Source of the DNA: Candidatus Saccharibacteria bacterium 49-20
Lineage (GTDB): Bacteria > Patescibacteriota > Saccharimonadia > Saccharimonadales > Saccharimonadaceae
Direction: 5' to 3'
Length of the DNA stretch: 64,000 bases
Assembly (NCBI GenBank): GCA_001897295.1
Contig: MKSN01000001.1
Span: 310,001-374,000, forward strand
Part shown: piece after piece, positions 1-64,000 of the stretch
Layout: each line of letters opens with the position of its first letter
How positions within the stretch are numbered: position 1 is the stretch's first letter
The notes under the pieces: generated by a model
Seen by the model: the letters and a program-made list of their open reading frames with translations, nothing else
Databases searched by the model: none
Told to the model about the DNA's origin: nothing
Position numbers and translations under genes: made by a program

Positions 1-1
1 G

Positions 2-193
2 CTCAAGGAACTCGGTGACCTCGACGGTCTCCAGAAGCTTCCAAAGAACAGTTCACCAACTCGTTGGAAGAACCGCGACGCCCTTCACGGACGTCCACAC
101 GGATACATGCGCCGCTTTGGCCTTAGCCGTATCAACTTCCGCGAAAAAGCCTCAAAGGGTGAAATCCCTGGCATCACTAAGAGTAGCTGGTAA
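2..193 (+). CDS. rpsN: Small-subunit ribosomal protein uS14 (S14), 3' part of gene
   Basis: The frame is open from the window edge to TAA at 191-193 and gives the last 63 residues of S14, including [16 protein letters not shown] and the end [11 protein letters not shown], both typical of the family. S14 helps assemble the head of the 30S subunit. The part seen has no cysteine, so this is the zinc-free (C-minus) long form rather than the CxxC form. It sits 17 nt before rpsH, the usual spc order. The start lies outside the window. Confidence 0.95.
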
Positions 194-210
194 GAAAGGA
201 GAAATCGAAA

Positions 211-612
211 ATGTCACTACAAACTACAGACCCAATCGCTGACCTCCTCACTCGTATCCGCAATGCTGTGATGGTTGGTAAGAACGAAATTACTGTTCCT
301 TCAAGCAAGTTGAAGGTAACCGTAGCACAAGAACTCAAGAAGGCTGGCTACGTTTCTGCTGTAAAGGTAGAAGCTGCAAAGCCTCGCGACATCCTTGTTG
401 TTACAATCAACAAACCTGGTGAAAACTCTACAATCAACGAAATCAAGCGCCTCTCAAAGCCTGGACGCCGCGTGTACGTAAGTGCAAACGACATCCCTAA
501 GGTAAAGAGCGGTCGTGGTATCGTCCTTGTAAGTACCTCAAAGGGTGTGGTTACTGGCCAAGAAGCTGTCAAGCAGCGCCTTGGTGGCGAACTTCTCCTT
601 AGCGTGTACTAA
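211..612 (+). CDS. rpsH: Small-subunit ribosomal protein uS8 (S8)
   Basis: The 133-residue product has normal S8 length and the family C-terminal signature around GQEAVKQRLGGELLLSVY. S8 binds helix 21 of 16S rRNA; in E. coli it also represses the spc operon. A ribosome binding site (AAAGGAG) lies 9-13 nt before ATG 211. The gene follows rpsN and is followed directly by a strong terminator, so here the spc operon is cut after S8, where rplF would usually follow without a break. Confidence 0.97.
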   Translation: MSLQTTDPIADLLTRIRNAVMVGKNEITVPSSKLKVTVAQELKKAGYVSAVKVEAAKPRDILVVTINKPGENSTINEIKRLSKPGRRVYVSANDIPKVKSGRGIVLVSTSKGVVTGQEAVKQRLGGELLLSVY

Positions 613-629
613 TTCACGCCAGTTGCACG

Positions 630-661
630 AAAAGGCCTCCCTCGTTGGAGGCCTTTTGTGT
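630..661 (+). terminator. Intrinsic terminator after rpsH
   Basis: Perfect 11-bp stem AAAAGGCCTCC / GGAGGCCTTTT with a 6-nt loop, ending in a short T run. It separates the upstream spc genes from the esterase. Confidence 0.9.
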
Positions 662-688
662 TGTTTAAGGGTATACTGAGTACTGATT

Positions 689-1687
689 ATGACGCGCGCG
701 CATCGTATATATAAGGCAACTCTCGACCGTATGAAGCTATACGGCCTTGTTTTTGTCGCGATCGGATTGATGTGTGCTCAGCTTGCGTATGTGCAGTCAC
801 TTAATAAAATAGTTGAGATGACCGAAGTGCGTACCGCACAAACAAATCGTGAACTTGCCGAATATCGCGCCTCACACTGTGTAGGCCGAGAAAAGATTCA
901 GGCACACGCGGCTGCTGCGTATAGCGTGAATAGCGCGGGACATGAGCGAACGTACCATGTGCACGTGCCGGACTCGTATAATCCATCAAACAGGTATCCA
1001 GTGATCGTTAATTACGACGGCATCGATGGGGGCGGACTGAAGATGGAGGGCTATTCCAATGTAGATTCTCTTCCTGTGATTGCTGTGTACCCGGACTCAC
1101 TTATGGGCACGAGCGGCTTTACTGCCTGGCAGGGCGCACCGTATTCACTTGCGGGCGACTACGACGTGCAGTTCACAAAAGCTATGATGAATGAAGTGAA
1201 GCAACAGTACTGTGTAGATGATGCGAAGGTGTTTGGAATCGGTATGTCGAACGGGGGTGGATTTGTGGTGATTGCGAATTGTCAGCTTCCTGGCATGTTC
1301 AAAGCTATCGCAAGCCTTTCCGGTGCGTATTACACGGGATGCGAAGGTGCCTCGAAACCAAGTGGGTCACTTCTTGCGCTACATAGCGCAACCGACCCTC
1401 GAGTGCCGTTTCAAGGTTCGACTACAAAGGGAGTGCCCGCGGTAACAGAGTGGGCAGGGCTTCAGGCGAAAGCTCGAGCGTGCCAAAAGGCAGCGAAAAA
1501 CTCAGACGTATATGGCACTGAGCGCTACGACTGGACTGGATGTAACGAGGGTACAAAGGTGCGCCTGATAGTGTTGCAGAATCAGCCACATGGCTGGCTC
1601 GCGCCACCTTACACGCAGGCTTCCGAAGCGCCTAATACCGCGGGCTATATTTGGTCATTCTTCAAAGAGTCGATGCGGGCTAAATAG
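689..1687 (+). CDS. Secreted or membrane-anchored PHB-depolymerase/feruloyl-type esterase (alpha/beta hydrolase)
   Basis: 332 residues. A hydrophobic segment at about residues 17-37 is a signal anchor, so the enzyme should face outward. The body matches the LpqC/esterase_PHB group: nucleophile elbow GMSNGGG with Ser187, Asp236 in HSATDPRVP and His301 in QPHGWLAP form a plausible catalytic triad. Six cysteines in the outer part suggest disulfides. Substrate is unknown; relatives cleave esters such as hydroxyalkanoates or feruloyl groups. It lies between rpsH and rplF, behind a terminator and with its own TATACT box (672-677) 11 nt before ATG. Codon use resembles neighbours, so a recent transfer is not obvious. 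Confidence 0.8.
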   Translation: MTRAHRIYKATLDRMKLYGLVFVAIGLMCAQLAYVQSLNKIVEMTEVRTAQTNRELAEYRASHCVGREKIQAHAAAAYSVNSAGHERTYHVHVPDSYNPSNRYPVIVNYDGIDGGGLKMEGYSNVDSLPVIAVYPDSLMGTSGFTAWQGAPYSLAGDYDVQFTKAMMNEVKQQYCVDDAKVFGIGMSNGGGFVVIANCQLPGMFKAIASLSGAYYTGCEGASKPSGSLLALHSATDPRVPFQGSTTKGVPAVTEWAGLQAKARACQKAAKNSDVYGTERYDWTGCNEGTKVRLIVLQNQPHGWLAPPYTQASEAPNTAGYIWSFFKESMRAK

Positions 1688-1714
1688 ATTGCATTTTCGC
1701 CCCAGTTATGCTAC

Positions 1715-1828
1715 TATAATTCAGATAATAATTTGCGAGTGAAATCGAGGTGATTTTGCGCGAGTGCCCGTAAGACGGCCGAAGCACGAAAACAAATACC
1801 TCCTCACTTGCCTAACGAAAGGTAAGAC
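1715..1828 (+). promoter_or_regulatory. rplF promoter and structured leader
   Basis: TATAAT at 1715-1720 restarts transcription of the spc genes after the esterase. The roughly 100-nt leader can fold in layers: GCGAGTG 1735-1741 with CACTTGC 1805-1811, GAGGT 1747-1751 with ACCTC 1798-1802, and an inner GTGC 1764-1767 with GCAC 1784-1787. This resembles an autoregulatory ribosomal-protein leader, but I do not recognise a described family. Confidence 0.55.
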
Positions 1829-2362
1829 ATGAGTCGAATCGGAAAACTACCAATTGACGTTCCTGCGGGTGTGACAATTACGGTCGGCGAGAGTGAAATT
1901 ACTGTAGAAGGCCCTAAGGGCAAGCTCGTAGTACCTCACCTCAGCGACGTAACTGTTGCCGTAGAAGATGGTCAAGCTAAAGTAACCCGTAAGGACGACG
2001 AGCGTATTGCACGTGCACAGCACGGTCTTCAGCGCGCACTCCTTAATAACGCCGTCACCGGTGTCACTGAAGGCTTCGAAAAGAAGCTCGAAGTAAACGG
2101 TGTTGGTTTCCGCGTAGAAGGCGGCGGCCAAGAAATCAAGATGGCTCTTGGTTTCTCACACCCAGTTACTTACAAGGCGCGCGAAGGTGTGCAACTTGAA
2201 GTAAACAAAATGGAAATCACTGTAAAGGGTATCGACAAGCAAACTGTTGGCCAAACTGCAGCTGAAATCCGCGCACTTAAGAAACCTGAACCATACAAGG
2301 GTAAGGGTATTAAGTATGCCGACGAAGTAATTCTTCGAAAAGCAGGAAAGGCAGGTAAGTAA
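1829..2362 (+). CDS. rplF: Large-subunit ribosomal protein uL6 (L6)
   Basis: 177 residues, full length, beginning MSRIGKLPIDVP and ending with the L6 signature PEPYKGKGIKYADEVILRKA. L6 has two related alpha/beta domains and binds 23S rRNA near the sarcin-ricin loop and the L7/L12 stalk base. It is the first gene of the second spc segment, followed after 2 nt by rplR. The start is supported by AAAGG upstream and by family length. Confidence 0.97.
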   Translation: MSRIGKLPIDVPAGVTITVGESEITVEGPKGKLVVPHLSDVTVAVEDGQAKVTRKDDERIARAQHGLQRALLNNAVTGVTEGFEKKLEVNGVGFRVEGGGQEIKMALGFSHPVTYKAREGVQLEVNKMEITVKGIDKQTVGQTAAEIRALKKPEPYKGKGIKYADEVILRKAGKAGK

Positions 2363-2364
2363 TC

Positions 2365-2718
2365 ATGGCTAACCTCGACAAGAAACTTGTTAACCGTAGC
2401 CTCCGTGCTGCCCGCGTTCGTGCAAAGGTATCTGGTACCGCTGAGCGCCCACGCCTTACGGTTACCATTTCAAACATGCACATTAGTGCGCAACTTATCG
2501 ACGACGTAAAGCAACACACTATTGCTGCTGCAACAACCGTTGGTGCAAAGAAAACTGGTACTATGACCGAGCAAGCTGCTTGGATTGGTGCTGAAGTAGC
2601 AAAGAAGGCTAAGAAGGCTAAGATCACGACAATCGTATTCGACCGTAACGGTCGTAAGTACGCAGGTCGCCTTGCTGCACTTGCCGACGCTGCTCGTAAG
2701 GAAGGATTGGAATTCTAA
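2365..2718 (+). CDS. rplR: Large-subunit ribosomal protein uL18 (L18)
   Basis: 117 residues, normal for L18, with RVRAKVSGTAERPRLTV near the N-terminus and DRNGRKYAGRLAALADAARK at the C-terminus, both typical. L18 binds 5S rRNA and takes it into the central protuberance. It lies between rplF and rpsE, with one nucleotide between its stop and the rpsE start. Confidence 0.97.
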   Translation: MANLDKKLVNRSLRAARVRAKVSGTAERPRLTVTISNMHISAQLIDDVKQHTIAAATTVGAKKTGTMTEQAAWIGAEVAKKAKKAKITTIVFDRNGRKYAGRLAALADAARKEGLEF

Positions 2719-2719
2719 T

Positions 2720-3328
2720 ATGGCTGAAACACAACAGACTACCGCTCCTGCAGCTCCACAAAACGCTCAACGTGGCGGACAACGTGGTGGTCAGCGCGGA
2801 AACAACCGTGGCCCACGCCGCGACCAAGCTCCACAAGAGCCAAAGCAGTTCGAAGAACTCGTTATTAACATCGACCGTGTCTCACGTGTGGTAAAGGGTG
2901 GACGTCGTTTCCGCTTTAAGGCACTCGTAGTTGTGGGTGACCGCAAGAACAAGGTTGGTGTAGGTGTTGCAAAGGGTACAGACGTACAAATGGCTGTTCA
3001 AAAAGCAACTGACATCGCAAAGAAGAACCTCATTGTGATTCCTATCGTGAACGAAACTATTCCTCACGAAAACGAAGTGAAGTTCTCAGGTGCTCGCGTA
3101 CTTCTTAAGCCTGCAGCTCCTGGTACCGGTATTATCGCTGGTGGTGTCGTTCGTTCGATCATCGGTGTAACTGGTATTCGTAACATGCTTTCAAAGTCAC
3201 TTAACTCTACCAACAAGGTGAACATCGCCTACGCTACCATCGAAGCACTTCGTGGTCTCGTTCCTAAGGAAGAGTGGCTTAACGCGGACAAGTCTGCAAA
3301 GAAAGCTGTGAAGAAGGAGGACAAGTAA
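2720..3328 (+). CDS. rpsE: Small-subunit ribosomal protein uS5 (S5)
   Basis: 202 residues from ATG 2720, which directly follows the rplR stop; the frame is open further upstream but that would overlap rplR. An N-terminal extension of about 40 residues is rich in Gly, Arg and Gln (repeated GGQRG). Then comes the double-stranded RNA-binding domain (FEELVINIDRVSRVVKGGRR) and the S5 C-terminal domain. S5 works in translational accuracy. The next gene is rplO; rpmD (uL30), normally found between them, is missing, as is general in CPR bacteria. Confidence 0.96.
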   Translation: MAETQQTTAPAAPQNAQRGGQRGGQRGNNRGPRRDQAPQEPKQFEELVINIDRVSRVVKGGRRFRFKALVVVGDRKNKVGVGVAKGTDVQMAVQKATDIAKKNLIVIPIVNETIPHENEVKFSGARVLLKPAAPGTGIIAGGVVRSIIGVTGIRNMLSKSLNSTNKVNIAYATIEALRGLVPKEEWLNADKSAKKAVKKEDK

Positions 3329-3810
3329 TGACTAAGTACAACGAACTCCTAGCTGGTCCTAACAAGGACAAGAAACGCGTAGGTCGTGGTATCTCAGCTG
3401 GCGGTGGTAAAACTGCTGGTCGTGGTACTAAGGGTCAGGGCTCACGTACTGGTAAGAAGCTTGGTGCTACTTTCCAGGGTGGTCAACGTACACTCGTACG
3501 TGCAGTGCCTAAGGCTCGTGGTTTCAAGAGTCTTCGTACTCCAGCGCAAGTTGTCTACCTCGACACCCTTAACGACTTTAAGGGTAAGACTGTCGACAAC
3601 GCGGCACTTTTCGAACAAGGATACATTGGCACTCCTTTCCACACCGTAAAGGTCATCACTCGTGGTGAACTTACCGCAGCACTTACCGTAAAGGTAGCCG
3701 GTGCAAGTAAGTCTTCACAAGAAGCGATCGTGAAGGCTGGTGGTGCGTTTGAAAAGACGGCTGTGCCGTTGAAGCAAAGCACAAAAGCGGCTGAAGCAAG
3801 CGACAAGTAA
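3328..3810 (+). CDS. rplO: Large-subunit ribosomal protein uL15 (L15)
   Basis: 160 residues. The N-terminus has the Gly/Lys-rich RNA-binding tail (VGRGISAGGGKTAGRGTKG), and the C-terminal globular domain follows. L15 is a late assembly protein of the 50S subunit. Its ATG overlaps the rpsE stop (TAATG), so translation is probably coupled. It ends the operon segment and is followed by a terminator; secY has its own promoter downstream. Confidence 0.96.
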   Translation: MTKYNELLAGPNKDKKRVGRGISAGGGKTAGRGTKGQGSRTGKKLGATFQGGQRTLVRAVPKARGFKSLRTPAQVVYLDTLNDFKGKTVDNAALFEQGYIGTPFHTVKVITRGELTAALTVKVAGASKSSQEAIVKAGGAFEKTAVPLKQSTKAAEASDK

Positions 3811-3822
3811 TCATACTTGGAG

Positions 3823-3852
3823 AAAATACCCCATTTCGGTGGGGTATTTTTT
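3823..3852. terminator. Bidirectional intrinsic terminator between rplO and the convergent small gene
   Basis: Stem AAAATACCCCA / TGGGGTATTTT (3823-3833 and 3840-3850), loop of 6 nt, with T runs on either strand. It overlaps the last codon of the minus-strand gene at 3851-3853. Confidence 0.88.
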
Positions 3853-4207
3853 ATTTGGTTCCAAAGGCAAGTCCGTATGTCGTGTAGATAGGACTAATTG
3901 AGAGATCGAGTTCGCCACCGGGTGTGCACTCCTCAGATACATACCCGTCCGCAAGCTCTGCGCTTAATATGAGGGAAGCTTGCTCGGAATATTCAGGGAG
4001 CGTCGCCTCCTAGAGGTCTTCGGCAACTTGAGATTTTGCATGCGCGTCAGCTGCTACCCATGCGAGACCAGACGTGGCGAGAGAACCTATAAGTGTCATG
4101 GCGGCAAATCGAACACCGAGACGCTCGTGAAATTTCTTCGGTATATCGGCAGTCGTGAGGAGGGGAAAAGGCTCGGTTATTGCATCATGGAGTTCAGGTT
4201 CGGGCAT
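3851..4207 (-). pseudogene. Small membrane-anchored protein gene interrupted by an in-frame amber codon
   Basis: From ATG at 4207 the minus strand codes for MPEPELHDAITEPFPLLTTA and a hydrophobic segment (FAAMTLIGSLATSGLAWVAA) up to TAG at 4012-4010. The same frame then stays open for 52 more codons of protein-like sequence (start EATLPEYSEQASLIL, end SPIYTTYGLAFGTK) to TAA at 3853-3851, next to the terminator. There is no start codon just after the TAG. The intact product would be about 118 residues: a short cytoplasmic end, one membrane segment and an outer domain. Function is unknown. A nonsense mutation, readthrough or a sequencing error are all possible. Confidence 0.6.
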
Positions 4208-4222
4208 AAGTATGCATATTAA

Positions 4223-4290
4223 ATCATAATATCGTAAATATGACAATATTCTTGATATAGCTAGATAACTGTGGGTAACTATAGTATAAT
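4223..4290. promoter_or_regulatory. Divergent promoter region of secY and the amber-interrupted gene
   Basis: TATAAT at 4285-4290 points toward secY, 46 nt before its ATG. On the other strand TATGAT (4228-4223) lies 15 nt before ATG 4207. Confidence 0.5.
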
Positions 4291-4336
4291 CAAATCAAAT
4301 TGTATAAGTAACTTCGGGGTAGTCTGGAACAGTCTG

Positions 4337-5752
4337 ATGAATTGGAAAACAATCTTTCGCTCGCTTAAAAACCGCGACATGCAAAAGCGGCTTTTAATTG
4401 TATTAGGTTTAATTATTGCGTATCGCTTGCTCGCACACGTACCGGTGCCACTGGCTGAGCCAACTCAGCTTCGCGAAGTCATCAACAGTGTGGTGAGTGG
4501 TACTGACTTTGGTGGGTTCTTGAACCTTCTCTCTGGTGGTGCGCTTGCAAGCTTCTCGATCGTGCTCGTAGGACTTACGCCGTTCATTACCGCGTCGGTT
4601 ATTACGCAGCTTCTTACTAAGGCGATCCCTCGCCTTGAAGAGCTTCACAAGGATGGTGAATCTGGACGCCGTAAGATTAACCAATGGACTCGTATGATTA
4701 CGGTGCCGCTTGCAATTGTGCAGTCGATTGCCTTTATTTTCATCCTAAGGCAGACCGTCCTCGCGGGTAATACTACGGTACTTGCCGACCCTACGGCTAT
4801 CGAGTGGATCGTCGCGGTAACTGCTATGACTGCGGGCTCGCTACTCCTCATGTGGCTCGGTGAGCTCATTACCGAACAGGGGATTGGAAACGGTATTAGT
4901 CTTCTTATCTTTGCGGGTATTATTAGCCAGCTTCCTTCAATCCTTTCAACCTTTGCAACTTCACTCTTCGATACAACAAACGGCTCACTCCAAGTATTTA
5001 ACTGGTTTGCAATTCCGGTGAATCCGACGCTCTTCTGGGTTATCTTGGCAATCCTGGCGTTCTCGCTATTCCTGCTCTACTTCCTGGTAAAGATCAACGA
5101 AGCACAGCGTGTCATTACGATTAACTACGCAAAGCGAGTGCAGGGTAACAGTAGCTATGGCGGGGTAAAGAGTATCCTCCCGATCAAGCTTATCGCTGCC
5201 GGTGTGATCCCAGTGATCTTCGCAGTCGCATTCCTTTCACTTCCTGCCTTCGTGGGGCAAATCCTTAAGGCAACAGGCAACCCAGAATACGCCGAGCTTG
5301 CGAATAACCTCATTCTTTGGTTCCAAGCACCAAACCCAGGCGCCTTTACTGGTTCTGAGTGGCAAGCGTTCATCTACCCACTTGCGTACTTTGTACTCGT
5401 AATCTTCTTTACCTACTTCTATACAGGTATTGTGTTTAACGCGAGTGAAATCGCCGAGAACCTCCAGAAGCAAGGTGGATTTATCGAAGGTGTACGCCCA
5501 GGTAAGCAAACTGAAAAGTACCTTTCTACAACCGTCAACCGCCTTATCCTATTCGGATCAGTAGTTCTTGGTCTTATTGCTGTGACGCCATTTATCGCGG
5601 AATACCTTTTGTACCAAGTCGCGGGTATCACAAACACCAACCTTGCGATTGGTGGTACGGGTCTGCTCATTGTGGTATCGGTTGGTCTTGAAACCCTTCG
5701 TCAGATCAACTCACGTGCGCTTATGGTCACCTACGATGACTACGACCGCTAA
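4337..5752 (+). CDS. secY: Preprotein translocase subunit SecY
   Basis: 471 residues from ATG 4337 (MNWKTIFRSLKNRDMQKRLL), with about ten membrane segments. Family motifs include the plug region, the GIGNGISLLIF segment and the cytoplasmic loop with NYAKRVQG. SecY is the channel of the Sec pathway in the inner membrane; secE is found at 40252. The frame is open upstream to 4271, but this start fits the family N-terminus and lies downstream of the TATAAT box. The usual followers adk and map are absent; two GC-rich orphan genes stand there instead. Confidence 0.95.
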   Translation: MNWKTIFRSLKNRDMQKRLLIVLGLIIAYRLLAHVPVPLAEPTQLREVINSVVSGTDFGGFLNLLSGGALASFSIVLVGLTPFITASVITQLLTKAIPRLEELHKDGESGRRKINQWTRMITVPLAIVQSIAFIFILRQTVLAGNTTVLADPTAIEWIVAVTAMTAGSLLLMWLGELITEQGIGNGISLLIFAGIISQLPSILSTFATSLFDTTNGSLQVFNWFAIPVNPTLFWVILAILAFSLFLLYFLVKINEAQRVITINYAKRVQGNSSYGGVKSILPIKLIAAGVIPVIFAVAFLSLPAFVGQILKATGNPEYAELANNLILWFQAPNPGAFTGSEWQAFIYPLAYFVLVIFFTYFYTGIVFNASEIAENLQKQGGFIEGVRPGKQTEKYLSTTVNRLILFGSVVLGLIAVTPFIAEYLLYQVAGITNTNLAIGGTGLLIVVSVGLETLRQINSRALMVTYDDYDR

Positions 5753-5777
5753 GCTTTAAGTACTCGTCGATTTATGG

Positions 5778-5837
5778 TATAATAATAGTATGTCTCCACG
5801 AAAGTCGTGGAGCATATTATTTGACAGGAGGTGCGCG
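5778..5837 (+). promoter_or_regulatory. Promoter and hairpin leader of GC-rich cassette 1
   Basis: Extended -10 TGG-TATAAT (5778-5783). A perfect 8-bp hairpin (CTCCACGA 5794-5801, TCGTGGAG 5805-5812) lies close to the expected 5' end of the mRNA. The ribosome binding site is inside GACAGGAGGTG (5823-5833), which is exactly complementary to CACCTCCTGTC at 6250-6260 behind the gene. Confidence 0.65.
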
Positions 5838-6221
5838 TTGAGCGCACAAGACTACGCCAAGAGTCTGCGACTGGACGAATCGAATCCGCACGTCTCGACG
5901 TACGGTCTCAAAGCGACGCAGATCATCTTCGATGGCTACGCTAATGTGTGGAAGCGGTTCGGCGAAGTGTGTGACCGGGGAATCTTCTCCAAGAACGAGG
6001 TCCTCTCGCACAAGCTCCATGCTGGTGACTGGACGGCGCCGCCTCTTCTGGAGGCAAAGGCGCTCGCGCAGTTCAAGGGCCTCATCCGCATGGATGACTC
6101 CGAGGACGTACTGCGAGCTATCTGGTATATCCTCCAAAACGTATGTGGTGAGCGCGTGCTCACCCCCGTGCTTCGCCTTGACCCCGATACGGGAGTTGAG
6201 GAAGCAAGGTTGATGCGTTGA
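5838..6221 (+). CDS. GC-rich orphan protein, cassette 1 (unknown function)
   Basis: 127 residues from TTG 5838, chosen because AGGAGG stands 6 nt before it; the longer frame would start inside the leader hairpin. The product begins MSAQDYAKSLRLDESNPHV and is a mixed-charge soluble protein with no membrane segment and no motif I recognise. Codons ending in G or C dominate, unlike secY next to it. It lies alone between secY and infA. Leader and 3' region are complementary over 11 nt including the ribosome binding site. Origin by transfer is possible; translation is likely but untested. Confidence 0.7.
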   Translation: MSAQDYAKSLRLDESNPHVSTYGLKATQIIFDGYANVWKRFGEVCDRGIFSKNEVLSHKLHAGDWTAPPLLEAKALAQFKGLIRMDDSEDVLRAIWYILQNVCGERVLTPVLRLDPDTGVEEARLMR

Positions 6222-6306
6222 GGAGGGGCTAGGGCGGATGTGGCTCCGCCACCTCCTGTCCCTATCCTTGAGTGGTGAATACATTTATTCACCTTTGGAG
6301 GATAGG
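6221..6306 (+). promoter_or_regulatory. 3' element of cassette 1: SD-complementary segment and hairpins
   Basis: AGGAGG 6221-6226 and GGCGGA 6233-6238 can pair with CCTCCT 6252-6257 and TCCGCC 6245-6250. The segment CACCTCCTGTC 6250-6260 is also complementary to the leader at 5823-5833, so two foldings compete. Next is a second hairpin, CCTATCCT 6261-6268 / AGGATAGG 6299-6306 with inner GGTGAATA / TATTCACC. CTGTCCCTATCCTT (6256-6269) recurs at 6999-7012. Confidence 0.6.
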
Positions 6307-6334
6307 TATAATTGCAGAATTGCCATGAAAATGG

Positions 6335-6405
6335 TATAATTATATTCTACCCACCCACCAGTTCCACCGGCAGGTGGGCGAACAATTGACAGAGGATGTG
6401 ATCGT
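6335..6405 (+). promoter_or_regulatory. Promoter and leader of GC-rich cassette 2
   Basis: Extended -10 TGG-TATAAT (6335-6340), then a hairpin CCCACC 6354-6359 / GGTGGG 6373-6378. The ribosome binding site lies in GACAGAGGATG (6388-6398), exactly complementary to CATCCTCTGTC at 6993-7003. The TTGACA within it is too close to the start codon to be a -35 box. Confidence 0.65.
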
Positions 6406-6942
6406 ATGGCATCGGTTGATCTGCGGATCAGGCGTACTGCTCGCCGCTCGAAAGAGCGCTGGGCACTGCACGACAAGACGGCCTACAAGACCGTCAAGGC
6501 CCGTAGGGCCTTCCAGGTGCTGCTCGAGCGGCAGGACCTGGAGGAGCTGCGTGAGCTTCTCAACGACGAGATCTTCAACATGCAGGAGCGCTTCGTGCGT
6601 TCGATGGGCATTCGTGGTCGTCTTACCACGGCTGAGCGCCGGCTTCTCGTGAAGCAGCTGCACACGAAGACGTTCGACGAGACGTACCATGACCGTGGCC
6701 CCGACTCGAAGAACGAGCGCTCACGTGTGCGCATCGAGTCGCTGCTCGTGCTGTGTCGTGGTGACCATGAGCTTCTGCTGCGCGAGTACGTACGTGCGCT
6801 CGAGAAGTTCTTCCCGGTCGAGTCGTGGTCGAAGCACTACGTCTGGAACCCGCGGCTCTTCGTGAAGACGCTCAAGTCCGGTAAGCCCCGCACTACGCTG
6901 CGCCACAGCATGAGCTACCGCAGTCGTGTCGAGGGCGCCTGA
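6406..6942 (+). CDS. GC-rich orphan protein, cassette 2 (basic, unknown function)
   Basis: 178 residues from ATG 6406, with GAGGA 8-13 nt upstream. The N-terminus is very basic (VDLRIRRTARRSKERW) and the rest is helical and charged, with many Arg and Glu; nucleic-acid binding is conceivable but is only a guess. No known domain is recognised. Leucine codons are almost all CTG, CTC or CTT and Arg codons mostly CGT/CGC, giving a GC-rich gene unlike infA or secY. It is a single-gene unit between cassette 1 and infA, with 11-nt leader/3' complementarity. Confidence 0.7.
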   Translation: MASVDLRIRRTARRSKERWALHDKTAYKTVKARRAFQVLLERQDLEELRELLNDEIFNMQERFVRSMGIRGRLTTAERRLLVKQLHTKTFDETYHDRGPDSKNERSRVRIESLLVLCRGDHELLLREYVRALEKFFPVESWSKHYVWNPRLFVKTLKSGKPRTTLRHSMSYRSRVEGA

Positions 6943-6961
6943 CGTGTGCTCAATACCCCTA

Positions 6962-7038
6962 GGTGCACCTTGTGTACCGGGAGGGCCAGACTCATCCTCT
7001 GTCCCTATCCTTATGGGATAAACCCGCAAGGAGGTTTA
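6962..7038 (+). promoter_or_regulatory. 3' element of cassette 2: SD-complementary segment and hairpins
   Basis: Hairpin GGTGCAC 6962-6968 / GTGTACC 6972-6978 (one G-T pair) is followed by CATCCTCTGTC 6993-7003, complementary to the cassette 2 leader. Small stems TATCC / GGATA (7006-7020) and TAAACC / GGTTTA (7019-7038) follow. It shares CTGTCCCTATCCTT with the 3' element of cassette 1. Confidence 0.55.
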
Positions 7039-7061
7039 TACTATAAGCATGGGCGGCGTAT

Positions 7062-7190
7062 ATTGACGTGATACGTCAATTTGCTACAATATAACTATTA
7101 TTACGTACCGTAGCCGAGCAATCGGTAGGTATCTTCTTGAAAACGGTTTACTTGCATCAAGTTTTGGTGTATAATGTACTACTGTAACTT
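7062..7190 (+). promoter_or_regulatory. infA promoters with palindromic site
   Basis: An upstream promoter has TTGACG (7063-7068), 16 nt, then TG-C-TACAAT (7085-7090). Its -35 box sits in a perfect inverted repeat, ATTGACGT-GAT-ACGTCAAT (7062-7080), a candidate operator. A second promoter, TTTACT 7147-7152, 17 nt, TATAAT 7070-type box at 7170-7175, would give a leader of about 8 nt before infA. Confidence 0.6.
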
Positions 7191-7421
7191 ATGGCTAGTA
7201 CTAAAGAGGTAATCAAAATGCGAGGCAAGGTAGTGGAAGCACTGCCTAATACTCAATTTAAGGTTGAACTAGAGAACGGCCTGAGCATCATCGCGCACAT
7301 TAGCGGAAAAATGCGTAAAAACTATATCCGTCTTGTGCCTGGTGATATGGTGGACGTCGAGATGACCCCTTACGATCTCACGAAGGGACGAATCACGTAC
7401 CGCCACAAGGATCAAATTTAA
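7191..7421 (+). CDS. infA: Translation initiation factor IF-1
   Basis: 76 residues with the single S1/OB fold typical of IF-1: [19 protein letters not shown] near the start, [17 protein letters not shown] in the middle, GRITYRHK at the end. IF-1 binds the ribosomal A site during initiation. It starts the alpha-operon segment here, followed 20 nt later by rpmJ, the canonical order. Confidence 0.97.
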
Positions 7422-7441
7422 CTGGAGGATTCTGAATACTC

Positions 7442-7558
7442 ATGAAAGTTCGTGCGAGTGTAAAGAAAATTAGTCCAGATGACCAGTTGGTGCGCCGTAA
7501 AGGTCGCCTTCGGGTAATCAACAAGAAGAAACCTAAGAACAAGCAAAGGCAGGGTTAA
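7442..7558 (+). CDS. rpmJ: Large-subunit ribosomal protein bL36 (L36), zinc-free form
   Basis: 38 residues, [20 protein letters not shown] and ending [10 protein letters not shown], full length for L36. The usual zinc ligands (three Cys and one His) are absent: the CxxC position reads SPDD. It is therefore a C-minus L36. It lies between infA and rpsM, with a ribosome binding site GGAGG before ATG 7442. Confidence 0.95.
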
Positions 7559-7560
7559 GC

Positions 7561-7947
7561 ATGGCTCGAATTGCTGGGGTAGTTATTCCCGCAGAAAAGC
7601 AAGTTCAGATCGCTTTGACGTATATTTACGGCATCGGTCCGAAGTTTGCACGAGACATCCTTGCGGCGGCCAAGATTGAGCCGACCACTCGGGTGAAAGA
7701 TCTCACCGAGGCTGAAGAACAACGACTACGTGAAATCATTGATACTGATTACACCGTAGAAGGCGACCTCCAGCGTCTCGTAACAAACAATATTAAGCGT
7801 TTGAAGGACATCAACGCGTATCGCGGTCTTCGCCACAAGGCAGGACTTCCAGTAAATGGACAGCGAACACGTACGAATGCACGAACTCGTAAGGGTCGCG
7901 CGATCGCAGTTGGTGGAGCTCAACCTAAAGCAGCAAGTAAGACCTAG
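7561..7947 (+). CDS. rpsM: Small-subunit ribosomal protein uS13 (S13)
   Basis: 128 residues beginning [20 protein letters not shown] and with the conserved helix-two-turn-helix region [11 protein letters not shown]. The C-terminal tail [15 protein letters not shown] is typical. S13 contacts the P-site tRNA and the 50S subunit (bridge B1). It starts 2 nt after rpmJ ends. Confidence 0.97.
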
Positions 7948-7962
7948 GAAGGAATTGATTAG

Positions 7963-8358
7963 ATGGCAGATTCTACATCAGCACGTGCTTCAAAGAAGAA
8001 GCAAAAGCGATCAGTTCCGGCTGGTCAGCTCCACGTACAAGCAACATTCAACAACACCATTGTTAGTTTCTCTGACAAGAAGGGCAACGTCCTTTCTCAG
8101 AGCAGCGCAGGTGCGGTTGGTTTCCGTGGAAGCAAGAAGGGTACTGCATACGCAGCCCAAATCGCTGCAGAAAAAGCAGCCGAAGCTGCAAAGGGCTATG
8201 GCCTTAAGTCAGTTGACGTATATGTAAAGGGTGTTGGTCAAGGTCGTGATTCAGCTGTTCGCGCACTGAACTCATTCGACATCAGCATCGAAAGCATCAA
8301 AGAAGTGACCGGCGTACCTCACGGTGGCGTTCGTCCACGAAAGGTGCGTAGGGGATAG
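7963..8358 (+). CDS. rpsK: Small-subunit ribosomal protein uS11 (S11)
   Basis: 131 residues. A short Lys/Arg-rich N-terminus precedes the S11 body HVQATFNNTIVSFSDKKGNV, and the end VPHGGVRPRKVRRG is the usual signature. S11 forms part of the platform near the E-site. It lies 15 nt after rpsM and 3 nt before rpsD. Confidence 0.97.
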   Translation: MADSTSARASKKKQKRSVPAGQLHVQATFNNTIVSFSDKKGNVLSQSSAGAVGFRGSKKGTAYAAQIAAEKAAEAAKGYGLKSVDVYVKGVGQGRDSAVRALNSFDISIESIKEVTGVPHGGVRPRKVRRG

Positions 8359-8361
8359 TTT

Positions 8362-8979
8362 ATGGCTCGAGATACATCACCAATTGTTAAGCAGAGCCGC
8401 CGCGAAGGGTACGCCCTTCACCCTAAGGCGCACAAGATCATGGCTCGTAAGAGCGGTATTCCAGGTGTTCACGCACATGGTCGCCAAGGTAAGCCAAGTC
8501 TTTACTTGACTCAACTTCGTGAAAAGCAAAAGGTTCGCCGTACATACGGTCTCCTTGAAAAGCAGTTCGCTAAGCTTATGAATGAAGCAACTCGTCAACC
8601 AGGTCTTACTGGTGAGAACCTCCTTCGCATGCTTGAACAGCGTATCGATAACGCGGTATACCGTGCAGGATTTGCCACAAGCCGTCGTGCTGCTCGTCAG
8701 CTCGTAGGTCACGGACACTTCCTTCTTAACGGTCGTCGTGTTGACATCCCATCAATTCGTCTTAAGGCTGGCGACGTACTTGAAGTTCGTCCAAAGAGCC
8801 AAAAGTCAGGATACTTTACCGAACTCGATGAAGTTGTGAAGGCAAGTACCCAAGGTACACTTAGCTGGCTCAAGAGCGACGCAAAGAAGATGACCGTAAC
8901 TATTACTGGTCTTCCAAAGCGTGAAGAAGCAGAAGCAGACATTAACGAACAATTAATCGTTGAGTACTACTCACGATAG
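8362..8979 (+). CDS. rpsD: Small-subunit ribosomal protein uS4 (S4), zinc-free form
   Basis: 205 residues, full length. The N-terminal region keeps SRREGYALHPKAHK and LREKQKVRRTYG but the four cysteines of the zinc-binding form are replaced (PIVKQSRREG, IMARKSGIPG). The S4 RNA-binding domain follows (MLEQRIDNAVYRAGF, GHFLLNGRRVDIPS). S4 nucleates 30S assembly and in E. coli represses the alpha operon. It stands between rpsK and rpoA as usual. Confidence 0.97.
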   Translation: MARDTSPIVKQSRREGYALHPKAHKIMARKSGIPGVHAHGRQGKPSLYLTQLREKQKVRRTYGLLEKQFAKLMNEATRQPGLTGENLLRMLEQRIDNAVYRAGFATSRRAARQLVGHGHFLLNGRRVDIPSIRLKAGDVLEVRPKSQKSGYFTELDEVVKASTQGTLSWLKSDAKKMTVTITGLPKREEAEADINEQLIVEYYSR

Positions 8980-8998
8980 GGTAAGGAGATATATAGAT

Positions 8999-9922
8999 AT
9001 GTCAAAAGTTATTCACAACCCAGCACTTGCCAATGTTGAAGAAACTGGCGCTCACAGTGCATCGTTCGTTATTGAACCACTTCAAGCCGGCTACGGTAAC
9101 ACACTTGGAAACAGCCTTCGTCGTGTGCTCCTTTCAAGCGTAAAGGGTGGCGCAATCGTTGCCTTCCGCGTTGAAGGTGCAAGCCACGAATTCACTACTG
9201 TTGATGGTATTAAGGAAGACGTCGTAGACATCATGCTTAACCTCAAGAACGTACGTGTAAAGGTATCAAGCGACGAACCAGTTGAAGTTCGTATCGAGAA
9301 GAAGGGCGCTGGTGCTATCACCGCGGCTGACATCAAGACAACTGCTGACGTTGAAGTTATCAACCCAGAGCAAGTAATTGCTACTGTTGATGACCCAAAG
9401 AAGACGGTTGTATTTGACCTCGTAATCGACTCAGGTCGTGGCTACCAAACTATCGAAGACTCAAGCGCAAAGCGTCTCCACAGCGACATGATCGCCCTCG
9501 ACGCTATGTTCAGCCCAGTACTCCGCGTACGCTACAAGGTTGACTCAACTCGTGTTGGACAAGAAACAAACCTCGACAAGCTTCAACTTAACGTTGAAAC
9601 TGATGGTTCAATCAGCCCGCGCGAAGCGTTTGAAGAAGCTGCAGCTATCTTGGTTAACCAATACACTGCACTCGCTGGTAGCACTACCGTTGAAGCAGCT
9701 CCTGCACTTGGCCAAGACTTGGCTGACGAAGGTAGCGAGCTCAACACTCCTATTGAAGAATTAAACCTCAGCGCTCGCACTGCGAACGCCCTTATCAACA
9801 ACGAAATCCGCACTGTACGTGACCTCGTGACACTTTCAGAGCAAGACCTTCGTGAACTCAAGGGATTCGGTAGCAAGGCGCTTGATGAAGTCAAAGATAA
9901 ATTGGCAGAATTGGACGTCTAG
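8999..9922 (+). CDS. rpoA: DNA-directed RNA polymerase alpha subunit
   Basis: 307 residues from ATG 8999, placed after AAGGAG; the open frame upstream overlaps rpsD. The N-terminal domain has ...EPLQAGYGNTLGNSLRRVLL, the dimerisation signature. The C-terminal domain (about residues 240-307; LSARTANALINNEIRTVRDL and LRELKGFGSKALDEV) contacts UP elements and activators. It lies between rpsD and rplQ in the canonical alpha operon. Confidence 0.97.
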   Translation: MSKVIHNPALANVEETGAHSASFVIEPLQAGYGNTLGNSLRRVLLSSVKGGAIVAFRVEGASHEFTTVDGIKEDVVDIMLNLKNVRVKVSSDEPVEVRIEKKGAGAITAADIKTTADVEVINPEQVIATVDDPKKTVVFDLVIDSGRGYQTIEDSSAKRLHSDMIALDAMFSPVLRVRYKVDSTRVGQETNLDKLQLNVETDGSISPREAFEEAAAILVNQYTALAGSTTVEAAPALGQDLADEGSELNTPIEELNLSARTANALINNEIRTVRDLVTLSEQDLRELKGFGSKALDEVKDKLAELDV

Positions 9923-9925
9923 AAC

Positions 9926-10363
9926 ATGCACCGACACGGATACAAAGGACGTAAGTTTGGCCGCGAACGCGATCAACGCCGCGCGCTCCTCAAAGGTTTG
10001 GCAACAAGCCTCGTTGAGCACGGCAAGATCGAGACAACGCTTCCAAAAGCCAAAGAACTCGTCCGTTACATTGAAAAACTCGTTACTAAGGCTAAGAAGG
10101 GTGACCTTGCAAACCGCCGCGCAGTTATCGCTGGTCTTTCGGCTCAAGCTGCAGCATTCCGTCTTGTAGACGTAATCGCTCCACAGCTTACTGGTCGTAC
10201 TAGTGGTCACGTTCGCGTTGAGCGTACTCGTCTTCGCGTAGGTGATGGTGCCCAAATGGCAACTATCGCTTTCGTTGACGAAATTAGCGACACTCCAAAG
10301 CCTGCTGTAGCTAAGAAGCCAGCTGCAAAGCCAGCCGCTAAGCCAGCAAAGGAGAACAAGTAA
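9926..10363 (+). CDS. rplQ: Large-subunit ribosomal protein bL17 (L17)
   Basis: 145 residues with the L17 start MHRHGYKGRKFGRERDQRRA and the segment RVGDGAQMATIAFVDE. A C-terminal Ala/Lys/Pro tail (about residues 127-145) extends the family core. L17 lies near the exit tunnel. It follows rpoA after 3 nt and overlaps rplM by one nucleotide (TAATG). Confidence 0.97.
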   Translation: MHRHGYKGRKFGRERDQRRALLKGLATSLVEHGKIETTLPKAKELVRYIEKLVTKAKKGDLANRRAVIAGLSAQAAAFRLVDVIAPQLTGRTSGHVRVERTRLRVGDGAQMATIAFVDEISDTPKPAVAKKPAAKPAAKPAKENK

Positions 10364-10806
10364 TGACTGTTAACTCAAAGACTTTTAGTCAAAAGCCAGC
10401 TGACGTTACTCGTGAATGGTTCCTGGTTGACGCTTCAGAACTTCCACTTGGCCGCATCGCAACTATCGTTGCCGACAAGCTTATTGGTAAGAGCAAGCCA
10501 ACCTACACCCCACACGTTGATGCAGGTGACTACGTAGTAGTTATCAACGCAGAAAAGCTCGTTGTGACTGGTAACAAAGAAACTGGTAAGATTTACTACC
10601 GCCACTCAGGATTCCCTGGTGGTATCAAGGACGCAACACTTGCAGAAGTTCGTGAAAAGTTCCCAGAACGAATCATCGAAAAAGCTGTGCAGGGTATGCT
10701 TCCTAAGAACAAGCTCTCAGCTGACCGTATGGGTCGCCTGAAGATCTTTGCAGGTGCTGAGCACGCTCACGCCGCGCAAACCCCAAAGAAAGTTGAGGTA
10801 AAGTAA
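10363..10806 (+). CDS. rplM: Large-subunit ribosomal protein uL13 (L13)
   Basis: 147 residues, normal length. WFLVDASELPLGRIATIVA near the N-terminus, YYRHSGFPGGIKDATL and AVQGMLPKNKLSADRMGRLK are L13 signatures. L13 is an early 50S assembly protein. It forms the conserved pair with rpsI and shares TAATG with rplQ. Confidence 0.97.
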   Translation: MTVNSKTFSQKPADVTREWFLVDASELPLGRIATIVADKLIGKSKPTYTPHVDAGDYVVVINAEKLVVTGNKETGKIYYRHSGFPGGIKDATLAEVREKFPERIIEKAVQGMLPKNKLSADRMGRLKIFAGAEHAHAAQTPKKVEVK

Positions 10807-10807
10807 T

Positions 10808-11206
10808 ATGGCTGAAGCTACTTACTTTTACGGCCTCGGACGCCGTAAGGCCGCAACCGCTCGCGCACGCCTTTACAAGGGCAAGGGTACTGTAACTATC
10901 AACGACAAGCCAGCTGCTGACTACCTTGACGGCAACAAGACGCTTCTCGCTGAAATCACCGACCCACTCGCACTTGTAAACAAGCAAAAAGAATTTGACG
11001 TTACCATCCGCGTACAAGGTGGTGGTACCGCTGGTCAAGTTGATGCTATCAAGCTCGCGATCGCGAAGGCACTTACAACTGCTCACTCTGACCTCCGTCC
11101 AACACTTAAGAAGGCTGAACTTCTTAAGCGTGACTCACGTGAGAAAGAGCGCAAGAAGTATGGTCTCCGTTCTGCTCGTAAGCGCGAACAATTCTCAAAG
11201 CGTTAA
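10808..11206 (+). CDS. rpsI: Small-subunit ribosomal protein uS9 (S9)
   Basis: 132 residues with FYGLGRRKAATARARLYKGK at the N-terminus and KYGLRSARKREQFSKR at the C-terminus; the last residues reach the P-site tRNA. It is the last gene of the alpha operon segment and is followed by a terminator. Confidence 0.97.
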   Translation: MAEATYFYGLGRRKAATARARLYKGKGTVTINDKPAADYLDGNKTLLAEITDPLALVNKQKEFDVTIRVQGGGTAGQVDAIKLAIAKALTTAHSDLRPTLKKAELLKRDSREKERKKYGLRSARKREQFSKR

Positions 11207-11226
11207 TCGCATCAAAAGAATTTTGG

Positions 11227-11259
11227 AAATACTCCCTGCGACCTGCGGGGAGTATTTTT
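11227..11259 (+). terminator. Intrinsic terminator after rpsI
   Basis: Stem AAATACTCCC 11227-11236 / GGGAGTATTT 11248-11257 with an 11-nt loop and T run. Confidence 0.9.
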
Positions 11260-11300
11260 GTAGGGTATAATAGAGAAGAACGAACCGAAAGAGGTACCAA

Positions 11301-12464
11301 GTGGCCAAAAGCCTACAAGCTGAACTTCTCGCGATCCTCCGTAAGTACGAACTTGCGGGTGAGCTTACAAAGCGAAAAGAAATCACAAACATTAAAGAAT
11401 TTTCAGAGCGACAACTCAGTCGTCTTGTTAAGTTTAACTTTGCACGACAGACCTACTTTGTGCTCTACGACACTTCGGCAGGTGATGACGTGAACGTCGT
11501 GCTCGACCACATCCGCCAAGATGTGCCTGACATAGAAGGTAATCTTGTCAGAAACCCTCTTGAGGGCTCTATGAAGGCCTACGGGATGCCTCACATGGGT
11601 AAAGACGTCTATCTGCTCACAAAGGTCGTGACAAGGACTCGCCTCGACCAAGAAGTCGTGTCTCGCTACCCTGAATACTCACGCAGTACCGTGCAGAAGT
11701 ATATTAAGGCCGGCTATGTGACGCTCAACGGCGTGCCAGCGAAATCCGCCAAGCAAGAAGTCACTGAAAACGACGACATCGGCCTCGTACCACCCGAAAA
11801 AACCGATACGTCAAAAGAAGAACTGCCTATTATTTATATTGATGATAATGTTATTGTCGTCAACAAGCCGGTTGGCGTCCTGACCCACAGCAAGGGTGCG
11901 CTAAACGACGAGTTTACGGTTGCTGACTTCTTCCGCCGCTACACAACGAATGCGCTCGATACAAATCGCCCAGGTATTGTGCACCGCCTCGACCGCGACA
12001 CGAGTGGGGTTATTATTGGTGCCCGTAACGACGAAACGGCGCTACTTCTTAAGAAGCAATTTGCCGATCGCACAACCAAAAAGCAGTACTCTGCGGTGGT
12101 TGACGGCGAACCAAAGCTTGCAAAGGCGTTGATCGACCTGCCAATAGGCCGCAACCCGTCAAAACCAAGCCAGTTCCGTGTTGATTCAAAGGGGAAGCCG
12201 GCAATCACGGCCTACGAAGTGCTTGCCACCAACGGCGAACAGTCGCTCGTTGAGCTGCGCCCTAAAACGGGCCGTACCCACCAGCTTCGTGTGCACATGC
12301 AGTACGTAAATACGCCAATTGCAGGCGATAGGGTGTACGGTAACGAGCGTAGCGCGAGCCGCCTATGCCTTCATGCACACAGTCTGGAAATCACCATTCC
12401 TACTTCAAAACGACAAACTTTCACCGCACCCATTCCAAAGCTATTTCAGGAGATGGTTTCGTGA
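11301..12464 (+). CDS. RluA/RluD-family pseudouridine synthase with N-terminal extension
   Basis: 387 residues from GTG 11301, downstream of TATAAT (11266-11271) and GAGG. An unknown domain covers about residues 1-110, then an S4 RNA-binding domain (about 112-160, YSRSTVQKYIKAGYVTLNG), then the catalytic domain with HRLDRDTSG, whose Asp attacks uridine, and RTHQLRVHM. The enzyme converts uridine to pseudouridine in rRNA or tRNA; the target cannot be read. The N-terminal domain is not part of usual RluD. Its stop overlaps the GTG of holB by 3 nt, so the two are translationally coupled. Confidence 0.88.
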   Translation: MAKSLQAELLAILRKYELAGELTKRKEITNIKEFSERQLSRLVKFNFARQTYFVLYDTSAGDDVNVVLDHIRQDVPDIEGNLVRNPLEGSMKAYGMPHMGKDVYLLTKVVTRTRLDQEVVSRYPEYSRSTVQKYIKAGYVTLNGVPAKSAKQEVTENDDIGLVPPEKTDTSKEELPIIYIDDNVIVVNKPVGVLTHSKGALNDEFTVADFFRRYTTNALDTNRPGIVHRLDRDTSGVIIGARNDETALLLKKQFADRTTKKQYSAVVDGEPKLAKALIDLPIGRNPSKPSQFRVDSKGKPAITAYEVLATNGEQSLVELRPKTGRTHQLRVHMQYVNTPIAGDRVYGNERSASRLCLHAHSLEITIPTSKRQTFTAPIPKLFQEMVS

Positions 12465-13294
12465 ATCTTGTGATTCACCCAGAAACATCTCATCAACTCG
12501 ACGTGCTGGCGCGTCAAAAACCGCACGCGCTGCTTATTACGGGCCCCCACGGCATTGGACTCACTTCGCTGGCGACGCAAGCGGCCGAAGGTGGGTCTGA
12601 GGCCATTACGACTATTCTGCCTGAGAAAAACGACAAGATTGACCTTGAAAAAGGTACTATTACCGTTGAACGAGTACGATCACTCTACGATGCAACTCGC
12701 ACGAAACTCCCAGAAGGTCGCATTATTGTGATCGATTATGCCGAACGCATGGCACCTGCGGCTCAAAATGCATTCCTAAAACTCCTCGAAGAACCCACCG
12801 AAGGGACTCGCTTTATTTTATTGACCCATCAACCCACGCTTCTTTTGCCAACAATTACTTCGCGTTCACAGCGTATCGATGCGCGCCCGGTGACGAGGAG
12901 CCAGTCTGAGGCGCTGCTCGATGCACTAAAAGTGACCGATCCCACAAAGCGTGCCCAGCTTCTATTTATCGCCGAAGGACTTCCTGCCGCGCTCACGCAG
13001 TACGTACAGGACGAAGAGAGTTTTCAGGGTCGAGCATCACTTGTAAAAGACGCGCGCAGCTATGTAACCGGTGGTGCATACGAGAAATTATTGATTGCTA
13101 AAAAGTATAAAGACTCGAGGGCGGATGCGCTCACTCTCGTGGAGGACTCACTAAAGCTTCTGCGACGTGCTATCGCAGAGAAAGGCGATGCAACAAGCCT
13201 AAAGACGCTGGCGCGCCTCGAAGTACTCCATAAACGTATTAGCGAACAGGGGAATGTGCGCCTTCAGCTAAGTGCTGCAGTAGTTGTGCTATAA
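12461..13294 (+). CDS. holB: DNA polymerase III delta-prime subunit (clamp loader)
   Basis: 277 residues from GTG 12461, with AGGAG upstream and overlap with the preceding gene. The AAA+ fold is visible: a degenerate P-loop GPHGIGLTS with Lys replaced, as expected for delta-prime, then IIVIDYAERM, NAFLKLLEEPTEGTRFIL and TSRSQRI. It acts with DnaX (encoded at 58978) to load the sliding clamp. The zinc module with four Cys found in many delta-prime proteins is missing. Confidence 0.85.
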   Translation: MNLVIHPETSHQLDVLARQKPHALLITGPHGIGLTSLATQAAEGGSEAITTILPEKNDKIDLEKGTITVERVRSLYDATRTKLPEGRIIVIDYAERMAPAAQNAFLKLLEEPTEGTRFILLTHQPTLLLPTITSRSQRIDARPVTRSQSEALLDALKVTDPTKRAQLLFIAEGLPAALTQYVQDEESFQGRASLVKDARSYVTGGAYEKLLIAKKYKDSRADALTLVEDSLKLLRRAIAEKGDATSLKTLARLEVLHKRISEQGNVRLQLSAAVVVL

Positions 13295-13304
13295 TACATA
13301 CAAC
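13290..13304 (+). promoter_or_regulatory. Leaderless-type promoter of the TPR gene
   Basis: TGC-TATAAT (13290-13295) lies 9 nt before ATG 13305, so transcription should begin at or next to the start codon. It lies inside the end of holB and is a clear example of a pattern seen at about twenty genes in the window. Confidence 0.65.
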
Positions 13305-13952
13305 ATGTTAGGACTCCTTGTCATTGCAGCATTAGGTATCTGGACGCTTTATCAACGTCAAACCGTTGGTGAGGTCGCCAGTGACCTTTCATCTAAACTT
13401 TCCGATAAGCTCGATCAACTCTGGTCGATTGCCCAGTCTTCACTGCAAGACCGTAAATACCTTCGTGCTGAAAAGGCCCTCCTTACTATTCTTCGTGTCG
13501 ATGAACGCAATGCCAGTGCGTATAACCGCCTCGGTATTTTGTATGCGAAGCAGCAACAGTTCAAAGAGGCAATTGAGTGTTTCGAGATCGCACAGAGCCT
13601 CGAGCCAAGTGCAAGTAGCCTCCACAATGTCGGACTTATTTACTTTGAAACAGAAAACTACGACAAGGCAGCGCTTGCGTTTGAACAAGCGCTCGCTATG
13701 GACAGCGAGCACGCCGCTCGTCATATTGCCTATGCCAAGGTGCAGGAAAAGCTTGGTAACGACAAGCGTATGGTAGAGGCTCTCGAAAAGGCAGTTGAAC
13801 TTGATCCAATTCCCCAGACTCTCACGCTACTTGCGGATGCGTATGACCGAGTTGGAGACGCCGACCTTGCGCTTCAGCTTCGTGAACGTGTCGCGAAAAC
13901 GATTATTCCAACACAGCAGCGCGTCAAGCAGACTCGCCGCGTCGTAATGTAA
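13305..13952 (+). CDS. Membrane-anchored TPR-repeat protein
   Basis: 215 residues from ATG 13305. A hydrophobic N-terminal anchor (MLGLLVIAALGIWTLY) is followed by about four tetratricopeptide repeats between residues 50 and 200 (YLRAEKALLTIL, AYNRLGILYAKQQQFKEAIE, LHNVGLIYFETENYDKAA). TPR domains serve as protein-binding scaffolds; the partner is unknown. The TATAAT box is within the holB end, so the mRNA is probably leaderless. Confidence 0.8.
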   Translation: MLGLLVIAALGIWTLYQRQTVGEVASDLSSKLSDKLDQLWSIAQSSLQDRKYLRAEKALLTILRVDERNASAYNRLGILYAKQQQFKEAIECFEIAQSLEPSASSLHNVGLIYFETENYDKAALAFEQALAMDSEHAARHIAYAKVQEKLGNDKRMVEALEKAVELDPIPQTLTLLADAYDRVGDADLALQLRERVAKTIIPTQQRVKQTRRVVM

Positions 13953-13968
13953 CTAAAGGAACCGCACT

Positions 13969-14367
13969 ATGACGACATCGAAAAAAATAGCGCACACACA
14001 AGCCGTATCGATGTTGAAGGTTCAGGGTATTGTCACGCTCGTCTTCGGGGCGTTGGGCGCGTTTTTGGGGCTCATCCTTATGATTTTGTTTGGCTTTGCA
14101 CTCAGCCAAGCGTATAGCGATAACGATATTATTGAGTACGGTGTGTATTTCGTGATGAGCGTGCTCTTTATTTTTATTCCACACGTCTATTTTATTATTT
14201 CTGGGGTTGTGCTCATTCGCCAGCCCGAACCGAAGCTTGCAAGACTTATGACTATTATCAACCTGGTCGTGGGCGCCGTGGCGAACTATATCGTCCTCGC
14301 ATTTGCAATAATCTCACTTGTACAGCACAAAAAGTACGAAGAGGGCTATAAGAAGCCAAAAGAATAG
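13969..14367 (+). CDS. Small integral membrane protein, unknown function
   Basis: 132 residues with three to four hydrophobic segments (about residues 17-47, 58-82, 90-120) and a Lys-rich cytoplasmic tail. It has a ribosome binding site (AAAGGA) and follows the TPR gene by 16 nt, so the two are probably co-transcribed. No family recognised. Confidence 0.75.
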   Translation: MTTSKKIAHTQAVSMLKVQGIVTLVFGALGAFLGLILMILFGFALSQAYSDNDIIEYGVYFVMSVLFIFIPHVYFIISGVVLIRQPEPKLARLMTIINLVVGAVANYIVLAFAIISLVQHKKYEEGYKKPKE

Positions 14368-14378
14368 GCAACAAAAAA

Positions 14379-14403
14379 CCTCACCGTAAGGTGAGGACTT
14401 TTG
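14379..14403 (+). terminator. Intrinsic terminator after the membrane-protein gene
   Basis: Stem CCTCACC 14379-14385 / GGTGAGG 14390-14396 with loop GTAA and a short T run. Confidence 0.8.
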
Positions 14404-14405
14404 TT

Positions 14406-14490
14406 TGGTGCCGGAGGTAGGACTCGAACCTACGAAGCCTTACGGCGCAAGATTTACAGTCTCGTGTGATTGCCACTACACGACTCCGGC
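14406..14490 (-). tRNA. tRNA-Tyr (anticodon GTA)
   Basis: On the minus strand the gene begins GCCGGAG and ends CTCCGGC-A-CCA, with the CCA encoded. The anticodon loop reads CTGTAAA, with GTA for tyrosine. A long variable arm makes it class II, as expected for bacterial tRNA-Tyr. 85 nt including CCA. Confidence 0.95.
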
Positions 14491-14504
14491 ATAGCATAAT
14501 TTTT

Positions 14505-14581
14505 TGGAGCCGCCTCACGGATTCGAACCGTGGACCTACTGTTTACAAAACAGCCGCTCTAACCAACTGAGCTAAGGCGGC
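14505..14581 (-). tRNA. tRNA-Thr (anticodon TGT)
   Basis: Minus strand, beginning GCCGCCT and ending AGGCGGC-T-CCA. The anticodon loop TTTGTAA gives TGT, threonine. T-arm CCACGGTTCGAATCCGTGG is perfect. 77 nt with CCA; it is upstream of and probably co-transcribed with tRNA-Tyr. Confidence 0.95.
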
Positions 14582-14677
14582 GTACTCTCATTTGCTACCG
14601 ATTAATAGTACCATAGATATTTGTTTTGGGGTAGTCTCTTTAGGAAGAAAATTGGTTTTAACGGTATAATGGTAAGG

Positions 14678-15970
14678 ATGACAAAACGACCTTTTCCTAT
14701 CGTGGAAGTAAAACTTGAAAAAATTGTCGGTGGCGGACAGGCACTCGGTACTCTTGAGGATGGCCGAAAACTCTTTGTATGGGGCGGACTTCCTGATGAA
14801 GAGGTGCGCGTACAGCTGACGAAAAAGAAATCCTCATACGCCGAGGGCATCGTGGTGGAGGTGCTTGAAGCGAGCCCTGATCGTATTGATCCAAAAGACC
14901 CAGAAAGTTACTTATCGACCAGCCCGTGGCAACTCATGTCACTCGAAACCGAACAGCGGTACAAGGCAGCTCTTATTGAAGAGGCGTTTGAGCTTCATGA
15001 CATCGTGCTTCCAGACCCGATTGACGTATACAGCGACGGCGTGGCGTACGGCTACCGTAATAAGGTAGAGTTTAGCTTCTGGTTTGAAACCGAGACGCAA
15101 TCACTTTCGCTTGCATTCTTCCGTCGTGGTACACACGGTAAGATCTCTATCCCTGGCACGAGCCTTGCGTCGGATGAGATTAATAAAAAAGGCGCGCAGG
15201 TACTTGCAGTACTGAACGAAATGCACGTGATTGGGCGTGAGCTCAAGACACTCTTGATCCGCAGTGCCCAGGACGGTTCTGTTGCGTGGCAGCTGTATGT
15301 GAAGGATGAAGATTTTCCTGCAGACACACTTATGAGTCATTTCGATGCTGATGAAAACGGGGAAGTAATCTTCTCGAACCCAAAGAGTCCCGCGAGTGTC
15401 ATTACAAGGCGGCTGACCGCACCGACTACACCTCTTAAAGACGTACTAAAAGAAGTGCCGTTCCACTATGCAACGGAAGGCTTTTTCCAGATTAATCTTC
15501 CGGTATACGAGCAGTCACTGAGCGACATGAGTAAGTGGGTGATTCCGGGCGTCCAAGTTGTCGATATGTATAGTGGCGTGGGATCTATTGGCCTCACAAT
15601 CGGCGGCGACAACGTGACCCTCGTAGAGCTGAACGAACATGCGGTGCGCGAGATGGAGCGAAACGTGAAGGAGCTTGGTAAGAATGCAACCCCAGTGCTG
15701 GCGGCCAGTGAAAATGCGCTTGAGTATATTACGGGAGATAAGTGCATTATCGTTGACCCACCTCGTGCGGGGCTCCACGAAGACGTTGTAGCGAGACTGC
15801 TCGAGCAAAAGCCAGCGCGCATCATCTACCTTTCCTGCAACCCAGTCACGCAGGCTCGAGACGTAGAAAGGCTTGCCGAGGCGTATGGTATTCGTGCGCA
15901 TCGTGGCTACAATTACTTCCCGCATACCCCACATATTGAGCATCTTGTGATTCTTGACCTCAAGTCCTAG
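14678..15970 (+). CDS. RumA/RlmD/TrmA-family RNA (uracil-5-)-methyltransferase
   Basis: 430 residues from ATG 14678; TATAAT at 14665-14670 lies 7 nt before it, so the mRNA is probably leaderless. Domains: N-terminal TRAM (about 1-60), central RNA-binding part, and C-terminal methyltransferase with SAM motif DMYSGVGSIGLTI and motifs VDPPRAGLHE and YLSCNP, where Cys forms the adduct with uracil. It methylates C5 of a uridine in 23S rRNA or tRNA. The four-Cys iron-sulfur site of RlmD is not seen. Confidence 0.88.
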   Translation: MTKRPFPIVEVKLEKIVGGGQALGTLEDGRKLFVWGGLPDEEVRVQLTKKKSSYAEGIVVEVLEASPDRIDPKDPESYLSTSPWQLMSLETEQRYKAALIEEAFELHDIVLPDPIDVYSDGVAYGYRNKVEFSFWFETETQSLSLAFFRRGTHGKISIPGTSLASDEINKKGAQVLAVLNEMHVIGRELKTLLIRSAQDGSVAWQLYVKDEDFPADTLMSHFDADENGEVIFSNPKSPASVITRRLTAPTTPLKDVLKEVPFHYATEGFFQINLPVYEQSLSDMSKWVIPGVQVVDMYSGVGSIGLTIGGDNVTLVELNEHAVREMERNVKELGKNATPVLAASENALEYITGDKCIIVDPPRAGLHEDVVARLLEQKPARIIYLSCNPVTQARDVERLAEAYGIRAHRGYNYFPHTPHIEHLVILDLKS

Positions 15971-16010
15971 TATTGCTTATTTTTATTAAATCTGTTATAA
16001 TAATACTATT

Positions 16011-16280
16011 ATGCAGAACGTGTTTAAATTTCCTGTAAAGTGGAATACGAACTCTGACTCACTCGCGAAAGTGCAGTCGGTATACTTAGTGCTTGCGGTA
16101 GCGCTTGTCTTTATCGCTGGTCTTATTGCGCTCGTGAGCCCTGCGGCGGGACAAACCGCAGCGTTCTATGCACTTATTGCGGCATTGACCTTTGTGGGCA
16201 ACGGTGTTATCTGGGCGCTTGTGAAAACATTTGCGATTCCATATATTGAAAGGCACGCACCAAAAACACGTAAAAAATAA
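16011..16280 (+). CDS. Small two-span membrane protein, unknown function
   Basis: 89 residues with two hydrophobic segments (about residues 24-46 and 52-72) and a basic C-terminus ending RHAPKTRKK. TATAAT at 15996-16001 lies 9 nt before ATG, a leaderless arrangement. It stands alone between the methyltransferase and tRNA-Thr. No family recognised. Confidence 0.7.
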   Translation: MQNVFKFPVKWNTNSDSLAKVQSVYLVLAVALVFIAGLIALVSPAAGQTAAFYALIAALTFVGNGVIWALVKTFAIPYIERHAPKTRKK

Positions 16281-16340
16281 TCAGGCGCTCGATATAGCTC
16301 CCGTTTATGCTATAATAATTCAGTTGCATTTAAAAACTAT

Positions 16341-16416
16341 GCCGCGATAGCTCAGCTGGTAGAGCGCATCCATGGTAAGGATGAGGTCTCGGGTTCAAGC
16401 CCCGATCGTGGCTCCA
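16341..16416 (+). tRNA. tRNA-Thr (anticodon GGT)
   Basis: Begins GCCGCGA and ends TCGTGGC-T-CCA with encoded CCA. The anticodon arm CATCC-ATGGTAA-GGATG gives GGT, threonine. A TGC-TATAAT box stands upstream at about 16310. 76 nt with CCA. Confidence 0.95.
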
Positions 16417-16426
16417 TATGAATAAC

Positions 16427-16453
16427 AAACCCCGCGTTAAGCGGGGTTTTTAT
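16427..16453 (+). terminator. Intrinsic terminator after tRNA-Thr
   Basis: Stem AAACCCCGC 16427-16435 / GCGGGGTTT 16441-16449 and a T run. Confidence 0.88.
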
Positions 16454-16460
16454 GTATCAG

Positions 16461-16522
16461 GGGGTATGTAGCAAGCAGGTAGTTGTTGGGCAGGTTCGCC
16501 AACCCTACCTGTGCTACACCCC
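16461..16522 (-). promoter_or_regulatory. 3' element of GC-rich cassette 3
   Basis: Read on the minus strand, GGGGTGTAGCACAGGTAG (16522-16505) can pair imperfectly with CTACCTGCTTGCTACATACCCC (16482-16461). Within the second arm, CTACCTGCTTGC (16482-16471) is perfectly complementary to GCAAGCAGGTAG in the leader of the same gene (16826-16815), so a local hairpin competes with 5'-3' pairing. Confidence 0.6.
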
Positions 16523-16530
16523 GACGGCTT

Positions 16531-16794
16531 TTAGCCGAAGATGTCGCGAACGACATTGCCGAGGGCGCGGAAGGGGTTGAGATCGAGCTCCGAGAACGCG
16601 TTGCTCTCGGTGTCGTCCTGGCCCACGTCGAGGCGCGATCGGATGTGCTTGGTGCGACCGTCGCTGGTGATCCAGAAGTCGACATGGTTGTCGGTCTTCT
16701 TGAGCGTGACGTTGAAGTCGCGAGCCTCGGGGTTAACCATGGGGCGAGCGACGACCACGCCGTTGACAGTCACGGGATAAGGGCGGGTGGGCAT
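16531..16794 (-). CDS. GC-rich orphan protein, cassette 3 (unknown function)
   Basis: 87 residues from ATG 16794, which follows a strong GGAGGA. The protein begins MPTRPYPVTVNGVVVARPMV and looks beta-rich in the middle (FNVTLKKTDNHVDFWITSDG), ending in a hydrophobic helix (FRALGNVVRDIFG). No membrane segment and no known family. Codons are GC-rich (GTC, GAC, CGC, CTC), unlike rpmG nearby. It stands alone, opposite to its neighbours, flanked by a perfect 12-bp inverted repeat (16471-16482 and 16815-16826). Confidence 0.7.
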   Translation of the reverse strand: MPTRPYPVTVNGVVVARPMVNPEARDFNVTLKKTDNHVDFWITSDGRTKHIRSRLDVGQDDTESNAFSELDLNPFRALGNVVRDIFG

Positions 16795-16814
16795 GAGTCC
16801 TCCAAAGTTGGGAG

Positions 16815-16852
16815 CTACCTGCTTGCATGTGCGATCCGCGTGCGGATGACAC
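16815..16852 (-). promoter_or_regulatory. Leader of GC-rich cassette 3
   Basis: On the minus strand a hairpin around ATCCGC / GCGGAT with outer GTG / CAC (16852-16829) is followed by GCAAGCAGGTAG (16826-16815), the segment complementary to the 3' element, then by the ribosome binding site at about 16801. A plausible promoter (TTGACT and TGTAAT) lies further upstream near 16890-16860. Confidence 0.55.
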
Positions 16853-16940
16853 GAACACTATTACATATTTTATCGAAAAAGTCAATGTAATCAAAGTAGA
16901 AACACACCGCGGAGGACTTGTCACCTGAGTTGTTTTCTGC

Positions 16941-17013
16941 TATAATTGACCTCTGAAAGTCACCGTACGTGTTTTAGTGTGCGGAATAAGAATTAAATCC
17001 TAAAAGGGAAGTT
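16941..17013 (+). promoter_or_regulatory. rpmG promoter and leader
   Basis: TGC-TATAAT at 16941-16946, leader of about 60 nt with a possible hairpin CCGTAC / GTGCGG (G-T pairs), and a ribosome binding site AAGGGAAG before ATG 17014. Confidence 0.6.
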
Positions 17014-17220
17014 ATGGCAAAGAAGAATACAAAGCGCAAGTTGGTTGGTCTCGTGAGTGAACTCACTGGTCACCGTACATACTACACAACTAAGAATACT
17101 CAGAACACCACTGAAAAGATTAGCCTTAAGAAGTACGACCCAATCGCGCGTAAGCACGCTACCTACACCGAAACCAAGAAGAACCTTGGTCGCAACGAAG
17201 TTAAGGCTCGTAAGAGTTAA
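17014..17220 (+). CDS. rpmG: Large-subunit ribosomal protein bL33 (L33), zinc-free form
   Basis: 68 residues, [20 protein letters not shown] with [20 protein letters not shown], which is the L33 pattern. It is a little longer than the usual 50-55 residues and has no cysteine, so it is the C-minus form without zinc ribbon. L33 lies near the E-site of the 50S subunit. It has its own promoter. Its stop and the stop of the convergent gene overlap by 4 nt. Confidence 0.92.
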
Positions 17221-17897
17221 TCTTCCGTTACTTCATCAATTGTTTCAGCCAGCCATAGGCTCGAAGCAAGTGCAGTTTCAAGCACCGCCTTATCGAGTCG
17301 GTGTTCTGTTATATAGATAAGAATCTTACCGTGTTCGATTTCGATACCGTGTGGCCAGAAGCGGCTCGCAATACCCACAATCATAGGTGAAGTAAACAGG
17401 GTCTCGACGCGATGTGCGTGTGTAGGGCTTGCGAGAATTTGAAAACGACCGTGAAACTCGGGGCTTTTGTTGTCCCAGATCATAGAGTTAAGTGGTTGCA
17501 TATTTGGCTGCGTTGCGTAAATACGCCCATATTCACCAGCCTCACGACCAGTTGGTACGAAAAACATGTGTGGGACATTTTTGGTATCAAGCTCAATTTC
17601 CATCACGGTCCAAAGTTGTTCGTGGTGGGGATTGCCGGCAATGCGTATCACATCAAAACGGTTCACAAGCCTGATATTAAAGCCATTGTACGTACCCACG
17701 GCGTAATGGGTGTCTTTGTGGGTTAATGAAGCGGTAAAGCCGCGAATCGCGTCATACTCGTCGTCATGCTGATGGACGGTACCGAAATGAACAAGTCCAA
17801 TAGTGTCACTAAACTTGCGTAGCACCGAACCGCGCTGGCGAAGCTGCAAAGAAAATCGCCTCAATATCTGACGAAATGTTGCCCCACCCAGCGGCAT
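17217..17897 (-). CDS. Unknown protein, last gene of the glucan operon
   Basis: 226 residues from ATG 17897, which lies one nucleotide after the GH15 stop. It is a soluble, His-rich alpha/beta protein ([54 protein letters not shown]) without signal peptide or membrane segment. No family recognised. Its position suggests a link with the glucan enzymes, but that is inference only. A TTG at 17915 in the same frame is a possible alternative start. Confidence 0.75.
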
Positions 17898-17898
17898 G

Positions 17899-19842
17899 CT
17901 ATCGCTCCCGACCAAGAAGGTCGATTAATGTACCGATGTATTCGGCGTGAGACCACGTAAGGGGTGCTGGCGCAATCACTTCGTTCGTGAGAGGGCTGAT
18001 TTGCTCACCCATCATACCAGTCGAAATCATGTGATCATTGATCCAGTTGATAATAGACTTGGCGCTTTCGAAATTACCGTGCTCGATGTCGTATTGAGCT
18101 TGCCAAAGGGTAGTAATGTACCACCAGTTGCCGTTTATAGAAGGATCTGAGCGACGGTATTCGTCATTTTCGTAGCGGGGAAGCCCCGGGTTCTCGGTTG
18201 TCGTACCGAATACTTTCGCCACGGCTTCAATGGAACTCTTCATTTCGTGACTGTCAGCACCGAATAGGCCAAACATAAAGGCACTAAAGACGGCAGCATT
18301 GTCGATCGTCTCGTCGTACTTCACTTCGCCATTTTCAACCGATACACCCCGGTAGAATACCTGGCGAGATTCGTTATACAGATACTTATGTGCTGCTTGC
18401 TGAATGTCTTCTGCGGCATTGCGCCACTTTACAGCGCTCTCTTCATCACCAGTGACAGTCGCGAGTTCAGACGCTGCCAAAAGACCTGCGTAGGTAACCG
18501 AAGTGGTATGTGTATTAATCATGAAGCGCTCTTCCCATAGGTCGTAGCTTGGCTTCGGAAGGCCTGTCGTCTCGTCGATAAACTCAGCCATAAAGTTGGC
18601 CATAGGCTTAATCATAGAGTGGTAAAAGTCTTTGATGAGCGTACTGTCTTTTGAAAGGTTATAGAACTGTACGAATACAAATACGACAAGTGCGGTTTCA
18701 TCCTCTTGAATAGGTGGTGCAACAGTATCGCCGTGAACATACGGGTGCCAACTGCTTCCCAGTGCACCATCGGCACGGTATTTATGCATGAGGTAGCCAC
18801 CGGGGTGGAGGCCGCGTTGACAGAACTCAAAGAAGCGGTAGGCTTCTTGGTAATACCCAAGGCGTACAAGTGGCCAAATTACATTTGCGCCGTCTCGTGG
18901 CCAAGAATAGGCATAGCCATCTTTTGAGTAGTTAAGGAGAGTGCTGTCAGTACTTGCAATAACTGCACCACGCTTGTCGATTTGCGACTTAATAATCATG
19001 ACACTTTCAATAAATCGGTCTTGGTAATCCTTTGGAAGTCGCTTTGCGGCATCTACCGCAGGGCGAAGCCAATCATGCCACCATTCGGCGGTTTTATGAA
19101 TGCGGGCGTAGACACCCTGTTCTTGTACTTGGCGGTGAATATACAGCGCCTCACGGGTACTCATACCTGCAGCAATCCAGTAATGAACCCGTTCCGATGA
19201 GTGCGGATCGACGTTTAAGGTAAAGCCTAGGATAGAGTCAACACGGCCATGTTCGACAACATTACCTGTAAGTTGGCCGTCTTCTGCGTCGCGGTATGAC
19301 CCTTCGTGTTCGTCGTCACCAAAAAGTCCAATAGTGAATTGGTCGAACGCCGCTTCGTCGGTCGCACCACCAATCACAAAAGCGCGACGACCACGGTAGT
19401 GAAGGATCGCTTCGCTATCAGGAAGATACTGTGCGGTATCGGTATTGCTGCGTGAGTCACCAATCGCAAAGGCTTGGTGCATGTAGAGTTTAATCTCACG
19501 CTTTTGATCCGAGTGATTAATGAGATGAATATTGCGAATCAGTACGCTCATCTCGGCATCAACAGTATCGTCGAATTCGAGCATAATGCCAATACGGTCA
19601 TTTTTGGCAACCGTCTGGCCGATAAGCGCATTGTGCGGATAACGGAAATCAAACGTCCACGCAGGGTCGCTATCCGTCCAGCTTACTTCGCCGTCAACGT
19701 AGACGCCTACCTTATGACGAAGGCCGGTGCCTGCTGAATGATTTTCAAATCCAACATAAGGGTAGTAGAGATCGTGCACCACCCCGAATTTGTTCAAGCC
19801 CACATGCAACTCACCGTTGCTTAGAACAATTGGTCTAGCCAC
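17899..19842 (-). CDS. Glycoside hydrolase family 15 (glucoamylase or trehalase-like)
   Basis: 647 residues. An N-terminal beta-sandwich domain (about 1-250) precedes the (alpha/alpha)6 barrel. GH15 motifs: YSWPRDG (312-318), IQEDETALVV with likely acid Glu382, and GEQISPLTNE with likely base Glu613. Family members release glucose from alpha-glucans, or split trehalose. No signal peptide, so it acts in the cytoplasm. The gene overlaps the GH57 gene by 8 nt and precedes the unknown 226-residue protein, in one minus-strand operon. Confidence 0.9.
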   Translation of the reverse strand: MARPIVLSNGELHVGLNKFGVVHDLYYPYVGFENHSAGTGLRHKVGVYVDGEVSWTDSDPAWTFDFRYPHNALIGQTVAKNDRIGIMLEFDDTVDAEMSVLIRNIHLINHSDQKREIKLYMHQAFAIGDSRSNTDTAQYLPDSEAILHYRGRRAFVIGGATDEAAFDQFTIGLFGDDEHEGSYRDAEDGQLTGNVVEHGRVDSILGFTLNVDPHSSERVHYWIAAGMSTREALYIHRQVQEQGVYARIHKTAEWWHDWLRPAVDAAKRLPKDYQDRFIESVMIIKSQIDKRGAVIASTDSTLLNYSKDGYAYSWPRDGANVIWPLVRLGYYQEAYRFFEFCQRGLHPGGYLMHKYRADGALGSSWHPYVHGDTVAPPIQEDETALVVFVFVQFYNLSKDSTLIKDFYHSMIKPMANFMAEFIDETTGLPKPSYDLWEERFMINTHTTSVTYAGLLAASELATVTGDEESAVKWRNAAEDIQQAAHKYLYNESRQVFYRGVSVENGEVKYDETIDNAAVFSAFMFGLFGADSHEMKSSIEAVAKVFGTTTENPGLPRYENDEYRRSDPSINGNWWYITTLWQAQYDIEHGNFESAKSIINWINDHMISTGMMGEQISPLTNEVIAPAPLTWSHAEYIGTLIDLLGRER

Positions 19843-21064
19843 TCAATCCTCCTGTTTTGTGCGTTTCGTGAAGTCGCCAACGGATGTCGCGGATTGCATT
19901 GATGTAGTACAAGAACGCATCGTAAGGGGAATTGTACGGGCTAAAGTAGGCGTGAACATCACCATCCGTAAACCACTTCGTACACATGTAGTACGCGTGG
20001 TCTGAAGTTTGGAGCTTACGCCAGTCTTCGATAAGTTCACCATCGTTTGAGCGCACGATGTCAGCCTCGAGCGCATATAGGTGACGCATCGCTTCGTGTT
20101 GCATGCTATTGCCAAGCCATGCAGTAAGGTCACGCTCTGAGTCGGCCCAGGTCACGGTTTGCGGCATGCTAATGGTATCAGCAGGTTTATTCGCGTCAAT
20201 CGCTTCGGAAACCGTGTAGAAGGTGTTGTCTGGGTTTTGAAGCCATCGATCAACAAACTCTTCAAAGAAGTTGAAGATACCGGTGTCTTCCCATTGATGC
20301 TCACCAAAGGTTTCGTAGTCCATGAACAGGTTGACGAGCGGCTGGTCATGAATTGATGATTCAACCCATGAGTTGTACTTATCAACGGTCAGCGGCCATT
20401 CTTGCCATGCGCGGTTGCTAAAGCGGAAGGCGAGGTCGTCTGAAAGCTTGTAGTTCTTAAGAAGAAGTGAAATGTTCTCGGTGCCTTCTGGACGGTAGAC
20501 GAAGTTAGGACTGCGCCAGCCAAGGATTGGATCCCAGCCTTCGGCCAAGATACCCTTAAAGCCGTAGCCATCTGCCCATTTTGCAAGCTCGTCGTTGTAG
20601 GCAAGCTCGGTGTTGCGGAAGACGCTGGTTTCAACGCCAAAGATTTCACGAACCTTCGCCTTATGTGCCTCTACCTGGCGTTCAAACTCTGAACGGCTGT
20701 AGAAGAACGCAAGTGAGTGGTAGTAGGTTTCAGAGACAATCTCAACCTGGCCGGTCTGTACGAGGCGCTTAAAGCTTTCGAGGACATCCGGTGCCCAGGC
20801 TTCAGCTTGGTCGATAAACGTACCCGTAATACTCAAAGATACCTTAAATTCAGGGTGCTTATTGAGTAGCTTTTCAAGCAGCGCGTTCATTGGTCGGTAT
20901 GACTTGTCGGCAACCTTGTTAAGGATCTTTTGGTTATTGTGATTACTCAATGGGTCTGGGTCGGTAAAGTAATTATGGTCGATTGACGCATCAAATACAG
21001 AGTATTCGCGCACACGGTACGGCTGATGCACGTGCATGTAAAGGGTTATACCGCGCTTGCTCAT
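19835..21064 (-). CDS. Glycoside hydrolase family 57 (alpha-amylase-like)
   Basis: 409 residues. GH57 motifs: HVHQPYRVRE near residue 11, FRNTELAYND with nucleophile Glu153, and MDYETFGEH with acid/base Asp249. The family contains alpha-amylases, 4-alpha-glucanotransferases and branching enzymes; which one applies cannot be read. No signal peptide, so cytoplasmic. It overlaps the glycosyltransferase stop by 4 nt and the GH15 start by 8 nt, so the three are co-translated. Confidence 0.9.
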   Translation of the reverse strand: MSKRGITLYMHVHQPYRVREYSVFDASIDHNYFTDPDPLSNHNNQKILNKVADKSYRPMNALLEKLLNKHPEFKVSLSITGTFIDQAEAWAPDVLESFKRLVQTGQVEIVSETYYHSLAFFYSRSEFERQVEAHKAKVREIFGVETSVFRNTELAYNDELAKWADGYGFKGILAEGWDPILGWRSPNFVYRPEGTENISLLLKNYKLSDDLAFRFSNRAWQEWPLTVDKYNSWVESSIHDQPLVNLFMDYETFGEHQWEDTGIFNFFEEFVDRWLQNPDNTFYTVSEAIDANKPADTISMPQTVTWADSERDLTAWLGNSMQHEAMRHLYALEADIVRSNDGELIEDWRKLQTSDHAYYMCTKWFTDGDVHAYFSPYNSPYDAFLYYINAIRDIRWRLHETHKTGGLSG

Positions 21065-22284
21065 GCGAACACCTCGATTGGACGGAACTTATTGTAGACG
21101 TTCACACATTGGCGTGCGACGTCGTGCCATGAAATACGGTCGTACTCTCGTGCAATGTTGACGCGAAGGGATTCTTTCAGCGCAGTTGAGGTTGCAATAC
21201 CAACAAGTTGGTCAGCCAGGCGTTCGGTGTCCCAGAAGTCATAACGGAAGATACTGTGAAGCACTTCACCCACACCCGATTGCTTTGTGACAATAAGTGC
21301 GTTGTCGTGGTGTGCCGCTTCAAGGGCTGTAAGGCCAAATGGTTCGCTGATTGAGCTCAATACAAATACATCTGACACACTGTAGGCGTCGCGGAGTTGT
21401 TTGCCTCGTACGAATCCGGTAAAGAATACCTTGTCAGAAATACCAAGATCGGCTGCAAGGCGAATGAGTTCGTCGCGCTGCTCGCCGTCGCCAGCAAGAA
21501 GAAGCGCAAAACGGTCATATTTTTCGATAGCCTTTGCCATTGCGCGTACAAGGTTGCCAAGGCCCTTTTGAATCGTCAGGCGAGTCACGGCGCTGACAAT
21601 GGTGTAACCCTCAGCCTTAAGACCTTCGAGGTAGCGATAGGTACGCTGGTCGTACTCGTAGCCGTCATCAAGGCTAAGGGTGTCGATTGCATTGTAGACA
21701 ACTTCAATCTTGTCGGCAGGAATGTTGTACTTCTCTACGATAATTTGCTTGGTGATTTCACTCACCGCAAAGATGCGATCAGCCATGATAAGCCCTTGGT
21801 ACTCAATCTCGTGCACGATCGGGTTGCCCGGGTTTCCACCGGCGCGGTCGAATTCGGTTGCATGGACGTGGACGATAAGAGGCTTATTGGTAAGTTCTTT
21901 AGCACGCATACCAGCTTCCATCGTAAGCCAGTCGTGGGCGTGAATCGCGTCAAAGTCGTTCTCGGCAGTGTACTGCTCGACGAAACGACCGTACTGCGCC
22001 TGAATGTCACGAATTGTGCGCAGTTCACCCTTTTGAGATGGATCGATAGTTTCGATGAAGAACTTACTGTCGTATGCACCCATACCAAACTTGTGAAGCG
22101 GTGACAGGTTGGTGGCATGATGAATATTCATGAAGTCAATGTCGTCGTGCTTTGCAGAGTAGGGGACAACGAAATCAATAGAAGTGCCCTGGAGAGCGAG
22201 CGCCTTAGAAAGGTGGTAACATGCAACACCCAAACCGCCACTATTGTGCGGTGGGAGCTCCCAGCCCAGCATTAATATTTTCAT
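21061..22284 (-). CDS. Glycosyltransferase GT4/GT5 (glycogen-synthase-like)
   Basis: 407 residues with GT-B fold: N-terminal MKILMLGWELPPHNSGGLG and C-terminal donor-binding part with TRLTIQKGL and the EX7E motif in SEPFGLTALEAAHH. The N-terminus resembles starch/glycogen synthases, where the GG loop binds ADP-glucose or UDP-glucose. As the first gene of an operon with GH57 and GH15 it probably builds an intracellular alpha-glucan that the other two remodel or degrade. Confidence 0.85.
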   Translation of the reverse strand: MKILMLGWELPPHNSGGLGVACYHLSKALALQGTSIDFVVPYSAKHDDIDFMNIHHATNLSPLHKFGMGAYDSKFFIETIDPSQKGELRTIRDIQAQYGRFVEQYTAENDFDAIHAHDWLTMEAGMRAKELTNKPLIVHVHATEFDRAGGNPGNPIVHEIEYQGLIMADRIFAVSEITKQIIVEKYNIPADKIEVVYNAIDTLSLDDGYEYDQRTYRYLEGLKAEGYTIVSAVTRLTIQKGLGNLVRAMAKAIEKYDRFALLLAGDGEQRDELIRLAADLGISDKVFFTGFVRGKQLRDAYSVSDVFVLSSISEPFGLTALEAAHHDNALIVTKQSGVGEVLHSIFRYDFWDTERLADQLVGIATSTALKESLRVNIAREYDRISWHDVARQCVNVYNKFRPIEVFA

Positions 22285-22359
22285 AACCCCCGTGTACGAG
22301 TACCCTGATAGTTGCTCGTTGTTCTCTCCGTTTATTTTTTGGCACGTTTGCTACCCCCG

Positions 22360-22402
22360 ATTATAGTTCTAAGCGTAGGCATTTACAACAGTTCTTACGC
22401 TT
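22360..22402 (-). promoter_or_regulatory. Promoter and candidate operator of the glucan operon
   Basis: Minus strand: TTGTAA (22388-22383), 17 nt, TATAAT (22365-22360). An inverted repeat AAGCGTA (22402-22396) / TACGCTT (22377-22371) with 18 nt between covers the -35 box, as a repressor site would. The leader is about 70 nt. Confidence 0.6.
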
Positions 22403-22477
22403 AAAATGAAAGAAAATGATGAATTCATCCACAAGGGGCTTTTTTATCTATAGGTAACTAGAGTATACTGCTTATGT

Positions 22478-23404
22478 ATGTTGCAGTACTATGCAAAGAA
22501 ATCTTTCAACGAAGATCCTCAGCTGACGAAAGAGGCTCCAATGGATCGGGCGTGGGTATATGGGTCGAATGTCGATGCCGATGATATTACGCGTGTCTGC
22601 GAAACCTATAGTCTTGACCCGGGAATCCTCAGGGACGTAAAGGACAAAAACGAGCTTCCACGTGCTGAATATAGCCAAGGATTGCTGTATGTCTTCATTC
22701 GTGCGCCCCACCAGACGTCACGCGGTAGTATCGTGACGACACCGTTCCTGGCGGTACTTAAAGGATCGCTTCTTATTACACTTTCATCTAAAGAGTATGT
22801 GCAGCCCGAAGCGCTTTTCGCCGACACTAAAGTAGACATGAAAAGCACCAAGCACGTCTTCTTGCAGCTCACCAGCTATGTGATTGGCCAATACGAAACT
22901 TTCATTCACGGGACGGGTAGGTACATTCAAAATACCGAACAGCGCCTTCGCACTCACGAGGTAGATAACAAAGACTTTATTAATTTTGTCACCGTCGAAC
23001 ACGACCTCAACGAATATCACACCAACCTGACGGCACTTCAGGCACTTTTGATTCGACTTCGCGATAATCGTCACGCTATCTTTAATGACAAAGATTGTGA
23101 ATTTATTGAAGACATGGTGCTCCACGTCAATCAGCTGCTTGTTGCAACTGATAGCCACAAAAATACCATCGACAGTATTCGCAATGCCTATACGGCCATC
23201 AGTAACAACACGCTAAACCAGCGCATGAAGAAATTGACACTCCTTACGCTACTTGTAGCGCTTCCGAATGTCTTCTTTGGTATGTTCGGTATGAACGTGC
23301 TGCTTCCGTTTGCAGACCAGCCGTGGGCCTACGCAGCAATTACGTTCTTTAGCTTCGGCATCGTGCTGATTATCGCACTTGTAATGCGCCGAATTCGCTT
23401 CTAA
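22478..23404 (+). CDS. corA: CorA-family Mg2+/Co2+ transporter
   Basis: 308 residues. A long cytoplasmic N-terminal part rich in charged helices is followed by two C-terminal membrane segments with the signature GMFGMN at the end of the first (the GMN selectivity motif). CorA pentamers let Mg2+ pass the inner membrane. TATACT at 22464-22469 lies 8 nt before ATG 22478. The stop overlaps the convergent ndh stop (CTAA shared). Confidence 0.93.
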   Translation: MLQYYAKKSFNEDPQLTKEAPMDRAWVYGSNVDADDITRVCETYSLDPGILRDVKDKNELPRAEYSQGLLYVFIRAPHQTSRGSIVTTPFLAVLKGSLLITLSSKEYVQPEALFADTKVDMKSTKHVFLQLTSYVIGQYETFIHGTGRYIQNTEQRLRTHEVDNKDFINFVTVEHDLNEYHTNLTALQALLIRLRDNRHAIFNDKDCEFIEDMVLHVNQLLVATDSHKNTIDSIRNAYTAISNNTLNQRMKKLTLLTLLVALPNVFFGMFGMNVLLPFADQPWAYAAITFFSFGIVLIIALVMRRIRF

Positions 23405-24564
23405 AGATTATCGTCAACATCTGACAATTTGTGAGACTGCCATATAGGCAGCGCCGTGCGATAGGGCACGATCTGGCAGTAGCCATATAGTTCCATCCAT
23501 CGGCGAACGACCGCGCCGCTTTGACCGGAGACGTAGATACCAAGCCACTCAACGTATCCCCAGCGGGTGTCGATAGGGACTCCAACGGGCACTGAGTGTG
23601 CGTGGAATGGCTTTTGAGTTCGCTTTGTTGCAAGGCGCGCAATGTTTTTCGCTACATGGGTCGCTTGCTTAAGCGCAGGCCAGGCTTTCCCACTGTGCGG
23701 CACGGTGTTATTGTCACCAATTACGTACACATCATCAAGCGCCTCGAGATATGGATTAACGTGGACTCGGCCATCATCTGCGATGTGAAAATACCCTGCA
23801 TTGGTTTTAAAGAACGGATTATTAATCACACCCGATGCCCATACGGCTGTTTTAGTAGGATGGAGGCGCCCTTCAATCATAATCTTGTCGTCTTCAAGTG
23901 CGTTCACCTTGTGCTTCACGAGAATTCGAATACCTTGTTTCTTGAGTCGACGAGACACGATGTCAGAGGCGGTGCGCGACATATGCGGAAGAATGCGCTT
24001 CTGCGCCTCAACAATCGTTACTCGTGAGCCGGTGTTTTTTAAACGATAAAGGTCTTTTAGACTTTTGAGGTACTCATTCATTGCACCGGCAAGCTCGACG
24101 CCAGTTTGTCCGCCACCGATCACAAAGTATTCTTTATCGAGCTTATTATGGACGACTTCCTCGTGAATATGATCTTGGAACTCGCGCACATCGTCGAGCG
24201 TTGAGATGCCAAAGGCGTTTTCTTTCATGCCCGGAATACCAAAGAATGAGGTCGTTGAACCAAGCGCGAGCACAAGCTTGTCGTAGTGATAATCTTTTTT
24301 CTTGCTTGCAATAAGCTTTCGGTGCGGATCAAGCCCTGTCACAGTGTCTTCAATAATCTTTACGTTTGGGTGCTTCGCAAAGATCACATTAAGGGGAATC
24401 ACCGACTCTTCGGTGCTTTTGCCGGTTGCAGTTGCATACAGTGTTGCGTGGTGAAGGAAGTATGATTTATCAGTAATGAGGGTGATCTTACCAATTTGAC
24501 GCTTACTTAATTCAAGCGCCGCTTTGACACCACCAAATCCACTGCCCACAACCACTACATGCAT
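23401..24564 (-). CDS. ndh: Type II NADH dehydrogenase-like FAD oxidoreductase (NDH-2)
   Basis: 387 residues. N-terminal FAD-binding GSGFGGVKAALEL, middle NAD-binding GGGQTGVELAGAM, and FAD motif DDVYVIGDNNTVPHSGKAWP fit NDH-2. The enzyme passes electrons from NADH to quinone at the membrane without pumping protons. Saccharibacteria are known to carry such an enzyme with few other respiratory genes. It is a single gene, convergent to corA; other pyridine-nucleotide disulfide oxidoreductases are a less likely alternative. Confidence 0.85.
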   Translation of the reverse strand: MHVVVVGSGFGGVKAALELSKRQIGKITLITDKSYFLHHATLYATATGKSTEESVIPLNVIFAKHPNVKIIEDTVTGLDPHRKLIASKKKDYHYDKLVLALGSTTSFFGIPGMKENAFGISTLDDVREFQDHIHEEVVHNKLDKEYFVIGGGQTGVELAGAMNEYLKSLKDLYRLKNTGSRVTIVEAQKRILPHMSRTASDIVSRRLKKQGIRILVKHKVNALEDDKIMIEGRLHPTKTAVWASGVINNPFFKTNAGYFHIADDGRVHVNPYLEALDDVYVIGDNNTVPHSGKAWPALKQATHVAKNIARLATKRTQKPFHAHSVPVGVPIDTRWGYVEWLGIYVSGQSGAVVRRWMELYGYCQIVPYRTALPIWQSHKLSDVDDNL

Positions 24565-24679
24565 TCTTTTGTCCCTTTTATAAAATCGTTATGCTTATGG
24601 TAGCAAGAAACGGGCTCAAGAGCAAAGGGGTGAAACTTCAGTGAAACCACAGGGATATCTGGTATAATCTAATAAAGTA

Positions 24680-25606
24680 ATGGATACTGTCTCGACCGAC
24701 ATTATCGAATTTTTCTCTGAACCGAACGCATTTCGCTCGGTTCTTATTTTGGTTATCTGTATCATCGTGGCGTATATTCTGAGTAAATTCCTGGCTGATT
24801 TTATTATTAAAATTGCACAAAAGGTTTCAGTCCGGTCTGATGACGAGACGAATGAAGAGCGTCTCATTAAACTTCGCCAAGTAGAAACGTACCTCAGTGT
24901 TTCCATCGCGGTCGTCCGAGCACTTGTGGTTGCGGTCGTTGCCTACGTCGCCTGGATGCTGATTAGCCCGGTCGCGAGTAGCGGTGCTGCGGCTATCGGT
25001 GCAAGCGCCTTCTTTATCGTCTTCGCGGGCCAAACACTTGGTATGATCCTTCGCGACGTTACTGCCGGTGCAATTATGATTATTGAACAGTGGTTCAACG
25101 TCGGAGACTTTATTAAAGTTGAGCCGTTTATCGATGTTTCTGGTGTCGTAGAGCGTCTGACGCTTCGCTCAACCAAGCTCCGTAGCCTTAACGGTGAGAT
25201 TATATGGATTCACAACCAGCAGATTCAAGCAGCGCACGTCACGCCTCGCGGAGTTCGCACGCTTGCGGTAGACGTGTTCGTGCGCGACAAAGACAAGGGC
25301 CTTCGTACACTTAAAGAGCTTGCGAAAGCTGTCCCCGTGAGCCCTACAATGCTTGCGACGCCACTTAAGGTGAGTAAACCCGAAGAGTGGGGTGGTGGGC
25401 TATGGCGCATTACGGCCGTAGGACAGACCGCACCTGGCCGTGAGTGGCTGATTGAAAAGTTCTTTGTAAATGCAATTGTTGATGTCGATTCGACGGTGCG
25501 CAACAAGATGAACCGTATCTTCGTGTACGAGCCGATTGCCCGTTACGCAGACCCGGTCGCTGACATGAAGTTCAAGCGTGCCGTACGTGCGAATAAGAAT
25601 CAATAA
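24680..25606 (+). CDS. MscS-family small-conductance mechanosensitive channel
   Basis: 308 residues with three membrane segments (about 18-45, 75-97, 103-130) and the beta domain after them. The pore helix region GAAAIGASAFFIVFAGQTLG and the sequence GDFIKVEPFIDVSGVVERL are typical for MscS. It releases osmolytes when turgor rises. TATAAT 24663-24668 is 11 nt before ATG 24680. It is followed by tsaC after 17 nt. Confidence 0.9.
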   Translation: MDTVSTDIIEFFSEPNAFRSVLILVICIIVAYILSKFLADFIIKIAQKVSVRSDDETNEERLIKLRQVETYLSVSIAVVRALVVAVVAYVAWMLISPVASSGAAAIGASAFFIVFAGQTLGMILRDVTAGAIMIIEQWFNVGDFIKVEPFIDVSGVVERLTLRSTKLRSLNGEIIWIHNQQIQAAHVTPRGVRTLAVDVFVRDKDKGLRTLKELAKAVPVSPTMLATPLKVSKPEEWGGGLWRITAVGQTAPGREWLIEKFFVNAIVDVDSTVRNKMNRIFVYEPIARYADPVADMKFKRAVRANKNQ

Positions 25607-25623
25607 GAATATACTTACACCTT

Positions 25624-26166
25624 ATGAACGACGCATTTACAGAAATCACCGACGCACTCGTTAATAAGGGTATTGCCGTGGTGCGCACTGATACGATTTA
25701 CGGTATTATTGCGCTCGCTTCAAGGCAGCGTGCAGTTGAAAAAGTGTATGCCGCCAAGCGCCGCGACCCTTCGAAACAATGTATTATTTTGATTCCTGGC
25801 TCCGGGAGTGTGCGTGAGCACTCTGCGACCATTGCAAAGTACAGCGCGCCAGACCAGCCACCGACATCTATTATTGTGCCTGCGACCAACGAGCACGAAT
25901 GGCTCCTTCGTGGCGGTAACACCATTGCCTATCGAGTTGTCCGCGATGAATTCTTGAAGAAGGTCGTGCAGGCCGTTGGCCCGGTGATTGCGCCGAGCGC
26001 TAATCCCGAAGGCCTACCGCCAGCGAGAACTATCGAAGAGGCGAAAGCGTACTTTGGTGATATGGTTGACGCGTATATTGATGGCGGGGAGGTGCCGACT
26101 GACGTCCAGGCATCACGCATTATTGAAGTGCATCCCGACGGTTCGGTAACCGTTATTCGTAGCTAA
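25624..26166 (+). CDS. tsaC: Threonylcarbamoyl-AMP synthase (TsaC/Sua5/YrdC family)
   Basis: 180 residues, YrdC domain only. VVRTDTIYGIIALAS and KVYAAKRRDPSKQCIILIP form the nucleotide-binding core; IAYRVVRDEFLKKVV and APSANPEGLPPARTIEEA are also typical. It makes threonylcarbamoyl-AMP from threonine, bicarbonate and ATP, the first step of the t6A tRNA modification. TATACT 25610-25615 is 8 nt before ATG, a leaderless pattern. Confidence 0.9.
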   Translation: MNDAFTEITDALVNKGIAVVRTDTIYGIIALASRQRAVEKVYAAKRRDPSKQCIILIPGSGSVREHSATIAKYSAPDQPPTSIIVPATNEHEWLLRGGNTIAYRVVRDEFLKKVVQAVGPVIAPSANPEGLPPARTIEEAKAYFGDMVDAYIDGGEVPTDVQASRIIEVHPDGSVTVIRS

Positions 26167-26196
26167 AAGCGTAAGCGAAATGCTACAATGGCGATA

Positions 26197-27042
26197 ATGA
26201 AATCGCAAAACAGCTCCGCGCTACTCGCTTTGCTTGGTGACGAGGTAATCCACGCCTCTTCTGGCATGACACCCGAAGAGCTGTCGTATCTGTATATCGT
26301 CGCTGAAAGTTCTGTATTTAATTTTGAGGATACACTCGGTGTCTGTGCGGTTGAGCTGCCGTTCGTGTCGGGCGTACACCTTGTCGGCGTTCCAACCAGC
26401 ATCTCGGCCCTTAAATGGCACTTACGTATTGGTAATTATGAAGCGGTCGAGCTAGAAGGTAATTTTAATAATATCTTTTCGTTATTTGCAGAACCGCGCC
26501 AGCAATCACAGGCTCGCTACGTGCTTGACCCAGCTGCCATGGTATTTGTTATGGATTTTTGCTCGAAATATGTATGGGAAATTATTGACGATACGCTCTA
26601 TTTTGTATCCGAGAATACCGTACCGACTTTAGATACCGTGGATGAGTTTGTGCGTCAAATCCGCCCCGCAATTGAAGTTCCTTCAGACCGCGCCCGCAAT
26701 CCCGCAAAACTGCCCTACACAAATGGGTTTGGTCGTAAACTCCATTGCCCACGATGTGCCGAGAAATTAGTACTTGGGCGTGCCTGGATGGCGTGTCCGA
26801 ACGGTCATGGGTTTTTACTTTCAGGTAGCCAACTTATCGATGAGCGAGAGAGCAGCGATACGGTTGAATACGATCCAGCCGCCGCAGCGCAAAATATGAT
26901 TGACGAGCACCTTACGTGCCCCTATTGTGGTGGCGCGATGCAGAAAAATCGCTACCAAACAGGCAATCTTGTGATTGATGTATGTACGCAGTGTCCACAC
27001 CGCTGGCTCGACGGCCCAGAGATTAAACCCATTATTGGGTAA
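26197..27042 (+). CDS. Unknown protein with C-terminal zinc ribbons (zf-TFIIB type)
   Basis: 281 residues from ATG 26197; an ATG at 26188 lies inside the TACAAT box (26184-26189), so the later one is preferred. The N-terminal 170 residues are unrecognised. Two zinc ribbons follow: CPRCAEKLVLGRAWMACPNG and CPYCGGAMQ...CTQCPHRWLDG, the second of TFIIB-type (PF13453-like). Such ribbons bind metal and often nucleic acid or protein. This is one of few cysteine-rich zinc proteins in the window. Confidence 0.75.
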   Translation: MKSQNSSALLALLGDEVIHASSGMTPEELSYLYIVAESSVFNFEDTLGVCAVELPFVSGVHLVGVPTSISALKWHLRIGNYEAVELEGNFNNIFSLFAEPRQQSQARYVLDPAAMVFVMDFCSKYVWEIIDDTLYFVSENTVPTLDTVDEFVRQIRPAIEVPSDRARNPAKLPYTNGFGRKLHCPRCAEKLVLGRAWMACPNGHGFLLSGSQLIDERESSDTVEYDPAAAAQNMIDEHLTCPYCGGAMQKNRYQTGNLVIDVCTQCPHRWLDGPEIKPIIG

Positions 27043-27073
27043 TCGCCCTCAATCTGTTACAATAGGTGAGCTT

Positions 27074-27148
27074 AGGGGCATAGTACAACGGTTAGTATAC
27101 CGGTCTCCAAAACCAGCGATCGAGGTTCGATTCCTCGTGCCCCTGCCA
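27074..27148 (+). tRNA. tRNA-Trp (anticodon CCA)
   Basis: Begins AGGGGCA and ends TGCCCCT-G-CCA with encoded CCA. The anticodon loop CTCCAAA gives CCA, tryptophan, so UGA is not read as Trp. The anticodon stem has one C-A mismatch (CCGGT / ACCAG). Its last 10 nt recur at 30620-30629. 75 nt with CCA. Confidence 0.93.
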
Positions 27149-27160
27149 CGAGATTATAAG

Positions 27161-27191
27161 AAGTCTACCTCCGTTGAGCGTAGACTTTTTT
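27161..27191 (+). terminator. Intrinsic terminator after tRNA-Trp
   Basis: Stem AAGTCTAC 27161-27168 / GTAGACTT 27180-27187 and a T run. Confidence 0.88.
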
Positions 27192-27298
27192 ACTACGAAA
27201 AAGTTTGGTTGTCCTACTACCCCTAAAATAACCCTGTCTGATAAGCTATATTTCTGGCTGAAAATAAACAAAACATACTCGAACTCACATTGAAATAT

Positions 27299-27738
27299 AT
27301 GCGCACACCCGAGGGGTCGAGTGACGTATTTTTGTCTTGGCGACGAGAAGACATGGTGTTTTTTGCTGCTGGCGTGTGCCATATTTTGGCACATATGCTT
27401 CTTTCGCTTCACCCAAACGAGGATTTTGATCTGATTTATATTAAACCTGTCAATAAACAACCTGGCAACCATATGTACGAGAGCGGCGGGACATGGGCGT
27501 TCGGTTTCAACAGGTGGTCGCTCGAAAAAGACCTGCTAAAAGTTAATGAAACGTTTGCAAAAGATAGATATCCAAACTGGAACTATGAGCGCATCGTTAT
27601 AGAGAAGGTTTGCCGGAGTATCTGAAGAATTCTAATCATCTGCGAGCGCCAGAATATTTCCCAGAGCTTCCATGGAAACGATCATATGATTATATTCATA
27701 AGCTTCCCTCGGCTGCACCAGAACCGGGTGTCGCATGA
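27299..27738 (+). pseudogene. Frameshifted gene for an unknown protein
   Basis: From ATG 27299 the frame codes for about 100 sensible residues (MRTPEGSSDVFLSWRRED, GNHMYESGGTWAFGFNRWS, DRYPNWNYERIVIE) and then runs into a stop at 27623. A shift by -1 at about 27604 opens a frame with convincing coding sequence (EGLPEYLKNSNHLRAPEYFP, PWKRSYDYIHKLPSAAPEP) to TGA at 27736-27738. The whole would have about 145 residues. One base has probably been lost, or the read has an error; no clear slippery site is present. Function unknown. The base composition is more AT-rich than the surroundings. Confidence 0.6.
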
Positions 27739-27799
27739 TCGTTTCTGGAAATACTATTATGCAATAAATCGTTTTGGTATTTGTCCGATAGCTCTTGCC

Positions 27800-27839
27800 A
27801 ATATAAATGACATCCTGTCAGATGTTTGTCATTTATATT
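27800..27839. promoter_or_regulatory. 13-bp perfect inverted repeat upstream of clpC
   Basis: AATATAAATGACA (27800-27812) and TGTCATTTATATT (27827-27839), 14 nt apart, stand 22 nt before TATAAT (27862-27867) of clpC. It does not match CIRCE, HAIR or CtsR sites. It could be an operator for a heat-shock regulator or the terminator of the frameshifted gene, though it lacks a T run. Confidence 0.6.
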
Positions 27840-27861
27840 TTATATGTCAAATGCAAAGTAG

Positions 27862-27894
27862 TATAATAGATGCAATGTAGTAGGAGGACCTCAC
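27862..27894 (+). promoter_or_regulatory. clpC -10 box and ribosome binding site
   Basis: TATAAT 27862-27867 and strong AGGAGG 8-9 nt before ATG 27895. Confidence 0.65.
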
Positions 27895-30543
27895 ATGAAT
27901 GAACTTTGTGACATATGTGGCATCAGACCAGTCACTCATCGAGTGCAAGTCACGCAAAATGGCCAGGTGGCCGAACTAAATGTCTGTGACATTGACTACC
28001 AAAGGCTACGGCAACAAGCTGGCTCAAGTTCACCATTCGAGTCATTATTTTCTGGCAGTAACCCATTCAACTCTTTTGAGCAAGCCTTTGCCCGCCCCGA
28101 GCGACAACAGGCTGCAGGCCTTGAAGCACTCTTGTCCGACACTGCCAAGGATATTATCCAAGAAGCCGGTAGTGTGGCGCACAAATTCGGCCGGAGGGAG
28201 GTAGATACTGAGCACTTGCTTTATGCCCTCGCTGACAACGACGTCATTGCTGAAATCCTCAATCAATACAAGCTGAAACCGAGTGATATTAAGGGCTATA
28301 TTGATGCTAATGCGCCAAAAGGTAAGCAAACTACTACTGAAGATGAGATGGGTGTCAGCCCGCGTGTTAAAAGCGTACTGCAAAGCGCCTACCAAATTTC
28401 GCGCGAACTCGGCCACAGCTACATCGGCCCAGAGCACCTTTTGATTGCACTTGCCACCGAGCCTGACGGCCTGGCACACGAGGTGCTCGAAAAGTATGGC
28501 TTGAGTCCTGAAAGTCTCCGTGCCAAAACAACCAAAGTGGTCGGGCAAGGAGCTGAGGGTGGTAAGGTTGAAACTCAGACGAACACACCACAGCTCGATA
28601 AATACTCGCGCGACCTGACGCAACTTGCCAAGGCTGGTAAACTTGACCCAGTAATTGGCCGAAACGATGAAATTCAAACGACTATCGAAATTTTAAGTCG
28701 CCGCACCAAAAACAACCCCTTGCTGATTGGTGAGCCGGGCGTCGGTAAAACTGCTATCGTCGAAGGCTTGGCACAGCGAATTGAAGCAAAAGAAGTACCT
28801 GAGGTGCTTGAGGGTAAACGCGTCGTTGAACTTTCACTTATGAGTGTGATTGCTGGAGCCAAATATAAGGGTGAATTTGAGGAGCGTATTAAGGCTGTCA
28901 TCGATGAGATCGTCGAGCACAAAGACGAGTTAATTGTGTTTGTGGACGAGGTGCATACTATGGTAGGTGCGGGTGGTGGCGGTTCTGAGGGCGGCATGGA
29001 TGTCAGCAACATCATGAAACCGGCACTCGCCCGCGGCGAACTGCATCTTATCGGGGCAACAACCTTGAATGAATATCAAAAATACATCGAGAAGGATAGT
29101 GCTCTCGAGCGACGGTTCCAGCCCGTTATGGTGCCAGAGCCGACGATTGAGCAAGCGATTGAGATCATTCGCGGCCTCCGCGACAGCTATGAAGCCCATC
29201 ACAAAGTTAAGATTGATGATTCAGCCGTCACTTCCGCCGTTTACTTGAGTGGTCGTTATATTACATCTCGGTTCCTACCTGATAAAGCCATTGACTTGAT
29301 TGACCAAGCTGCAGCTCGCGTACGCATTGCCAGCGATACACGCTCAGCCGAAATTGCTAAATACGAAGATGATATTGCCCGTCTTTCGCGCGAAGAAGAG
29401 TCAGCTCGCAATCACAAGAAAGCCGATGAAGCCAAGAAACTGAAAAAAGAAATTGAGACTCTGACAAAGCAAAAAGATGAGTTAATGGAAGCTTGGAAGC
29501 GCGAGAAAGGTGTTTCGACAGCCGTAGTCACTAGTGCTGACATCGCCCAGGTTGTGAGCAAACTCACCGGTGTGCCGGTTACTGAGCTCACCGAAGAAGA
29601 GAAGCAAAAGCTATTAACACTTGAAGATAAGATTCACCAACGGGTTGTTGGTCAAAACGAAGCCGTTCAGGCAGTGAGCGACGCGGTTCGTTTGTCGCGT
29701 GCTGGACTGACACAGGGTTATCGTCCAATCGCAAACTTCCTCTTCCTTGGCCCAACCGGTGTTGGTAAAACAGAGCTTGCTAAAGCCTTGGCTTGGTCAG
29801 TCTTTGGTGATGAAGATGCTATGATTCGTATCGACATGAGCGAATATATGGAGCGCCATGCTGTTAGTCGTCTTGTCGGTGCGCCTCCAGGGTACGTCGG
29901 CTATGATGAGGGTGGTCAGCTCACTGAAGCAGTGCGCCGCCGTCCGTACAGCGTCATTTTGCTTGACGAAATAGAGAAAGCTCACCCAGATGTTTATAAC
30001 ATTCTGTTGCAAGTTTTTGACGATGGTCGGTTAACCGACGGTAAGGGTCGTGTAGTGGATTTTACGAACACGATTATTATTGCTACCAGCAACCTTGGTA
30101 GTGCCCTAATTATCGAAAACGATAAAGCCACAGGCAAAGATAAGAAAGATAAAAAGGCGCTGAAAGCCGAGCTCATGGAAGTGCTGCGCGGCCATTTCCG
30201 TCCGGAGTTTATAAACCGCATCGACGATATTATCGTCTTTGACAGTCTGAATGAAGACGAGATTAAAAACATCGTCCGTTTGCAGCTCGAAAAAGTCGCC
30301 CAGCTACTTGCCGAAAAAGGTGTATCTATTACGTTTAGTGACGCACTAGTAGATGATCTTGCGAAGCGTGGATACCAACCAGAATTTGGTGCCCGCGAAC
30401 TACGCCGTCTCATCAAAACCGACATCGAAAACTTGTTAGCCCGTAAACTGCTTGCGGGAGAGCTTAAAGAAGGTGCTCGTGTCATCGTAAATTACTCACC
30501 CAAAGATGGAGTAACTATTGATCAGGTAAAGTCACGCAAATAG
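27895..30543 (+). CDS. clpC: ClpC/ClpE-type AAA+ unfoldase
   Basis: 882 residues. An N-terminal zinc-finger-like part ([11 protein letters not shown]...NVCDIDY) resembles ClpE/McsA but the fourth Cys is Asp. Next comes the double ClpN repeat (about 75-210), AAA-1 with GEPGVGKT and FVDEVHTM, a short coiled-coil middle domain (about 480-560), and AAA-2 with [13 protein letters not shown] and [12 protein letters not shown]. It unfolds proteins for ClpP or for refolding; a ClpP partner is not in the window. It has its own promoter with an upstream inverted repeat and lies between a tRNA-Trp gene and a copy of its 3' end. Confidence 0.93.
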
Positions 30544-30619
30544 TACTATAAGAGGATCATATTACCATAAACCCCCTGAAGACTATTTAGCTCGCGGTAC
30601 GTTCGATAATCATCCTTCA

Positions 30620-30629
30620 GCCCCTGCCA
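30620..30629 (+). repeat. Copy of the tRNA-Trp 3' end (possible attachment-site remnant)
   Basis: GCCCCTGCCA here equals the last 10 nt of tRNA-Trp (27139-27148). GTTCGAT precedes both, at 27125 and 30601, with different spacing. The segment between holds the frameshifted gene and clpC. No integrase is seen, so this is only a hint of an integrated element. Confidence 0.4.
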
Positions 30630-30638
30630 TAAAAAATT

Positions 30639-30664
30639 GATCAGCATTTGCTGGTCTTTTTTTT
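30639..30664 (+). terminator. Intrinsic terminator before the Nudix gene
   Basis: Stem GATCAGC 30639-30645 / GCTGGTC 30650-30656 (one G-T pair) followed by eight T. Confidence 0.85.
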
Positions 30665-30678
30665 GCTATACTTGCCCT

Positions 30679-31221
30679 ATGGCCCACATCCACACCAACC
30701 CAGGCGAACACGACCTTACGACGAGCGCCTTTGTGGTGCGTGATGATCTTGAAACGCCAAAACTCTTGCTGCATATGCATAAGAAGCTTCACGTATTGCT
30801 CCAGCCAGGTGGTCACGTAGAGCTGCGTGAAGACCCATGGCAGGCGATTACCCATGAACTAAAAGAGGAATCTGGGTATGCGCTCGAAGAGCTTGAAATT
30901 CTTCAGCCCAAAGGCGCCCTCCGCCAGGTTACGAATGCGAAACTTCACCCAGTTCCTGTTGTTGTGAACACTCATAATTTCGACGACGAAGGCACTCACA
31001 AGCATACCGATATATCATTTGCATTTCTTGCCCACGATGCACCCAAATCTCAGCCCGAAGAAGGGGAGTCGAACGACATTCGATGGTTGAGTCTTGAGGA
31101 ACTCTCCGCACTAGATTCAAGCGAGATTTTTGAGAATGTAAGGGAAATTGGTAAGTACGTTTTGACGCATGTATATCAAGGGTGGGAACGATTCGACGCG
31201 ACCCGAGTGAGTAGTGTTTAG
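30679..31221 (+). CDS. Nudix hydrolase
   Basis: 180 residues from ATG 30679; TATACT 30667-30672 is 6 nt upstream, so leaderless. The Nudix box reads GGHVELREDPWQAITHELKE ESG, with His in place of the usual Arg of REUXEE. Nudix enzymes cleave nucleoside diphosphates linked to another group; the substrate here is unknown. It overlaps or touches the next gene, an ATP-grasp protein, and is probably co-transcribed with it. Confidence 0.85.
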   Translation: MAHIHTNPGEHDLTTSAFVVRDDLETPKLLLHMHKKLHVLLQPGGHVELREDPWQAITHELKEESGYALEELEILQPKGALRQVTNAKLHPVPVVVNTHNFDDEGTHKHTDISFAFLAHDAPKSQPEEGESNDIRWLSLEELSALDSSEIFENVREIGKYVLTHVYQGWERFDATRVSSV

Positions 31222-31225
31222 AGCA

Positions 31226-31999
31226 ATGAAGCATCTTGTACTTACCGTCACGCCCGACTCTTCTATTCAACTACTCAAAGAGTATGCCGATGTAGTCATA
31301 CTAGACGATGTTCCTCAATTTAAGGCTCAGTATTATGATACGATATACATTCGTAGCCACTTTGCAACTCCCGGTCTGGCACCACAAGACTTCCAAGTTC
31401 AGATAGAGAGTATTGTTAAGCAACTCCTTGCTATTAATCCTCACATCCGCGCGATCGATCAAATGAGCACCGTTGAGCAAATAGTAACATTTGAAGATAA
31501 GTTCAATCAATACGAGTTATTTTCTGGATTTTTTCCAAAAACACTCCTATACCAAAACCCTAGCGATATCGCACAATTTGCTCGGCCAATTTATAAAAAG
31601 CGTGTTTCCTCGAGGGGAGCTGGCGTCACCTGGGATCAGAATGTGGCTTCTAGCGAATCAAATGAGTGGCTTATTCAAGAGTCACTTGATATTGACGAAG
31701 AACTTCGCGTGTACGTTATCCGGGGCCTTGTACATCCCGTAGCAGCCGTGCATAAAAGCCTGACAGCAACACAAAGAGTAGAGGTGAGCAACTCTAGGGC
31801 ATTAACGGAGAAGGAAATAGAGTACGCGAGCCAATTGATGCAACAAGCGCCCCAAATTGATATTGCAGGCATCGATATGGCACGAACTAAGGATGGATCG
31901 TACTGGGTAATGGAAGTGAACCGCTCTCCTGGTTTTGCAAAGTTCTTCCAAAGCACAGGGAGTAACCTTGCTGAAAAACTCTACACTTCACTTTCATAA
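31226..31999 (+). CDS. RimK-like ATP-grasp protein
   Basis: 257 residues from ATG 31226; a GTG at 31214 in frame overlaps the Nudix gene. The C-terminal half has ATP-grasp features: YKKRVSSRGAGVTW for the Gly loop, WLIQESLDIDEELRVYVI, and DIAGIDMARTKDGSYWVMEV followed by NRSPGF, with the metal-binding Glu and Asn. Such enzymes ligate an amine to a carboxylate using ATP (for example glutamate ligases). The substrate is unknown. Confidence 0.75.
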   Translation: MKHLVLTVTPDSSIQLLKEYADVVILDDVPQFKAQYYDTIYIRSHFATPGLAPQDFQVQIESIVKQLLAINPHIRAIDQMSTVEQIVTFEDKFNQYELFSGFFPKTLLYQNPSDIAQFARPIYKKRVSSRGAGVTWDQNVASSESNEWLIQESLDIDEELRVYVIRGLVHPVAAVHKSLTATQRVEVSNSRALTEKEIEYASQLMQQAPQIDIAGIDMARTKDGSYWVMEVNRSPGFAKFFQSTGSNLAEKLYTSLS

Positions 32000-32034
32000 C
32001 ACGCAGCCAATAGTAATCTTGGTATGATAGAGGC

Positions 32035-32811
32035 ATGGACGTGAAAAACAATCTCGACGCACTCTTAGGTGCCGTAAAGCAGGCCAACCAAGCAATCCTG
32101 AATATCTACGATAAGCCGTCATTTGATGTAGAAAATAAAGCTGACGATTCTCCCATTACCGAAGCCGACAAGGCGTCACATCTCATTCTGATCAGCGCAA
32201 TTGCTGAGCTATTTCCCGACACACCCATTGTCAGTGAAGAGGACGACCATAATGATACGTTTGAGAAACTTCAAAGTGATGCGTTTTGGCTCATCGACCC
32301 ACTTGATGGCACGAAAGAATTCGTAAATAAAAATGGCCAGTTTAGCGTATGCATCGCGCTCGTGAAGCACGGAAGGCCTTTCTTTGGTATCGTATCCATC
32401 CCTACGCAAGATACTTTGTACTACGGTGGCCCTGAATTCGGCTCTTTTAAACAGATTGCGAGGGGCGAGCCTGAAGTCGTCCAGGTAGCACCGGAGCCCA
32501 CAAATATCGTTACGGCGAGCTTATCGCACCTTAACGAAGCGACCGAACGCTACATCGGGCAACACTACCCAGATGCTACCATTGCTCGCGCGGGCTCGTC
32601 ACTCAAAGCGATGATGGTCGCCGAGGGCCTTGCCGATGCGCAGCCGGTACTGGGCGGGCAAATGAAGCTATGGGACTTAGCTGCGGGTCACGCAATTGTA
32701 GTGGGCGCGGGCGGATTTGTATCTCGACCCGACGGTGGCGAGGTGAACTATCAACTTACCGACACTCTATTAGTCGGCGACTTTGTGACAAGGGCCACCG
32801 AAGCGCTCTAA
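32035..32811 (+). CDS. cysQ: CysQ/inositol-monophosphatase-family phosphatase (3'(2'),5'-bisphosphate nucleotidase)
   Basis: 258 residues. Metal-site motifs DSPITEADKASH, SEED and WLIDPLDGTKEFVNKNGQF plus WDLAAGHAIVVGAGG near the end are those of CysQ. It hydrolyses 3'-phosphoadenosine 5'-phosphate to AMP, or related phosphates. TATGAT 32023-32028 is 6 nt before ATG, a leaderless pattern. Sulfate-assimilation genes are not seen nearby, so PAP recycling or a sugar phosphate are both possible. Confidence 0.88.
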   Translation: MDVKNNLDALLGAVKQANQAILNIYDKPSFDVENKADDSPITEADKASHLILISAIAELFPDTPIVSEEDDHNDTFEKLQSDAFWLIDPLDGTKEFVNKNGQFSVCIALVKHGRPFFGIVSIPTQDTLYYGGPEFGSFKQIARGEPEVVQVAPEPTNIVTASLSHLNEATERYIGQHYPDATIARAGSSLKAMMVAEGLADAQPVLGGQMKLWDLAAGHAIVVGAGGFVSRPDGGEVNYQLTDTLLVGDFVTRATEAL

Positions 32812-32830
32812 GGGCTGCTATACTAAGTTG

Positions 32831-33304
32831 ATGATAAAAGGGTTGGGCACTCAAGAAACCGAACGCGGCTTTACTATTGTGGAGCTGCTTATTGTAGTGG
32901 TAGTGATTGCGATTCTTGCCGCAATTACAGTTGTTTCGTACACCGGCATCAGTCAGCGAGCTAAGACGTCTCGTAGCCTCTCGACGACAGAGCAGGTGCG
33001 CAGCAAGGCGGCGGTATGGAATTCACTCTTGAATAGCTATCCCGACCTCGCACAGCTGCGAACGAACTCTCTAGCGCCACCTAATATAGATACTGCAGGC
33101 GGAGCAACGGGCCCTATCGAAGCAAAGTTATCGAGTCCCGGGGTTGCCATGGGCGCGACAATCGATGAGGTGCGCGCTGATAACGGCAACACCGTGTATT
33201 ACGCTCCCTGCTGGGACGGTACGCGCTTTTCTGGTGCAAATATCTCGTACTGGAATTACTCTACGAACTCGGCCGTCAATATGGTGACAGGCAATTGCCC
33301 TTAA
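32831..33304 (+). CDS. Type IV pilin-like protein 1
   Basis: 157 residues from ATG 32831. A short basic leader ends in Gly before FTIVELLIVVVVIAILAAIT, the prepilin cleavage site and N-terminal helix with Glu5. The rest is a small outer domain with two cysteines near the end. It needs a prepilin peptidase and assembly ATPases encoded elsewhere. TATACT 32819-32824 is 6 nt upstream. Two more pilin genes lie at 41794 and 46452. Confidence 0.88.
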   Translation: MIKGLGTQETERGFTIVELLIVVVVIAILAAITVVSYTGISQRAKTSRSLSTTEQVRSKAAVWNSLLNSYPDLAQLRTNSLAPPNIDTAGGATGPIEAKLSSPGVAMGATIDEVRADNGNTVYYAPCWDGTRFSGANISYWNYSTNSAVNMVTGNCP

Positions 33305-33354
33305 CACCTCTAATATTTTGACCATAGTTATTTAAAATGGTATAATAGTATCAA

Positions 33355-33750
33355 ATGAAGCAATTCACCCGGAGGGTGCGTCGATATGGACGCGCCTTTT
33401 TTAATATCAAAACACTCGTTGCACTTTGCGGCATCATTCTTAGCATCGTATTGCACGAGTTATTTCATATTGTGATGCACTGGGGGGCGATTCAAAAAGT
33501 AGAGGTGTTTACGGGTCACGGCGCACTCGTTTCAATCACTTCAAGCGTGCCTCATGGCTATAACATTCAGCATGAGGAGCTCGTCGCCTATGGCATCACA
33601 CTCGTCACAATTCTTATCACCGCAGCTATTATTGGCGCGATGCATGACAAAAAAGACCATCGAACCGCACTGCAAATCATTTTCCCGGGTAAAACTGGCG
33701 TGAGTACCCGTGAGTTCTATGAACTTGCCGCGCGTATTAACCTTATCTAA
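33355..33750 (+). CDS. Small membrane protein with HExxH motif
   Basis: 131 residues. A basic N-terminus is followed by a membrane segment that contains HELFHIVMHWG, then a short outer loop and a second membrane segment (about 80-100). HExxH within a membrane helix recalls site-2-type (M50) proteases, but the protein is much shorter and the second metal motif is not evident. TTGACC, 17 nt and TATAAT (33341-33346) lie just before ATG (8 nt gap). Confidence 0.7.
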   Translation: MKQFTRRVRRYGRAFFNIKTLVALCGIILSIVLHELFHIVMHWGAIQKVEVFTGHGALVSITSSVPHGYNIQHEELVAYGITLVTILITAAIIGAMHDKKDHRTALQIIFPGKTGVSTREFYELAARINLI

Positions 33751-33769
33751 GGTCTGTTACGATAGGTAT

Positions 33770-34735
33770 ATGAACACGACCGAAAAGCTCGATAAAAAGC
33801 GTGCCCTACTGATAACACGCACTTCAACTGCGCTGCAAGTTCCCCTCAATGAAGCGCAAGCGCTTCTCTCTATCCCGCGTCATCAAAGTGTGCGCGTAAA
33901 TACGCTGCGCGAGGACACCAAAGCCATAGCCAAAGCGCTACAAGCTAAAGGCGCCATATTAGAGCCGGTTACCTGGATGCCCGAAGGCTTCTTTGTAAAC
34001 GAGAATCTTTCTGTAGTTCGCGACGACCCGCTGACCCAAGAGGGTGGAATCTACATCCAAAACGCCGCCAGTTGGCTGCCGGTGTTGGCCCTCGATCCAC
34101 AACCGGATGACACAATCCTTGACGTGTGCGCTGCACCAGGCGGCAAAACAAGCCATATTGCGCAGGTTGTACATAATAAAGCCGTTATCACAGCAAACGA
34201 TAATTCACGCCCACGCTTGATGAAACTGCAACGCAACCTCGAGCGCCTCGGAGTAGAGAACGTAGAATTCACACTTCATGATGCAACCCGCCTCACCCAA
34301 AAGCTCATACCAGAATCATTCGACAAAATTCTTTTGGATGCGCCCTGTAGCGGCGAAGGGATGATGACACTCGACGACAAAAAGGGCTTTGAATCATGGT
34401 CGGTCGCGCACATTAAGCGCCTCCAGCAGCTTCAGAAGAAGCTTATCGTCCAAGCATGGCAACTCCTTAAACCTGGCGGTACATTGGTATATAGCACCTG
34501 CACGATAGCGCCCGAAGAGAATGAGGCCGTAGTTGACTACTTGCTGCGGCATAACGACACGGCAACAATTGAATCTCTCGAACATCTTGGCACACAGCTT
34601 CAGAATCGGACGGATGCAGTACTTGAGTGGAATAAAAAGCGCTACTCTGATGAACTTCAAAAGGCACTGCGTCTTATTCCAAGTGCGCAGATCGAAGCCT
34701 TCTTTGTCGTAAAAATCACAAAAGGAGCCCTATGA
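33770..34735 (+). CDS. RsmB/RsmF-type (NOL1/NOP2/Sun) RNA cytosine-5-methyltransferase
   Basis: 321 residues from ATG 33770, 6 nt after TG-T-TACGAT. SAM-binding DVCAAPGGKTSHIAQ, then LLDAPCSGEGMM with one catalytic Cys and YSTCTIAPEENE with the second identify the family. It methylates C5 of cytosine in 16S rRNA or tRNA. The RNA-binding PUA-like domain of the larger RsmF is absent. Its TGA overlaps the murI start (ATGA), so the two are coupled. Confidence 0.9.
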   Translation: MNTTEKLDKKRALLITRTSTALQVPLNEAQALLSIPRHQSVRVNTLREDTKAIAKALQAKGAILEPVTWMPEGFFVNENLSVVRDDPLTQEGGIYIQNAASWLPVLALDPQPDDTILDVCAAPGGKTSHIAQVVHNKAVITANDNSRPRLMKLQRNLERLGVENVEFTLHDATRLTQKLIPESFDKILLDAPCSGEGMMTLDDKKGFESWSVAHIKRLQQLQKKLIVQAWQLLKPGGTLVYSTCTIAPEENEAVVDYLLRHNDTATIESLEHLGTQLQNRTDAVLEWNKKRYSDELQKALRLIPSAQIEAFFVVKITKGAL

Positions 34736-35373
34736 TACTGGGTGTGTTTGACTCCGGTGTGGGCGGTAAGGCGATCGCGGACTCGTTGACGAAAGATTTT
34801 CCCGAAGCGGAAATTAAATACGTACATGATCACGACCACATGCCATACGGCGGCAGGGAAGAGTCTGAGATTATTCAGCTCACCGAAGCTGCACTGCAGC
34901 CAATCCTAGGAGCATGCGACTGTATTGTGATAGCCTGCAACACCGCGACCGCTGCTGCGATTGAATACCTACGGAAGGCGTACCCGCACGAAAAGTTCAT
35001 TGGGCTTGAGCCCATGATTAAACCTGCTGCTGAACTCACAAAGTCGGGTGTGATTGCGGTCTGTGCGACGCCCTATACCTTGCAGAGTGGCCGCTACGAA
35101 GCGCTCAAGAATGAATACGCGAACAATCTCACGGTACTCGAGCCAGATTGCCATGAATGGGCGACCATGATTGAAGACGACGACCTCGACGAGCATGAGG
35201 TTGAAAATATCATTCAAGATGTGCTCGCCAAGGGTGCCGACGTGATTATACTGGCCTGCACCCACTATCACTGGATTAAAGAGCTCATCCTGGAAGAAGT
35301 AGGTGATAAGGCAATTGTGCTTGATCCATCTGATGCCATTAGTCGCCGTGTCTCCGAACTCCTTAAGGGGTAA
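34732..35373 (+). CDS. murI: Glutamate racemase
   Basis: 213 residues, slightly shorter than usual (about 260). GVFDSGVGGKAIADSL at the start, CNTATAAAIEYLR with the first catalytic Cys and LACTHYHWIKE with the second are conserved. The enzyme makes D-glutamate for peptidoglycan in the cytoplasm, so this organism probably builds at least part of its wall. It overlaps the preceding methyltransferase by 4 nt. Confidence 0.9.
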   Translation: MILGVFDSGVGGKAIADSLTKDFPEAEIKYVHDHDHMPYGGREESEIIQLTEAALQPILGACDCIVIACNTATAAAIEYLRKAYPHEKFIGLEPMIKPAAELTKSGVIAVCATPYTLQSGRYEALKNEYANNLTVLEPDCHEWATMIEDDDLDEHEVENIIQDVLAKGADVIILACTHYHWIKELILEEVGDKAIVLDPSDAISRRVSELLKG

Positions 35374-35412
35374 TTTTTTGAGCATAAGCACGATGATGTT
35401 ATACTTTAGTGC

Positions 35413-35994
35413 ATGAACCCGCAAGATCAAGATCAGACCACTCCAACACCTGAAGATAGCCTTGCAGGTGTAGGCACTTCGCCTACCCTCGAAAGCCCTT
35501 CGGTACCACAATCAACAACTCCAGAGCTCGACTCTGAGGCGCTTCAGCAAATTGATGCACTCGAAGCAGAGCCAACGAATGTAGGCGCAACAGTAGATTC
35601 AACACCTGCGCAGACAACACCCGTGCAATCTTTCGATAGCCCCACTGCGCCCGAGTCAGCGTCTGTTGCCTCAACGCCTCCGGTGAACACCGCCGCCCCA
35701 GAGCCAACGGTGCCTATTGCTGCCGCTGTCGCAGGTAGCCAGCTCGAACAACCTGCGAGCCCAACCGCGGCAGCCTTTCCTGCAGAAAAGAAACCATCAA
35801 GCAAAAAAGGTATTATTATTACGCTTATTGTCGTCCTTGCCATTGCAGCCGGTGTTGCGGGCTACTTTGTCTACCAAACATTCACCAGCTCGACAGCTTC
35901 AGAAAGCTCTGAATCGACCACTCTAGAAGAAGAGACTGGGGGCGACGCGCCAGGTGGTGATGACGTTCCAGTTGAAAGCACCGTGAACCCTTAG
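35413..35994 (+). CDS. Single-span membrane protein with Pro/Thr/Ser-rich domain
   Basis: 193 residues. The first 130 are low-complexity, rich in Pro, Thr, Ser, Ala and Glu; a Lys-rich stretch (EKKPSSKKG) precedes one membrane segment (about 136-157), and an acidic tail follows. Positive residues before the segment suggest the long N-terminal part is cytoplasmic. TATACT 35400-35405 is 7 nt before ATG. Function unknown. Confidence 0.7.
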   Translation: MNPQDQDQTTPTPEDSLAGVGTSPTLESPSVPQSTTPELDSEALQQIDALEAEPTNVGATVDSTPAQTTPVQSFDSPTAPESASVASTPPVNTAAPEPTVPIAAAVAGSQLEQPASPTAAAFPAEKKPSSKKGIIITLIVVLAIAAGVAGYFVYQTFTSSTASESSESTTLEEETGGDAPGGDDVPVESTVNP

Positions 35995-36036
35995 TTGGTC
36001 TCGTCCTAAGACCCCTCATTTGATATACTGTCTATC

Positions 36037-36645
36037 ATGAAGCCTCTGACTGCTGCGAGTCCGCACGCCATTATCATGATTGGCATTCCCGGTTCTGGAA
36101 AAAGTACGTTCGCAGAACGTTTTGCTGACACGTTCAATTCTCCCATTGTGAGTGAGACGAAACTTCAGCAAGAATATGGCCTCGCTGCCGACCAAGCGGA
36201 AAAACTCCGTGGCTCTATTCTTAAAGAGTTTATGAAATCCCACCGCACCCTTCTTATAGACGGGGGGCTTAATATCAAAGAGAAGCGAGAAGACATGGTG
36301 CGCCAGCTTGTGAAAGCCGGATTCCGCCCTCTTGTCGTGTGGGTGCAGACAGATACGAATGAAGCCTACCGTCGCGCCTCAAAACCATACCCAACAGGCT
36401 CGGGCCTCACGAGCGAAGGCTTTGATATTCTGCTTGATCAGTTTGAGGCACCTGGCGAAAAAGAGAAAATGGTGGTGATTAGCGGCAAGCACACCTACAC
36501 CTCGCAGCTCAAAATTATCCTAAAACAACTTGCGACCCCCGATCATACACAACCAAAGGTGCCGTTGAGCCCAGAACAAAAAGAAGAGGCTGCGAAAATC
36601 ACCGTTCGCACCCGACCTCGTAATCGAGGAACCCTTCTTAGGTAG
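36037..36645 (+). CDS. P-loop kinase-like protein (AAA_33/zeta-toxin-like fold)
   Basis: 202 residues. Walker A in MIGIPGSGKSTFAERFAD, a possible Walker B in TLLIDGGLN, and Arg residues in the lid. The fold resembles small-molecule kinases such as gluconate or polynucleotide kinase; the substrate is unknown. TATACT 36024-36029 lies 7 nt upstream. It is followed after 11 nt by a metallopeptidase gene and probably forms a two-gene unit. Confidence 0.75.
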   Translation: MKPLTAASPHAIIMIGIPGSGKSTFAERFADTFNSPIVSETKLQQEYGLAADQAEKLRGSILKEFMKSHRTLLIDGGLNIKEKREDMVRQLVKAGFRPLVVWVQTDTNEAYRRASKPYPTGSGLTSEGFDILLDQFEAPGEKEKMVVISGKHTYTSQLKIILKQLATPDHTQPKVPLSPEQKEEAAKITVRTRPRNRGTLLR

Positions 36646-36656
36646 AAAGTATCGCT

Positions 36657-37349
36657 ATGCCAACGATTAACGATGATGAGTTTGGCGCAATTACGGTACG
36701 AAGAAGCGCCCGGGCAACCCAAGTACGCCTGCGTGTCGCTCCTGACGGGACACTTCGCGCTTCTATGCCAGTCTATGCGCCACTGTTTCTATTAAAACGT
36801 CTCGTAAAGTCATCGCGCCCACAGCTTCGTAAAATGCTTGCCCAGGCTCAGCCCGTCACTGCATACACAGATGGGCAGCAAATTGGAAAAAGCCATACGC
36901 TTATCGTAAAGCGAGGTAGCGCAAAGCTGAATGCGACGCGAAACAAGCAGCATATTATCGTTGAACTGCCCGAAGGATACTCGCTCTCAGACGCAGAAGT
37001 GGTACGAAAAGTCCGCGATGCAAGCCTTACTGCGCTGCGTGTTGAGGCAAAAAGCTATCTTCCGAAACGACTGCAATATCTTGCAAATCAACTTGGGTTT
37101 CGCTACAACAAGGTGCGCTTTTCACATGCGAGCAGTCGCTGGGGGAGTTGTAGTAGCGAAGGAACGATTAGCCTTAATATCGCTTTGATGAAATTACCCT
37201 TTGAACTTATCGATTACGTATTAATTCATGAGCTCGCGCACACCGTTGAGCTCAACCACAGTGAAGAATTCTGGAAGCTTGTTGCAATAGGCGATCCACT
37301 CTATAAGCAGCACCGTAAAGTCTTAAAAGGAGAAGCCCCTTCAATTTAG
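36657..37349 (+). CDS. YgjP-like (DUF45/SprT-like) metallopeptidase
   Basis: 230 residues. The C-terminal half has RWGSCSSEGTISLN and the zinc motif HELAHTVELNHSEEFW (HExxH plus downstream His), the signature of the YgjP/M48-like metal-dependent hydrolases. No signal peptide or membrane segment, so cytoplasmic. Substrate unknown. It follows the kinase-like gene. Confidence 0.85.
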   Translation: MPTINDDEFGAITVRRSARATQVRLRVAPDGTLRASMPVYAPLFLLKRLVKSSRPQLRKMLAQAQPVTAYTDGQQIGKSHTLIVKRGSAKLNATRNKQHIIVELPEGYSLSDAEVVRKVRDASLTALRVEAKSYLPKRLQYLANQLGFRYNKVRFSHASSRWGSCSSEGTISLNIALMKLPFELIDYVLIHELAHTVELNHSEEFWKLVAIGDPLYKQHRKVLKGEAPSI

Positions 37350-37393
37350 CCCATAGGCAGCGCCCGACACATACGCTATAATCATAAGCAATT

Positions 37394-39022
37394 ATGCAGG
37401 TGGGTAGTGCCGAGTTTAACCACGAGGCGGCGCGTTCAATACGTGTCGTAGGTGTTATTGTGACGCCAATTTTGGCTGCCTACGCGATATTAATCTTATT
37501 TGGTGTATTCCCAAGTACGCATTTTGTGAATGCGCCTATTACTATTAGTATCTCAGTACTTTGGGTACTCATTAGTGTCTTGTATTACTTTAAGCCAGTG
37601 ACTAAATCGAGCGATCAGGCAATTCGCCTCGCGTTTATTCACTTCTTTGCGCTTCTCATGTTTGTATTTGTCACAGGTTTTGCGCAGCCATTTATCCCAC
37701 TGTATGTCTTATTACTCCTGGCAAGTAACCTCTATTTCGGACGCACTGGCCTTACCCTAAGCATCCTCGCATTAATTGCCGCCGGGATCCTTGATGGCTT
37801 TATTAGGCATTCAATACTGCCTACGATCTTCGCTGAAAACGCTTTGGCAATTTTTGCGACAATCTTCCTTGGATATGCAGTCATCGCAGTAGTAAGTGCC
37901 CAAGAAACAAAGCGCCGCGCACTTCTTCACAGCCAGCAACGCGAACGCCTTCAGTATGACCGCATTCTTACGATTATGAATAACCTGTCTGATGCCGCAT
38001 TTACCACTGACGAAAAAGGCGCAATTCTTATGTACAATGCAGCCTGTCTTGACCTGCTTGATACAAACGACAGCCTCAAAAGTAAGAATATCGGCGAGCT
38101 CTTTAAGCTGACCGACAAGGATAATGAATCGGTGAGCCTCATGGACTTGCTGAAAGAATCAACCCGCACCACACGGCGCGACGACCTCAATCACAGTTAC
38201 GGCGACGGCGAGTCAATTCGTCTTGAGATAACCTTCGCACCAATTCGCAGTAACTATAGCCTTAGCAAGAAGCGCGACGAATTGGGTGGCTACATCCTTA
38301 TTATGCGTGATGTCACGAAGCAAAAGAGCCTTGAGGAAGAGCGGGATGAGTTTATTAGTGTCGTAAGCCATGAACTTCGTACGCCTATTACAATCGTCGA
38401 AGGAACGCTCTCGAACCTTGACGTCTTGATGCACCAGCAAAAGCTACCTGACGCGAAACTGCTTGGATCGAACATTACTACCGCTCACGACCAGGTACTG
38501 TACCTAGCGAAAATGGTGAACGACCTCAGTACACTTTCGCGTGCAGAGCGCGGCGTTGCCGATAGCCCAGAGCAAATTGACGTCGAAGACTTGCTCCACA
38601 CCATGCATCAACGCTACGAGAAAGAAGCTGAAGCAAACAAACTGCACCTGAACCTTGACTTAGGCGCTAGGCTCGGCACGGTAAATGTCAGCCGGCTCTA
38701 TCTTGAAGAGCTGCTTCAAAACTTTATCACTAATGCCATCAAGTACACCCACCAGGGAAGTGTGACCATTATCGCAAAGCGCACAAAGGGCATCGTGAGG
38801 TTTACTGTCAGTGATACGGGTATTGGTATTAGCCGTAGCGACCAAAACAAGGTATTTAATAAGTTTTATCGTAGCGAGGACTACCGTATTCGCGAGACAA
38901 ATGGTACAGGCCTTGGCCTCTACGTTTCAACCAAGCTCGCCCACAAACTTCACACCCAAATTGAGCTAAAGAGCCGTATCAACCACGGATCGTCGTTTAG
39001 TTTTGAACTTCCGGTCGAATAA
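37394..39022 (+). CDS. Membrane sensor histidine kinase with PAS domain (orphan)
   Basis: 542 residues. About six membrane segments (residues 18-165) replace an outer sensor domain, a PAS domain follows (about 190-300), then HisKA with SHELRTPITIVEG (His326), and HATPase with N-box LLQNFITNAIKYTH, G1 SDTGIGIS and G2 NGTGLGLYVS. It should autophosphorylate in response to an unknown signal. No response regulator is adjacent. TATAAT 37377-37382 is 11 nt upstream. The 3' end overlaps the convergent GT2 gene by 26 nt. Confidence 0.9.
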   Translation: MQVGSAEFNHEAARSIRVVGVIVTPILAAYAILILFGVFPSTHFVNAPITISISVLWVLISVLYYFKPVTKSSDQAIRLAFIHFFALLMFVFVTGFAQPFIPLYVLLLLASNLYFGRTGLTLSILALIAAGILDGFIRHSILPTIFAENALAIFATIFLGYAVIAVVSAQETKRRALLHSQQRERLQYDRILTIMNNLSDAAFTTDEKGAILMYNAACLDLLDTNDSLKSKNIGELFKLTDKDNESVSLMDLLKESTRTTRRDDLNHSYGDGESIRLEITFAPIRSNYSLSKKRDELGGYILIMRDVTKQKSLEEERDEFISVVSHELRTPITIVEGTLSNLDVLMHQQKLPDAKLLGSNITTAHDQVLYLAKMVNDLSTLSRAERGVADSPEQIDVEDLLHTMHQRYEKEAEANKLHLNLDLGARLGTVNVSRLYLEELLQNFITNAIKYTHQGSVTIIAKRTKGIVRFTVSDTGIGISRSDQNKVFNKFYRSEDYRIRETNGTGLGLYVSTKLAHKLHTQIELKSRINHGSSFSFELPVE

Positions 39023-40133
39023 GTCGACCTTTCCACTTCACCGTACGACGTGTGTATTGAAGCGCGCTTGCAATCACGAGCACAGCTTCTTGCAGTACGA
39101 TAACAGGCCAAAGCAAGGCGCCGAGTAGCCAACCATGACGCCAGACCCGACGCGTATATAGTGCATACAGCGTACAGTAGCCGAGCGCAACAATGAAGGT
39201 AGTGAGGGCGAGTGGCGGCGAAATGAGTCCCGCAGGAAGAAAGATAGCGAGCGTCACGAAAGGCACGAGTAGCAATAAAAGATCTAGAAACGCAATAATA
39301 GAGAGCGCGACCTGCGATCCAAGCAATGGATAGATAAGGCGAACACTGGTAATAAGCTGTGAACGCCATTTCTTTTCAAAGGCGACCCCGAAGTGCGCCG
39401 AGCCAAGCAGAAAATGATATTCATTCGTAGCTGCAAGCTCTGCGGCAATCTTCGCTTCGGGCTGCACGGCATTCTTGAATGACTTAAAGCCATCAAAACG
39501 ACTTAGCAATAGTTCTCGTCGAATCAACCATGCGTTACTTGCCGTAGACGGCCACAAGCGACGATTAAAGATAAGTTCCCAGAAATAACGCAGGGGCGAC
39601 ATAATAATGCTCGCTCGCCACCCATCTTCACGACGAGGCAGCACTGACACCATTGAGGCTCGGTGGACGAGCGCATAGCGCACCGTGTGCTCAATCGCTT
39701 CGGGCGAAAGGCGTGTGTCAACGTCCATAAAGAGCACATATGTGCCACTCGCTTCCTCTAAAAGGCCTTGGAGTGCGTGATTCTTACCCAGCCACCCCTT
39801 TGGCAGTGCAGACCCTTGTACGAACCGTACGCCCTCGCTGGCGAATGACTTAATAAGCGCCGACGTATCGTCACCGGAAACGTCGTCGAGTACGATGATT
39901 TCAAGTTTTTGATAGTCAGATGTAATGACTTTCTGCAAGCAATCGATAAGCGCGTGAGCTTCATTGCGTGCCGGTATACATACAGTGACACTTGGAAGGT
40001 CGGTATCCCGACCCAGTTTTGAGTGGTACGCGGGAGGTGTGCTACGCGTGATACTGCGTAGAAGCTGACGGAACATCAGCACAAGCACCGCGATCAGGAC
40101 TATATTGGTGATGTATAAAATAACCTCAAGCAT
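38997..40133 (-). CDS. Membrane glycosyltransferase family 2
   Basis: 378 residues. One N-terminal membrane segment, then a GT-A domain with VCIPARNEAHALIDCL, VLDDVSGDD and the DxD-type motif MDVDTRLS, and three C-terminal membrane segments. It resembles GT2 enzymes acting on lipids or polysaccharides (HpnB/CrtQ-like); acceptor unknown. It ends inside the 3' end of the histidine kinase gene and has its own start near 40133. Confidence 0.85.
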   Translation of the reverse strand: MLEVILYITNIVLIAVLVLMFRQLLRSITRSTPPAYHSKLGRDTDLPSVTVCIPARNEAHALIDCLQKVITSDYQKLEIIVLDDVSGDDTSALIKSFASEGVRFVQGSALPKGWLGKNHALQGLLEEASGTYVLFMDVDTRLSPEAIEHTVRYALVHRASMVSVLPRREDGWRASIIMSPLRYFWELIFNRRLWPSTASNAWLIRRELLLSRFDGFKSFKNAVQPEAKIAAELAATNEYHFLLGSAHFGVAFEKKWRSQLITSVRLIYPLLGSQVALSIIAFLDLLLLLVPFVTLAIFLPAGLISPPLALTTFIVALGYCTLYALYTRRVWRHGWLLGALLWPVIVLQEAVLVIASALQYTRRTVKWKGRLIRPEVQN

Positions 40134-40174
40134 CTTCTGTGCTCATCATACACTACCGCGCGCCAGATGTCATA

Positions 40175-40251
40175 TTGACGTTTGACCACTGATACGCTAC
40201 ACTACATATTGACAGTCTGCAGAAGCAGACTATTTTATTTGGGAGGAAAAA
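40175..40251 (+). promoter_or_regulatory. secE promoter and leader hairpin
   Basis: TTGACG 40175-40180, 17 nt, TACACT 40198-40203. The short leader contains a perfect hairpin GTCTGC 40215-40220 / GCAGAC 40225-40230 with loop AGAA, then GGGAGGA before GTG 40252. Confidence 0.7.
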
Positions 40252-40593
40252 GTGGCAGAAGGTAAGAAAGTCACTCGCATTACCGCCAAGGACGACGCTC
40301 CGAAGGCTGCAAAGCCCGCAAAAGCAACTCCATCAAAGGCTGTAAAAGCTCGCAAAGTCACTAAAAAGACTGATGCAGTAGCAACCGAGGAAACAACAAA
40401 GAAAAGTGTATGGGCGCGTATTGGCGGCTACTTTAAAGGTGCGTGGCAAGAACTTCGTCAAGTTCGTTGGCCAAACCGTAAAGCAACTTGGGCACTGACT
40501 GTTGCGGTTATTCTGTTCAGCCTGTTTTTCATGGCGTTGATCGTCCTCCTCGACATGTTCTTCAAATGGATTTTTGAACTTATTATTGCGTAA
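40252..40593 (+). CDS. secE: Preprotein translocase subunit SecE
   Basis: 113 residues from GTG 40252. A Lys/Ala/Thr-rich N-terminal extension of about 50 residues precedes the conserved part GAWQELRQVRWPNRKATWAL and a single C-terminal membrane segment. SecE clamps SecY in the inner membrane. It is followed by nusG after 13 nt, the usual secE-nusG-rplK order. Confidence 0.93.
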   Translation: MAEGKKVTRITAKDDAPKAAKPAKATPSKAVKARKVTKKTDAVATEETTKKSVWARIGGYFKGAWQELRQVRWPNRKATWALTVAVILFSLFFMALIVLLDMFFKWIFELIIA

Positions 40594-40606
40594 AAGGAAA
40601 AGGTAA

Positions 40607-41155
40607 ATGACAAAGAATCGATACGACTCATCACGACAATGGTACGCGATCCACACCTACAGTGGATACGAAGAGAAGGTAGCTGAAAGCATTCGCCAGC
40701 GTATTAACGCGGTTGATATGGCCGACAAAATCTTCGACGTAATGGTACCGAAGGAAAAGCAAATTGAAATCAAGAACGGTAAGCGCAAGGTAGTAGAGAA
40801 AAAAATCTTCCAAGGCTACGCACTTGTTGAGATGAAGCTCACCGACGAAACTTGGTACATTGTCCGTAACACCCCTGGTGTAACCGGCTTCGTAGGCACA
40901 AGCACACAGCCAACCCCAGTTTCTGATCAAGAAATCTCAAAGATTAAGAAGCGCATGGGCGTTGAAGACCCTAAGCACCAAATCGACTTCTCAGAAGGCG
41001 AAGTGGTCAGCATTACCGACGGCCCATTCAAGGGATTCGACGGTGCTATTTCTGAAATCGACAACGTGAAGGGTAAGGTGAAGGTCATGGTCAGCATGTT
41101 TGGTCGTGACACTTCAGTCGAGCTCGACGCATTGCAGGTGAAGAAAGTTTCATAG
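40607..41155 (+). CDS. nusG: Transcription termination/antitermination protein NusG
   Basis: 182 residues with the NGN domain (WYAIHTYSGYEEKVAESIRQ, GYALVEMKLTDETWYIVRNT) and the KOW domain at the end (GEVVSITDGPFKGFDGAISE). NusG binds RNA polymerase and links it with the ribosome or Rho. It follows secE and precedes rplK, which has a separate promoter here. Confidence 0.95.
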   Translation: MTKNRYDSSRQWYAIHTYSGYEEKVAESIRQRINAVDMADKIFDVMVPKEKQIEIKNGKRKVVEKKIFQGYALVEMKLTDETWYIVRNTPGVTGFVGTSTQPTPVSDQEISKIKKRMGVEDPKHQIDFSEGEVVSITDGPFKGFDGAISEIDNVKGKVKVMVSMFGRDTSVELDALQVKKVS

Positions 41156-41204
41156 TTTATGCTTATGAACAGAGAGGGGTCGTGACAAGCGGCCTCTTTT
41201 TTGT

Positions 41205-41290
41205 TATAATAATCAAGTTACGCACTAAATATCGCAAATGCTTCAACAAATTGCGATCATAATATTTAGTACAAAAGGAATTTTAGAAAA
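41205..41290 (+). promoter_or_regulatory. rplK promoter and long leader hairpin
   Basis: TG-T-TATAAT (41205-41210). In the leader ACTAAATAT 41224-41232 pairs with ATATTTAGT 41262-41270, and inside it CGCAA 41233-41237 pairs with TTGCG 41251-41255. The ribosome binding site AAAGGAA follows at once, so this may be a control element. Confidence 0.65.
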
Positions 41291-41716
41291 ATGGCAAAGC
41301 AAGTAATTGGTAACTTGAAGCTCCGTATCCCTGCTGGTCGTGCGACCGCTGGTCCTCCAGTTGGTTCAACACTCGGTCAATGGGGTCTTAACATGATGGA
41401 CTTCATTAACCCATTCAACGACGCAACAAAAGACCTCCAGGGTAAGGACGTTATCGTACACATCCAAGTGTTCGAAGACCGTACTTTCGCATGGAAGTCA
41501 CTTGGTCAACCCGTTGACGACCTTATCCGTGAAAAGATTGGTATCAAAAAGGGAAGTGCCAAGCCACACTCTGAGAAGGTTGGAAAGATCACTCGTGCTC
41601 AGCTCGAAGAAATCGCTGAAATCAAGAAAGATCAACTCAACGCTATCGACCTCGAAGGTGCTGTAAAGGTTATCGCCGGAACCGCACGTTCAATGGGTGT
41701 CGAAATCGCTGAATAA
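41291..41716 (+). CDS. rplK: Large-subunit ribosomal protein uL11 (L11)
   Basis: 141 residues with the L11 parts KLRIPAGRATAGPPVGSTLG (N-terminal domain) and KKGSAKPHSEKVGKITRAQL, AGTARSMGVEI (rRNA-binding domain). L11 forms the GTPase-associated stalk base. Usually it is followed by rplA; here a terminator and a pilin gene follow, and rplA is 5.3 kb away. Confidence 0.96.
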   Translation: MAKQVIGNLKLRIPAGRATAGPPVGSTLGQWGLNMMDFINPFNDATKDLQGKDVIVHIQVFEDRTFAWKSLGQPVDDLIREKIGIKKGSAKPHSEKVGKITRAQLEEIAEIKKDQLNAIDLEGAVKVIAGTARSMGVEIAE

Positions 41717-41734
41717 GACCGCCTATATATCAAG

Positions 41735-41765
41735 AAATCACCTCGCTAAGGGGTGATTTTTTGAT
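41735..41765 (+). terminator. Intrinsic terminator after rplK
   Basis: Stem AAATCACC 41735-41742 / GGTGATTT 41752-41759 and T run. Confidence 0.88.
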
Positions 41766-41793
41766 TTCTAGCAGCTCTGCTACAATGATGACA

Positions 41794-42741
41794 ATGGTTC
41801 GTGGGCAAAAACACACACAAGGGTTTACTATTGTTGAACTTCTCATCGTAGTGGTAGTTATCGCTATTCTTGCTGCAATTACGATCGTTGCTTACACTGG
41901 CATACAGAATCGTGCCAAATCTTCAGCAGCAGCCGCGACAGCAGGCCAATTTGGTAAGAAGCTCGCCATCTACGCCCAAACGAATAGTGGGCAGTATCCG
42001 GCAGATACCACGGCGCTCCAGACCTTCCTTAATGTCACACTGGGTGAGAATGATAGGTATATCGTTGATAACTCCCTGAACCCTGCTCAGTTTTGCGTAT
42101 CCGTCACTGAAGGGACGCTCGCACAAAGCTATGCCTCTACCAGCGCCAGTATCGACGCAGTAGAGGGCACGTGCGTCACAAATCTTGCTAATAACCCGAG
42201 CTATGAATCTATTGGAACTTCAGGCACGCACTATAACGCTACCTCAAGCTACAATACAACATGGTCGACCAGTGGAAGCCGCTCGCTACAGCTTCACTCT
42301 ACAAGAACGGCAAATGGCGAGGCAATGCGTTTCATTCAAGGTGCTTTTGCGACCATGGGTGTCGCTACAGTTGGCAACACCTACACTTACTCACTCGACA
42401 TGCGTAGTCTTGGGGTATTTGCGCTTAACGACGCCGCACAGCGCAAGATTCGCCTTCGTATTGATGGAGCGACGGGCGGATCGGTCTCTGCGCAACTCCC
42501 TAACGCAGCGGGCAACCAGCGCCTTACCACGACTTCAGTCATTCCAACGGGAACGATTGGGGTTATATTTCAAGCCGACCACTGGGGAACCTCGACCGAC
42601 CCCGACGTCTTAATTGACTCTGTCATGATTACCGAAGGTGCAACCCAATACGAATTTGGTGATGGTAACTCTAAGGGATGGTGGTGGAAGGGAACTCCCA
42701 ACGAATCCCAGTCCGTAGGCCCTGCGAAAGTACTCAACTAA
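41794..42741 (+). CDS. Type IV pilin-like protein 2 with C-terminal carbohydrate-binding-like domain
   Basis: 315 residues from ATG 41794, 7 nt after TGC-TACAAT (41781-41786). Leader MVRGQKHTQG is followed by FTIVELLIVVVVIAILAAIT, the class III/pseudopilin start. After a pilin globular part (to about residue 135) comes a beta-rich domain (NLANNPSYES, GSRSLQLHSTR, YSLDMRSLG, DPDVLIDSVMITEG) resembling CBM4/9 or jelly-roll domains. It may be a tip pilin that binds the host surface; this is inference. Confidence 0.82.
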   Translation: MVRGQKHTQGFTIVELLIVVVVIAILAAITIVAYTGIQNRAKSSAAAATAGQFGKKLAIYAQTNSGQYPADTTALQTFLNVTLGENDRYIVDNSLNPAQFCVSVTEGTLAQSYASTSASIDAVEGTCVTNLANNPSYESIGTSGTHYNATSSYNTTWSTSGSRSLQLHSTRTANGEAMRFIQGAFATMGVATVGNTYTYSLDMRSLGVFALNDAAQRKIRLRIDGATGGSVSAQLPNAAGNQRLTTTSVIPTGTIGVIFQADHWGTSTDPDVLIDSVMITEGATQYEFGDGNSKGWWWKGTPNESQSVGPAKVLN

Positions 42742-42766
42742 CACTGCCGTGCGTCCTGCATATAAA

Positions 42767-42794
42767 AAATAACCCCTTCGTGGGGTTATTTTTA
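42767..42794. terminator. Bidirectional terminator between pilin 2 and the convergent membrane protein
   Basis: Stem AAATAACCCC 42767-42776 / GGGGTTATTT 42782-42791 with A and T runs on both sides. Confidence 0.88.
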
Positions 42795-42809
42795 TGAGCC
42801 ATCTTCTTA

Positions 42810-43694
42810 TTAGAACATTCGTCCAAGTGTAATGAAGATAGTTCCAAGTATACCAAGTACGATTGGAAGTCCGAATACCGCCACGATCACGATAAGGAGT
42901 ACCTTAAGCCATACTGGCATAGGTTGCGCAACAGGCACGCCCGCTGCTTGTGCGGCAGCAATCTCTTCAGCACGCTCTTTGATGCGCCGATCACGGTGCT
43001 TCATCGCGTACACCCAGTGGAAGATGACGGTAATTACTACTGATGTCGAAAGGAGAATCGAGAACGCAGCGATACCTCGACCGTAGATGTCAGGAAGCGT
43101 GTAATTCAGACTGTTCGAGAACACACTCGGAATGAGGTAGAGGAAGAACGCAACCGTAATTCCAATTGAAACCTTCGCGCTACGAGCGATTGCGGTATCT
43201 GCAAATCGCGAGTGAAGTAGCCCAAAAATAAGTAGGTCAGCAAAGAGTGCGTAGAACATCAAACGATACAGGTCGCCAACCACCGCACCAGAGAACACCT
43301 CCCAGATGCCGAGCGCTGCCGTTATGAAGCTCGTAATCGCTAAGCCCACAAGCACATTTAGTGCAACTTCATCGGCGGTCGAATTACGCTCGTTTGTTGC
43401 CGCGCCAATAAGCGCCACGGCAATAAGCGAATGAATAACCATAATGAATGTCGTCCAAAGTGATCGTGCAACGACATCGTTGATTTCACCAACCAAGACC
43501 GCAGAAATCGAAATGACCGCCGAGACAATGAGTCCTCCGATAAGAATATAGAAGAACCATTTACGAATTGTGGTTGCACGTGAGTGGCGTGCTTCGCTTT
43601 CTTGCACCACCACGACTTGCTCTTCTGGTGCCTCAGCGACAACTTGCGCGTCGGTTTCCGGTGTGTCTTTTTCTTTAGTAGTATCTTCGCTCAT
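42810..43694 (-). CDS. Multi-span membrane protein, unknown function
   Basis: 294 residues. An acidic cytoplasmic N-terminus (about 45 residues) is followed by about seven membrane segments, a Lys/Arg/Glu-rich stretch near residue 235 and a last membrane segment. It could belong to the DUF5671-like group, but I am not sure. AGGAGG stands before ATG 43694. It starts 9 nt after the FAD oxidase gene ends, so the two share an operon. Confidence 0.78.
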   Translation of the reverse strand: MSEDTTKEKDTPETDAQVVAEAPEEQVVVVQESEARHSRATTIRKWFFYILIGGLIVSAVISISAVLVGEINDVVARSLWTTFIMVIHSLIAVALIGAATNERNSTADEVALNVLVGLAITSFITAALGIWEVFSGAVVGDLYRLMFYALFADLLIFGLLHSRFADTAIARSAKVSIGITVAFFLYLIPSVFSNSLNYTLPDIYGRGIAAFSILLSTSVVITVIFHWVYAMKHRDRRIKERAEEIAAAQAAGVPVAQPMPVWLKVLLIVIVAVFGLPIVLGILGTIFITLGRMF

Positions 43695-43703
43695 ATATAC
43701 CTC

Positions 43704-45368
43704 CTAGAAATGATCCCTAATATGTGAGAATGAGTAATCCCAAGTTGCGTAGGCCTTCTTGTTTGGATTAAAGATGTGCTCTGGGTCAAAGATATCTTTT
43801 GTCTTCTTGAACAAGTCGACGATTTCTTTACCATACTGAGCTTGAAGCCATGGGCCACGCACGAGTCCGTCATTGTGTTCGCCACTTAGAGACCCGCCGT
43901 ACTCAAGCACGAGGTTATTCACTTCTTTCATAGCCGGCTCAAGCTTCGCACGGTCGTTCGGGTCTTCAAGCTTCATCAATGGAATGATATGGAAGTTTCC
44001 GTCACCCATGTGTCCCGCGATTGTTGCAAATAACTTGTACTTTTTAATGATTGTACGGATCTTCGGAAGGAACTCAGGCAAGTGCTCTGGGTTAATAATG
44101 AAGTCGTCAATAAACGGCGCGGTGTGCTTGTCCTTCACCTTGCTACGAAGCAGTTGGAAGCTACGACGGCGAAGGATCCAGAACTTCTCACTCGACCCTT
44201 CGGTCGGGTCTTCTTCAAAACCGTTGATCTCATAGCGTGCACGATGTGGGCCAAGCTCTTTGTGAAGCGCCTTAATCTTAGCGCGCACTTCTTCTTCGGT
44301 AGCACCTGTAAATTCGACCATCAGTACAAGCTTCGGGATACCCTTGAGCATCTGGAAGCCTTCAGGAATAAGGGTCAGAAGCAGGTGAATGAACTTCACA
44401 GGGCCAAGGAAGCTCAGGAAGCTTGGCATAAACTTAATCGCAAGAATGAGTGTTTGGTCGTCGAAACCCTCGAAGGTCGCAGGATTGTGCGCCACGACGG
44501 TCTTAATAAGCTCACCCAGGCCATCAATGTCACGCAAGAAGAGTACAAGCAGACCCGAGTGTTCAGGGCGCGGTACAAGCTTGAAGTTTGTTTCGGTGAC
44601 GAAGCCAAGTGTCCCTTGCGCGCCGATAATCGCTTGCGTGAGGTCAAAGATTTCAGTTTCACGATTCCAGACGTTCCAAAGGTGATAGCCAGTTGAGTCC
44701 TTACTGACGTGTGGCTTCGCGGCTTGGATCTTGTCGTAGTTCGCTTCAATAAGTTCGTAGAGTTCTTTGTATACGCGACCCTCAAAGTCACCCTGACCCA
44801 TCTTAGCCGCAAGCTGCGCCTTGGTGAGTGGCTTTACGACGCGTTCGATGCCGTCGGCGAAGACGAATTTAAGTTCAGGAACATACAGGTCAGTCTTACC
44901 AAACTCAAGTGATTTTTCACCACCAGAGTTGTTGTTGACCATACCGCCAACGGTACAAAGGTCGCGGCTAGCTGGGTATGACGGAAGCATTGCGTCAAAC
45001 TTGATAGTTTCGACGTCAAAGTCACGGAAGAACATACCCGGCTGTACGACCGCGCTCTTCGCATCAATCTTAATGAGCTTATTAAGGTGTGCGTTGAAAT
45101 CAACAATAATAGAATCGTTGATAGCCGCACCTGACATGTCAGTACCCGCGCTACGAGCGGTCAAAGACAGTTCAGGGTTCGCCTTTTTATTATCTGCGAC
45201 AAACTTTACAAGACGAGTCACGTCGTCGGCGTTTTGTGGTTTCGCTACGATTTCAGGCATAATTTCAAACATCGATGCGTCGTGCGAGTAAAGCTCCTTT
45301 GCTTCTGCGCTGTCGTCGAGTTCTCCCTTAAAGCCTGTATTTTGTAGTTTTTCTTTCAACTCTTTCAT
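43704..45368 (-). CDS. FAD-linked oxidase (GlcD/D-lactate dehydrogenase type)
   Basis: 554 residues from ATG 45368; the longer frame begins upstream of the TATATT/TATGAT box, so this start is preferred. N-terminal FAD-binding type 4 domain (TARSAGTDMSGAAIND, PSYPASRDLCTVGGMVNNN SGG), then FAD-oxidase C domain (HMGDGNFHIIPL, GGSLSGEHNDGLVRG with metal or substrate His). It oxidises a 2-hydroxy acid such as D-lactate or glycolate. The C-terminal iron-sulfur domain of larger relatives is absent. A membrane protein follows in the operon. Confidence 0.88.
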   Translation of the reverse strand: MKELKEKLQNTGFKGELDDSAEAKELYSHDASMFEIMPEIVAKPQNADDVTRLVKFVADNKKANPELSLTARSAGTDMSGAAINDSIIVDFNAHLNKLIKIDAKSAVVQPGMFFRDFDVETIKFDAMLPSYPASRDLCTVGGMVNNNSGGEKSLEFGKTDLYVPELKFVFADGIERVVKPLTKAQLAAKMGQGDFEGRVYKELYELIEANYDKIQAAKPHVSKDSTGYHLWNVWNRETEIFDLTQAIIGAQGTLGFVTETNFKLVPRPEHSGLLVLFLRDIDGLGELIKTVVAHNPATFEGFDDQTLILAIKFMPSFLSFLGPVKFIHLLLTLIPEGFQMLKGIPKLVLMVEFTGATEEEVRAKIKALHKELGPHRARYEINGFEEDPTEGSSEKFWILRRRSFQLLRSKVKDKHTAPFIDDFIINPEHLPEFLPKIRTIIKKYKLFATIAGHMGDGNFHIIPLMKLEDPNDRAKLEPAMKEVNNLVLEYGGSLSGEHNDGLVRGPWLQAQYGKEIVDLFKKTKDIFDPEHIFNPNKKAYATWDYSFSHIRDHF

Positions 45369-45419
45369 GAATATAATCATAAGCCGAATAGAGGCGGAGC
45401 GCAAGTAGCGCCACAAGGG

Positions 45420-46382
45420 CTAATTATTAGTCACGATACCATCAACGCGGCGCTCGAGGTTGAGACGCTGCCAGGTATCGTTTACGAACTTTGATGATTG
45501 AATCCACCCATAGGCATTGGCTTTTGCAATCTGAAGCGAAAGAACTGCCATTTTTTGAGGAGTGGGCGCATCAGGAATAAGGAGTCTTTCGTGATGCAAC
45601 AGCTCACCGTAGCTCAAAGTGCCCACTGCAATACCTTCAACTAATTCAAACTGACGTTGATCTGGGTGGCGGAGTGAGGCGATAAGAGTACTCAGCTCGA
45701 GCTGCGATTTGCCGGGGCCATCATATAGCCATTCTCGAAGGAGCGGTTCTTTTGCGAGGATATTGCGCGTCATTTCGTTTACTTTAGGGGTGTCTTTGAA
45801 GCGCAATCCGACGATGTCTCGATTGGTATAGTTTGCGATAGTGATACCAGGATTAGGAATAGGCACCTCGCCGCCTTCAGTCACGAGCATCCAGGGCTCA
45901 ATTGACTCGTCCTCAACAGGCACCGCAAAAGGGAAGAGCGACTTTACATACACGCCTGAGACGTCAGGGAATACCTCGTAACGATCCGACGTAAACATCC
46001 GCACTACTCGTGTGCCCATTGGGCGTGCCAACTGAGCAGAGAGCGTTTCGTGCGGGTGAATGCCAAAGACGCGCCGCTCAAGCTCATCGCCCACAGTAGC
46101 TTCAAGTTGTGCCTCGACAGCTTGTATACGCACAGGGTTACTCGAAGCCACGAATACGTCTACGTCGCGCAAAGACCCATTGTCGCGATATTTTGATTGA
46201 AAAAAGCTTTTTGGTGCAATGACCTCTTGGCGATCGATGTTAATTTCGACATCAGGATGCTCAAGTGCAGCCGTGCCGACACCGCCCATAATCTGGACAT
46301 CTGGGTCGTTGGAAATAAGGTCTACGAAGGGCCTAATGATTTCGAGTGTCCCTCGTACGGGCGTAGCGTCAAATTCGGTCAT
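45420..46382 (-). CDS. Nucleotidyltransferase-like protein, function unknown
   Basis: 320 residues. QIMGGVGTAALEH followed by DVEINIDRQ and LRDVDVFVASS looks like the GG...DxD core of the nucleotidyltransferase fold. The C-terminal half is helical and not recognised. If active it would transfer a nucleotide to a small molecule or RNA, but the metal residues are only partly convincing. Single gene, upstream of the FAD oxidase and in the same direction. Confidence 0.6.
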   Translation of the reverse strand: MTEFDATPVRGTLEIIRPFVDLISNDPDVQIMGGVGTAALEHPDVEINIDRQEVIAPKSFFQSKYRDNGSLRDVDVFVASSNPVRIQAVEAQLEATVGDELERRVFGIHPHETLSAQLARPMGTRVVRMFTSDRYEVFPDVSGVYVKSLFPFAVPVEDESIEPWMLVTEGGEVPIPNPGITIANYTNRDIVGLRFKDTPKVNEMTRNILAKEPLLREWLYDGPGKSQLELSTLIASLRHPDQRQFELVEGIAVGTLSYGELLHHERLLIPDAPTPQKMAVLSLQIAKANAYGWIQSSKFVNDTWQRLNLERRVDGIVTNN

Positions 46383-46451
46383 AAATTTTCATCTCATGAT
46401 AGCGTGACCTACTAAGAACTCAAGCGTAAGCACTATGGTACAATAAAGCCA

Positions 46452-46958
46452 ATGGTACGTGGGCGCACATCTTCAAAGGGTTTTACGATTGTTGAACTCC
46501 TCATTGTTGTCGTAGTAATCGCCATCTTGGCTGCGATTACAATCGTTTCTTATACCGGAATTACCGGTCGCGCCTACACCGCGAGCGTACAGACGGAATT
46601 TCGTAATGCGATGCAATCTATCGAAAAGTACAAAGTCGAGAATGGCCTGTATCCTTCGACCGGTACAAACACCGAACTTGCCGCGGCCAATATTCGCATC
46701 AATACAAAGAATTACGATGAAACCGGCAGCAATTTCCTTTACTGCGTAAATAACACGACCAGCCGCGCAGCTTTGACGGCACTCGGAACAAATGGCGTAC
46801 TCTACGCACAGTCGACAGATCGTGCATTTGGTCCTTACACGACCTACACCATTTCAAGCTACGCAAACATCTGCAGCGACCTTGTAGGCTCGTCGAGCGC
46901 ACGCTATGGACGCTCAGCCAGCGAGACCCCGAACTGGCGCGTGTGGGTAAACCCCTAA
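46452..46958 (+). CDS. Type IV pilin-like protein 3
   Basis: 168 residues, leader MVRGRTSSKG then FTIVELLIVVVVIAILAAIT, nearly identical to the other two pilins. The outer domain has two Cys (about residues 97 and 141) for a disulfide. TGG-TACAAT (46439-46444) lies 7 nt before ATG, with AGCGTAAG 8 nt further upstream. No assembly genes nearby. Confidence 0.88.
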   Translation: MVRGRTSSKGFTIVELLIVVVVIAILAAITIVSYTGITGRAYTASVQTEFRNAMQSIEKYKVENGLYPSTGTNTELAAANIRINTKNYDETGSNFLYCVNNTTSRAALTALGTNGVLYAQSTDRAFGPYTTYTISSYANICSDLVGSSSARYGRSASETPNWRVWVNP

Positions 46959-46984
46959 AGATTGAATAATCCATCCAAAAATGC

Positions 46985-47056
46985 TATAATAAGGGTATAC
47001 AAATCAATGTTGGGAGACAAAAGTCGTTTGTACCACAGAAAGGGTTTATAACCTAC
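46985..47056 (+). promoter_or_regulatory. rplA promoter and leader
   Basis: TGC-TATAAT 46985-46990. The leader can pair GGTATACAAA 46994-47003 with TTTGTACC 47037-47044 (one bulge), enclosing GTTGGGAGAC. It may be an L1-binding autoregulatory site; this is inference from position. Confidence 0.5.
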
Positions 47057-48058
47057 ATGGCTAAAAAAGCTGATTTGCTTGCCGAGGCTGCAAAGCTCAA
47101 CCTCGAAGTAAGCGAAAAGAACACCATTGCAGAAATTGAAGCTGCAATCGCCGGTGCTGCACCTGCAGAAGCAACTGAAGTTGCTGAAGTAGTAGAAGCT
47201 ACCGAAGAAGAAACTTTTGCAAAGTCAGGTAAGCGTTCTGCAAAGGCCGCTGCTGAAACTGAAGCAAAGCTCGAAAAAGAAGCACGCAAAGAAGCAGGTG
47301 ATACCTCACCAGTTGACGGTTCTGAAGAAGTTGTTGCAAAGGGTCCAAAGCCAGTGACTCGCCCAACTATCGAACGCCGTGGCAAGGCATACCGCAAGGT
47401 TGCCGAGAAGGTTGAAGCCGCAAAGCTTTACACCCTCGAAGAAGCGGTAAAGCTTGCTGCTGAAACCAACCCAGCTAAGTTTGACGCGAGCGTTGAAATT
47501 CACGTACGACTTAACGTCGACCCACGTCAAGCTGACCAAAACATCCGTACCACTGTGAGCCTTCCTCACGGTACCGGTAAGACTATCCGCGTTGCGGTAT
47601 TTGCCCCTGAAGCTGACCACAAGGCAGCAAAGGACGCAGGTGCAGACATCGTTGGTGATGAGACTTTCATCGCTCAACTCGAAAAAGAAGAAATCAACTT
47701 CGACATCCTCGTGGCAACTCCACAGTTTATGCCAAAGCTTGGTAAGTACGCACGCCTTCTTGGTCCACGTGGCCTCATGCCTAACCCTAAGAGTGGTACT
47801 GTTGCGACTGATGTTGCAAAGGCTGTAAAAGAAGCGAAGGCTGGTAAGGTTGAATACCGCGTCGACAAGCAAGCTATCGTACACCTTGGTGTTGGTAAGG
47901 TAAGCTTCGGTGCTGAAAAGCTCCAAGACAACGCGAAGGCATTCTTCGATAGCCTCCAAAGCCAAAAGCCGTCAAGCCTTAAGGGTGGATTCGTAAAGAG
48001 CATTACTGTCAGCACCACTATGGGTCCTGGTATTAAGGTTGAAAACTTCGTTAGCTAA
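47057..48058 (+). CDS. rplA: Large-subunit ribosomal protein uL1 (L1) with N-terminal extension
   Basis: 333 residues, about 100 more than usual. Residues 1-35 resemble a small SAP/HeH-type helical module (DLLAEAAKLNLEVSEKNTI), residues 36-105 are Ala/Glu/Lys-rich linker, and the L1 core follows (RGKAYRKVAEKVEAAKLYTL, VFAPEADHKAAKDAGADIVG, LGPRGLMPNPKSGTV). L1 moves tRNA at the E-site and represses its own mRNA in many bacteria. It is a single gene, away from rplK, with a structured leader and a terminator. Confidence 0.94.
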   Translation: MAKKADLLAEAAKLNLEVSEKNTIAEIEAAIAGAAPAEATEVAEVVEATEEETFAKSGKRSAKAAAETEAKLEKEARKEAGDTSPVDGSEEVVAKGPKPVTRPTIERRGKAYRKVAEKVEAAKLYTLEEAVKLAAETNPAKFDASVEIHVRLNVDPRQADQNIRTTVSLPHGTGKTIRVAVFAPEADHKAAKDAGADIVGDETFIAQLEKEEINFDILVATPQFMPKLGKYARLLGPRGLMPNPKSGTVATDVAKAVKEAKAGKVEYRVDKQAIVHLGVGKVSFGAEKLQDNAKAFFDSLQSQKPSSLKGGFVKSITVSTTMGPGIKVENFVS

Positions 48059-48078
48059 TAACGAATTGCTCAAATAAA

Positions 48079-48108
48079 AAATCCGCCTCGTGATGGGGCG
48101 GATTTTTA
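48079..48108 (+). terminator. Intrinsic terminator after rplA
   Basis: Stem AAATCCGCC 48079-48087 / GGCGGATTT 48097-48105 and T run. Confidence 0.88.
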
Positions 48109-48113
48109 TATGT

Positions 48114-48794
48114 TTATTTTGCGTGCAGTACTTCGACCGGAACAGTAGGGAGTGTCTTAGTCGGCGGGAGTGTAACCTCCCCAGAGTGAAGACTCAGTGC
48201 CTGCATGGCCTTCGAACCAAACCCCTTCATCATATCGAAGAAAGTCTTATTGTCCGCGTCTGGCTGCGCCTCGGCCTCGACCACAATGTGTCCAGGTTGA
48301 GCTTGCTGCTGCCACTCAGGGTGTTGCTCGTCAAAACGAACTTGCGCACGAATGAGCGAATCAGTCACAATTGCGTCACAAATTGAATCAACCGTCACAA
48401 TACCGCGTGTTGGAAGGATTGCAGGGTCGATCGCAAGGTGGCCTTCTCGAAATGCAACATTAATGTAGCTCCGTAGATCCGCAAGCTTTTGGTCAGCCAC
48501 TTCGGCACGATCAAACTCGCGGTACACTCCAGTGTCGAAGCGGTTTTTTGCGGGCAGTTCGTATATATACTTTGGTGAAGGGTCGTTTACGAAAGCGGTG
48601 TAGTTGTCGAAGAAGCTATCGAGCATCGCCGCAATAGGGACTTCAGGGGTTGCCTGCGCTTCAACAGTTGTACTAGGGTCGGTCGATTCAAGACCACGAA
48701 CGTGGATCTCTTCGCTTTGCTGCGAAGGCACGTACGGGGGTAGGGCATCACCATCGATTACTCGTTGCGTGTGTAAATTTTCTGCCTGTATCAT
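48114..48794 (-). CDS. Unknown soluble protein
   Basis: 226 residues, MIQAENLHTQRVIDGDALPP, no membrane segment or signal, and no family I recognise. The middle part (PKYIYELPAKNRFDTGVYRE) looks globular; both ends are Pro/Gln-rich. Its promoter is TTGTCT, 17 nt, TATACT at about 48871-48866 on the minus strand, with AGCGTAAG in the spacer and a leader of about 65 nt. Confidence 0.7.
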   Translation of the reverse strand: MIQAENLHTQRVIDGDALPPYVPSQQSEEIHVRGLESTDPSTTVEAQATPEVPIAAMLDSFFDNYTAFVNDPSPKYIYELPAKNRFDTGVYREFDRAEVADQKLADLRSYINVAFREGHLAIDPAILPTRGIVTVDSICDAIVTDSLIRAQVRFDEQHPEWQQQAQPGHIVVEAEAQPDADNKTFFDMMKGFGSKAMQALSLHSGEVTLPPTKTLPTVPVEVLHAK

Positions 48795-48910
48795 GCCTTT
48801 GATACTCCCACTGTACTAGTTTTTATTGTTAAGAGCGTGTTGGTGTTATGCGCGTTCTTGCTTGCAGTATAAACCTTGTGCTTACGCTAGACAACCCCTA
48901 TTACGCTTTT

Positions 48911-50542
48911 TTATTGCTGCGCTACATCTAGCGCCTGAAGCCGTGCAGCTTGTGCGCGTTCTGCATCGAGGCGTGCGAGCTCCGCGTTGTCGTCAGTATT
49001 AAGGAAATTCATATGTCGAGTAATGTATGGGGCATCGACTTCAGCTTGCTCTACCATATCCATGTAGACCTTACGATACGAAGGGTGGCCCTGTACTGCG
49101 GTGCGAAGTTCCGCAGCGTGGAATAGTTCACGCGCATTCATTGCAAAACTAAAGCGGATATTGTGCCCGAAGAGTACGGCATACTGCGCCTGCTCTTCGT
49201 AGCCGCGCTCTTGCAGGAGTTCGTAGGTGTTTTGGCTCAACTTAAAGGCGCGTTCATAAAGTTCGGCGCCACCAATCTCATCAATGACCTTTGGACGGTC
49301 GTGACCAAGGTACGGCTGATAGTTTTGCCAGTTAAATCCGTCGACAATACGGTGACGCTGAATGTCACGATATGCACCAATATCGCACTGCACTTCGTAG
49401 GTAAAACGTACCATTTCGAACGCGCGTCCAGGTTTCACACGACGATTATCGCGAGTTCCCACGTAGTCATCAAGGATTTCATCTTTTTCCTCTTCGCTCA
49501 GTTCGTGCACCTTATCGAGCACATTCGCATATGGAAGGTTACCGGCATCAGTAATAATCTTTGCGACAAGCTCATCCTTCGTACCATCAATAGATTGAAG
49601 CTGTACATACGCACCGTATTCTTGTTCGATACTTTCGTTGAATTTTTCAGCGAATTTCTTAGCGTTCGCCTTACTTGCCGCACGAGTCGCGGCTTTATTC
49701 GCACTAATAAGCCCGCCACGATTTGGGTTATCGGCGCGCTCATAAAATACTGGATTCACCACGCGTACCGCATCGAGCGCAGCGGCACCAAGGCTCTTAA
49801 CCTCCGGGAGGGGTTCAGACTCAAGGCGAAGGATCATATTGTAGATAGCCTGTGAGCTACCGGCAACGCCAACCGTAGACTTTGTCGCCGCAGGCAAAAG
49901 GCCGCGCACACTATCACAGGCTTGAGCGTGGCAAGACGTTTCCCACGCGCGATCACGCTGGCTCAGTGGCGTCGTGCTCGTGTTCTTAATATGCTCGAAG
50001 GCCTTAAGGTACAGCGCAGAATAAATATCAAAGATTTCATCAAGATTCGTCTTGAAGTCTTCGGCAGTTTGGTCGTCGAACTCTGAAGGAATGACGTACT
50101 TATAGTTGCCTTCGCCATCCTTAAAGTCGAAGCGAAGGTAACGGGTTGACTGCTCAAGATATCCAATCGCCGGACGTCCATGCTCAATTTTCTTCGTCGC
50201 AACGTTGCTGACGCCCTCGAAGACTACTTGGTCAAAATCGAGCTGCGCAACCGAGTCATCACCAAATTGCGTAATGACGCGACGAAGCAAATCTTCACTC
50301 CCCGTATCACGATTTAAAAATTCAGCCGCAATAATTGTGCGAAGGTCGTCTGGGCTGCGAGAAAGTCGCGCCATACCACCCGCTGCGTAGCGTGAGTTTT
50401 CACCTTTTCTAATTGCATATACCTGTGCGTCGGTATCGCTGACAATTGACGACAGAGCTATGTGGCCCTCGTCGGTTAATTCGCGTAGACCCTGCTCATT
50501 TTTTGACACAAGTGGTGCTGTGTTTCTTTCTATCCCTGGCAT
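48911..50542 (-). CDS. thyX: Flavin-dependent thymidylate synthase, tandem ThyX protein
   Basis: 543 residues from ATG 50542, after GGAGGGGAA. It is twice the usual ThyX length and has two ThyX-like halves. The first has EHGRPAIGYLEQSTRYLRF (120-138) and RGLLPAAT (213-220); the second has QRHRIVDGFNWQNYQP (395-410) and ELRTAVQGHPSYRK near residue 480. ThyX makes dTMP from dUMP with FADH2, NADPH and methylene-tetrahydrofolate. Each half matches the RHRxxSxNExSxRY motif only partly, so the halves may complete a shared active site. tmk and dcd lie next to it. Confidence 0.82.
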   Translation of the reverse strand: MPGIERNTAPLVSKNEQGLRELTDEGHIALSSIVSDTDAQVYAIRKGENSRYAAGGMARLSRSPDDLRTIIAAEFLNRDTGSEDLLRRVITQFGDDSVAQLDFDQVVFEGVSNVATKKIEHGRPAIGYLEQSTRYLRFDFKDGEGNYKYVIPSEFDDQTAEDFKTNLDEIFDIYSALYLKAFEHIKNTSTTPLSQRDRAWETSCHAQACDSVRGLLPAATKSTVGVAGSSQAIYNMILRLESEPLPEVKSLGAAALDAVRVVNPVFYERADNPNRGGLISANKAATRAASKANAKKFAEKFNESIEQEYGAYVQLQSIDGTKDELVAKIITDAGNLPYANVLDKVHELSEEEKDEILDDYVGTRDNRRVKPGRAFEMVRFTYEVQCDIGAYRDIQRHRIVDGFNWQNYQPYLGHDRPKVIDEIGGAELYERAFKLSQNTYELLQERGYEEQAQYAVLFGHNIRFSFAMNARELFHAAELRTAVQGHPSYRKVYMDMVEQAEVDAPYITRHMNFLNTDDNAELARLDAERAQAARLQALDVAQQ

Positions 50543-50691
50543 TGTTTCCCCTCCAAATACCACCCTGTTGATAGCTTCAGTGTAGACGTGCAAACTATGC
50601 TTTGTAAAGCAAAAACAGTTGTAAAAAATGCTGATTATGGTTTTATCACTTACAAGTTGTGTATACTACAAGAAAAGAAGCTGAGGGGAAT

Positions 50692-51378
50692 ATGGGAGCA
50701 GCAAAAAAGCTTACGGGCTGGTATAGCCGTATAGAAGGACCTGATGGTGCTGGAAAAACCAGCGTCCTTAACTTGGCGCGAGAGTACGCCGAGGAACACA
50801 ATATCCCAGTGCTTTTTATTCGCGAGCCAGGCACTGGTGAGTTTGGCGAGTTGATGCGTGACTTACTGCTTCATAACAAAAAGTATGACCTTTCACCTCA
50901 AACCGAATACGCACTCTTGACTGCAAATCGCACCCATCTCGTATCTGACGTTATTGTGCCCGCACTTGAAAAGGGCACTATCGTGATTAGCGACCGTGGC
51001 ATTGAATCAAGTATTGCAATGCAAGGCGGCGCGGCGGGGGCGATTACCGCCAAGGCAAAGGGTAAGTTTGACAGCTTAAGCACCGACGACATCGTTGAGA
51101 TTGGTGCCCGTGTACTTCCTTCGTACTACATGCAGCCAAACGGTCTCGTACTTCTGTCACTAAGTAAAAAAGAACGACAGGCGCGTATGAAAGCAAAAGC
51201 CGCGACGCAAGGACTCGATAAAATCGAACAGCGAACGCTTGAATATTCCGACGCCGTCCATGATGGCTATATTGCGCTTGAATCGCTTCCACACGCAACC
51301 GTTATTAATGCAGAGCAGCAATTAGAAGAAGTGTGGCGACAAGCTCGCCCAATCCTATTTGGCCCAGACCACGCATAA
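50692..51378 (+). CDS. tmk: Thymidylate kinase
   Basis: 228 residues from ATG 50692, after GAGGGG. P-loop EGPDGAGKTSVLNLAREYA, DR motif in VISDRGIESSIAMQGG and lid region KKERQARMKAKAA fit dTMP kinase. It phosphorylates dTMP to dTDP. It lies divergent from thyX and overlaps no other gene; dcd follows after 16 nt, so the three cover dTTP synthesis. Confidence 0.88.
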   Translation: MGAAKKLTGWYSRIEGPDGAGKTSVLNLAREYAEEHNIPVLFIREPGTGEFGELMRDLLLHNKKYDLSPQTEYALLTANRTHLVSDVIVPALEKGTIVISDRGIESSIAMQGGAAGAITAKAKGKFDSLSTDDIVEIGARVLPSYYMQPNGLVLLSLSKKERQARMKAKAATQGLDKIEQRTLEYSDAVHDGYIALESLPHATVINAEQQLEEVWRQARPILFGPDHA

Positions 51379-51394
51379 GAAAGGGGAAATTAAT

Positions 51395-52117
51395 ATGCAA
51401 ACAGGTGTCTATAGTAATACGCAAATCGAAGAAGCCATCAAAGAAGGCCATATCATCTTCCACCCGTATCAACCTGAGCATATTAACGGTAGTAGCGTCG
51501 ACGTCACACTTGGCGAATGGTTTTACCGCACCGACCGCAAAAGCCCCGCATCCGTCTACAACCCTTTCGATAAAGCGGAGGTAGATCGCTACTTTGGCGA
51601 GGCGCAGCGCGCTATCTTGCATAAAGATTGGTGCAGGCAGACTGGCAACAAACCGTTGGAAAATATCCCAGAAGATCACCCAGTAATTGTCCTTGAACCA
51701 GGTGAGCGCATCTTGGCGCATACTCAGGAATTTATTGGCATTCTACCACCGGGCACCACAAGCATGCAGTCGCGCAGTACTTGGGGTCGAAACGGTGTCG
51801 CAGTCTGTTTTGATGCTGGCTGGGGTGACCCGGGCTATGTCAACCGATGGACAATGGAAATCTACAACCTCAACGAACGCCACAGCGTGGTACTCCCTGT
51901 AGGTGAGCGCATCGCGCAAATCGTCTTTATGCATACCGGTGAAGTCGAAGGCAGCTACGATAAACTCAGTGGTAAGTATGCTTCAGGTACGAACCTCGAC
52001 GAGCTCATTGCATCATGGGAGCCAAAACAAATGCTGCCACGCGCCTGGAAAGACTCACGGCGCAAACCTTTAGTTGTCACGAAGTGGGAAGAAGACCCGC
52101 GCATTCGCACAGCCTAG
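51395..52117 (+). CDS. dcd: dCTP deaminase/dUTPase-family protein
   Basis: 240 residues from ATG 51395, after AAGGGGAAA. INGSSVDVTLGEWFYR, STWGRNGVAVCFDAGWGDPG with the catalytic Glu/Ser region, and LPVGERIAQIVFMHTGEVEG are those of the dCTP deaminase and dUTPase fold. The product would be dUTP or dUMP, feeding ThyX. It is longer than typical Dcd (about 190). It overlaps the next convergent gene by 4 nt. Confidence 0.85.
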   Translation: MQTGVYSNTQIEEAIKEGHIIFHPYQPEHINGSSVDVTLGEWFYRTDRKSPASVYNPFDKAEVDRYFGEAQRAILHKDWCRQTGNKPLENIPEDHPVIVLEPGERILAHTQEFIGILPPGTTSMQSRSTWGRNGVAVCFDAGWGDPGYVNRWTMEIYNLNERHSVVLPVGERIAQIVFMHTGEVEGSYDKLSGKYASGTNLDELIASWEPKQMLPRAWKDSRRKPLVVTKWEEDPRIRTA

Positions 52118-53178
52118 CGTTCTGACGAGTACTTTGCCGCTTCCTGCGCATCGAGCACTTCGTCGACGAGCGCCCTTAAATAAGATCCGTCAGCTTCACC
52201 AGCGCCAAACCTATCCTTGAGGTTGATGGCCTTTCGGTAGTCCTTGTTATCAAGATACTTAGCACGCAGCACCTCATCCACTTCCCATGCAGTCACCGAG
52301 ACGGGCGAAGCGATGTCAAACCGGTCATCGGCGAGCACTTGTGTAAGCGTCGTTGCAAGTACGTGTTCAGCGGGCACGATCGTGCGAGGTTGTCGCAATC
52401 CCTGGCTACGTTCGGCGACCGCTGGGTTATACTCTTTGATCTTATCGAGTCGCACGTCAAACGATGAACGTTCGTAAATACTACAGTCCTCATCCATTTG
52501 TGCGTACTTATAGGTACGGGTCATTTTGAGGTGAGGAATGCTCTTTTTCGTACCGTCAGAATCAACAAAGTTAGTTTCCTCATACCCAATCACTTCATAG
52601 ACAGGTATAAGTTCAAGAAACTCGCCATTATGAATCACGACGCATTCATTAATTGCGTTGCGAAGCGCAGGCAAACCATCCACCTCGTCATCGATAAATT
52701 TTCCAAAAGGAACACTCACGCAGCCAAGTTCGCGGGCCGCAAACTCAAAATATTTTCCAACCAAGTGAATTTCAGCTGGGTGCGCGTGACCAGTAAAGGT
52801 ACGGTCTGCCATGTCGATCAGCTCATCGGGGCCCGACCGCAGATCGCGAACACCGCGAAGTTTGAAGCTTTCGAAGTTACGAATGCGACGATGTTCTCGA
52901 CGACTCATGTAGGTAAAGTGGATTGACTCGGCTAGCTCTGGCGGCATCCACTCTGGAAGATCCTCGTAAAATAAAGCGTCTTTTGCAGCCTCAACTTCAA
53001 GTTGCTGCGCACGCACATCGGCACGATACGCGTTAAGAGGGGTAGCGCCCCAGCCCATCGGCTCCCCGCGACGGAGTTTACGAATCGCTTCAAGGCGCAC
53101 CTCATCTTCAAGTGAAAAAACAGGAACTTTTGGTTCCTGCAAATGAGCAAACTCCCCAAATTGTTGCACGTGGTCCAT
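52114..53178 (-). CDS. Unknown conserved-looking protein (354 residues)
   Basis: 354 residues from ATG 53178. Soluble, charged, with no membrane segment; stretches such as YMSRREHRRIRNFESFKLRG, IHLVGKYFEFAARELGC and AINECVVIHNGEF look well conserved, but I recognise no family. It faces dcd convergently with a 4-nt overlap. TATAAT lies about 8 nt before the start, so the mRNA is probably leaderless. A link with nucleotide metabolism is only suggested by place. Confidence 0.7.
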   Translation of the reverse strand: MDHVQQFGEFAHLQEPKVPVFSLEDEVRLEAIRKLRRGEPMGWGATPLNAYRADVRAQQLEVEAAKDALFYEDLPEWMPPELAESIHFTYMSRREHRRIRNFESFKLRGVRDLRSGPDELIDMADRTFTGHAHPAEIHLVGKYFEFAARELGCVSVPFGKFIDDEVDGLPALRNAINECVVIHNGEFLELIPVYEVIGYEETNFVDSDGTKKSIPHLKMTRTYKYAQMDEDCSIYERSSFDVRLDKIKEYNPAVAERSQGLRQPRTIVPAEHVLATTLTQVLADDRFDIASPVSVTAWEVDEVLRAKYLDNKDYRKAINLKDRFGAGEADGSYLRALVDEVLDAQEAAKYSSER

Positions 53179-53205
53179 TACTATAATTATATCATAATAT
53201 CTTTA

Positions 53206-53235
53206 AAAAGTCGAAGACCCCACCGAAGTGGGGTC
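53206..53235 (-). terminator. Intrinsic terminator after GC-rich cassette 4
   Basis: Stem GACCCCAC / GTGGGGTC (53235-53216 on the minus strand) with loop TTCG and a following T run at 53210-53206. Confidence 0.85.
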
Positions 53236-53275
53236 ACAAAGGACAAGAGGAGGCAATCCATAAAACCGGCCACGC

Positions 53276-53311
53276 GGGCGGCCACACATCCCAGAAGGGA
53301 AGGGGCCGCCC
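53276..53311 (-). repeat. Inverted repeat in the 3' region of cassette 4
   Basis: GGGCGGCC / GGCCGCCC, perfect 8 bp, at 53311-53304 and 53283-53276 with 20 nt between. It lies 6 nt after the stop of the second cassette gene. Confidence 0.7.
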
Positions 53312-53317
53312 GTGCAG

Positions 53318-53461
53318 TCAGGCGCGGGTGAGCAGATCGAGTTGATCCTCCTTGATCTGTTCGAGTGCTGTGCTCTCCAGCTCCGCCAGACGACGCCGTT
53401 CAGACGAGAGGGTTGCGTTGAACCCTTCCTCAATCATGGCGTCGATTTCGTCTTTTGACAT
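53318..53461 (-). CDS. GC-rich orphan small protein, cassette 4 gene B
   Basis: 47 residues from ATG 53461, after AGGGG. MSKDEIDAMIEEGFNATLSS and then a charged helix (RRRLAELESTALEQIKEDQL). It is probably one long amphipathic helix and may be a coiled-coil partner. It follows gene A by 16 nt in the same transcript. Codon use is GC-rich. Unknown function; no known small toxin or antitoxin family is evident. Confidence 0.6.
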   Translation of the reverse strand: MSKDEIDAMIEEGFNATLSSERRRLAELESTALEQIKEDQLDLLTRA

Positions 53462-53477
53462 GGTAGCCCCTTGCGCG

Positions 53478-53654
53478 TTAGTTGCTGTAGCGCGGGGGCT
53501 GCTTGGCGTGAGCCAGGGCCATCTCGACGTAGTTGGGCTGCGTCGAACGGGTGGGCTGCTCAGGCTCATCGCTGGGCTTGGACTTCAGCGAAGCGAGCGC
53601 GGCCACCCGGGTGTCGACGGGCTTGAGCGTGGTTTGCGACGTGGATGCCGTCAT
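53478..53654 (-). CDS. GC-rich orphan small protein, cassette 4 gene A
   Basis: 58 residues from ATG 53654, with ACAGGAG 9 nt upstream. MTASTSQTTLKPVDTRVAAL, then Pro-rich parts (SDEPEQPTRSTQPNYVEMAL) ending PPRYSN. Probably flexible. TATAAT 53710-53705 lies about 50 nt before the start. It forms one unit with gene B, opposite to rplJ. Codon use is GC-rich like the other cassettes. Confidence 0.6.
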   Translation of the reverse strand: MTASTSQTTLKPVDTRVAALASLKSKPSDEPEQPTRSTQPNYVEMALAHAKQPPRYSN

Positions 53655-53710
53655 GGGTAAGTACTCCTGTCTCTAGGGCGCCCGAAGGTCGAACGCAATA
53701 TCTTATTATA
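53655..53710 (-). promoter_or_regulatory. Promoter and leader of GC-rich cassette 4
   Basis: TATAAT at 53710-53705 and a leader with GGGCGCCC and GAGACAGGAG, the last shared with cassette 1 (GACAGGAGG). The 3' region carries GCCTCCTCTTGTCC, which matches this only with a bulge, so pairing is weaker than in cassettes 1-3. Confidence 0.5.
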
Positions 53711-53761
53711 AAGTATTTATGGCTAAAAAGCAAGTTAATCTGATATGCACATCAGGGGTGG

Positions 53762-53912
53762 TTGACAAAATCACCCCTTTTTAGTAAAATTGAATTCGAC
53801 ATACCAAAGACAGTGGCCGCAGAAATGCTTAATTTGCCACCGAGGAAATGAAAAATATACATTTTTCTAATTCTGAGTCTTTGGCAGTGCGAGGCCCAAA
53901 GACTCATTTTAA
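53762..53912 (+). ncRNA. L10 (rplJ) leader with terminator-like hairpin
   Basis: Promoter TTGACA 53762-53767, 17 nt, TAAAAT 53785-53790. The leader has ACCAAAGACAGTGGC, AATGCTTAATTTGCCACCGAGG, which is the pattern of the known L10 leader (RF00557-like). GAGTCTTTGG 53875-53884 can pair with CCAAAGACTC 53896-53905 as a terminator-like hairpin, or with ACCAAAGAC at 53803-53811, so the two foldings exclude each other. L10 binding could choose between them. Confidence 0.75.
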
Positions 53913-54002
53913 TTTCTAAAGGATCCTACGGCTCTCGAGCTACACTGCCAATGTCGGCAACTTTACAATCAGGCCGAATAAACTAAAACCAAGGAGATTT
54001 TT

Positions 54003-54527
54003 ATGGCAATTAGTCGCGATAAAAAGAACGAATTGGTTGCTGAATTTACCGAGCTTCTCACGAACGCAAAAACAACTGCGTTTGCTAGCTACCAAGGTAT
54101 TACTGTGGCTCAACTCCAGACCCTCCGTGCGCAAGCGCGTGAGAATGGTGTTACCATCAAGGTCGTCAAGAACCGTTTGGTTCGCGTCGTCCTCGCCGGT
54201 ATCGACACCTACAAGGACATCGACACATCTTCACTCAACGGCCAATTGCTGTACGCAATTAGCTCAGAAGATGAAGTAGCACCTGCTAAGGTACTTAGCG
54301 AATTTGCAAAGACACACGACGCTTTGGTTATTGCTGGTGGTCTTTCACTCGAAGGTGGACTCTTGTCTGCTGACGACGTAAAAGCACTCGCTGCACTCCC
54401 AAGCAAGTCTCAGCTCATTGCAGAGGTTATTGCTCAATTGCTTTCACCTGTTCACGACGTTACCAACGCGCTTTCGGGCAACTTGCACGCGCTTCTTGAC
54501 GGTGTTGAAGCTAAGGCAACCAGTTAA
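54003..54527 (+). CDS. rplJ: Large-subunit ribosomal protein uL10 (L10)
   Basis: 174 residues, MAISRDKKNELVAEFTELLT, with KTTAFASYQGITVAQLQTLR and NRLVRVVLAG, typical for L10; the C-terminal helices bind L7/L12 dimers. AAGGAG precedes ATG. It is followed by rplL; rpoB and rpoC, the usual next genes, do not follow here. Confidence 0.96.
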   Translation: MAISRDKKNELVAEFTELLTNAKTTAFASYQGITVAQLQTLRAQARENGVTIKVVKNRLVRVVLAGIDTYKDIDTSSLNGQLLYAISSEDEVAPAKVLSEFAKTHDALVIAGGLSLEGGLLSADDVKALAALPSKSQLIAEVIAQLLSPVHDVTNALSGNLHALLDGVEAKATS

Positions 54528-54533
54528 TTTTTC

Positions 54534-54549
54534 GCCCGCCTAGGTGGGC
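54534..54549 (+). promoter_or_regulatory. rplJ-rplL intergenic hairpin
   Basis: GCCCGCCTAGGTGGGC forms a 6-bp stem (one G-T pair) with a 4-nt loop. It lies 50 nt before rplL and may adjust the L10 to L7/L12 ratio. Confidence 0.45.
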
Positions 54550-54598
54550 AACCCCGATACGCAAGTATCACTATTAATAGAATTTGAAGGAGGCTATA

Positions 54599-54973
54599 AT
54601 GGCTGATCTAAAGAAATTTGCAGAGACCCTCGTTGGTCTTACTGTACTTGAAGTTAACGAACTCAAGACAATCCTCAAGGACGAATACGGCATCGAGCCA
54701 GCTGCTGCTGCAGTTGCTGTTGCTGGTCCTGCTGCCGAAGCTGCACCTGCAGAAGACGCAAAGTCTGACTACACTATCGTTCTTAAGGACGCTGGTGCTC
54801 AAAAAGTAGCAGTTATCAAGGCTGTTAAGGACATTACTGGTCTTGGTCTTGGTGAAGCTAAGGCAATCGTTGACGGCGCACCTGCAACTGTTAAGGAAAA
54901 AGTTCCTACAGAAGAAGCAGAAGCTGCAAAGAAGACACTCGAAGAAGCTGGCGCAAGCGTAGAACTTCAGTAA
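54599..54973 (+). CDS. rplL: Large-subunit ribosomal protein bL12 (L7/L12)
   Basis: 124 residues from ATG 54599, after AAGGAGG. N-terminal dimer domain ([20 protein letters not shown]), an Ala/Pro hinge (about 38-55) and the C-terminal domain with [20 protein letters not shown] that binds translation factors. A frame-extending ATG 15 nt upstream would overlap the binding site. Confidence 0.97.
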
Positions 54974-55005
54974 TTCAACCCATTCGGTCTGATATGTATG
55001 CATTT

Positions 55006-55031
55006 ATACCCCTTTTACAGGGGTATTTTTG
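55006..55031 (+). terminator. Intrinsic terminator after rplL
   Basis: Stem ATACCCC 55006-55012 / GGGGTAT 55020-55026 and T run. Confidence 0.88.
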
Positions 55032-55054
55032 TTGCATTAGATAATATTTTTCTG

Positions 55055-55097
55055 TATACTGCAAGTGTCCTGTTGGAAACGAAAAGAAGGGAACTGC
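55055..55097 (+). promoter_or_regulatory. Promoter and leader of GC-rich cassette 5
   Basis: TATACT 55055-55060; transcription should begin near 55067. The first bases GTCCTGTTGG (55067-55076) can pair with TCAACAGGAT (55666-55675) before the terminator: 8 Watson-Crick pairs and two G-T pairs. AAGAAGGGA precedes GTG 55098. Confidence 0.5.
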
Positions 55098-55655
55098 GTG
55101 TCCAAGTTTTCGAACTGGGTGATCCGAACCGTCACCAGGGATCACATGTACATCTGCGCCATCGATCGCAACGAGCGCTCGAGGCCCGCGTTCAAGGCCG
55201 GCACCCTCAAGGTGCACATGAGCGCAGGGGGCGAGCAGGAACTGGCCTTCGACGCGATGCTCAATCTCGACGCCGATGCAGTGCGCGAGAGTGACCCGAT
55301 TCTGCTGGAAATGCTGACCGAGATGTGGCCGGCGTTCACCGAGGAGCGGGTGTTGCACCCGTTCAAGGACGGACTCAGCCTCTGCGACATCTCGCACATG
55401 CTGCGAAGTGAAACGCACGGCGTGAGTCTGCTCGAGTTCGGGCAGCTCAAGGGTTGGTGGCGCGTCGTGTACGACGAGCACATCGCCTGCGAGCACGCTG
55501 AGGTCGGGTCATGCCCGAGCTTCTGCACTGTCTACATCGACCGCGTCAATCAGCCACCGAAGCGCCCCAAGAAGAAGCGTGAGCGGCTCGCCGATCGCAT
55601 CAAGATCAAGCTGCCCGAGCTCGCGCTCCCGAGGCCCGGCTTCGCGCTCGGCTGA
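55098..55655 (+). CDS. GC-rich orphan protein, cassette 5 (unknown function)
   Basis: 185 residues from GTG 55098. A mixed alpha/beta body (SNWVIRTVTRDHMYICAID, GLSLCDISHMLRSETHGVSL, GWWRVVYDEHIACEHAEVGS) carries five Cys and several His, followed by a very basic C-terminal tail (KRPKKKRERLADRIKIK). Not recognised; the tail could contact nucleic acid or membrane. Leu codons are CTG or CTC almost throughout, in contrast to rplL. Single gene between rplL and yaaA. Confidence 0.7.
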   Translation: MSKFSNWVIRTVTRDHMYICAIDRNERSRPAFKAGTLKVHMSAGGEQELAFDAMLNLDADAVRESDPILLEMLTEMWPAFTEERVLHPFKDGLSLCDISHMLRSETHGVSLLEFGQLKGWWRVVYDEHIACEHAEVGSCPSFCTVYIDRVNQPPKRPKKKRERLADRIKIKLPELALPRPGFALG

Positions 55656-55665
55656 CATCTACAAC

Positions 55666-55709
55666 TCAACAGGATCAGAGTGCCCCCGCGGCACTCTTTT
55701 CCATTTTTA
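55666..55709 (+). terminator. 3' region of cassette 5: leader-complementary segment and terminator
   Basis: TCAACAGGAT 55666-55675 is complementary to the mRNA 5' end. GAGTGCC 55678-55684 / GGCACTC 55690-55696 with loop CCCGC and T run forms the terminator. Confidence 0.75.
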
Positions 55710-55751
55710 CAACAGTCTTTCATTCTAACCTGTTAATTGTGTGGATAACGT

Positions 55752-56534
55752 TCAAATAAGTTTATTCAAGCGGACACTCAATCCAATACCCTTAAACTGT
55801 TGAGCCACAAATACCGGCTCGGTTTCTGTACTGAGGGTAGGTTCGTATGAATAGCCAATTTCATTGAATTCTAAAAGCTGTGCAGTCGACTCAATTCGAT
55901 GCTGGATCATCCATTTTGCAAATGCACCACGTGCGATTTTGGCATGCACCGTGACAAAAGTTGGCTCGCCGGTCTTAGGACTTACAGTAAGAAACTTTGG
56001 CGATATCACCCGAGTAGCTTTCATATAGGGGAGTACTGCCTTCGTATACTCGACGGCCGAAAGGTTCACGATAGGGCGCTGTGCGGGAAGTAACTTTGCA
56101 ATTGTATCTGACCAAAACTCATACAGATTCATACCTGGCAACTTGTAGCCCATTTCAAGTCGGTAGGGCTGAATGGTATCAAGCGCACGAAGTGCGCCGT
56201 AAAGACCAGACAGAATGACTAAGTGCTCGTTGGCGTATCGTCGATCGTCATCGCTTAAAGTCGTCGCTTGCAACCCCGAATAAATATCGCCCAGAAAAAT
56301 ATCTATTGCCGCAAGAGTTGGTGCGCTGTCGTGCCAAGAATGAATAAGTTCGTACGTTGTTTCAGCCATCTTGGGAGAGATTGCCATTACCTTTTGAAGC
56401 TCTTCACGAGACAAAGTTTTAAGAATTTCAGTAAGCTCACGTGCCTCATCCTCGAGCGCCGGTTTCTGTACATGCGTCGACGACTGCATGGGTTGGCGCA
56501 TCGTCTTTGAAGAGTGGAGCAGAATAGTAAACAT
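55752..56534 (-). CDS. yaaA: YaaA-family (UPF0246) peroxide-stress protein
   Basis: 260 residues. The YaaA pattern is visible: ILLHSSKTMRQP at the start, SGLYGALRALDTIQPYRLEM, NLYEFW and NLSAVEYTKAV. In E. coli YaaA lowers free iron and DNA damage under H2O2 stress and has a DNA-binding fold. TATACT is 7 nt before ATG 56534 on the minus strand (leaderless). Divergent from the BI-1-like gene. Confidence 0.88.
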   Translation of the reverse strand: MFTILLHSSKTMRQPMQSSTHVQKPALEDEARELTEILKTLSREELQKVMAISPKMAETTYELIHSWHDSAPTLAAIDIFLGDIYSGLQATTLSDDDRRYANEHLVILSGLYGALRALDTIQPYRLEMGYKLPGMNLYEFWSDTIAKLLPAQRPIVNLSAVEYTKAVLPYMKATRVISPKFLTVSPKTGEPTFVTVHAKIARGAFAKWMIQHRIESTAQLLEFNEIGYSYEPTLSTETEPVFVAQQFKGIGLSVRLNKLI

Positions 56535-56595
56535 ACTATCTAGTATACGACCTGCGAGTGTATACTTTGAGTAATAACCGAGAGAGGAGTGGTGT

Positions 56596-57327
56596 ATGAA
56601 TCAATCATCTAACCCGGCTCTGTCCGACAAAGCGTTTGCACGTTTTGATGCCGCGGGCCAAGCAGAAATAATGACTGTCGGGGGAACCCTGGGTAAGGTC
56701 GGCCTTAGCCTTCTTGTGTTGATTGGCGCAGCTGCGTACGCCTGGACACTCTTTCCTCAATTCGGCGTGACAATTCCATGGTGGACGCTATGGGTGGGCG
56801 GCATTGGCGCGGTCGTCGTCGGGTTCGTTGCCGTATTTAAGGCGAACTGGTTTACCGTACTCTTGTACTCCCTTCTTGAAGGTGCGTATATCGGTATTAT
56901 TTCGAGGTTGTTTGAAACCGCCTACGACGGTATCGTCACGCAGGCTATCCTTGCGACACTCGGCGTAACCGCGGCTGCGTACTTCTTGTACGTGACGGGG
57001 CTCGTAAAAGTCACAAAAAAGTTCTACTCCGTGGTACTGATTGCGACTGTCGGTATCGCAATTTATCTATTGGCCGAGTTCATTATTTCGCTCTTTTCAC
57101 CAGGCTTCCTGAATTTCGTCACAAGTGGCGTAGGGGGCATTATCATCGCGGCCATTATCGTGTTCATCGCAGCGCTTAACCTTTTCCTCGACTTCAACAC
57201 GATCGAAAAGGGTGTAGAGAATAAACTGTCTAAAAAGGCAGAGTGGTACGCGGCATTTGGCTTGATGGTCACACTCATCTGGCTCTACGTATCAATCCTA
57301 AGGCTCCTCGGGGCGAGTCGAAGGTAG
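56596..57327 (+). CDS. Bax inhibitor-1/YccA-like membrane protein
   Basis: 243 residues. A soluble N-terminus (FARFDAAGQAEIMTVGGTLG) is followed by seven membrane segments (to residue 238), with LLYSLLEGAYIGIISRLFE typical for the YccA-like (PF12811-type) branch. Such proteins affect membrane proteases or ion leak. GAGAGGAG precedes ATG. It is in an operon with the next small membrane protein. Confidence 0.82.
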   Translation: MNQSSNPALSDKAFARFDAAGQAEIMTVGGTLGKVGLSLLVLIGAAAYAWTLFPQFGVTIPWWTLWVGGIGAVVVGFVAVFKANWFTVLLYSLLEGAYIGIISRLFETAYDGIVTQAILATLGVTAAAYFLYVTGLVKVTKKFYSVVLIATVGIAIYLLAEFIISLFSPGFLNFVTSGVGGIIIAAIIVFIAALNLFLDFNTIEKGVENKLSKKAEWYAAFGLMVTLIWLYVSILRLLGASRR

Positions 57328-57333
57328 GCTAGG

Positions 57334-57549
57334 ATGAACCTCCTTACAATTATTGGTGGACTTGCGGTCATCGGCCTTTCAGTGTTTACGGGTTTTATCG
57401 CCATCACCCTCTTTATTCAGGGTGGACTCCTGTCGATCTTTGGCGGCGTTGCGCTTTCGATTGTAACGCTCATGATGCTCGTATTGGGCATTGTACTCAT
57501 AGGCATCGGCTGCGCTGGAATCGTGGCGCGTATCAGGAGTGGCAAATAG
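57334..57549 (+). CDS. Small two-span membrane protein
   Basis: 71 residues, two hydrophobic segments (about 5-28 and 35-64), MNLLTIIGGLAVIGLSVFTG, ending RIRSGK. It starts 6 nt after the BI-1-like gene and probably shares its mRNA. No family recognised. Confidence 0.7.
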   Translation: MNLLTIIGGLAVIGLSVFTGFIAITLFIQGGLLSIFGGVALSIVTLMMLVLGIVLIGIGCAGIVARIRSGK

Positions 57550-57559
57550 CCGCGCTTGC

Positions 57560-57639
57560 TTGACATTTTATAACAGCGTTGCTATAAGTAAAGCTAATAT
57601 TACTTTCAAAACACATACCAGATAAGGAAATGCGAGACC
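57560..57639 (+). promoter_or_regulatory. Strong consensus promoter of the 57640 gene
   Basis: TTGACA 57560-57565, 17 nt, TATAAG 57583-57588, then a leader of about 45 nt. This is the closest match to a classic sigma-70 promoter among non-ribosomal genes here. Confidence 0.7.
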
Positions 57640-58158
57640 ATGTCTGAACTACCGGAGAAACAAGCAAAACGTCTCCACGCTTTGATCCAAGAAGCAGAGA
57701 CTAACCTTGCCGCAGCAAAAGAACTACTCATTAGTATCATCGGTGACGATGGTGCAGTTATTACGCCTAAGGGAAGTACAATCGACGAAGTTGGTGGTAA
57801 GGTAATCGAGGGCGTCTTTGATGGCCAAAAAATGGCCGGACCAGACGGCAAAGAATACCCAGTACCCGCTAACTACGCCAGTAAATCAAAGCTTGTCGAA
57901 GGAGACATCCTCAAGCTTACGATTGCAGACGACGGCAGCTTTATTTACAAGCAAATTGGTCCAGTCGATCGTACGCAGGTTATTGGTACACTCGTCCAGC
58001 ACGACGGTGCGTACTACGTGGAAGCAAATGGCCACGAATACCGCATTCTTCTTGCCAGCGTGACCTACTTCCGTATTAACGTAGGCGACCAAGTGACAAT
58101 TATCGTTCCGACCGACAACCAACAGGCTACTTGGGCTGCGGTCGAAGCAGCGCTCTAG
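57640..58158 (+). CDS. Unknown protein with N-terminal coiled coil
   Basis: 172 residues. Residues 1-35 form a helix (PEKQAKRLHALIQEAETNLA), the rest is beta-rich, with VIEGVFDGQKMAGPDGKEYP and KLVEGDILKLTIADDGSFIY. No family recognised; the pattern (coiled coil plus small beta domains) recalls RNA-polymerase or ribosome associated factors, but this is only a likeness. A near-consensus promoter and ribosomal-protein-like codons suggest high expression. Confidence 0.75.
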   Translation: MSELPEKQAKRLHALIQEAETNLAAAKELLISIIGDDGAVITPKGSTIDEVGGKVIEGVFDGQKMAGPDGKEYPVPANYASKSKLVEGDILKLTIADDGSFIYKQIGPVDRTQVIGTLVQHDGAYYVEANGHEYRILLASVTYFRINVGDQVTIIVPTDNQQATWAAVEAAL

Positions 58159-58178
58159 CGAAATTGCACAAATTATTG

Positions 58179-58245
58179 TAAAATAGCCGTGTCTCACATC
58201 CGTGGGGCACGTCCTTTTTATCACCGACCCTCGAGAGGAGCCATC
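58179..58245 (+). promoter_or_regulatory. Promoter and hairpin leader of GC-rich cassette 6
   Basis: TAAAAT 58179-58184; hairpin GTGTCTCAC 58189-58197 / GTGGGGCAC 58202-58210 (G-T pairs) close to the 5' end. CCGACCC 58224-58230 can pair with GGGTCGG 58808-58814, just upstream of the ribosome binding site GAGAGGAG. Confidence 0.5.
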
Positions 58246-58776
58246 GTGGCCTCCACATCCGATTCATTCGAAGAAGTACCCGCCGAACGAAGGCGCGAGT
58301 TTCTGGACCTCCAGATCATCGACGCCGTGCTGGGCGAGCGTATCGCGAAGAAGCTGACCGATCAAGGTTTCAAGACGCTCGGCGACCTCGCCGTCGCAAC
58401 CGAAGTCGAACTCCTGGCGATCAAAGGGTTCGGAACCGGAGCCCTGCTCAAGGTCTACACGGTCCTGGGCACCTTCGGCTTCTCCCTGCGAAGCGAGAAG
58501 GAAGAGCCGCTCAATGGCCTCGTGCGCCTCTTCAGGGGCATCGACTTCGTACCCGGCAAGCAGATGTTCCGCTGGGTCAGCGGCCTCGACGAAGCCAGCT
58601 TCACCTACCTGCGTGAGAAGAAGACGCTCGGCGCACTGTCACTCACAACGCGCGCCGAGTACCTGACCTGGCGTCGTCGCACCTTCCCGAAGCGCATGCG
58701 CGTCGCGGACGAGCAGGCGGAGCTCCTGGCTCAGGGTCTGGCCTATGCTGGCCTGACGTTCTCCGGTGAAGAATAG
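58246..58776 (+). CDS. GC-rich orphan protein, cassette 6, with RNA-polymerase alpha-CTD-like domain
   Basis: 176 residues from GTG 58246, after GAGAGGAG. Residues about 28-75 (LGERIAKKLTDQGFKTLGDL, ELLAIKGFGTGALLKVYTVL) match the helix-hairpin-helix pattern of the RpoA C-terminal domain encoded at 9730-9919 (RTVRDLVTLSE, LRELKGFG). The rest has Trp/Arg-rich helices and is not recognised. It might bind DNA or transcription factors. Leu codons are only CTG or CTC, so it differs strongly from dnaX downstream. Confidence 0.7.
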   Translation: MASTSDSFEEVPAERRREFLDLQIIDAVLGERIAKKLTDQGFKTLGDLAVATEVELLAIKGFGTGALLKVYTVLGTFGFSLRSEKEEPLNGLVRLFRGIDFVPGKQMFRWVSGLDEASFTYLREKKTLGALSLTTRAEYLTWRRRTFPKRMRVADEQAELLAQGLAYAGLTFSGEE

Positions 58777-58781
58777 GGCGT

Positions 58782-58816
58782 TGCCGACCCGCCTCATCTA
58801 CGAGCGCGGGTCGGCA
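58782..58816 (+). terminator. Terminator-like hairpin after cassette 6
   Basis: Perfect 11-bp stem TGCCGACCCGC 58782-58792 / GCGGGTCGGCA 58806-58816 without a clear T run. One arm can also pair with the leader (58224-58230). The remaining 160 nt before dnaX hold TATAGT and TATACT boxes and no gene. Confidence 0.65.
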
Positions 58817-58977
58817 GCACACCTTTGCACAATGATATTATTCTTGCAAACCAACCATAAGCGTCGTATAGTAGCACTATCACGAAGGTGAAAATAAACA
58901 AAGTGTAAAAACTACGGCACATATCTAGGACGAATCGGTCTATACTTGTCGTAGGGTATAACAAAAAGGGGAATAAG

Positions 58978-60438
58978 GTGTCTCAGGCGCTCTATAGGAA
59001 ATATAGAAGTAAGTCATTGGCTGACGTGGTTGGCCAAGATCACATCACTGATATTCTTTCTCGTGCACTAAAATCTGGGCGCATTGCGCATGCGTATCTC
59101 TTTACTGGCCCGCGTGGTGTTGGTAAGACCTCAATTGCTCGTATTTTAGCGCATGAAATCAACCAACTTCCGTACGACGAAGAATCAAATCACCTCGATA
59201 TTATTGAAATTGACGCCGCGAGTAACAACGGCGTTGAAGATGTGCGCGACCTACGCGAAAAGGTGCAAATCGCACCTGTTTCTGCGGCGAAGAAAATCTA
59301 CATCATCGACGAGGTGCACATGCTTTCGAAGCCCGCATTTAACGCACTCCTCAAGACGCTCGAGGAGCCGCCTGAGCACATTGTGTTTATTCTTGCGACA
59401 ACCGACGTCGAAAAACTTCCGGCGACAATTATTAGCCGTACGCAGCGCTATGGCTTCCGCGCCATCACCCGCGAAGACGCAGTCAAGCACCTCCAGCACA
59501 TTGCAAAGGAAGAAAAACTCAAGATTTCCGATGACGCACTCAAGCTTATTGCTGAGCGTGGTGACGGAAGTTTTCGCGATAGCATCAGCCTGCTTGATCA
59601 GCTTTCAAGCCTGGCAGACGAAAAAGACGGCATCACTGCGGCCTTAATTGAAACCTCTCTGGGTCTTGCGCCGGCAACAATTATTGATTCACTTCTAAGC
59701 GCGGTTGATAGCCACGATATTGCAACGATTGCACAGACCCTCACCAAAACCGAAGCTGATGGCATCAGCCCAATCGTCCTTAACGACCAACTCACCAAAA
59801 CACTTCGTGACCTTGCGCCAACTAAGCCGCAGCTTCTGCCGCTTCTTGATGCACTGCTTGACGTCCCAAAATCGACTCAACCAGGTATTAAGCTACTAAG
59901 CGTCCTTGGAAGTGCTGCACTCGAGCATAAACCACGAAGCGCCGCGCTTGCCACGCCAGTACTCGAAGTATCAGCGACGATCGAAGAGCTTACCAAGCAG
60001 GCGACAAAACCTGCACCAAAAATGGCCGAAACTCCAAAACATGTGGCCCCTGCGCCCGCTACTGCACAGCCCGAATCAACGACCGAATCCGCTCCTGTTG
60101 CCACTAAGCCGCTTACCGAATACGTCGGTGATTTCGAATGGGCTAATCTCGTTGCGCACACAAAAGAACATTTCACCGCACTCTACAGCCTGCTTTCAAA
60201 GTGTGACCATGCACTCGATGGCGACGAACTTATCATTTACGCGGTCAATGCCTTTTATAAGAAAAAGCTCGACGACGCAAAGTACCAACCCCACCTCTAT
60301 GAATCCGTCAAAGCGGTCGGTGGTTCTACACTTACTATCAACACCATTCCCACAAGGGCGCCTATTCAAGACTCGCAAGCCGCAGCCATAGCTGATATTA
60401 TGGGCGGTGGAATAGAGGTGTCGCCAGAAGCAGCATAA
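58978..60438 (+). CDS. dnaX: DNA polymerase III subunit gamma/tau, zinc-free
   Basis: 486 residues from GTG 58978, after AAGGGGAA. AAA+ motor with GPRGVGKTSIARIL, YIIDEVHMLSKPAFNALLKT, TTDVEKLPATIISRTQRY and sensor 2 GDGSFRDSISLLDQ. The zinc module between the P-loop helix and IIEIDAAS is deleted: HEINQLPYDEESNHLDI has no Cys where four are usual. It drives clamp loading with HolB. The C-terminal part (about 340-486) is Pro/Ala-rich plus a small domain. dnaB follows. Confidence 0.93.
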   Translation: MSQALYRKYRSKSLADVVGQDHITDILSRALKSGRIAHAYLFTGPRGVGKTSIARILAHEINQLPYDEESNHLDIIEIDAASNNGVEDVRDLREKVQIAPVSAAKKIYIIDEVHMLSKPAFNALLKTLEEPPEHIVFILATTDVEKLPATIISRTQRYGFRAITREDAVKHLQHIAKEEKLKISDDALKLIAERGDGSFRDSISLLDQLSSLADEKDGITAALIETSLGLAPATIIDSLLSAVDSHDIATIAQTLTKTEADGISPIVLNDQLTKTLRDLAPTKPQLLPLLDALLDVPKSTQPGIKLLSVLGSAALEHKPRSAALATPVLEVSATIEELTKQATKPAPKMAETPKHVAPAPATAQPESTTESAPVATKPLTEYVGDFEWANLVAHTKEHFTALYSLLSKCDHALDGDELIIYAVNAFYKKKLDDAKYQPHLYESVKAVGGSTLTINTIPTRAPIQDSQAAAIADIMGGGIEVSPEAA

Positions 60439-60477
60439 TGCTGTCGCTTGCCACCTCGTATATAATAAGAGGGAACT

Positions 60478-61851
60478 ATGGCAGACAAGCCCGAATATAA
60501 ATCGAAATCAAAATCTGTGTCGGCGGCAAAAGTGCCCCCACAGAACGTTGACGCCGAGATGAGTCTTCTCGGTGCTGTATTGATTGACGAAGAAGTGCTG
60601 GCTGACATCACCGAACACGTAAAGCCAAAAGATTTTTATGATAAGCGTCACGGCATGATTTATGACGGCATCATGCGCCTGTACGAGAAAAACAAGCCAG
60701 TCGACCTCCTTACTCTTACCGACGAGCTCAAACGAAAGAACGAACTCGATGAAATCGGTGGCTCAGCCTACCTTACCGAGCTAACAAACTATGTACCGAC
60801 CGCCGCGCACGCCGAAAGCTACGCAGAAATCGTGGCACAAAAAGCAGTGCGTCGCCGTCTTATTAAAGCCAGTGGCGAGATCTCAGAACTAGGCTACGAC
60901 GAAGCAACCTCGACTCAAGAACTGCTTCAACAAGCTGAAGCTGAGCTTTTTGCCGTCAGTGACCAATCGCTCAAGCAAGACCTCACTAGCCTTGAAAGTA
61001 TTTTGACCGATAGCTTTGACCGCCTCGAAGAGTTGCACCGTAACAAGGGGCAACTGCGTGGTGTGCGCACCGGCTACCGTGACCTCGACAATATGACAGC
61101 TGGGCTCCAACGAAGTGACCTGATTATTCTAGCGGCGCGTCCTGCGATGGGTAAGACTACCCTTGTGACGAACCTGATGTATAACGTAGCGACCATTGCC
61201 AAGCAGTCAGTGCTGTTCTTTAGCCTTGAGATGAGTAAAGAGCAGCTTGTCGACCGTATGTTGGCCGACGCATCAGGTGTGGACTCTTGGAATATTCGTA
61301 CGGGTAACCTTTCTGATGAAGACTTCAGTAAGCTTTCTGAAGCTATGGGTGAGATGGCCGAAGCACCAATCTTTATCGATGACACGCCTGGGCTTAGCGT
61401 GCTTGAAATGCGTACCAAGGCGCGCCGCGCTGCGCACGACCAGCCGCTTGGGCTTATCATCATCGACTACCTCCAGCTGATGCAGGGAAGTGGTCGTAAC
61501 GACGGAAACCGCGTGCAAGAAGTGAGTGAGATTTCTCGTGGACTTAAGCTGATTGCGCGTGAACTAAACGTTCCAGTGATTGCACTCAGTCAGCTCAGCC
61601 GTACCGTTGAAAACCGTTCTCCACAAATTCCACAACTGGCCGACCTTCGCGAATCAGGTTCGATCGAGCAGGACGCCGACATCGTGATGTTCATCTACCG
61701 CGAGGCCTACTACAACCCAGAGACAGAGCGAGAGAACATTACCGACCTTATTATCGCCAAGCACCGTAACGGGCCTGTTGGAAAAGTCGAACTTTACTTC
61801 CACCCAGAGCGACTTCGCTTTATGTCACTCGACCGTCAGCACGACTCATAG
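60478..61851 (+). CDS. dnaB: Replicative DNA helicase
   Basis: 457 residues. N-terminal DnaB domain (PPQNVDAEMSLLGAVLIDEE), linker, then RecA-like motor with AARPAMGKTTLVTNL, FFSLEMSKEQLVDRM, IIIDYLQLMQGSG and LSQLSRTVENRS, ending with the arginine-finger region ESGSIEQDADIVMF. It forms a hexamer that opens the fork. GAGGGA precedes ATG 60478; the gene follows dnaX by 39 nt with its own TATAAT-like box. Confidence 0.95.
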   Translation: MADKPEYKSKSKSVSAAKVPPQNVDAEMSLLGAVLIDEEVLADITEHVKPKDFYDKRHGMIYDGIMRLYEKNKPVDLLTLTDELKRKNELDEIGGSAYLTELTNYVPTAAHAESYAEIVAQKAVRRRLIKASGEISELGYDEATSTQELLQQAEAELFAVSDQSLKQDLTSLESILTDSFDRLEELHRNKGQLRGVRTGYRDLDNMTAGLQRSDLIILAARPAMGKTTLVTNLMYNVATIAKQSVLFFSLEMSKEQLVDRMLADASGVDSWNIRTGNLSDEDFSKLSEAMGEMAEAPIFIDDTPGLSVLEMRTKARRAAHDQPLGLIIIDYLQLMQGSGRNDGNRVQEVSEISRGLKLIARELNVPVIALSQLSRTVENRSPQIPQLADLRESGSIEQDADIVMFIYREAYYNPETERENITDLIIAKHRNGPVGKVELYFHPERLRFMSLDRQHDS

Positions 61852-61875
61852 ACGTGCTACAATAAGGGTAACGTT

Positions 61876-63306
61876 ATGGCTGTACGTGATTTTTCAAATT
61901 ACTTCCTCTATCGATGGCGTTACGTCATCGGCTACACCGCGATCGGGCTTCTGCTTGCGGGGCTGTTGCTTTTCGCAGGACTCTATCTTCCTGGAGGCCT
62001 TTCAAACGCCGAGATGAACTCGGTTGTACGTAGTGCATCGCTCTCATTAAGCGACCCAAGTACTCTTGCGATACCTAATCTGCCGTATTATGCATTCCAA
62101 TCGGCTATTTTCTCTATGTTTGGGGCAAGTATCTTTACCATTAAGCTACCGTCACTGATTCTTGCACTGTTTACCGCCGTTGGCTTCGTATTACTGCTAC
62201 GACGATGGTTCAAACCAAACATCGCAGTGCTCGCGTCACTGATTGCAATCTCTACCGGCCAATTCCTCTTCATCGCACAATCGGGTACGCCAAGTATTAT
62301 GTACTTGTTCTGGCCAGTGCTCTTGCTCCTTCTTGGTACACAGGTCACACGCGTCAAAAAGTTCCGCTTCTTGTGGAAAATTCTCTTTGCAATTACCGCT
62401 GCACTCAGCCTGTACACGCCGCTTGGTATCTATCCACTTATTGCTGTACTCCTTGCGGTCATCTTCCACCCACACCTGCGTAATGCAGTGCGTCGACTTT
62501 CTAAGGTACGGCTTGCGGTTGTAGGAGCTATCTTTATCGTGCTTGTTGCACCGCTCGTCTGGCTCTTGTTTGAAAGTCCATCACTTGGCCTCACACTCCT
62601 TGGTGCGCCAACTACTCGTCCAATCGACTTCGGTGCGAATATGGTTGCCGTGCTCAAACAGTACTTCTTATTCTGGGAACCAAGCGTGACGGAAGTGATG
62701 ACACCGGTCTTTGGCCTCGGCTCTGCACTTCTCATCGGCCTTGGGCTCTATAGGCTTATTCGTACCCGCGAAACAACACGTAGCTACTTAATTATCTTCT
62801 GGATCGTATGTCTTTTGCCGGTACTCATCTTGAACCCGGCGTTCACTTCAGTCATGTTCGTGCCATCAATGCTCATGCTGGCCGCAGGCCTCACGAGCCT
62901 TATCGGGTATTGGTATCGTCTCTTCCCACTCAACCCTTATGCGCGCGTCACTGGATTAATTCCAATTATCATCCTCGTTGTTGCACTTGTGGCAAGTGGA
63001 TTGGCACGCTACATCTACGGCTATCACTATAGTCCACAAGTTGCACCGCTTTTCTCGAACGACTTGCGCCTACTTCCAGAAGAGACCACTCAAATTGTCG
63101 TAGGTGAGGACGAGTACAACTTCTATAGCTCCGTTGCGAAATATCGCGATGGATTCGAGGCGGTAAAGACCCCGACAGCCGAAAGTGTCGTTGTCACGCG
63201 TGAGGTGCGCACCGAGATGCCAAGCACCTATCAGGTGACTCGTATCATTACCAATGCGCGCTCGAGCGAAGCAGACCGCCTCTACGTGATGCAGCGCACC
63301 CAGTAG
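61876..63306 (+). CDS. Membrane GT-C-type glycosyltransferase-like protein
   Basis: 476 residues with about 10-11 membrane segments (residues 17-375) and a C-terminal outer domain. The first loop holds LSNAEMNSVVRSASLSL, where GT-C enzymes (ArnT/PMT type) have an acidic catalytic residue; the assignment is by topology and this loop only. It would transfer a sugar from a polyprenyl carrier to protein or lipid outside. TGC-TACAAT 61858-61863 lies 12 nt before ATG. Confidence 0.65.
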   Translation: MAVRDFSNYFLYRWRYVIGYTAIGLLLAGLLLFAGLYLPGGLSNAEMNSVVRSASLSLSDPSTLAIPNLPYYAFQSAIFSMFGASIFTIKLPSLILALFTAVGFVLLLRRWFKPNIAVLASLIAISTGQFLFIAQSGTPSIMYLFWPVLLLLLGTQVTRVKKFRFLWKILFAITAALSLYTPLGIYPLIAVLLAVIFHPHLRNAVRRLSKVRLAVVGAIFIVLVAPLVWLLFESPSLGLTLLGAPTTRPIDFGANMVAVLKQYFLFWEPSVTEVMTPVFGLGSALLIGLGLYRLIRTRETTRSYLIIFWIVCLLPVLILNPAFTSVMFVPSMLMLAAGLTSLIGYWYRLFPLNPYARVTGLIPIIILVVALVASGLARYIYGYHYSPQVAPLFSNDLRLLPEETTQIVVGEDEYNFYSSVAKYRDGFEAVKTPTAESVVVTREVRTEMPSTYQVTRIITNARSSEADRLYVMQRTQ

Positions 63307-63355
63307 ACGACCTCTTGTGGTATACTGGATAAAGTTATAAACGACGGAGGAATAC

Positions 63356-63646
63356 ATGGCTTTTGACCAAATGAAGATGCTGAACAAGCTACGTAAAGCG
63401 CAAAGCGATCTTAAAAAAGAAATTATCGAAGTTGAAGCGGGCGACGGTGCAGTGGTTGTACAGGTTACCGGTGAACTAAAGGTAAAGAAGATCAACATCG
63501 ACGCAGAACGCGTTGACCTTGAGGACATCGCCGAGCTCGAGCACTGGCTTGAAATCGCAATTCGCGATGGGCTTGCAAAAGCACAAGAAGTTGCCGCAGA
63601 AAAGATGAAGCCACTCATGGGTGGCCTTGGAAACCTTGGTCTTTAG
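63356..63646 (+). CDS. ybaB: YbaB/EbfC-family nucleoid-associated protein
   Basis: 96 residues. MAFDQMKMLNKLRKAQSDLK, helical start, then EVEAGDGAVVVQVTGELKVK and a Met/Gly-rich end, typical for YbaB. It binds DNA as a dimer. GGAGG precedes ATG. recR follows after 18 nt, the usual dnaX-ybaB-recR grouping, here with dnaB and a GT-C gene inserted. Confidence 0.92.
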   Translation: MAFDQMKMLNKLRKAQSDLKKEIIEVEAGDGAVVVQVTGELKVKKINIDAERVDLEDIAELEHWLEIAIRDGLAKAQEVAAEKMKPLMGGLGNLGL

Positions 63647-63664
63647 ACCGTAGCGAGTATACAC

Positions 63665-64000
63665 GTGGCGCGCATCTTACCAGTTGCACTGGAAAAATTA
63701 ATTGATGAACTCGGCCGGCTGCCTGGAGTAGGGCAGCGTACGGCCGAGCGCTACGCGTATTATCTTTTGCGCGCCGACCAGCGCATTAACGACAGCATGG
63801 CAACGGCGATTCACGATATTCACGCACGCGTCAAAACATGCCCTGTGACTTTTGCACTGATCGATGGCGACGAAGAGGTTTCATCGCTCTACAGCGACCC
63901 TTCGCGCGATAAAAAGCTCGTTGCGGTAGTTGAAGAACCACTTGATATCGTTGCACTTGAACGTACCGGGCAATTTAAGGGCACTTACCATGTCCTTGGT
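63665..64000 (+). CDS. recR: Recombination protein RecR, 5' part, zinc-finger residues lost
   Basis: 112 residues from GTG 63665 to the window edge. The helix-hairpin-helix LGRLPGVGQRTAERYAYYLL and the start of the Toprim domain (LVAVVEEPLDIVALE, YHVLG) identify RecR. The zinc finger between them usually has four Cys; here TCPVTFALIDGDEEVSSLYS has one. RecR works with RecO and RecF to load RecA on gaps. The gene continues outside the window. Confidence 0.92.
   Translation, partial: MARILPVALEKLIDELGRLPGVGQRTAERYAYYLLRADQRINDSMATAIHDIHARVKTCPVTFALIDGDEEVSSLYSDPSRDKKLVAVVEEPLDIVALERTGQFKGTYHVLG

Follow-up and report, generated by a model that had tools for sequence, protein, structure and literature searches.

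To our knowledge, pairing of the two ends of an mRNA over the Shine-Dalgarno sequence is well known in bacteria only from single examples. In the icaR mRNA of Staphylococcus aureus, the Shine-Dalgarno sequence is paired with a motif in the 3' untranslated region (3' UTR) of its own transcript, which prevents formation of the initiation complex and provides a substrate for RNase III (PMC3868564). In the hok and AapA3 toxin mRNAs, a long-distance interaction between the ends locks the Shine-Dalgarno sequence of the full-length mRNA (PMC6733600), and covariation has been reported for the hok family (PMC6733600 and references therein).

We have analysed a stretch of 64,000 nucleotides (the window) from a genome of the Saccharibacteria (Saccharimonadaceae), which are tiny parasitic bacteria; the genome has 904,897 bases in one contig, and its secY is closest in sequence to Saccharibacteria records. 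In the window two cassettes lie between secY and infA at positions 5700-7100. Such cassettes belong to class 1, and a second class of RNA was found both in this genome and elsewhere in the order. On the one hand, class 1 shares with icaR the complementarity between the 3' UTR and the Shine-Dalgarno sequence, whereas class 2 does not. On the other hand, icaR is a single gene with a UCCCCUG motif and a long 3' UTR (PMC3868564), whereas the frame in Saccharibacteria has dedicated hairpins, a helix of 10-15 bp, a short 3' UTR and many unrelated ORFs. Homology to icaR was not found, in that the window proteins have no Pfam or NCBIfam match and the window arms lack UCCCCUG. Class 1 also resembles hok and AapA in the end-to-end lock on the Shine-Dalgarno sequence, as judged from structure prediction and covariation. 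However, hok/Sok and AapA/IsoA encode short toxins with antisense RNAs, whereas the window ORFs encode charged proteins of 127 and 178 aa that are not short hydrophobic toxin peptides, and Saccharibacteria have the second class, in which the helix lies away from the Shine-Dalgarno sequence. Class 2 is similar to the large structured RNAs of Rfam in its GC-rich structure and closing helix, but carries a small ORF. By analogy, class 1 resembles icaR and hok/AapA in how it would work and appears to be a member of neither, as homology, an antisense promoter and a short toxin were not found. A literature search of incomplete coverage returned no description of clasped cassettes in Saccharibacteria. 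The clasp would represent a frame that an order of epibiotic bacteria has conserved and reused, with compensatory mutations preserving it as the enclosed proteins change. Our analysis also reveals, upstream of dusB, a large RNA without earlier description.

The two cassettes between secY and infA

Both cassettes have the same parts in the same order: a promoter and a 5' hairpin come first, the ORF stands between a 5' arm and a 3' arm, and a 3' hairpin completes the unit (Table 1). After each ORF there is a perfect 11-nt complement of the 5' arm, and the hairpin starts from the very next base. The two pairs described in the first-pass annotation, GACAGGAGGTG with CACCTCCTGTC and GACAGAGGATG with CATCCTCTGTC, are present exactly where it had placed them, and a 14-nt repeat, CTGTCCCTATCCTT, occurs at 6256 and 6999. 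Both 5' arms start with GACAG and hold the Shine-Dalgarno sequence. In the promoter region, a near-identical 14-mer precedes cassette 2 as well as cassette 1, and the putative extended -10 element TGGTATAAT also precedes most copies from the same genus. The G+C contents of the two window ORFs are 0.58 and 0.62, compared with 0.49 for secY.

Considering that inverted repeats of at least 10 nt are common (83 per strand in the window), two copies in one genome are modest evidence for pairing. The first-pass annotation had suggested a search for further copies in the rest of the genome, and a motif search returned only the two class-1 cassettes of the window. Matches to CTGTCCCTATCCTT with two mismatches, other than those at 6256 and 6999, were no more frequent in this genome than matches to a reversed-pattern control.

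Table 1. Features of the cassette site in the window, and the class-2 copy of the source genome
Feature	Position	Strand	Basis
secY, flanks the cassettes on the left	4271..5752	+	synteny in 40 relatives
Cassette 1 promoter, extended -10 TGGTATAAT, without a clear -35	5775..5783	+	inferred from sequence
Cassette 1 5' hairpin, close to where the transcript presumably starts	5790..5815	+	full-transcript fold
Cassette 1 5' arm GACAGGAGGTG, includes Shine-Dalgarno GGAGG	5823..5833	+	sequence and covariation
Cassette 1 ORF, 127 aa, TTG start, function unassigned	5838..6221	+	ORF reading
Cassette 1 3' arm CACCTCCTGTC, complement of 5823-5833	6250..6260	+	inverted repeat and fold
Cassette 1 3' hairpin, directly after the 3' arm, without a U tract	6261..6306	+	inverted repeat, fold, covariation in 32 copies
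Cassette 2 promoter, extended -10 TGGTATAAT	6332..6340	+	inferred from sequence
Cassette 2 5' hairpin CCCACC..GGTGGG	6354..6378	+	full-transcript fold
Cassette 2 5' arm GACAGAGGATG, Shine-Dalgarno-like AGAGGA	6388..6398	+	sequence
Cassette 2 ORF, 178 aa, helical protein, function unassigned	6406..6942	+	homologues and AlphaFold model
Cassette 2 3' arm CATCCTCTGTC	6993..7003	+	inverted repeat and fold
Cassette 2 3' hairpin, directly after the 3' arm	7004..7053	+	inverted repeat, fold, covariance-model match
infA, right neighbour, own promoter-like site 7063-7090	7191..7421	+	ORF reading, synteny
Class-2 copy of the source genome, arms GACAGACAGAGAT-TT-AGTGC with GCACTATCTCTGTCTGTC	L238:680-1505 = G000:C1 about 429,100-429,930

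Distribution and passenger proteins

The secY-infA gap was taken from 40 genomes of the family, and many of these gaps hold a cassette with its own matching arm pair, for example GACAGACGGG/CCCGTCTGTC and AGAGAAAGGAAG/CTTCCTTTCTCT. Further copies came from a covariance model built on the 3' element, and nearly all of these have a matching leader near a start codon; a second model reached other families of the order. In this way, 32 class-1 cassettes were found, at about 1-3 copies per genome. Among 380 genomes across the phylum, matches at E<=0.001 occurred only in Saccharimonadaceae, and the cassette family appears to be restricted to one order of Saccharibacteria. Carriers of the same genus include Candidatus Microsaccharimonas sossegonensis (L151, apparently G001) and strain TM7i (CP075337; L131, apparently G008), and in the public complete genome of the latter both classes seem to be present (L131/L055 and L241). 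Three weak model matches without a matching leader (L126, L230 and L231) were set aside as likely chance, and one locus (L224) was left out of the leader-trailer test because its contig ends there. The RNAs of both classes matched no Rfam family above the curated threshold.

The secY-infA gap itself is hypervariable in the family (window 5753-7190; L047-L086): in some genomes it is only 72-85 nt long, and in others it holds cassettes, sortase-like genes or a pilin-like gene (L129). The first half of one gap (L076:3829-5293) holds another ORF with a hairpin, a U-tract terminator and a possible short leader-trailer match, GGATAG/CTATCC, and this unit may be a related third type. Class-1 cassettes were also seen at other housekeeping junctions (L123 and L125), with neighbours judged by eye to be rpsG-like, and nrdR-like together with ftsZ-like.

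The proteins of the class-1 cassettes are mostly unrelated to each other, comprising one five-member family, two weak pairs and otherwise orphans. They are mostly of 100-200 aa and soluble by sequence, the window proteins being charged, and the cassette proteins scanned, including those of the window, had no match in Pfam, PHROG or NCBIfam. The cassette 1 protein is weakly similar to the cassette protein of one other genome (G013; phmmer E 1e-4), and its structure model is poor (pLDDT 44). The cassette 2 protein has homologues in four genomes of the same genus at 29-42% identity (37-45% over the matched stretches), and three of these four genomes show matching arms too. Its AlphaFold model has a pLDDT of 83 and showed no match to a PDB fold at E<0.001. 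A protein alignment used as a query found nothing in viral contigs. As judged from these comparisons, conservation extends to the RNA frame but not to the enclosed protein. At one locus (L184:5480-5640) there is an apparently emptied cassette, in which the ORF is gone and about 28 nt separate the 5' domain and its GACAGAG from CTCTGTC and the 3' hairpin.

Covariation of the arms and predicted folds

In the alignment of the copies, 97.9% of the cells are paired over ten helix positions, and two-sided compensatory changes were found at nine of the first ten. The helix covariation, computed in a 10-position version (a 12-position version was also used), was 0.520 compared with 0.158 after shuffling, none of 500 shuffles reached the observed score, and registers slid along the arms gave at most 0.170. 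Compensated variants of the arms include AACAG..CTGTT (L014), GATAGAGGAGG..CCTCCTCTATC (L120) and GACAGAGCGG..CCGCTCTGTC (L123). The arm of cassette 2 is identical in two relatives (L012 and L013), and in L014 it is compensated at the helix end (AACAGAGGATG/CATCCTCTGTT).

When the leaders and trailers of 35 copies were exchanged, the pairing sum of the own pairs was 375.5 and the maximum of 1e5 permutations was 327; swapped pairs still reached an off-diagonal mean of 8.4 of 12, owing to the common GACAG core. The arms in this test had partly been located by complementarity, which is biased towards a positive result. Accordingly, the test was repeated with leaders taken from the ORF starts and trailers taken from the hairpin. 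In this case the own pairs scored 748.5, compared with a swapped mean of 553.9 (sd 18.1, maximum 651.5; 31 copies), the set still consisting of copies with recognised arms. The covariation tests take related sequences as independent, and most copies are far diverged. The first-pass annotation had read the differences between its two leaders as covariation reflecting real base pairing, and this reading is strongly supported over about 50 copies by the swap tests and the compensatory changes. As a rule, 3' motifs match their own leader, and the helix is short in only two class-1 copies (7 bp in G014 and 8 bp in G128). These alignments strongly support the view that the end-to-end pairing of the class-1 arms is real and kept by matching mutations across dozens of species.

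The terminal hairpins belong to the same frame. The 5' hairpin is at the corresponding place in nearly all copies, and the 3' hairpin has two-sided changes at all 15 of its pairs (32 copies). In the 3' hairpin, G-U pairs outnumber A-C mismatches by 33 to 9 (P 2.7e-4), indicating that the RNA of the coding strand is the functional molecule. This strand assignment applies to the 3' hairpin only, because the same count in the long-range helix is even (11:11) and uninformative on strand. Covariation in many species shows both the pairing of the arms and the abutting hairpin at the level of sequence.

In the predicted ensembles of complete transcripts, a set which includes three class-2 copies, the median pairing probability of the arms was 0.99. 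The predicted probability that the Shine-Dalgarno region is unpaired was 0.01 in the complete transcript, compared with 0.43 without the 3' arm. The whole transcripts of the window cassettes have fold z values of -7 and -5. The class-1 coding regions are not clearly over-structured (median z -2.2 compared with a control mean of -1.3, P 0.06, class 2 included), and therefore these z values stem largely from the frame. As to the U tract that follows the stem of an intrinsic terminator, at least 5 T of 8 are found somewhere 3' of the hairpin in 9 of the 32 class-1 copies, the window copies not being among them.

Class-2 RNAs and the proposed mechanism

Class 2 was found upstream of dusB in 14 of the 15 same-genus genomes with a dusB match, including the source genome. 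It keeps the frame, with an arm of the GACAGAGATAGTG type after the promoter and the 5' hairpin, a hairpin that abuts the 3' arm, and a closing helix of 12-15 bp. The RNA is GC-rich, spans roughly 270-680 nt and encloses a GC-rich structure together with a small ORF, whose own Shine-Dalgarno sequence lies hundreds of nt further 3' than the 5' arm. The copy of the source genome, with a fold z of -10.3 relative to shuffles, was missed by both covariance models and found via dusB instead. The class-2 arms also covary (213 compared with at most 195 in 1e5 permutations, a conservative result as one copy was misregistered). In other families, class-2 copies are upstream of ABC transporter-like genes (L221 and L228). 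A U tract is present 3' of the hairpin in L240, L241, L250, L253 and L255.

We consider it fairly probable that the class-1 RNAs are Saccharibacteria-specific units clasped end to end, in which the complete mRNA would be locked and the nascent or 3'-shortened mRNA would be translatable. A 5' hairpin is followed by the 5' arm, the 3' arm, about 20-60 nt past the stop codon, abuts the terminal hairpin, and the arms form a helix of 10-15 bp. In class 1, including both window cassettes, the Shine-Dalgarno sequence lies inside the 5' arm. Because this arm would be paired, new ribosomes could not load on the finished full-length mRNA and its ends would be protected, and the nascent or 3'-shortened mRNA would be open to translation. 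Translation would then be limited to the time of transcription or to a later unlocking step, candidates being trimming from the 3' end, cutting of the helix by a nuclease and a trans-acting factor. Closure of the Shine-Dalgarno sequence in the complete class-1 transcript is a prediction of folding, and the folding contrast with and without the 3' arm supports, in the model, a lock that closes upon completion of the transcript. From this we infer repression in the cell, the transcript ends, an unlocking signal and protection of the ends. On the other hand, a nascent transcript could be translated before its 3' arm exists, which would make the repression weaker unless the message is long-lived.

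The first-pass annotation had proposed that the helix hides the ribosome binding site. This holds for class 1, in which the arm contains the Shine-Dalgarno sequence and the predicted full-length fold closes it, but it falls short as the whole explanation, since the class-2 arm is hundreds of nt away from the Shine-Dalgarno sequence. Considering that the class-2 helix leaves the Shine-Dalgarno sequence of the small ORF uncovered, the lock cannot be the sole reason for conservation. Closure of the RNA ends looks like the feature common to both classes, and the translation lock looks like its application in class 1. Because the class-2 helix is conserved where a Shine-Dalgarno lock for the small ORF is not possible, the closing of the ends is probably the role that is older or more general. 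A stronger form of this argument is that the helix mainly closes or protects the RNA ends, for stability or as a protein scaffold, and that the overlap with the class-1 Shine-Dalgarno sequence is secondary. Three observations are consistent with such a role. The helix lies away from the Shine-Dalgarno sequence at dusB in 14 of 15 loci of the genus, as well as in other families; the frame includes 5' and 3' terminal hairpins; and the outer GACAG, although it does not resemble a Shine-Dalgarno sequence, is conserved best within the 5' arm. However, the 5' arm is at the start codon and on the Shine-Dalgarno sequence in nearly all class-1 copies (the arm of G197 is without Shine-Dalgarno character), a position that a pure clasp would not need, and full-length folding closes the Shine-Dalgarno sequence. 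We rate this stronger form, with end protection as the main role, as rather unlikely.

The arms could instead belong to a mobile DNA cassette, either as its terminal inverted repeats or as recombination sites that fold in single-stranded form. Different proteins, mostly of raised G+C, in one frame at one site, the hypervariable gap, the tandem copies in the window and the emptied frame in L184 would fit with mobility. The arms are, however, not the ends of the unit, because beyond one arm there are still the promoter and the 5' hairpin, and beyond the other there is the 3' hairpin. In addition, the arms differ among the copies of one genome and yet covary, the G-U bias of the hairpin is on the coding strand, the dusB copies are at one position in nearly every member of the genus, and the copy number is low; among the neighbours read, no recombinase or integrase was found beside the window pair. 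Mobility is a highly improbable account of the arms. We consider it highly improbable that these are type I toxin-antitoxin mRNAs of the hok/AapA kind, in which a locked full-length mRNA is activated by 3' processing. The end-to-end lock is as in AapA3 and hok (PMC6733600), but a consensus promoter scan of 3700-7600 found no antisense promoter on the minus strand of 5700-7200, and the class-1 products, with the sizes and solubility given above and mostly mutually unrelated, are not small membrane peptides. Chance complementarity between purine-rich leaders and pyrimidine-rich trailers could appeal to the frequent short inverted repeats of the window and to the fair pairing of swapped arms through the GACAG core. 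It has next to no probability, as own pairs outscore swapped ones and compensatory changes occur along nearly the whole helix, and it is refuted by the swap tests.

Beyond the clasped and locked class-1 mRNA, it is conceivable, although we hold this only tentatively, that the two classes form a new RNA architecture of Saccharibacteria that makes long-lived closed RNAs with deferred translation, for example until contact with the host bacterium. One class would be a cassette whose passengers are interchangeable and whose Shine-Dalgarno sequence is locked; the other, found mostly upstream of dusB, would be a large structured RNA that carries a small ORF.

Two minor observations concern the class-2 loci. 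In some species the dusB start is inside the class-2 3' hairpin, and in others a U tract lies 3' of the hairpin. The small ORFs (L221, L228 and L229) encode cysteine-rich, zinc-finger-like peptides in some species and other sequences elsewhere.
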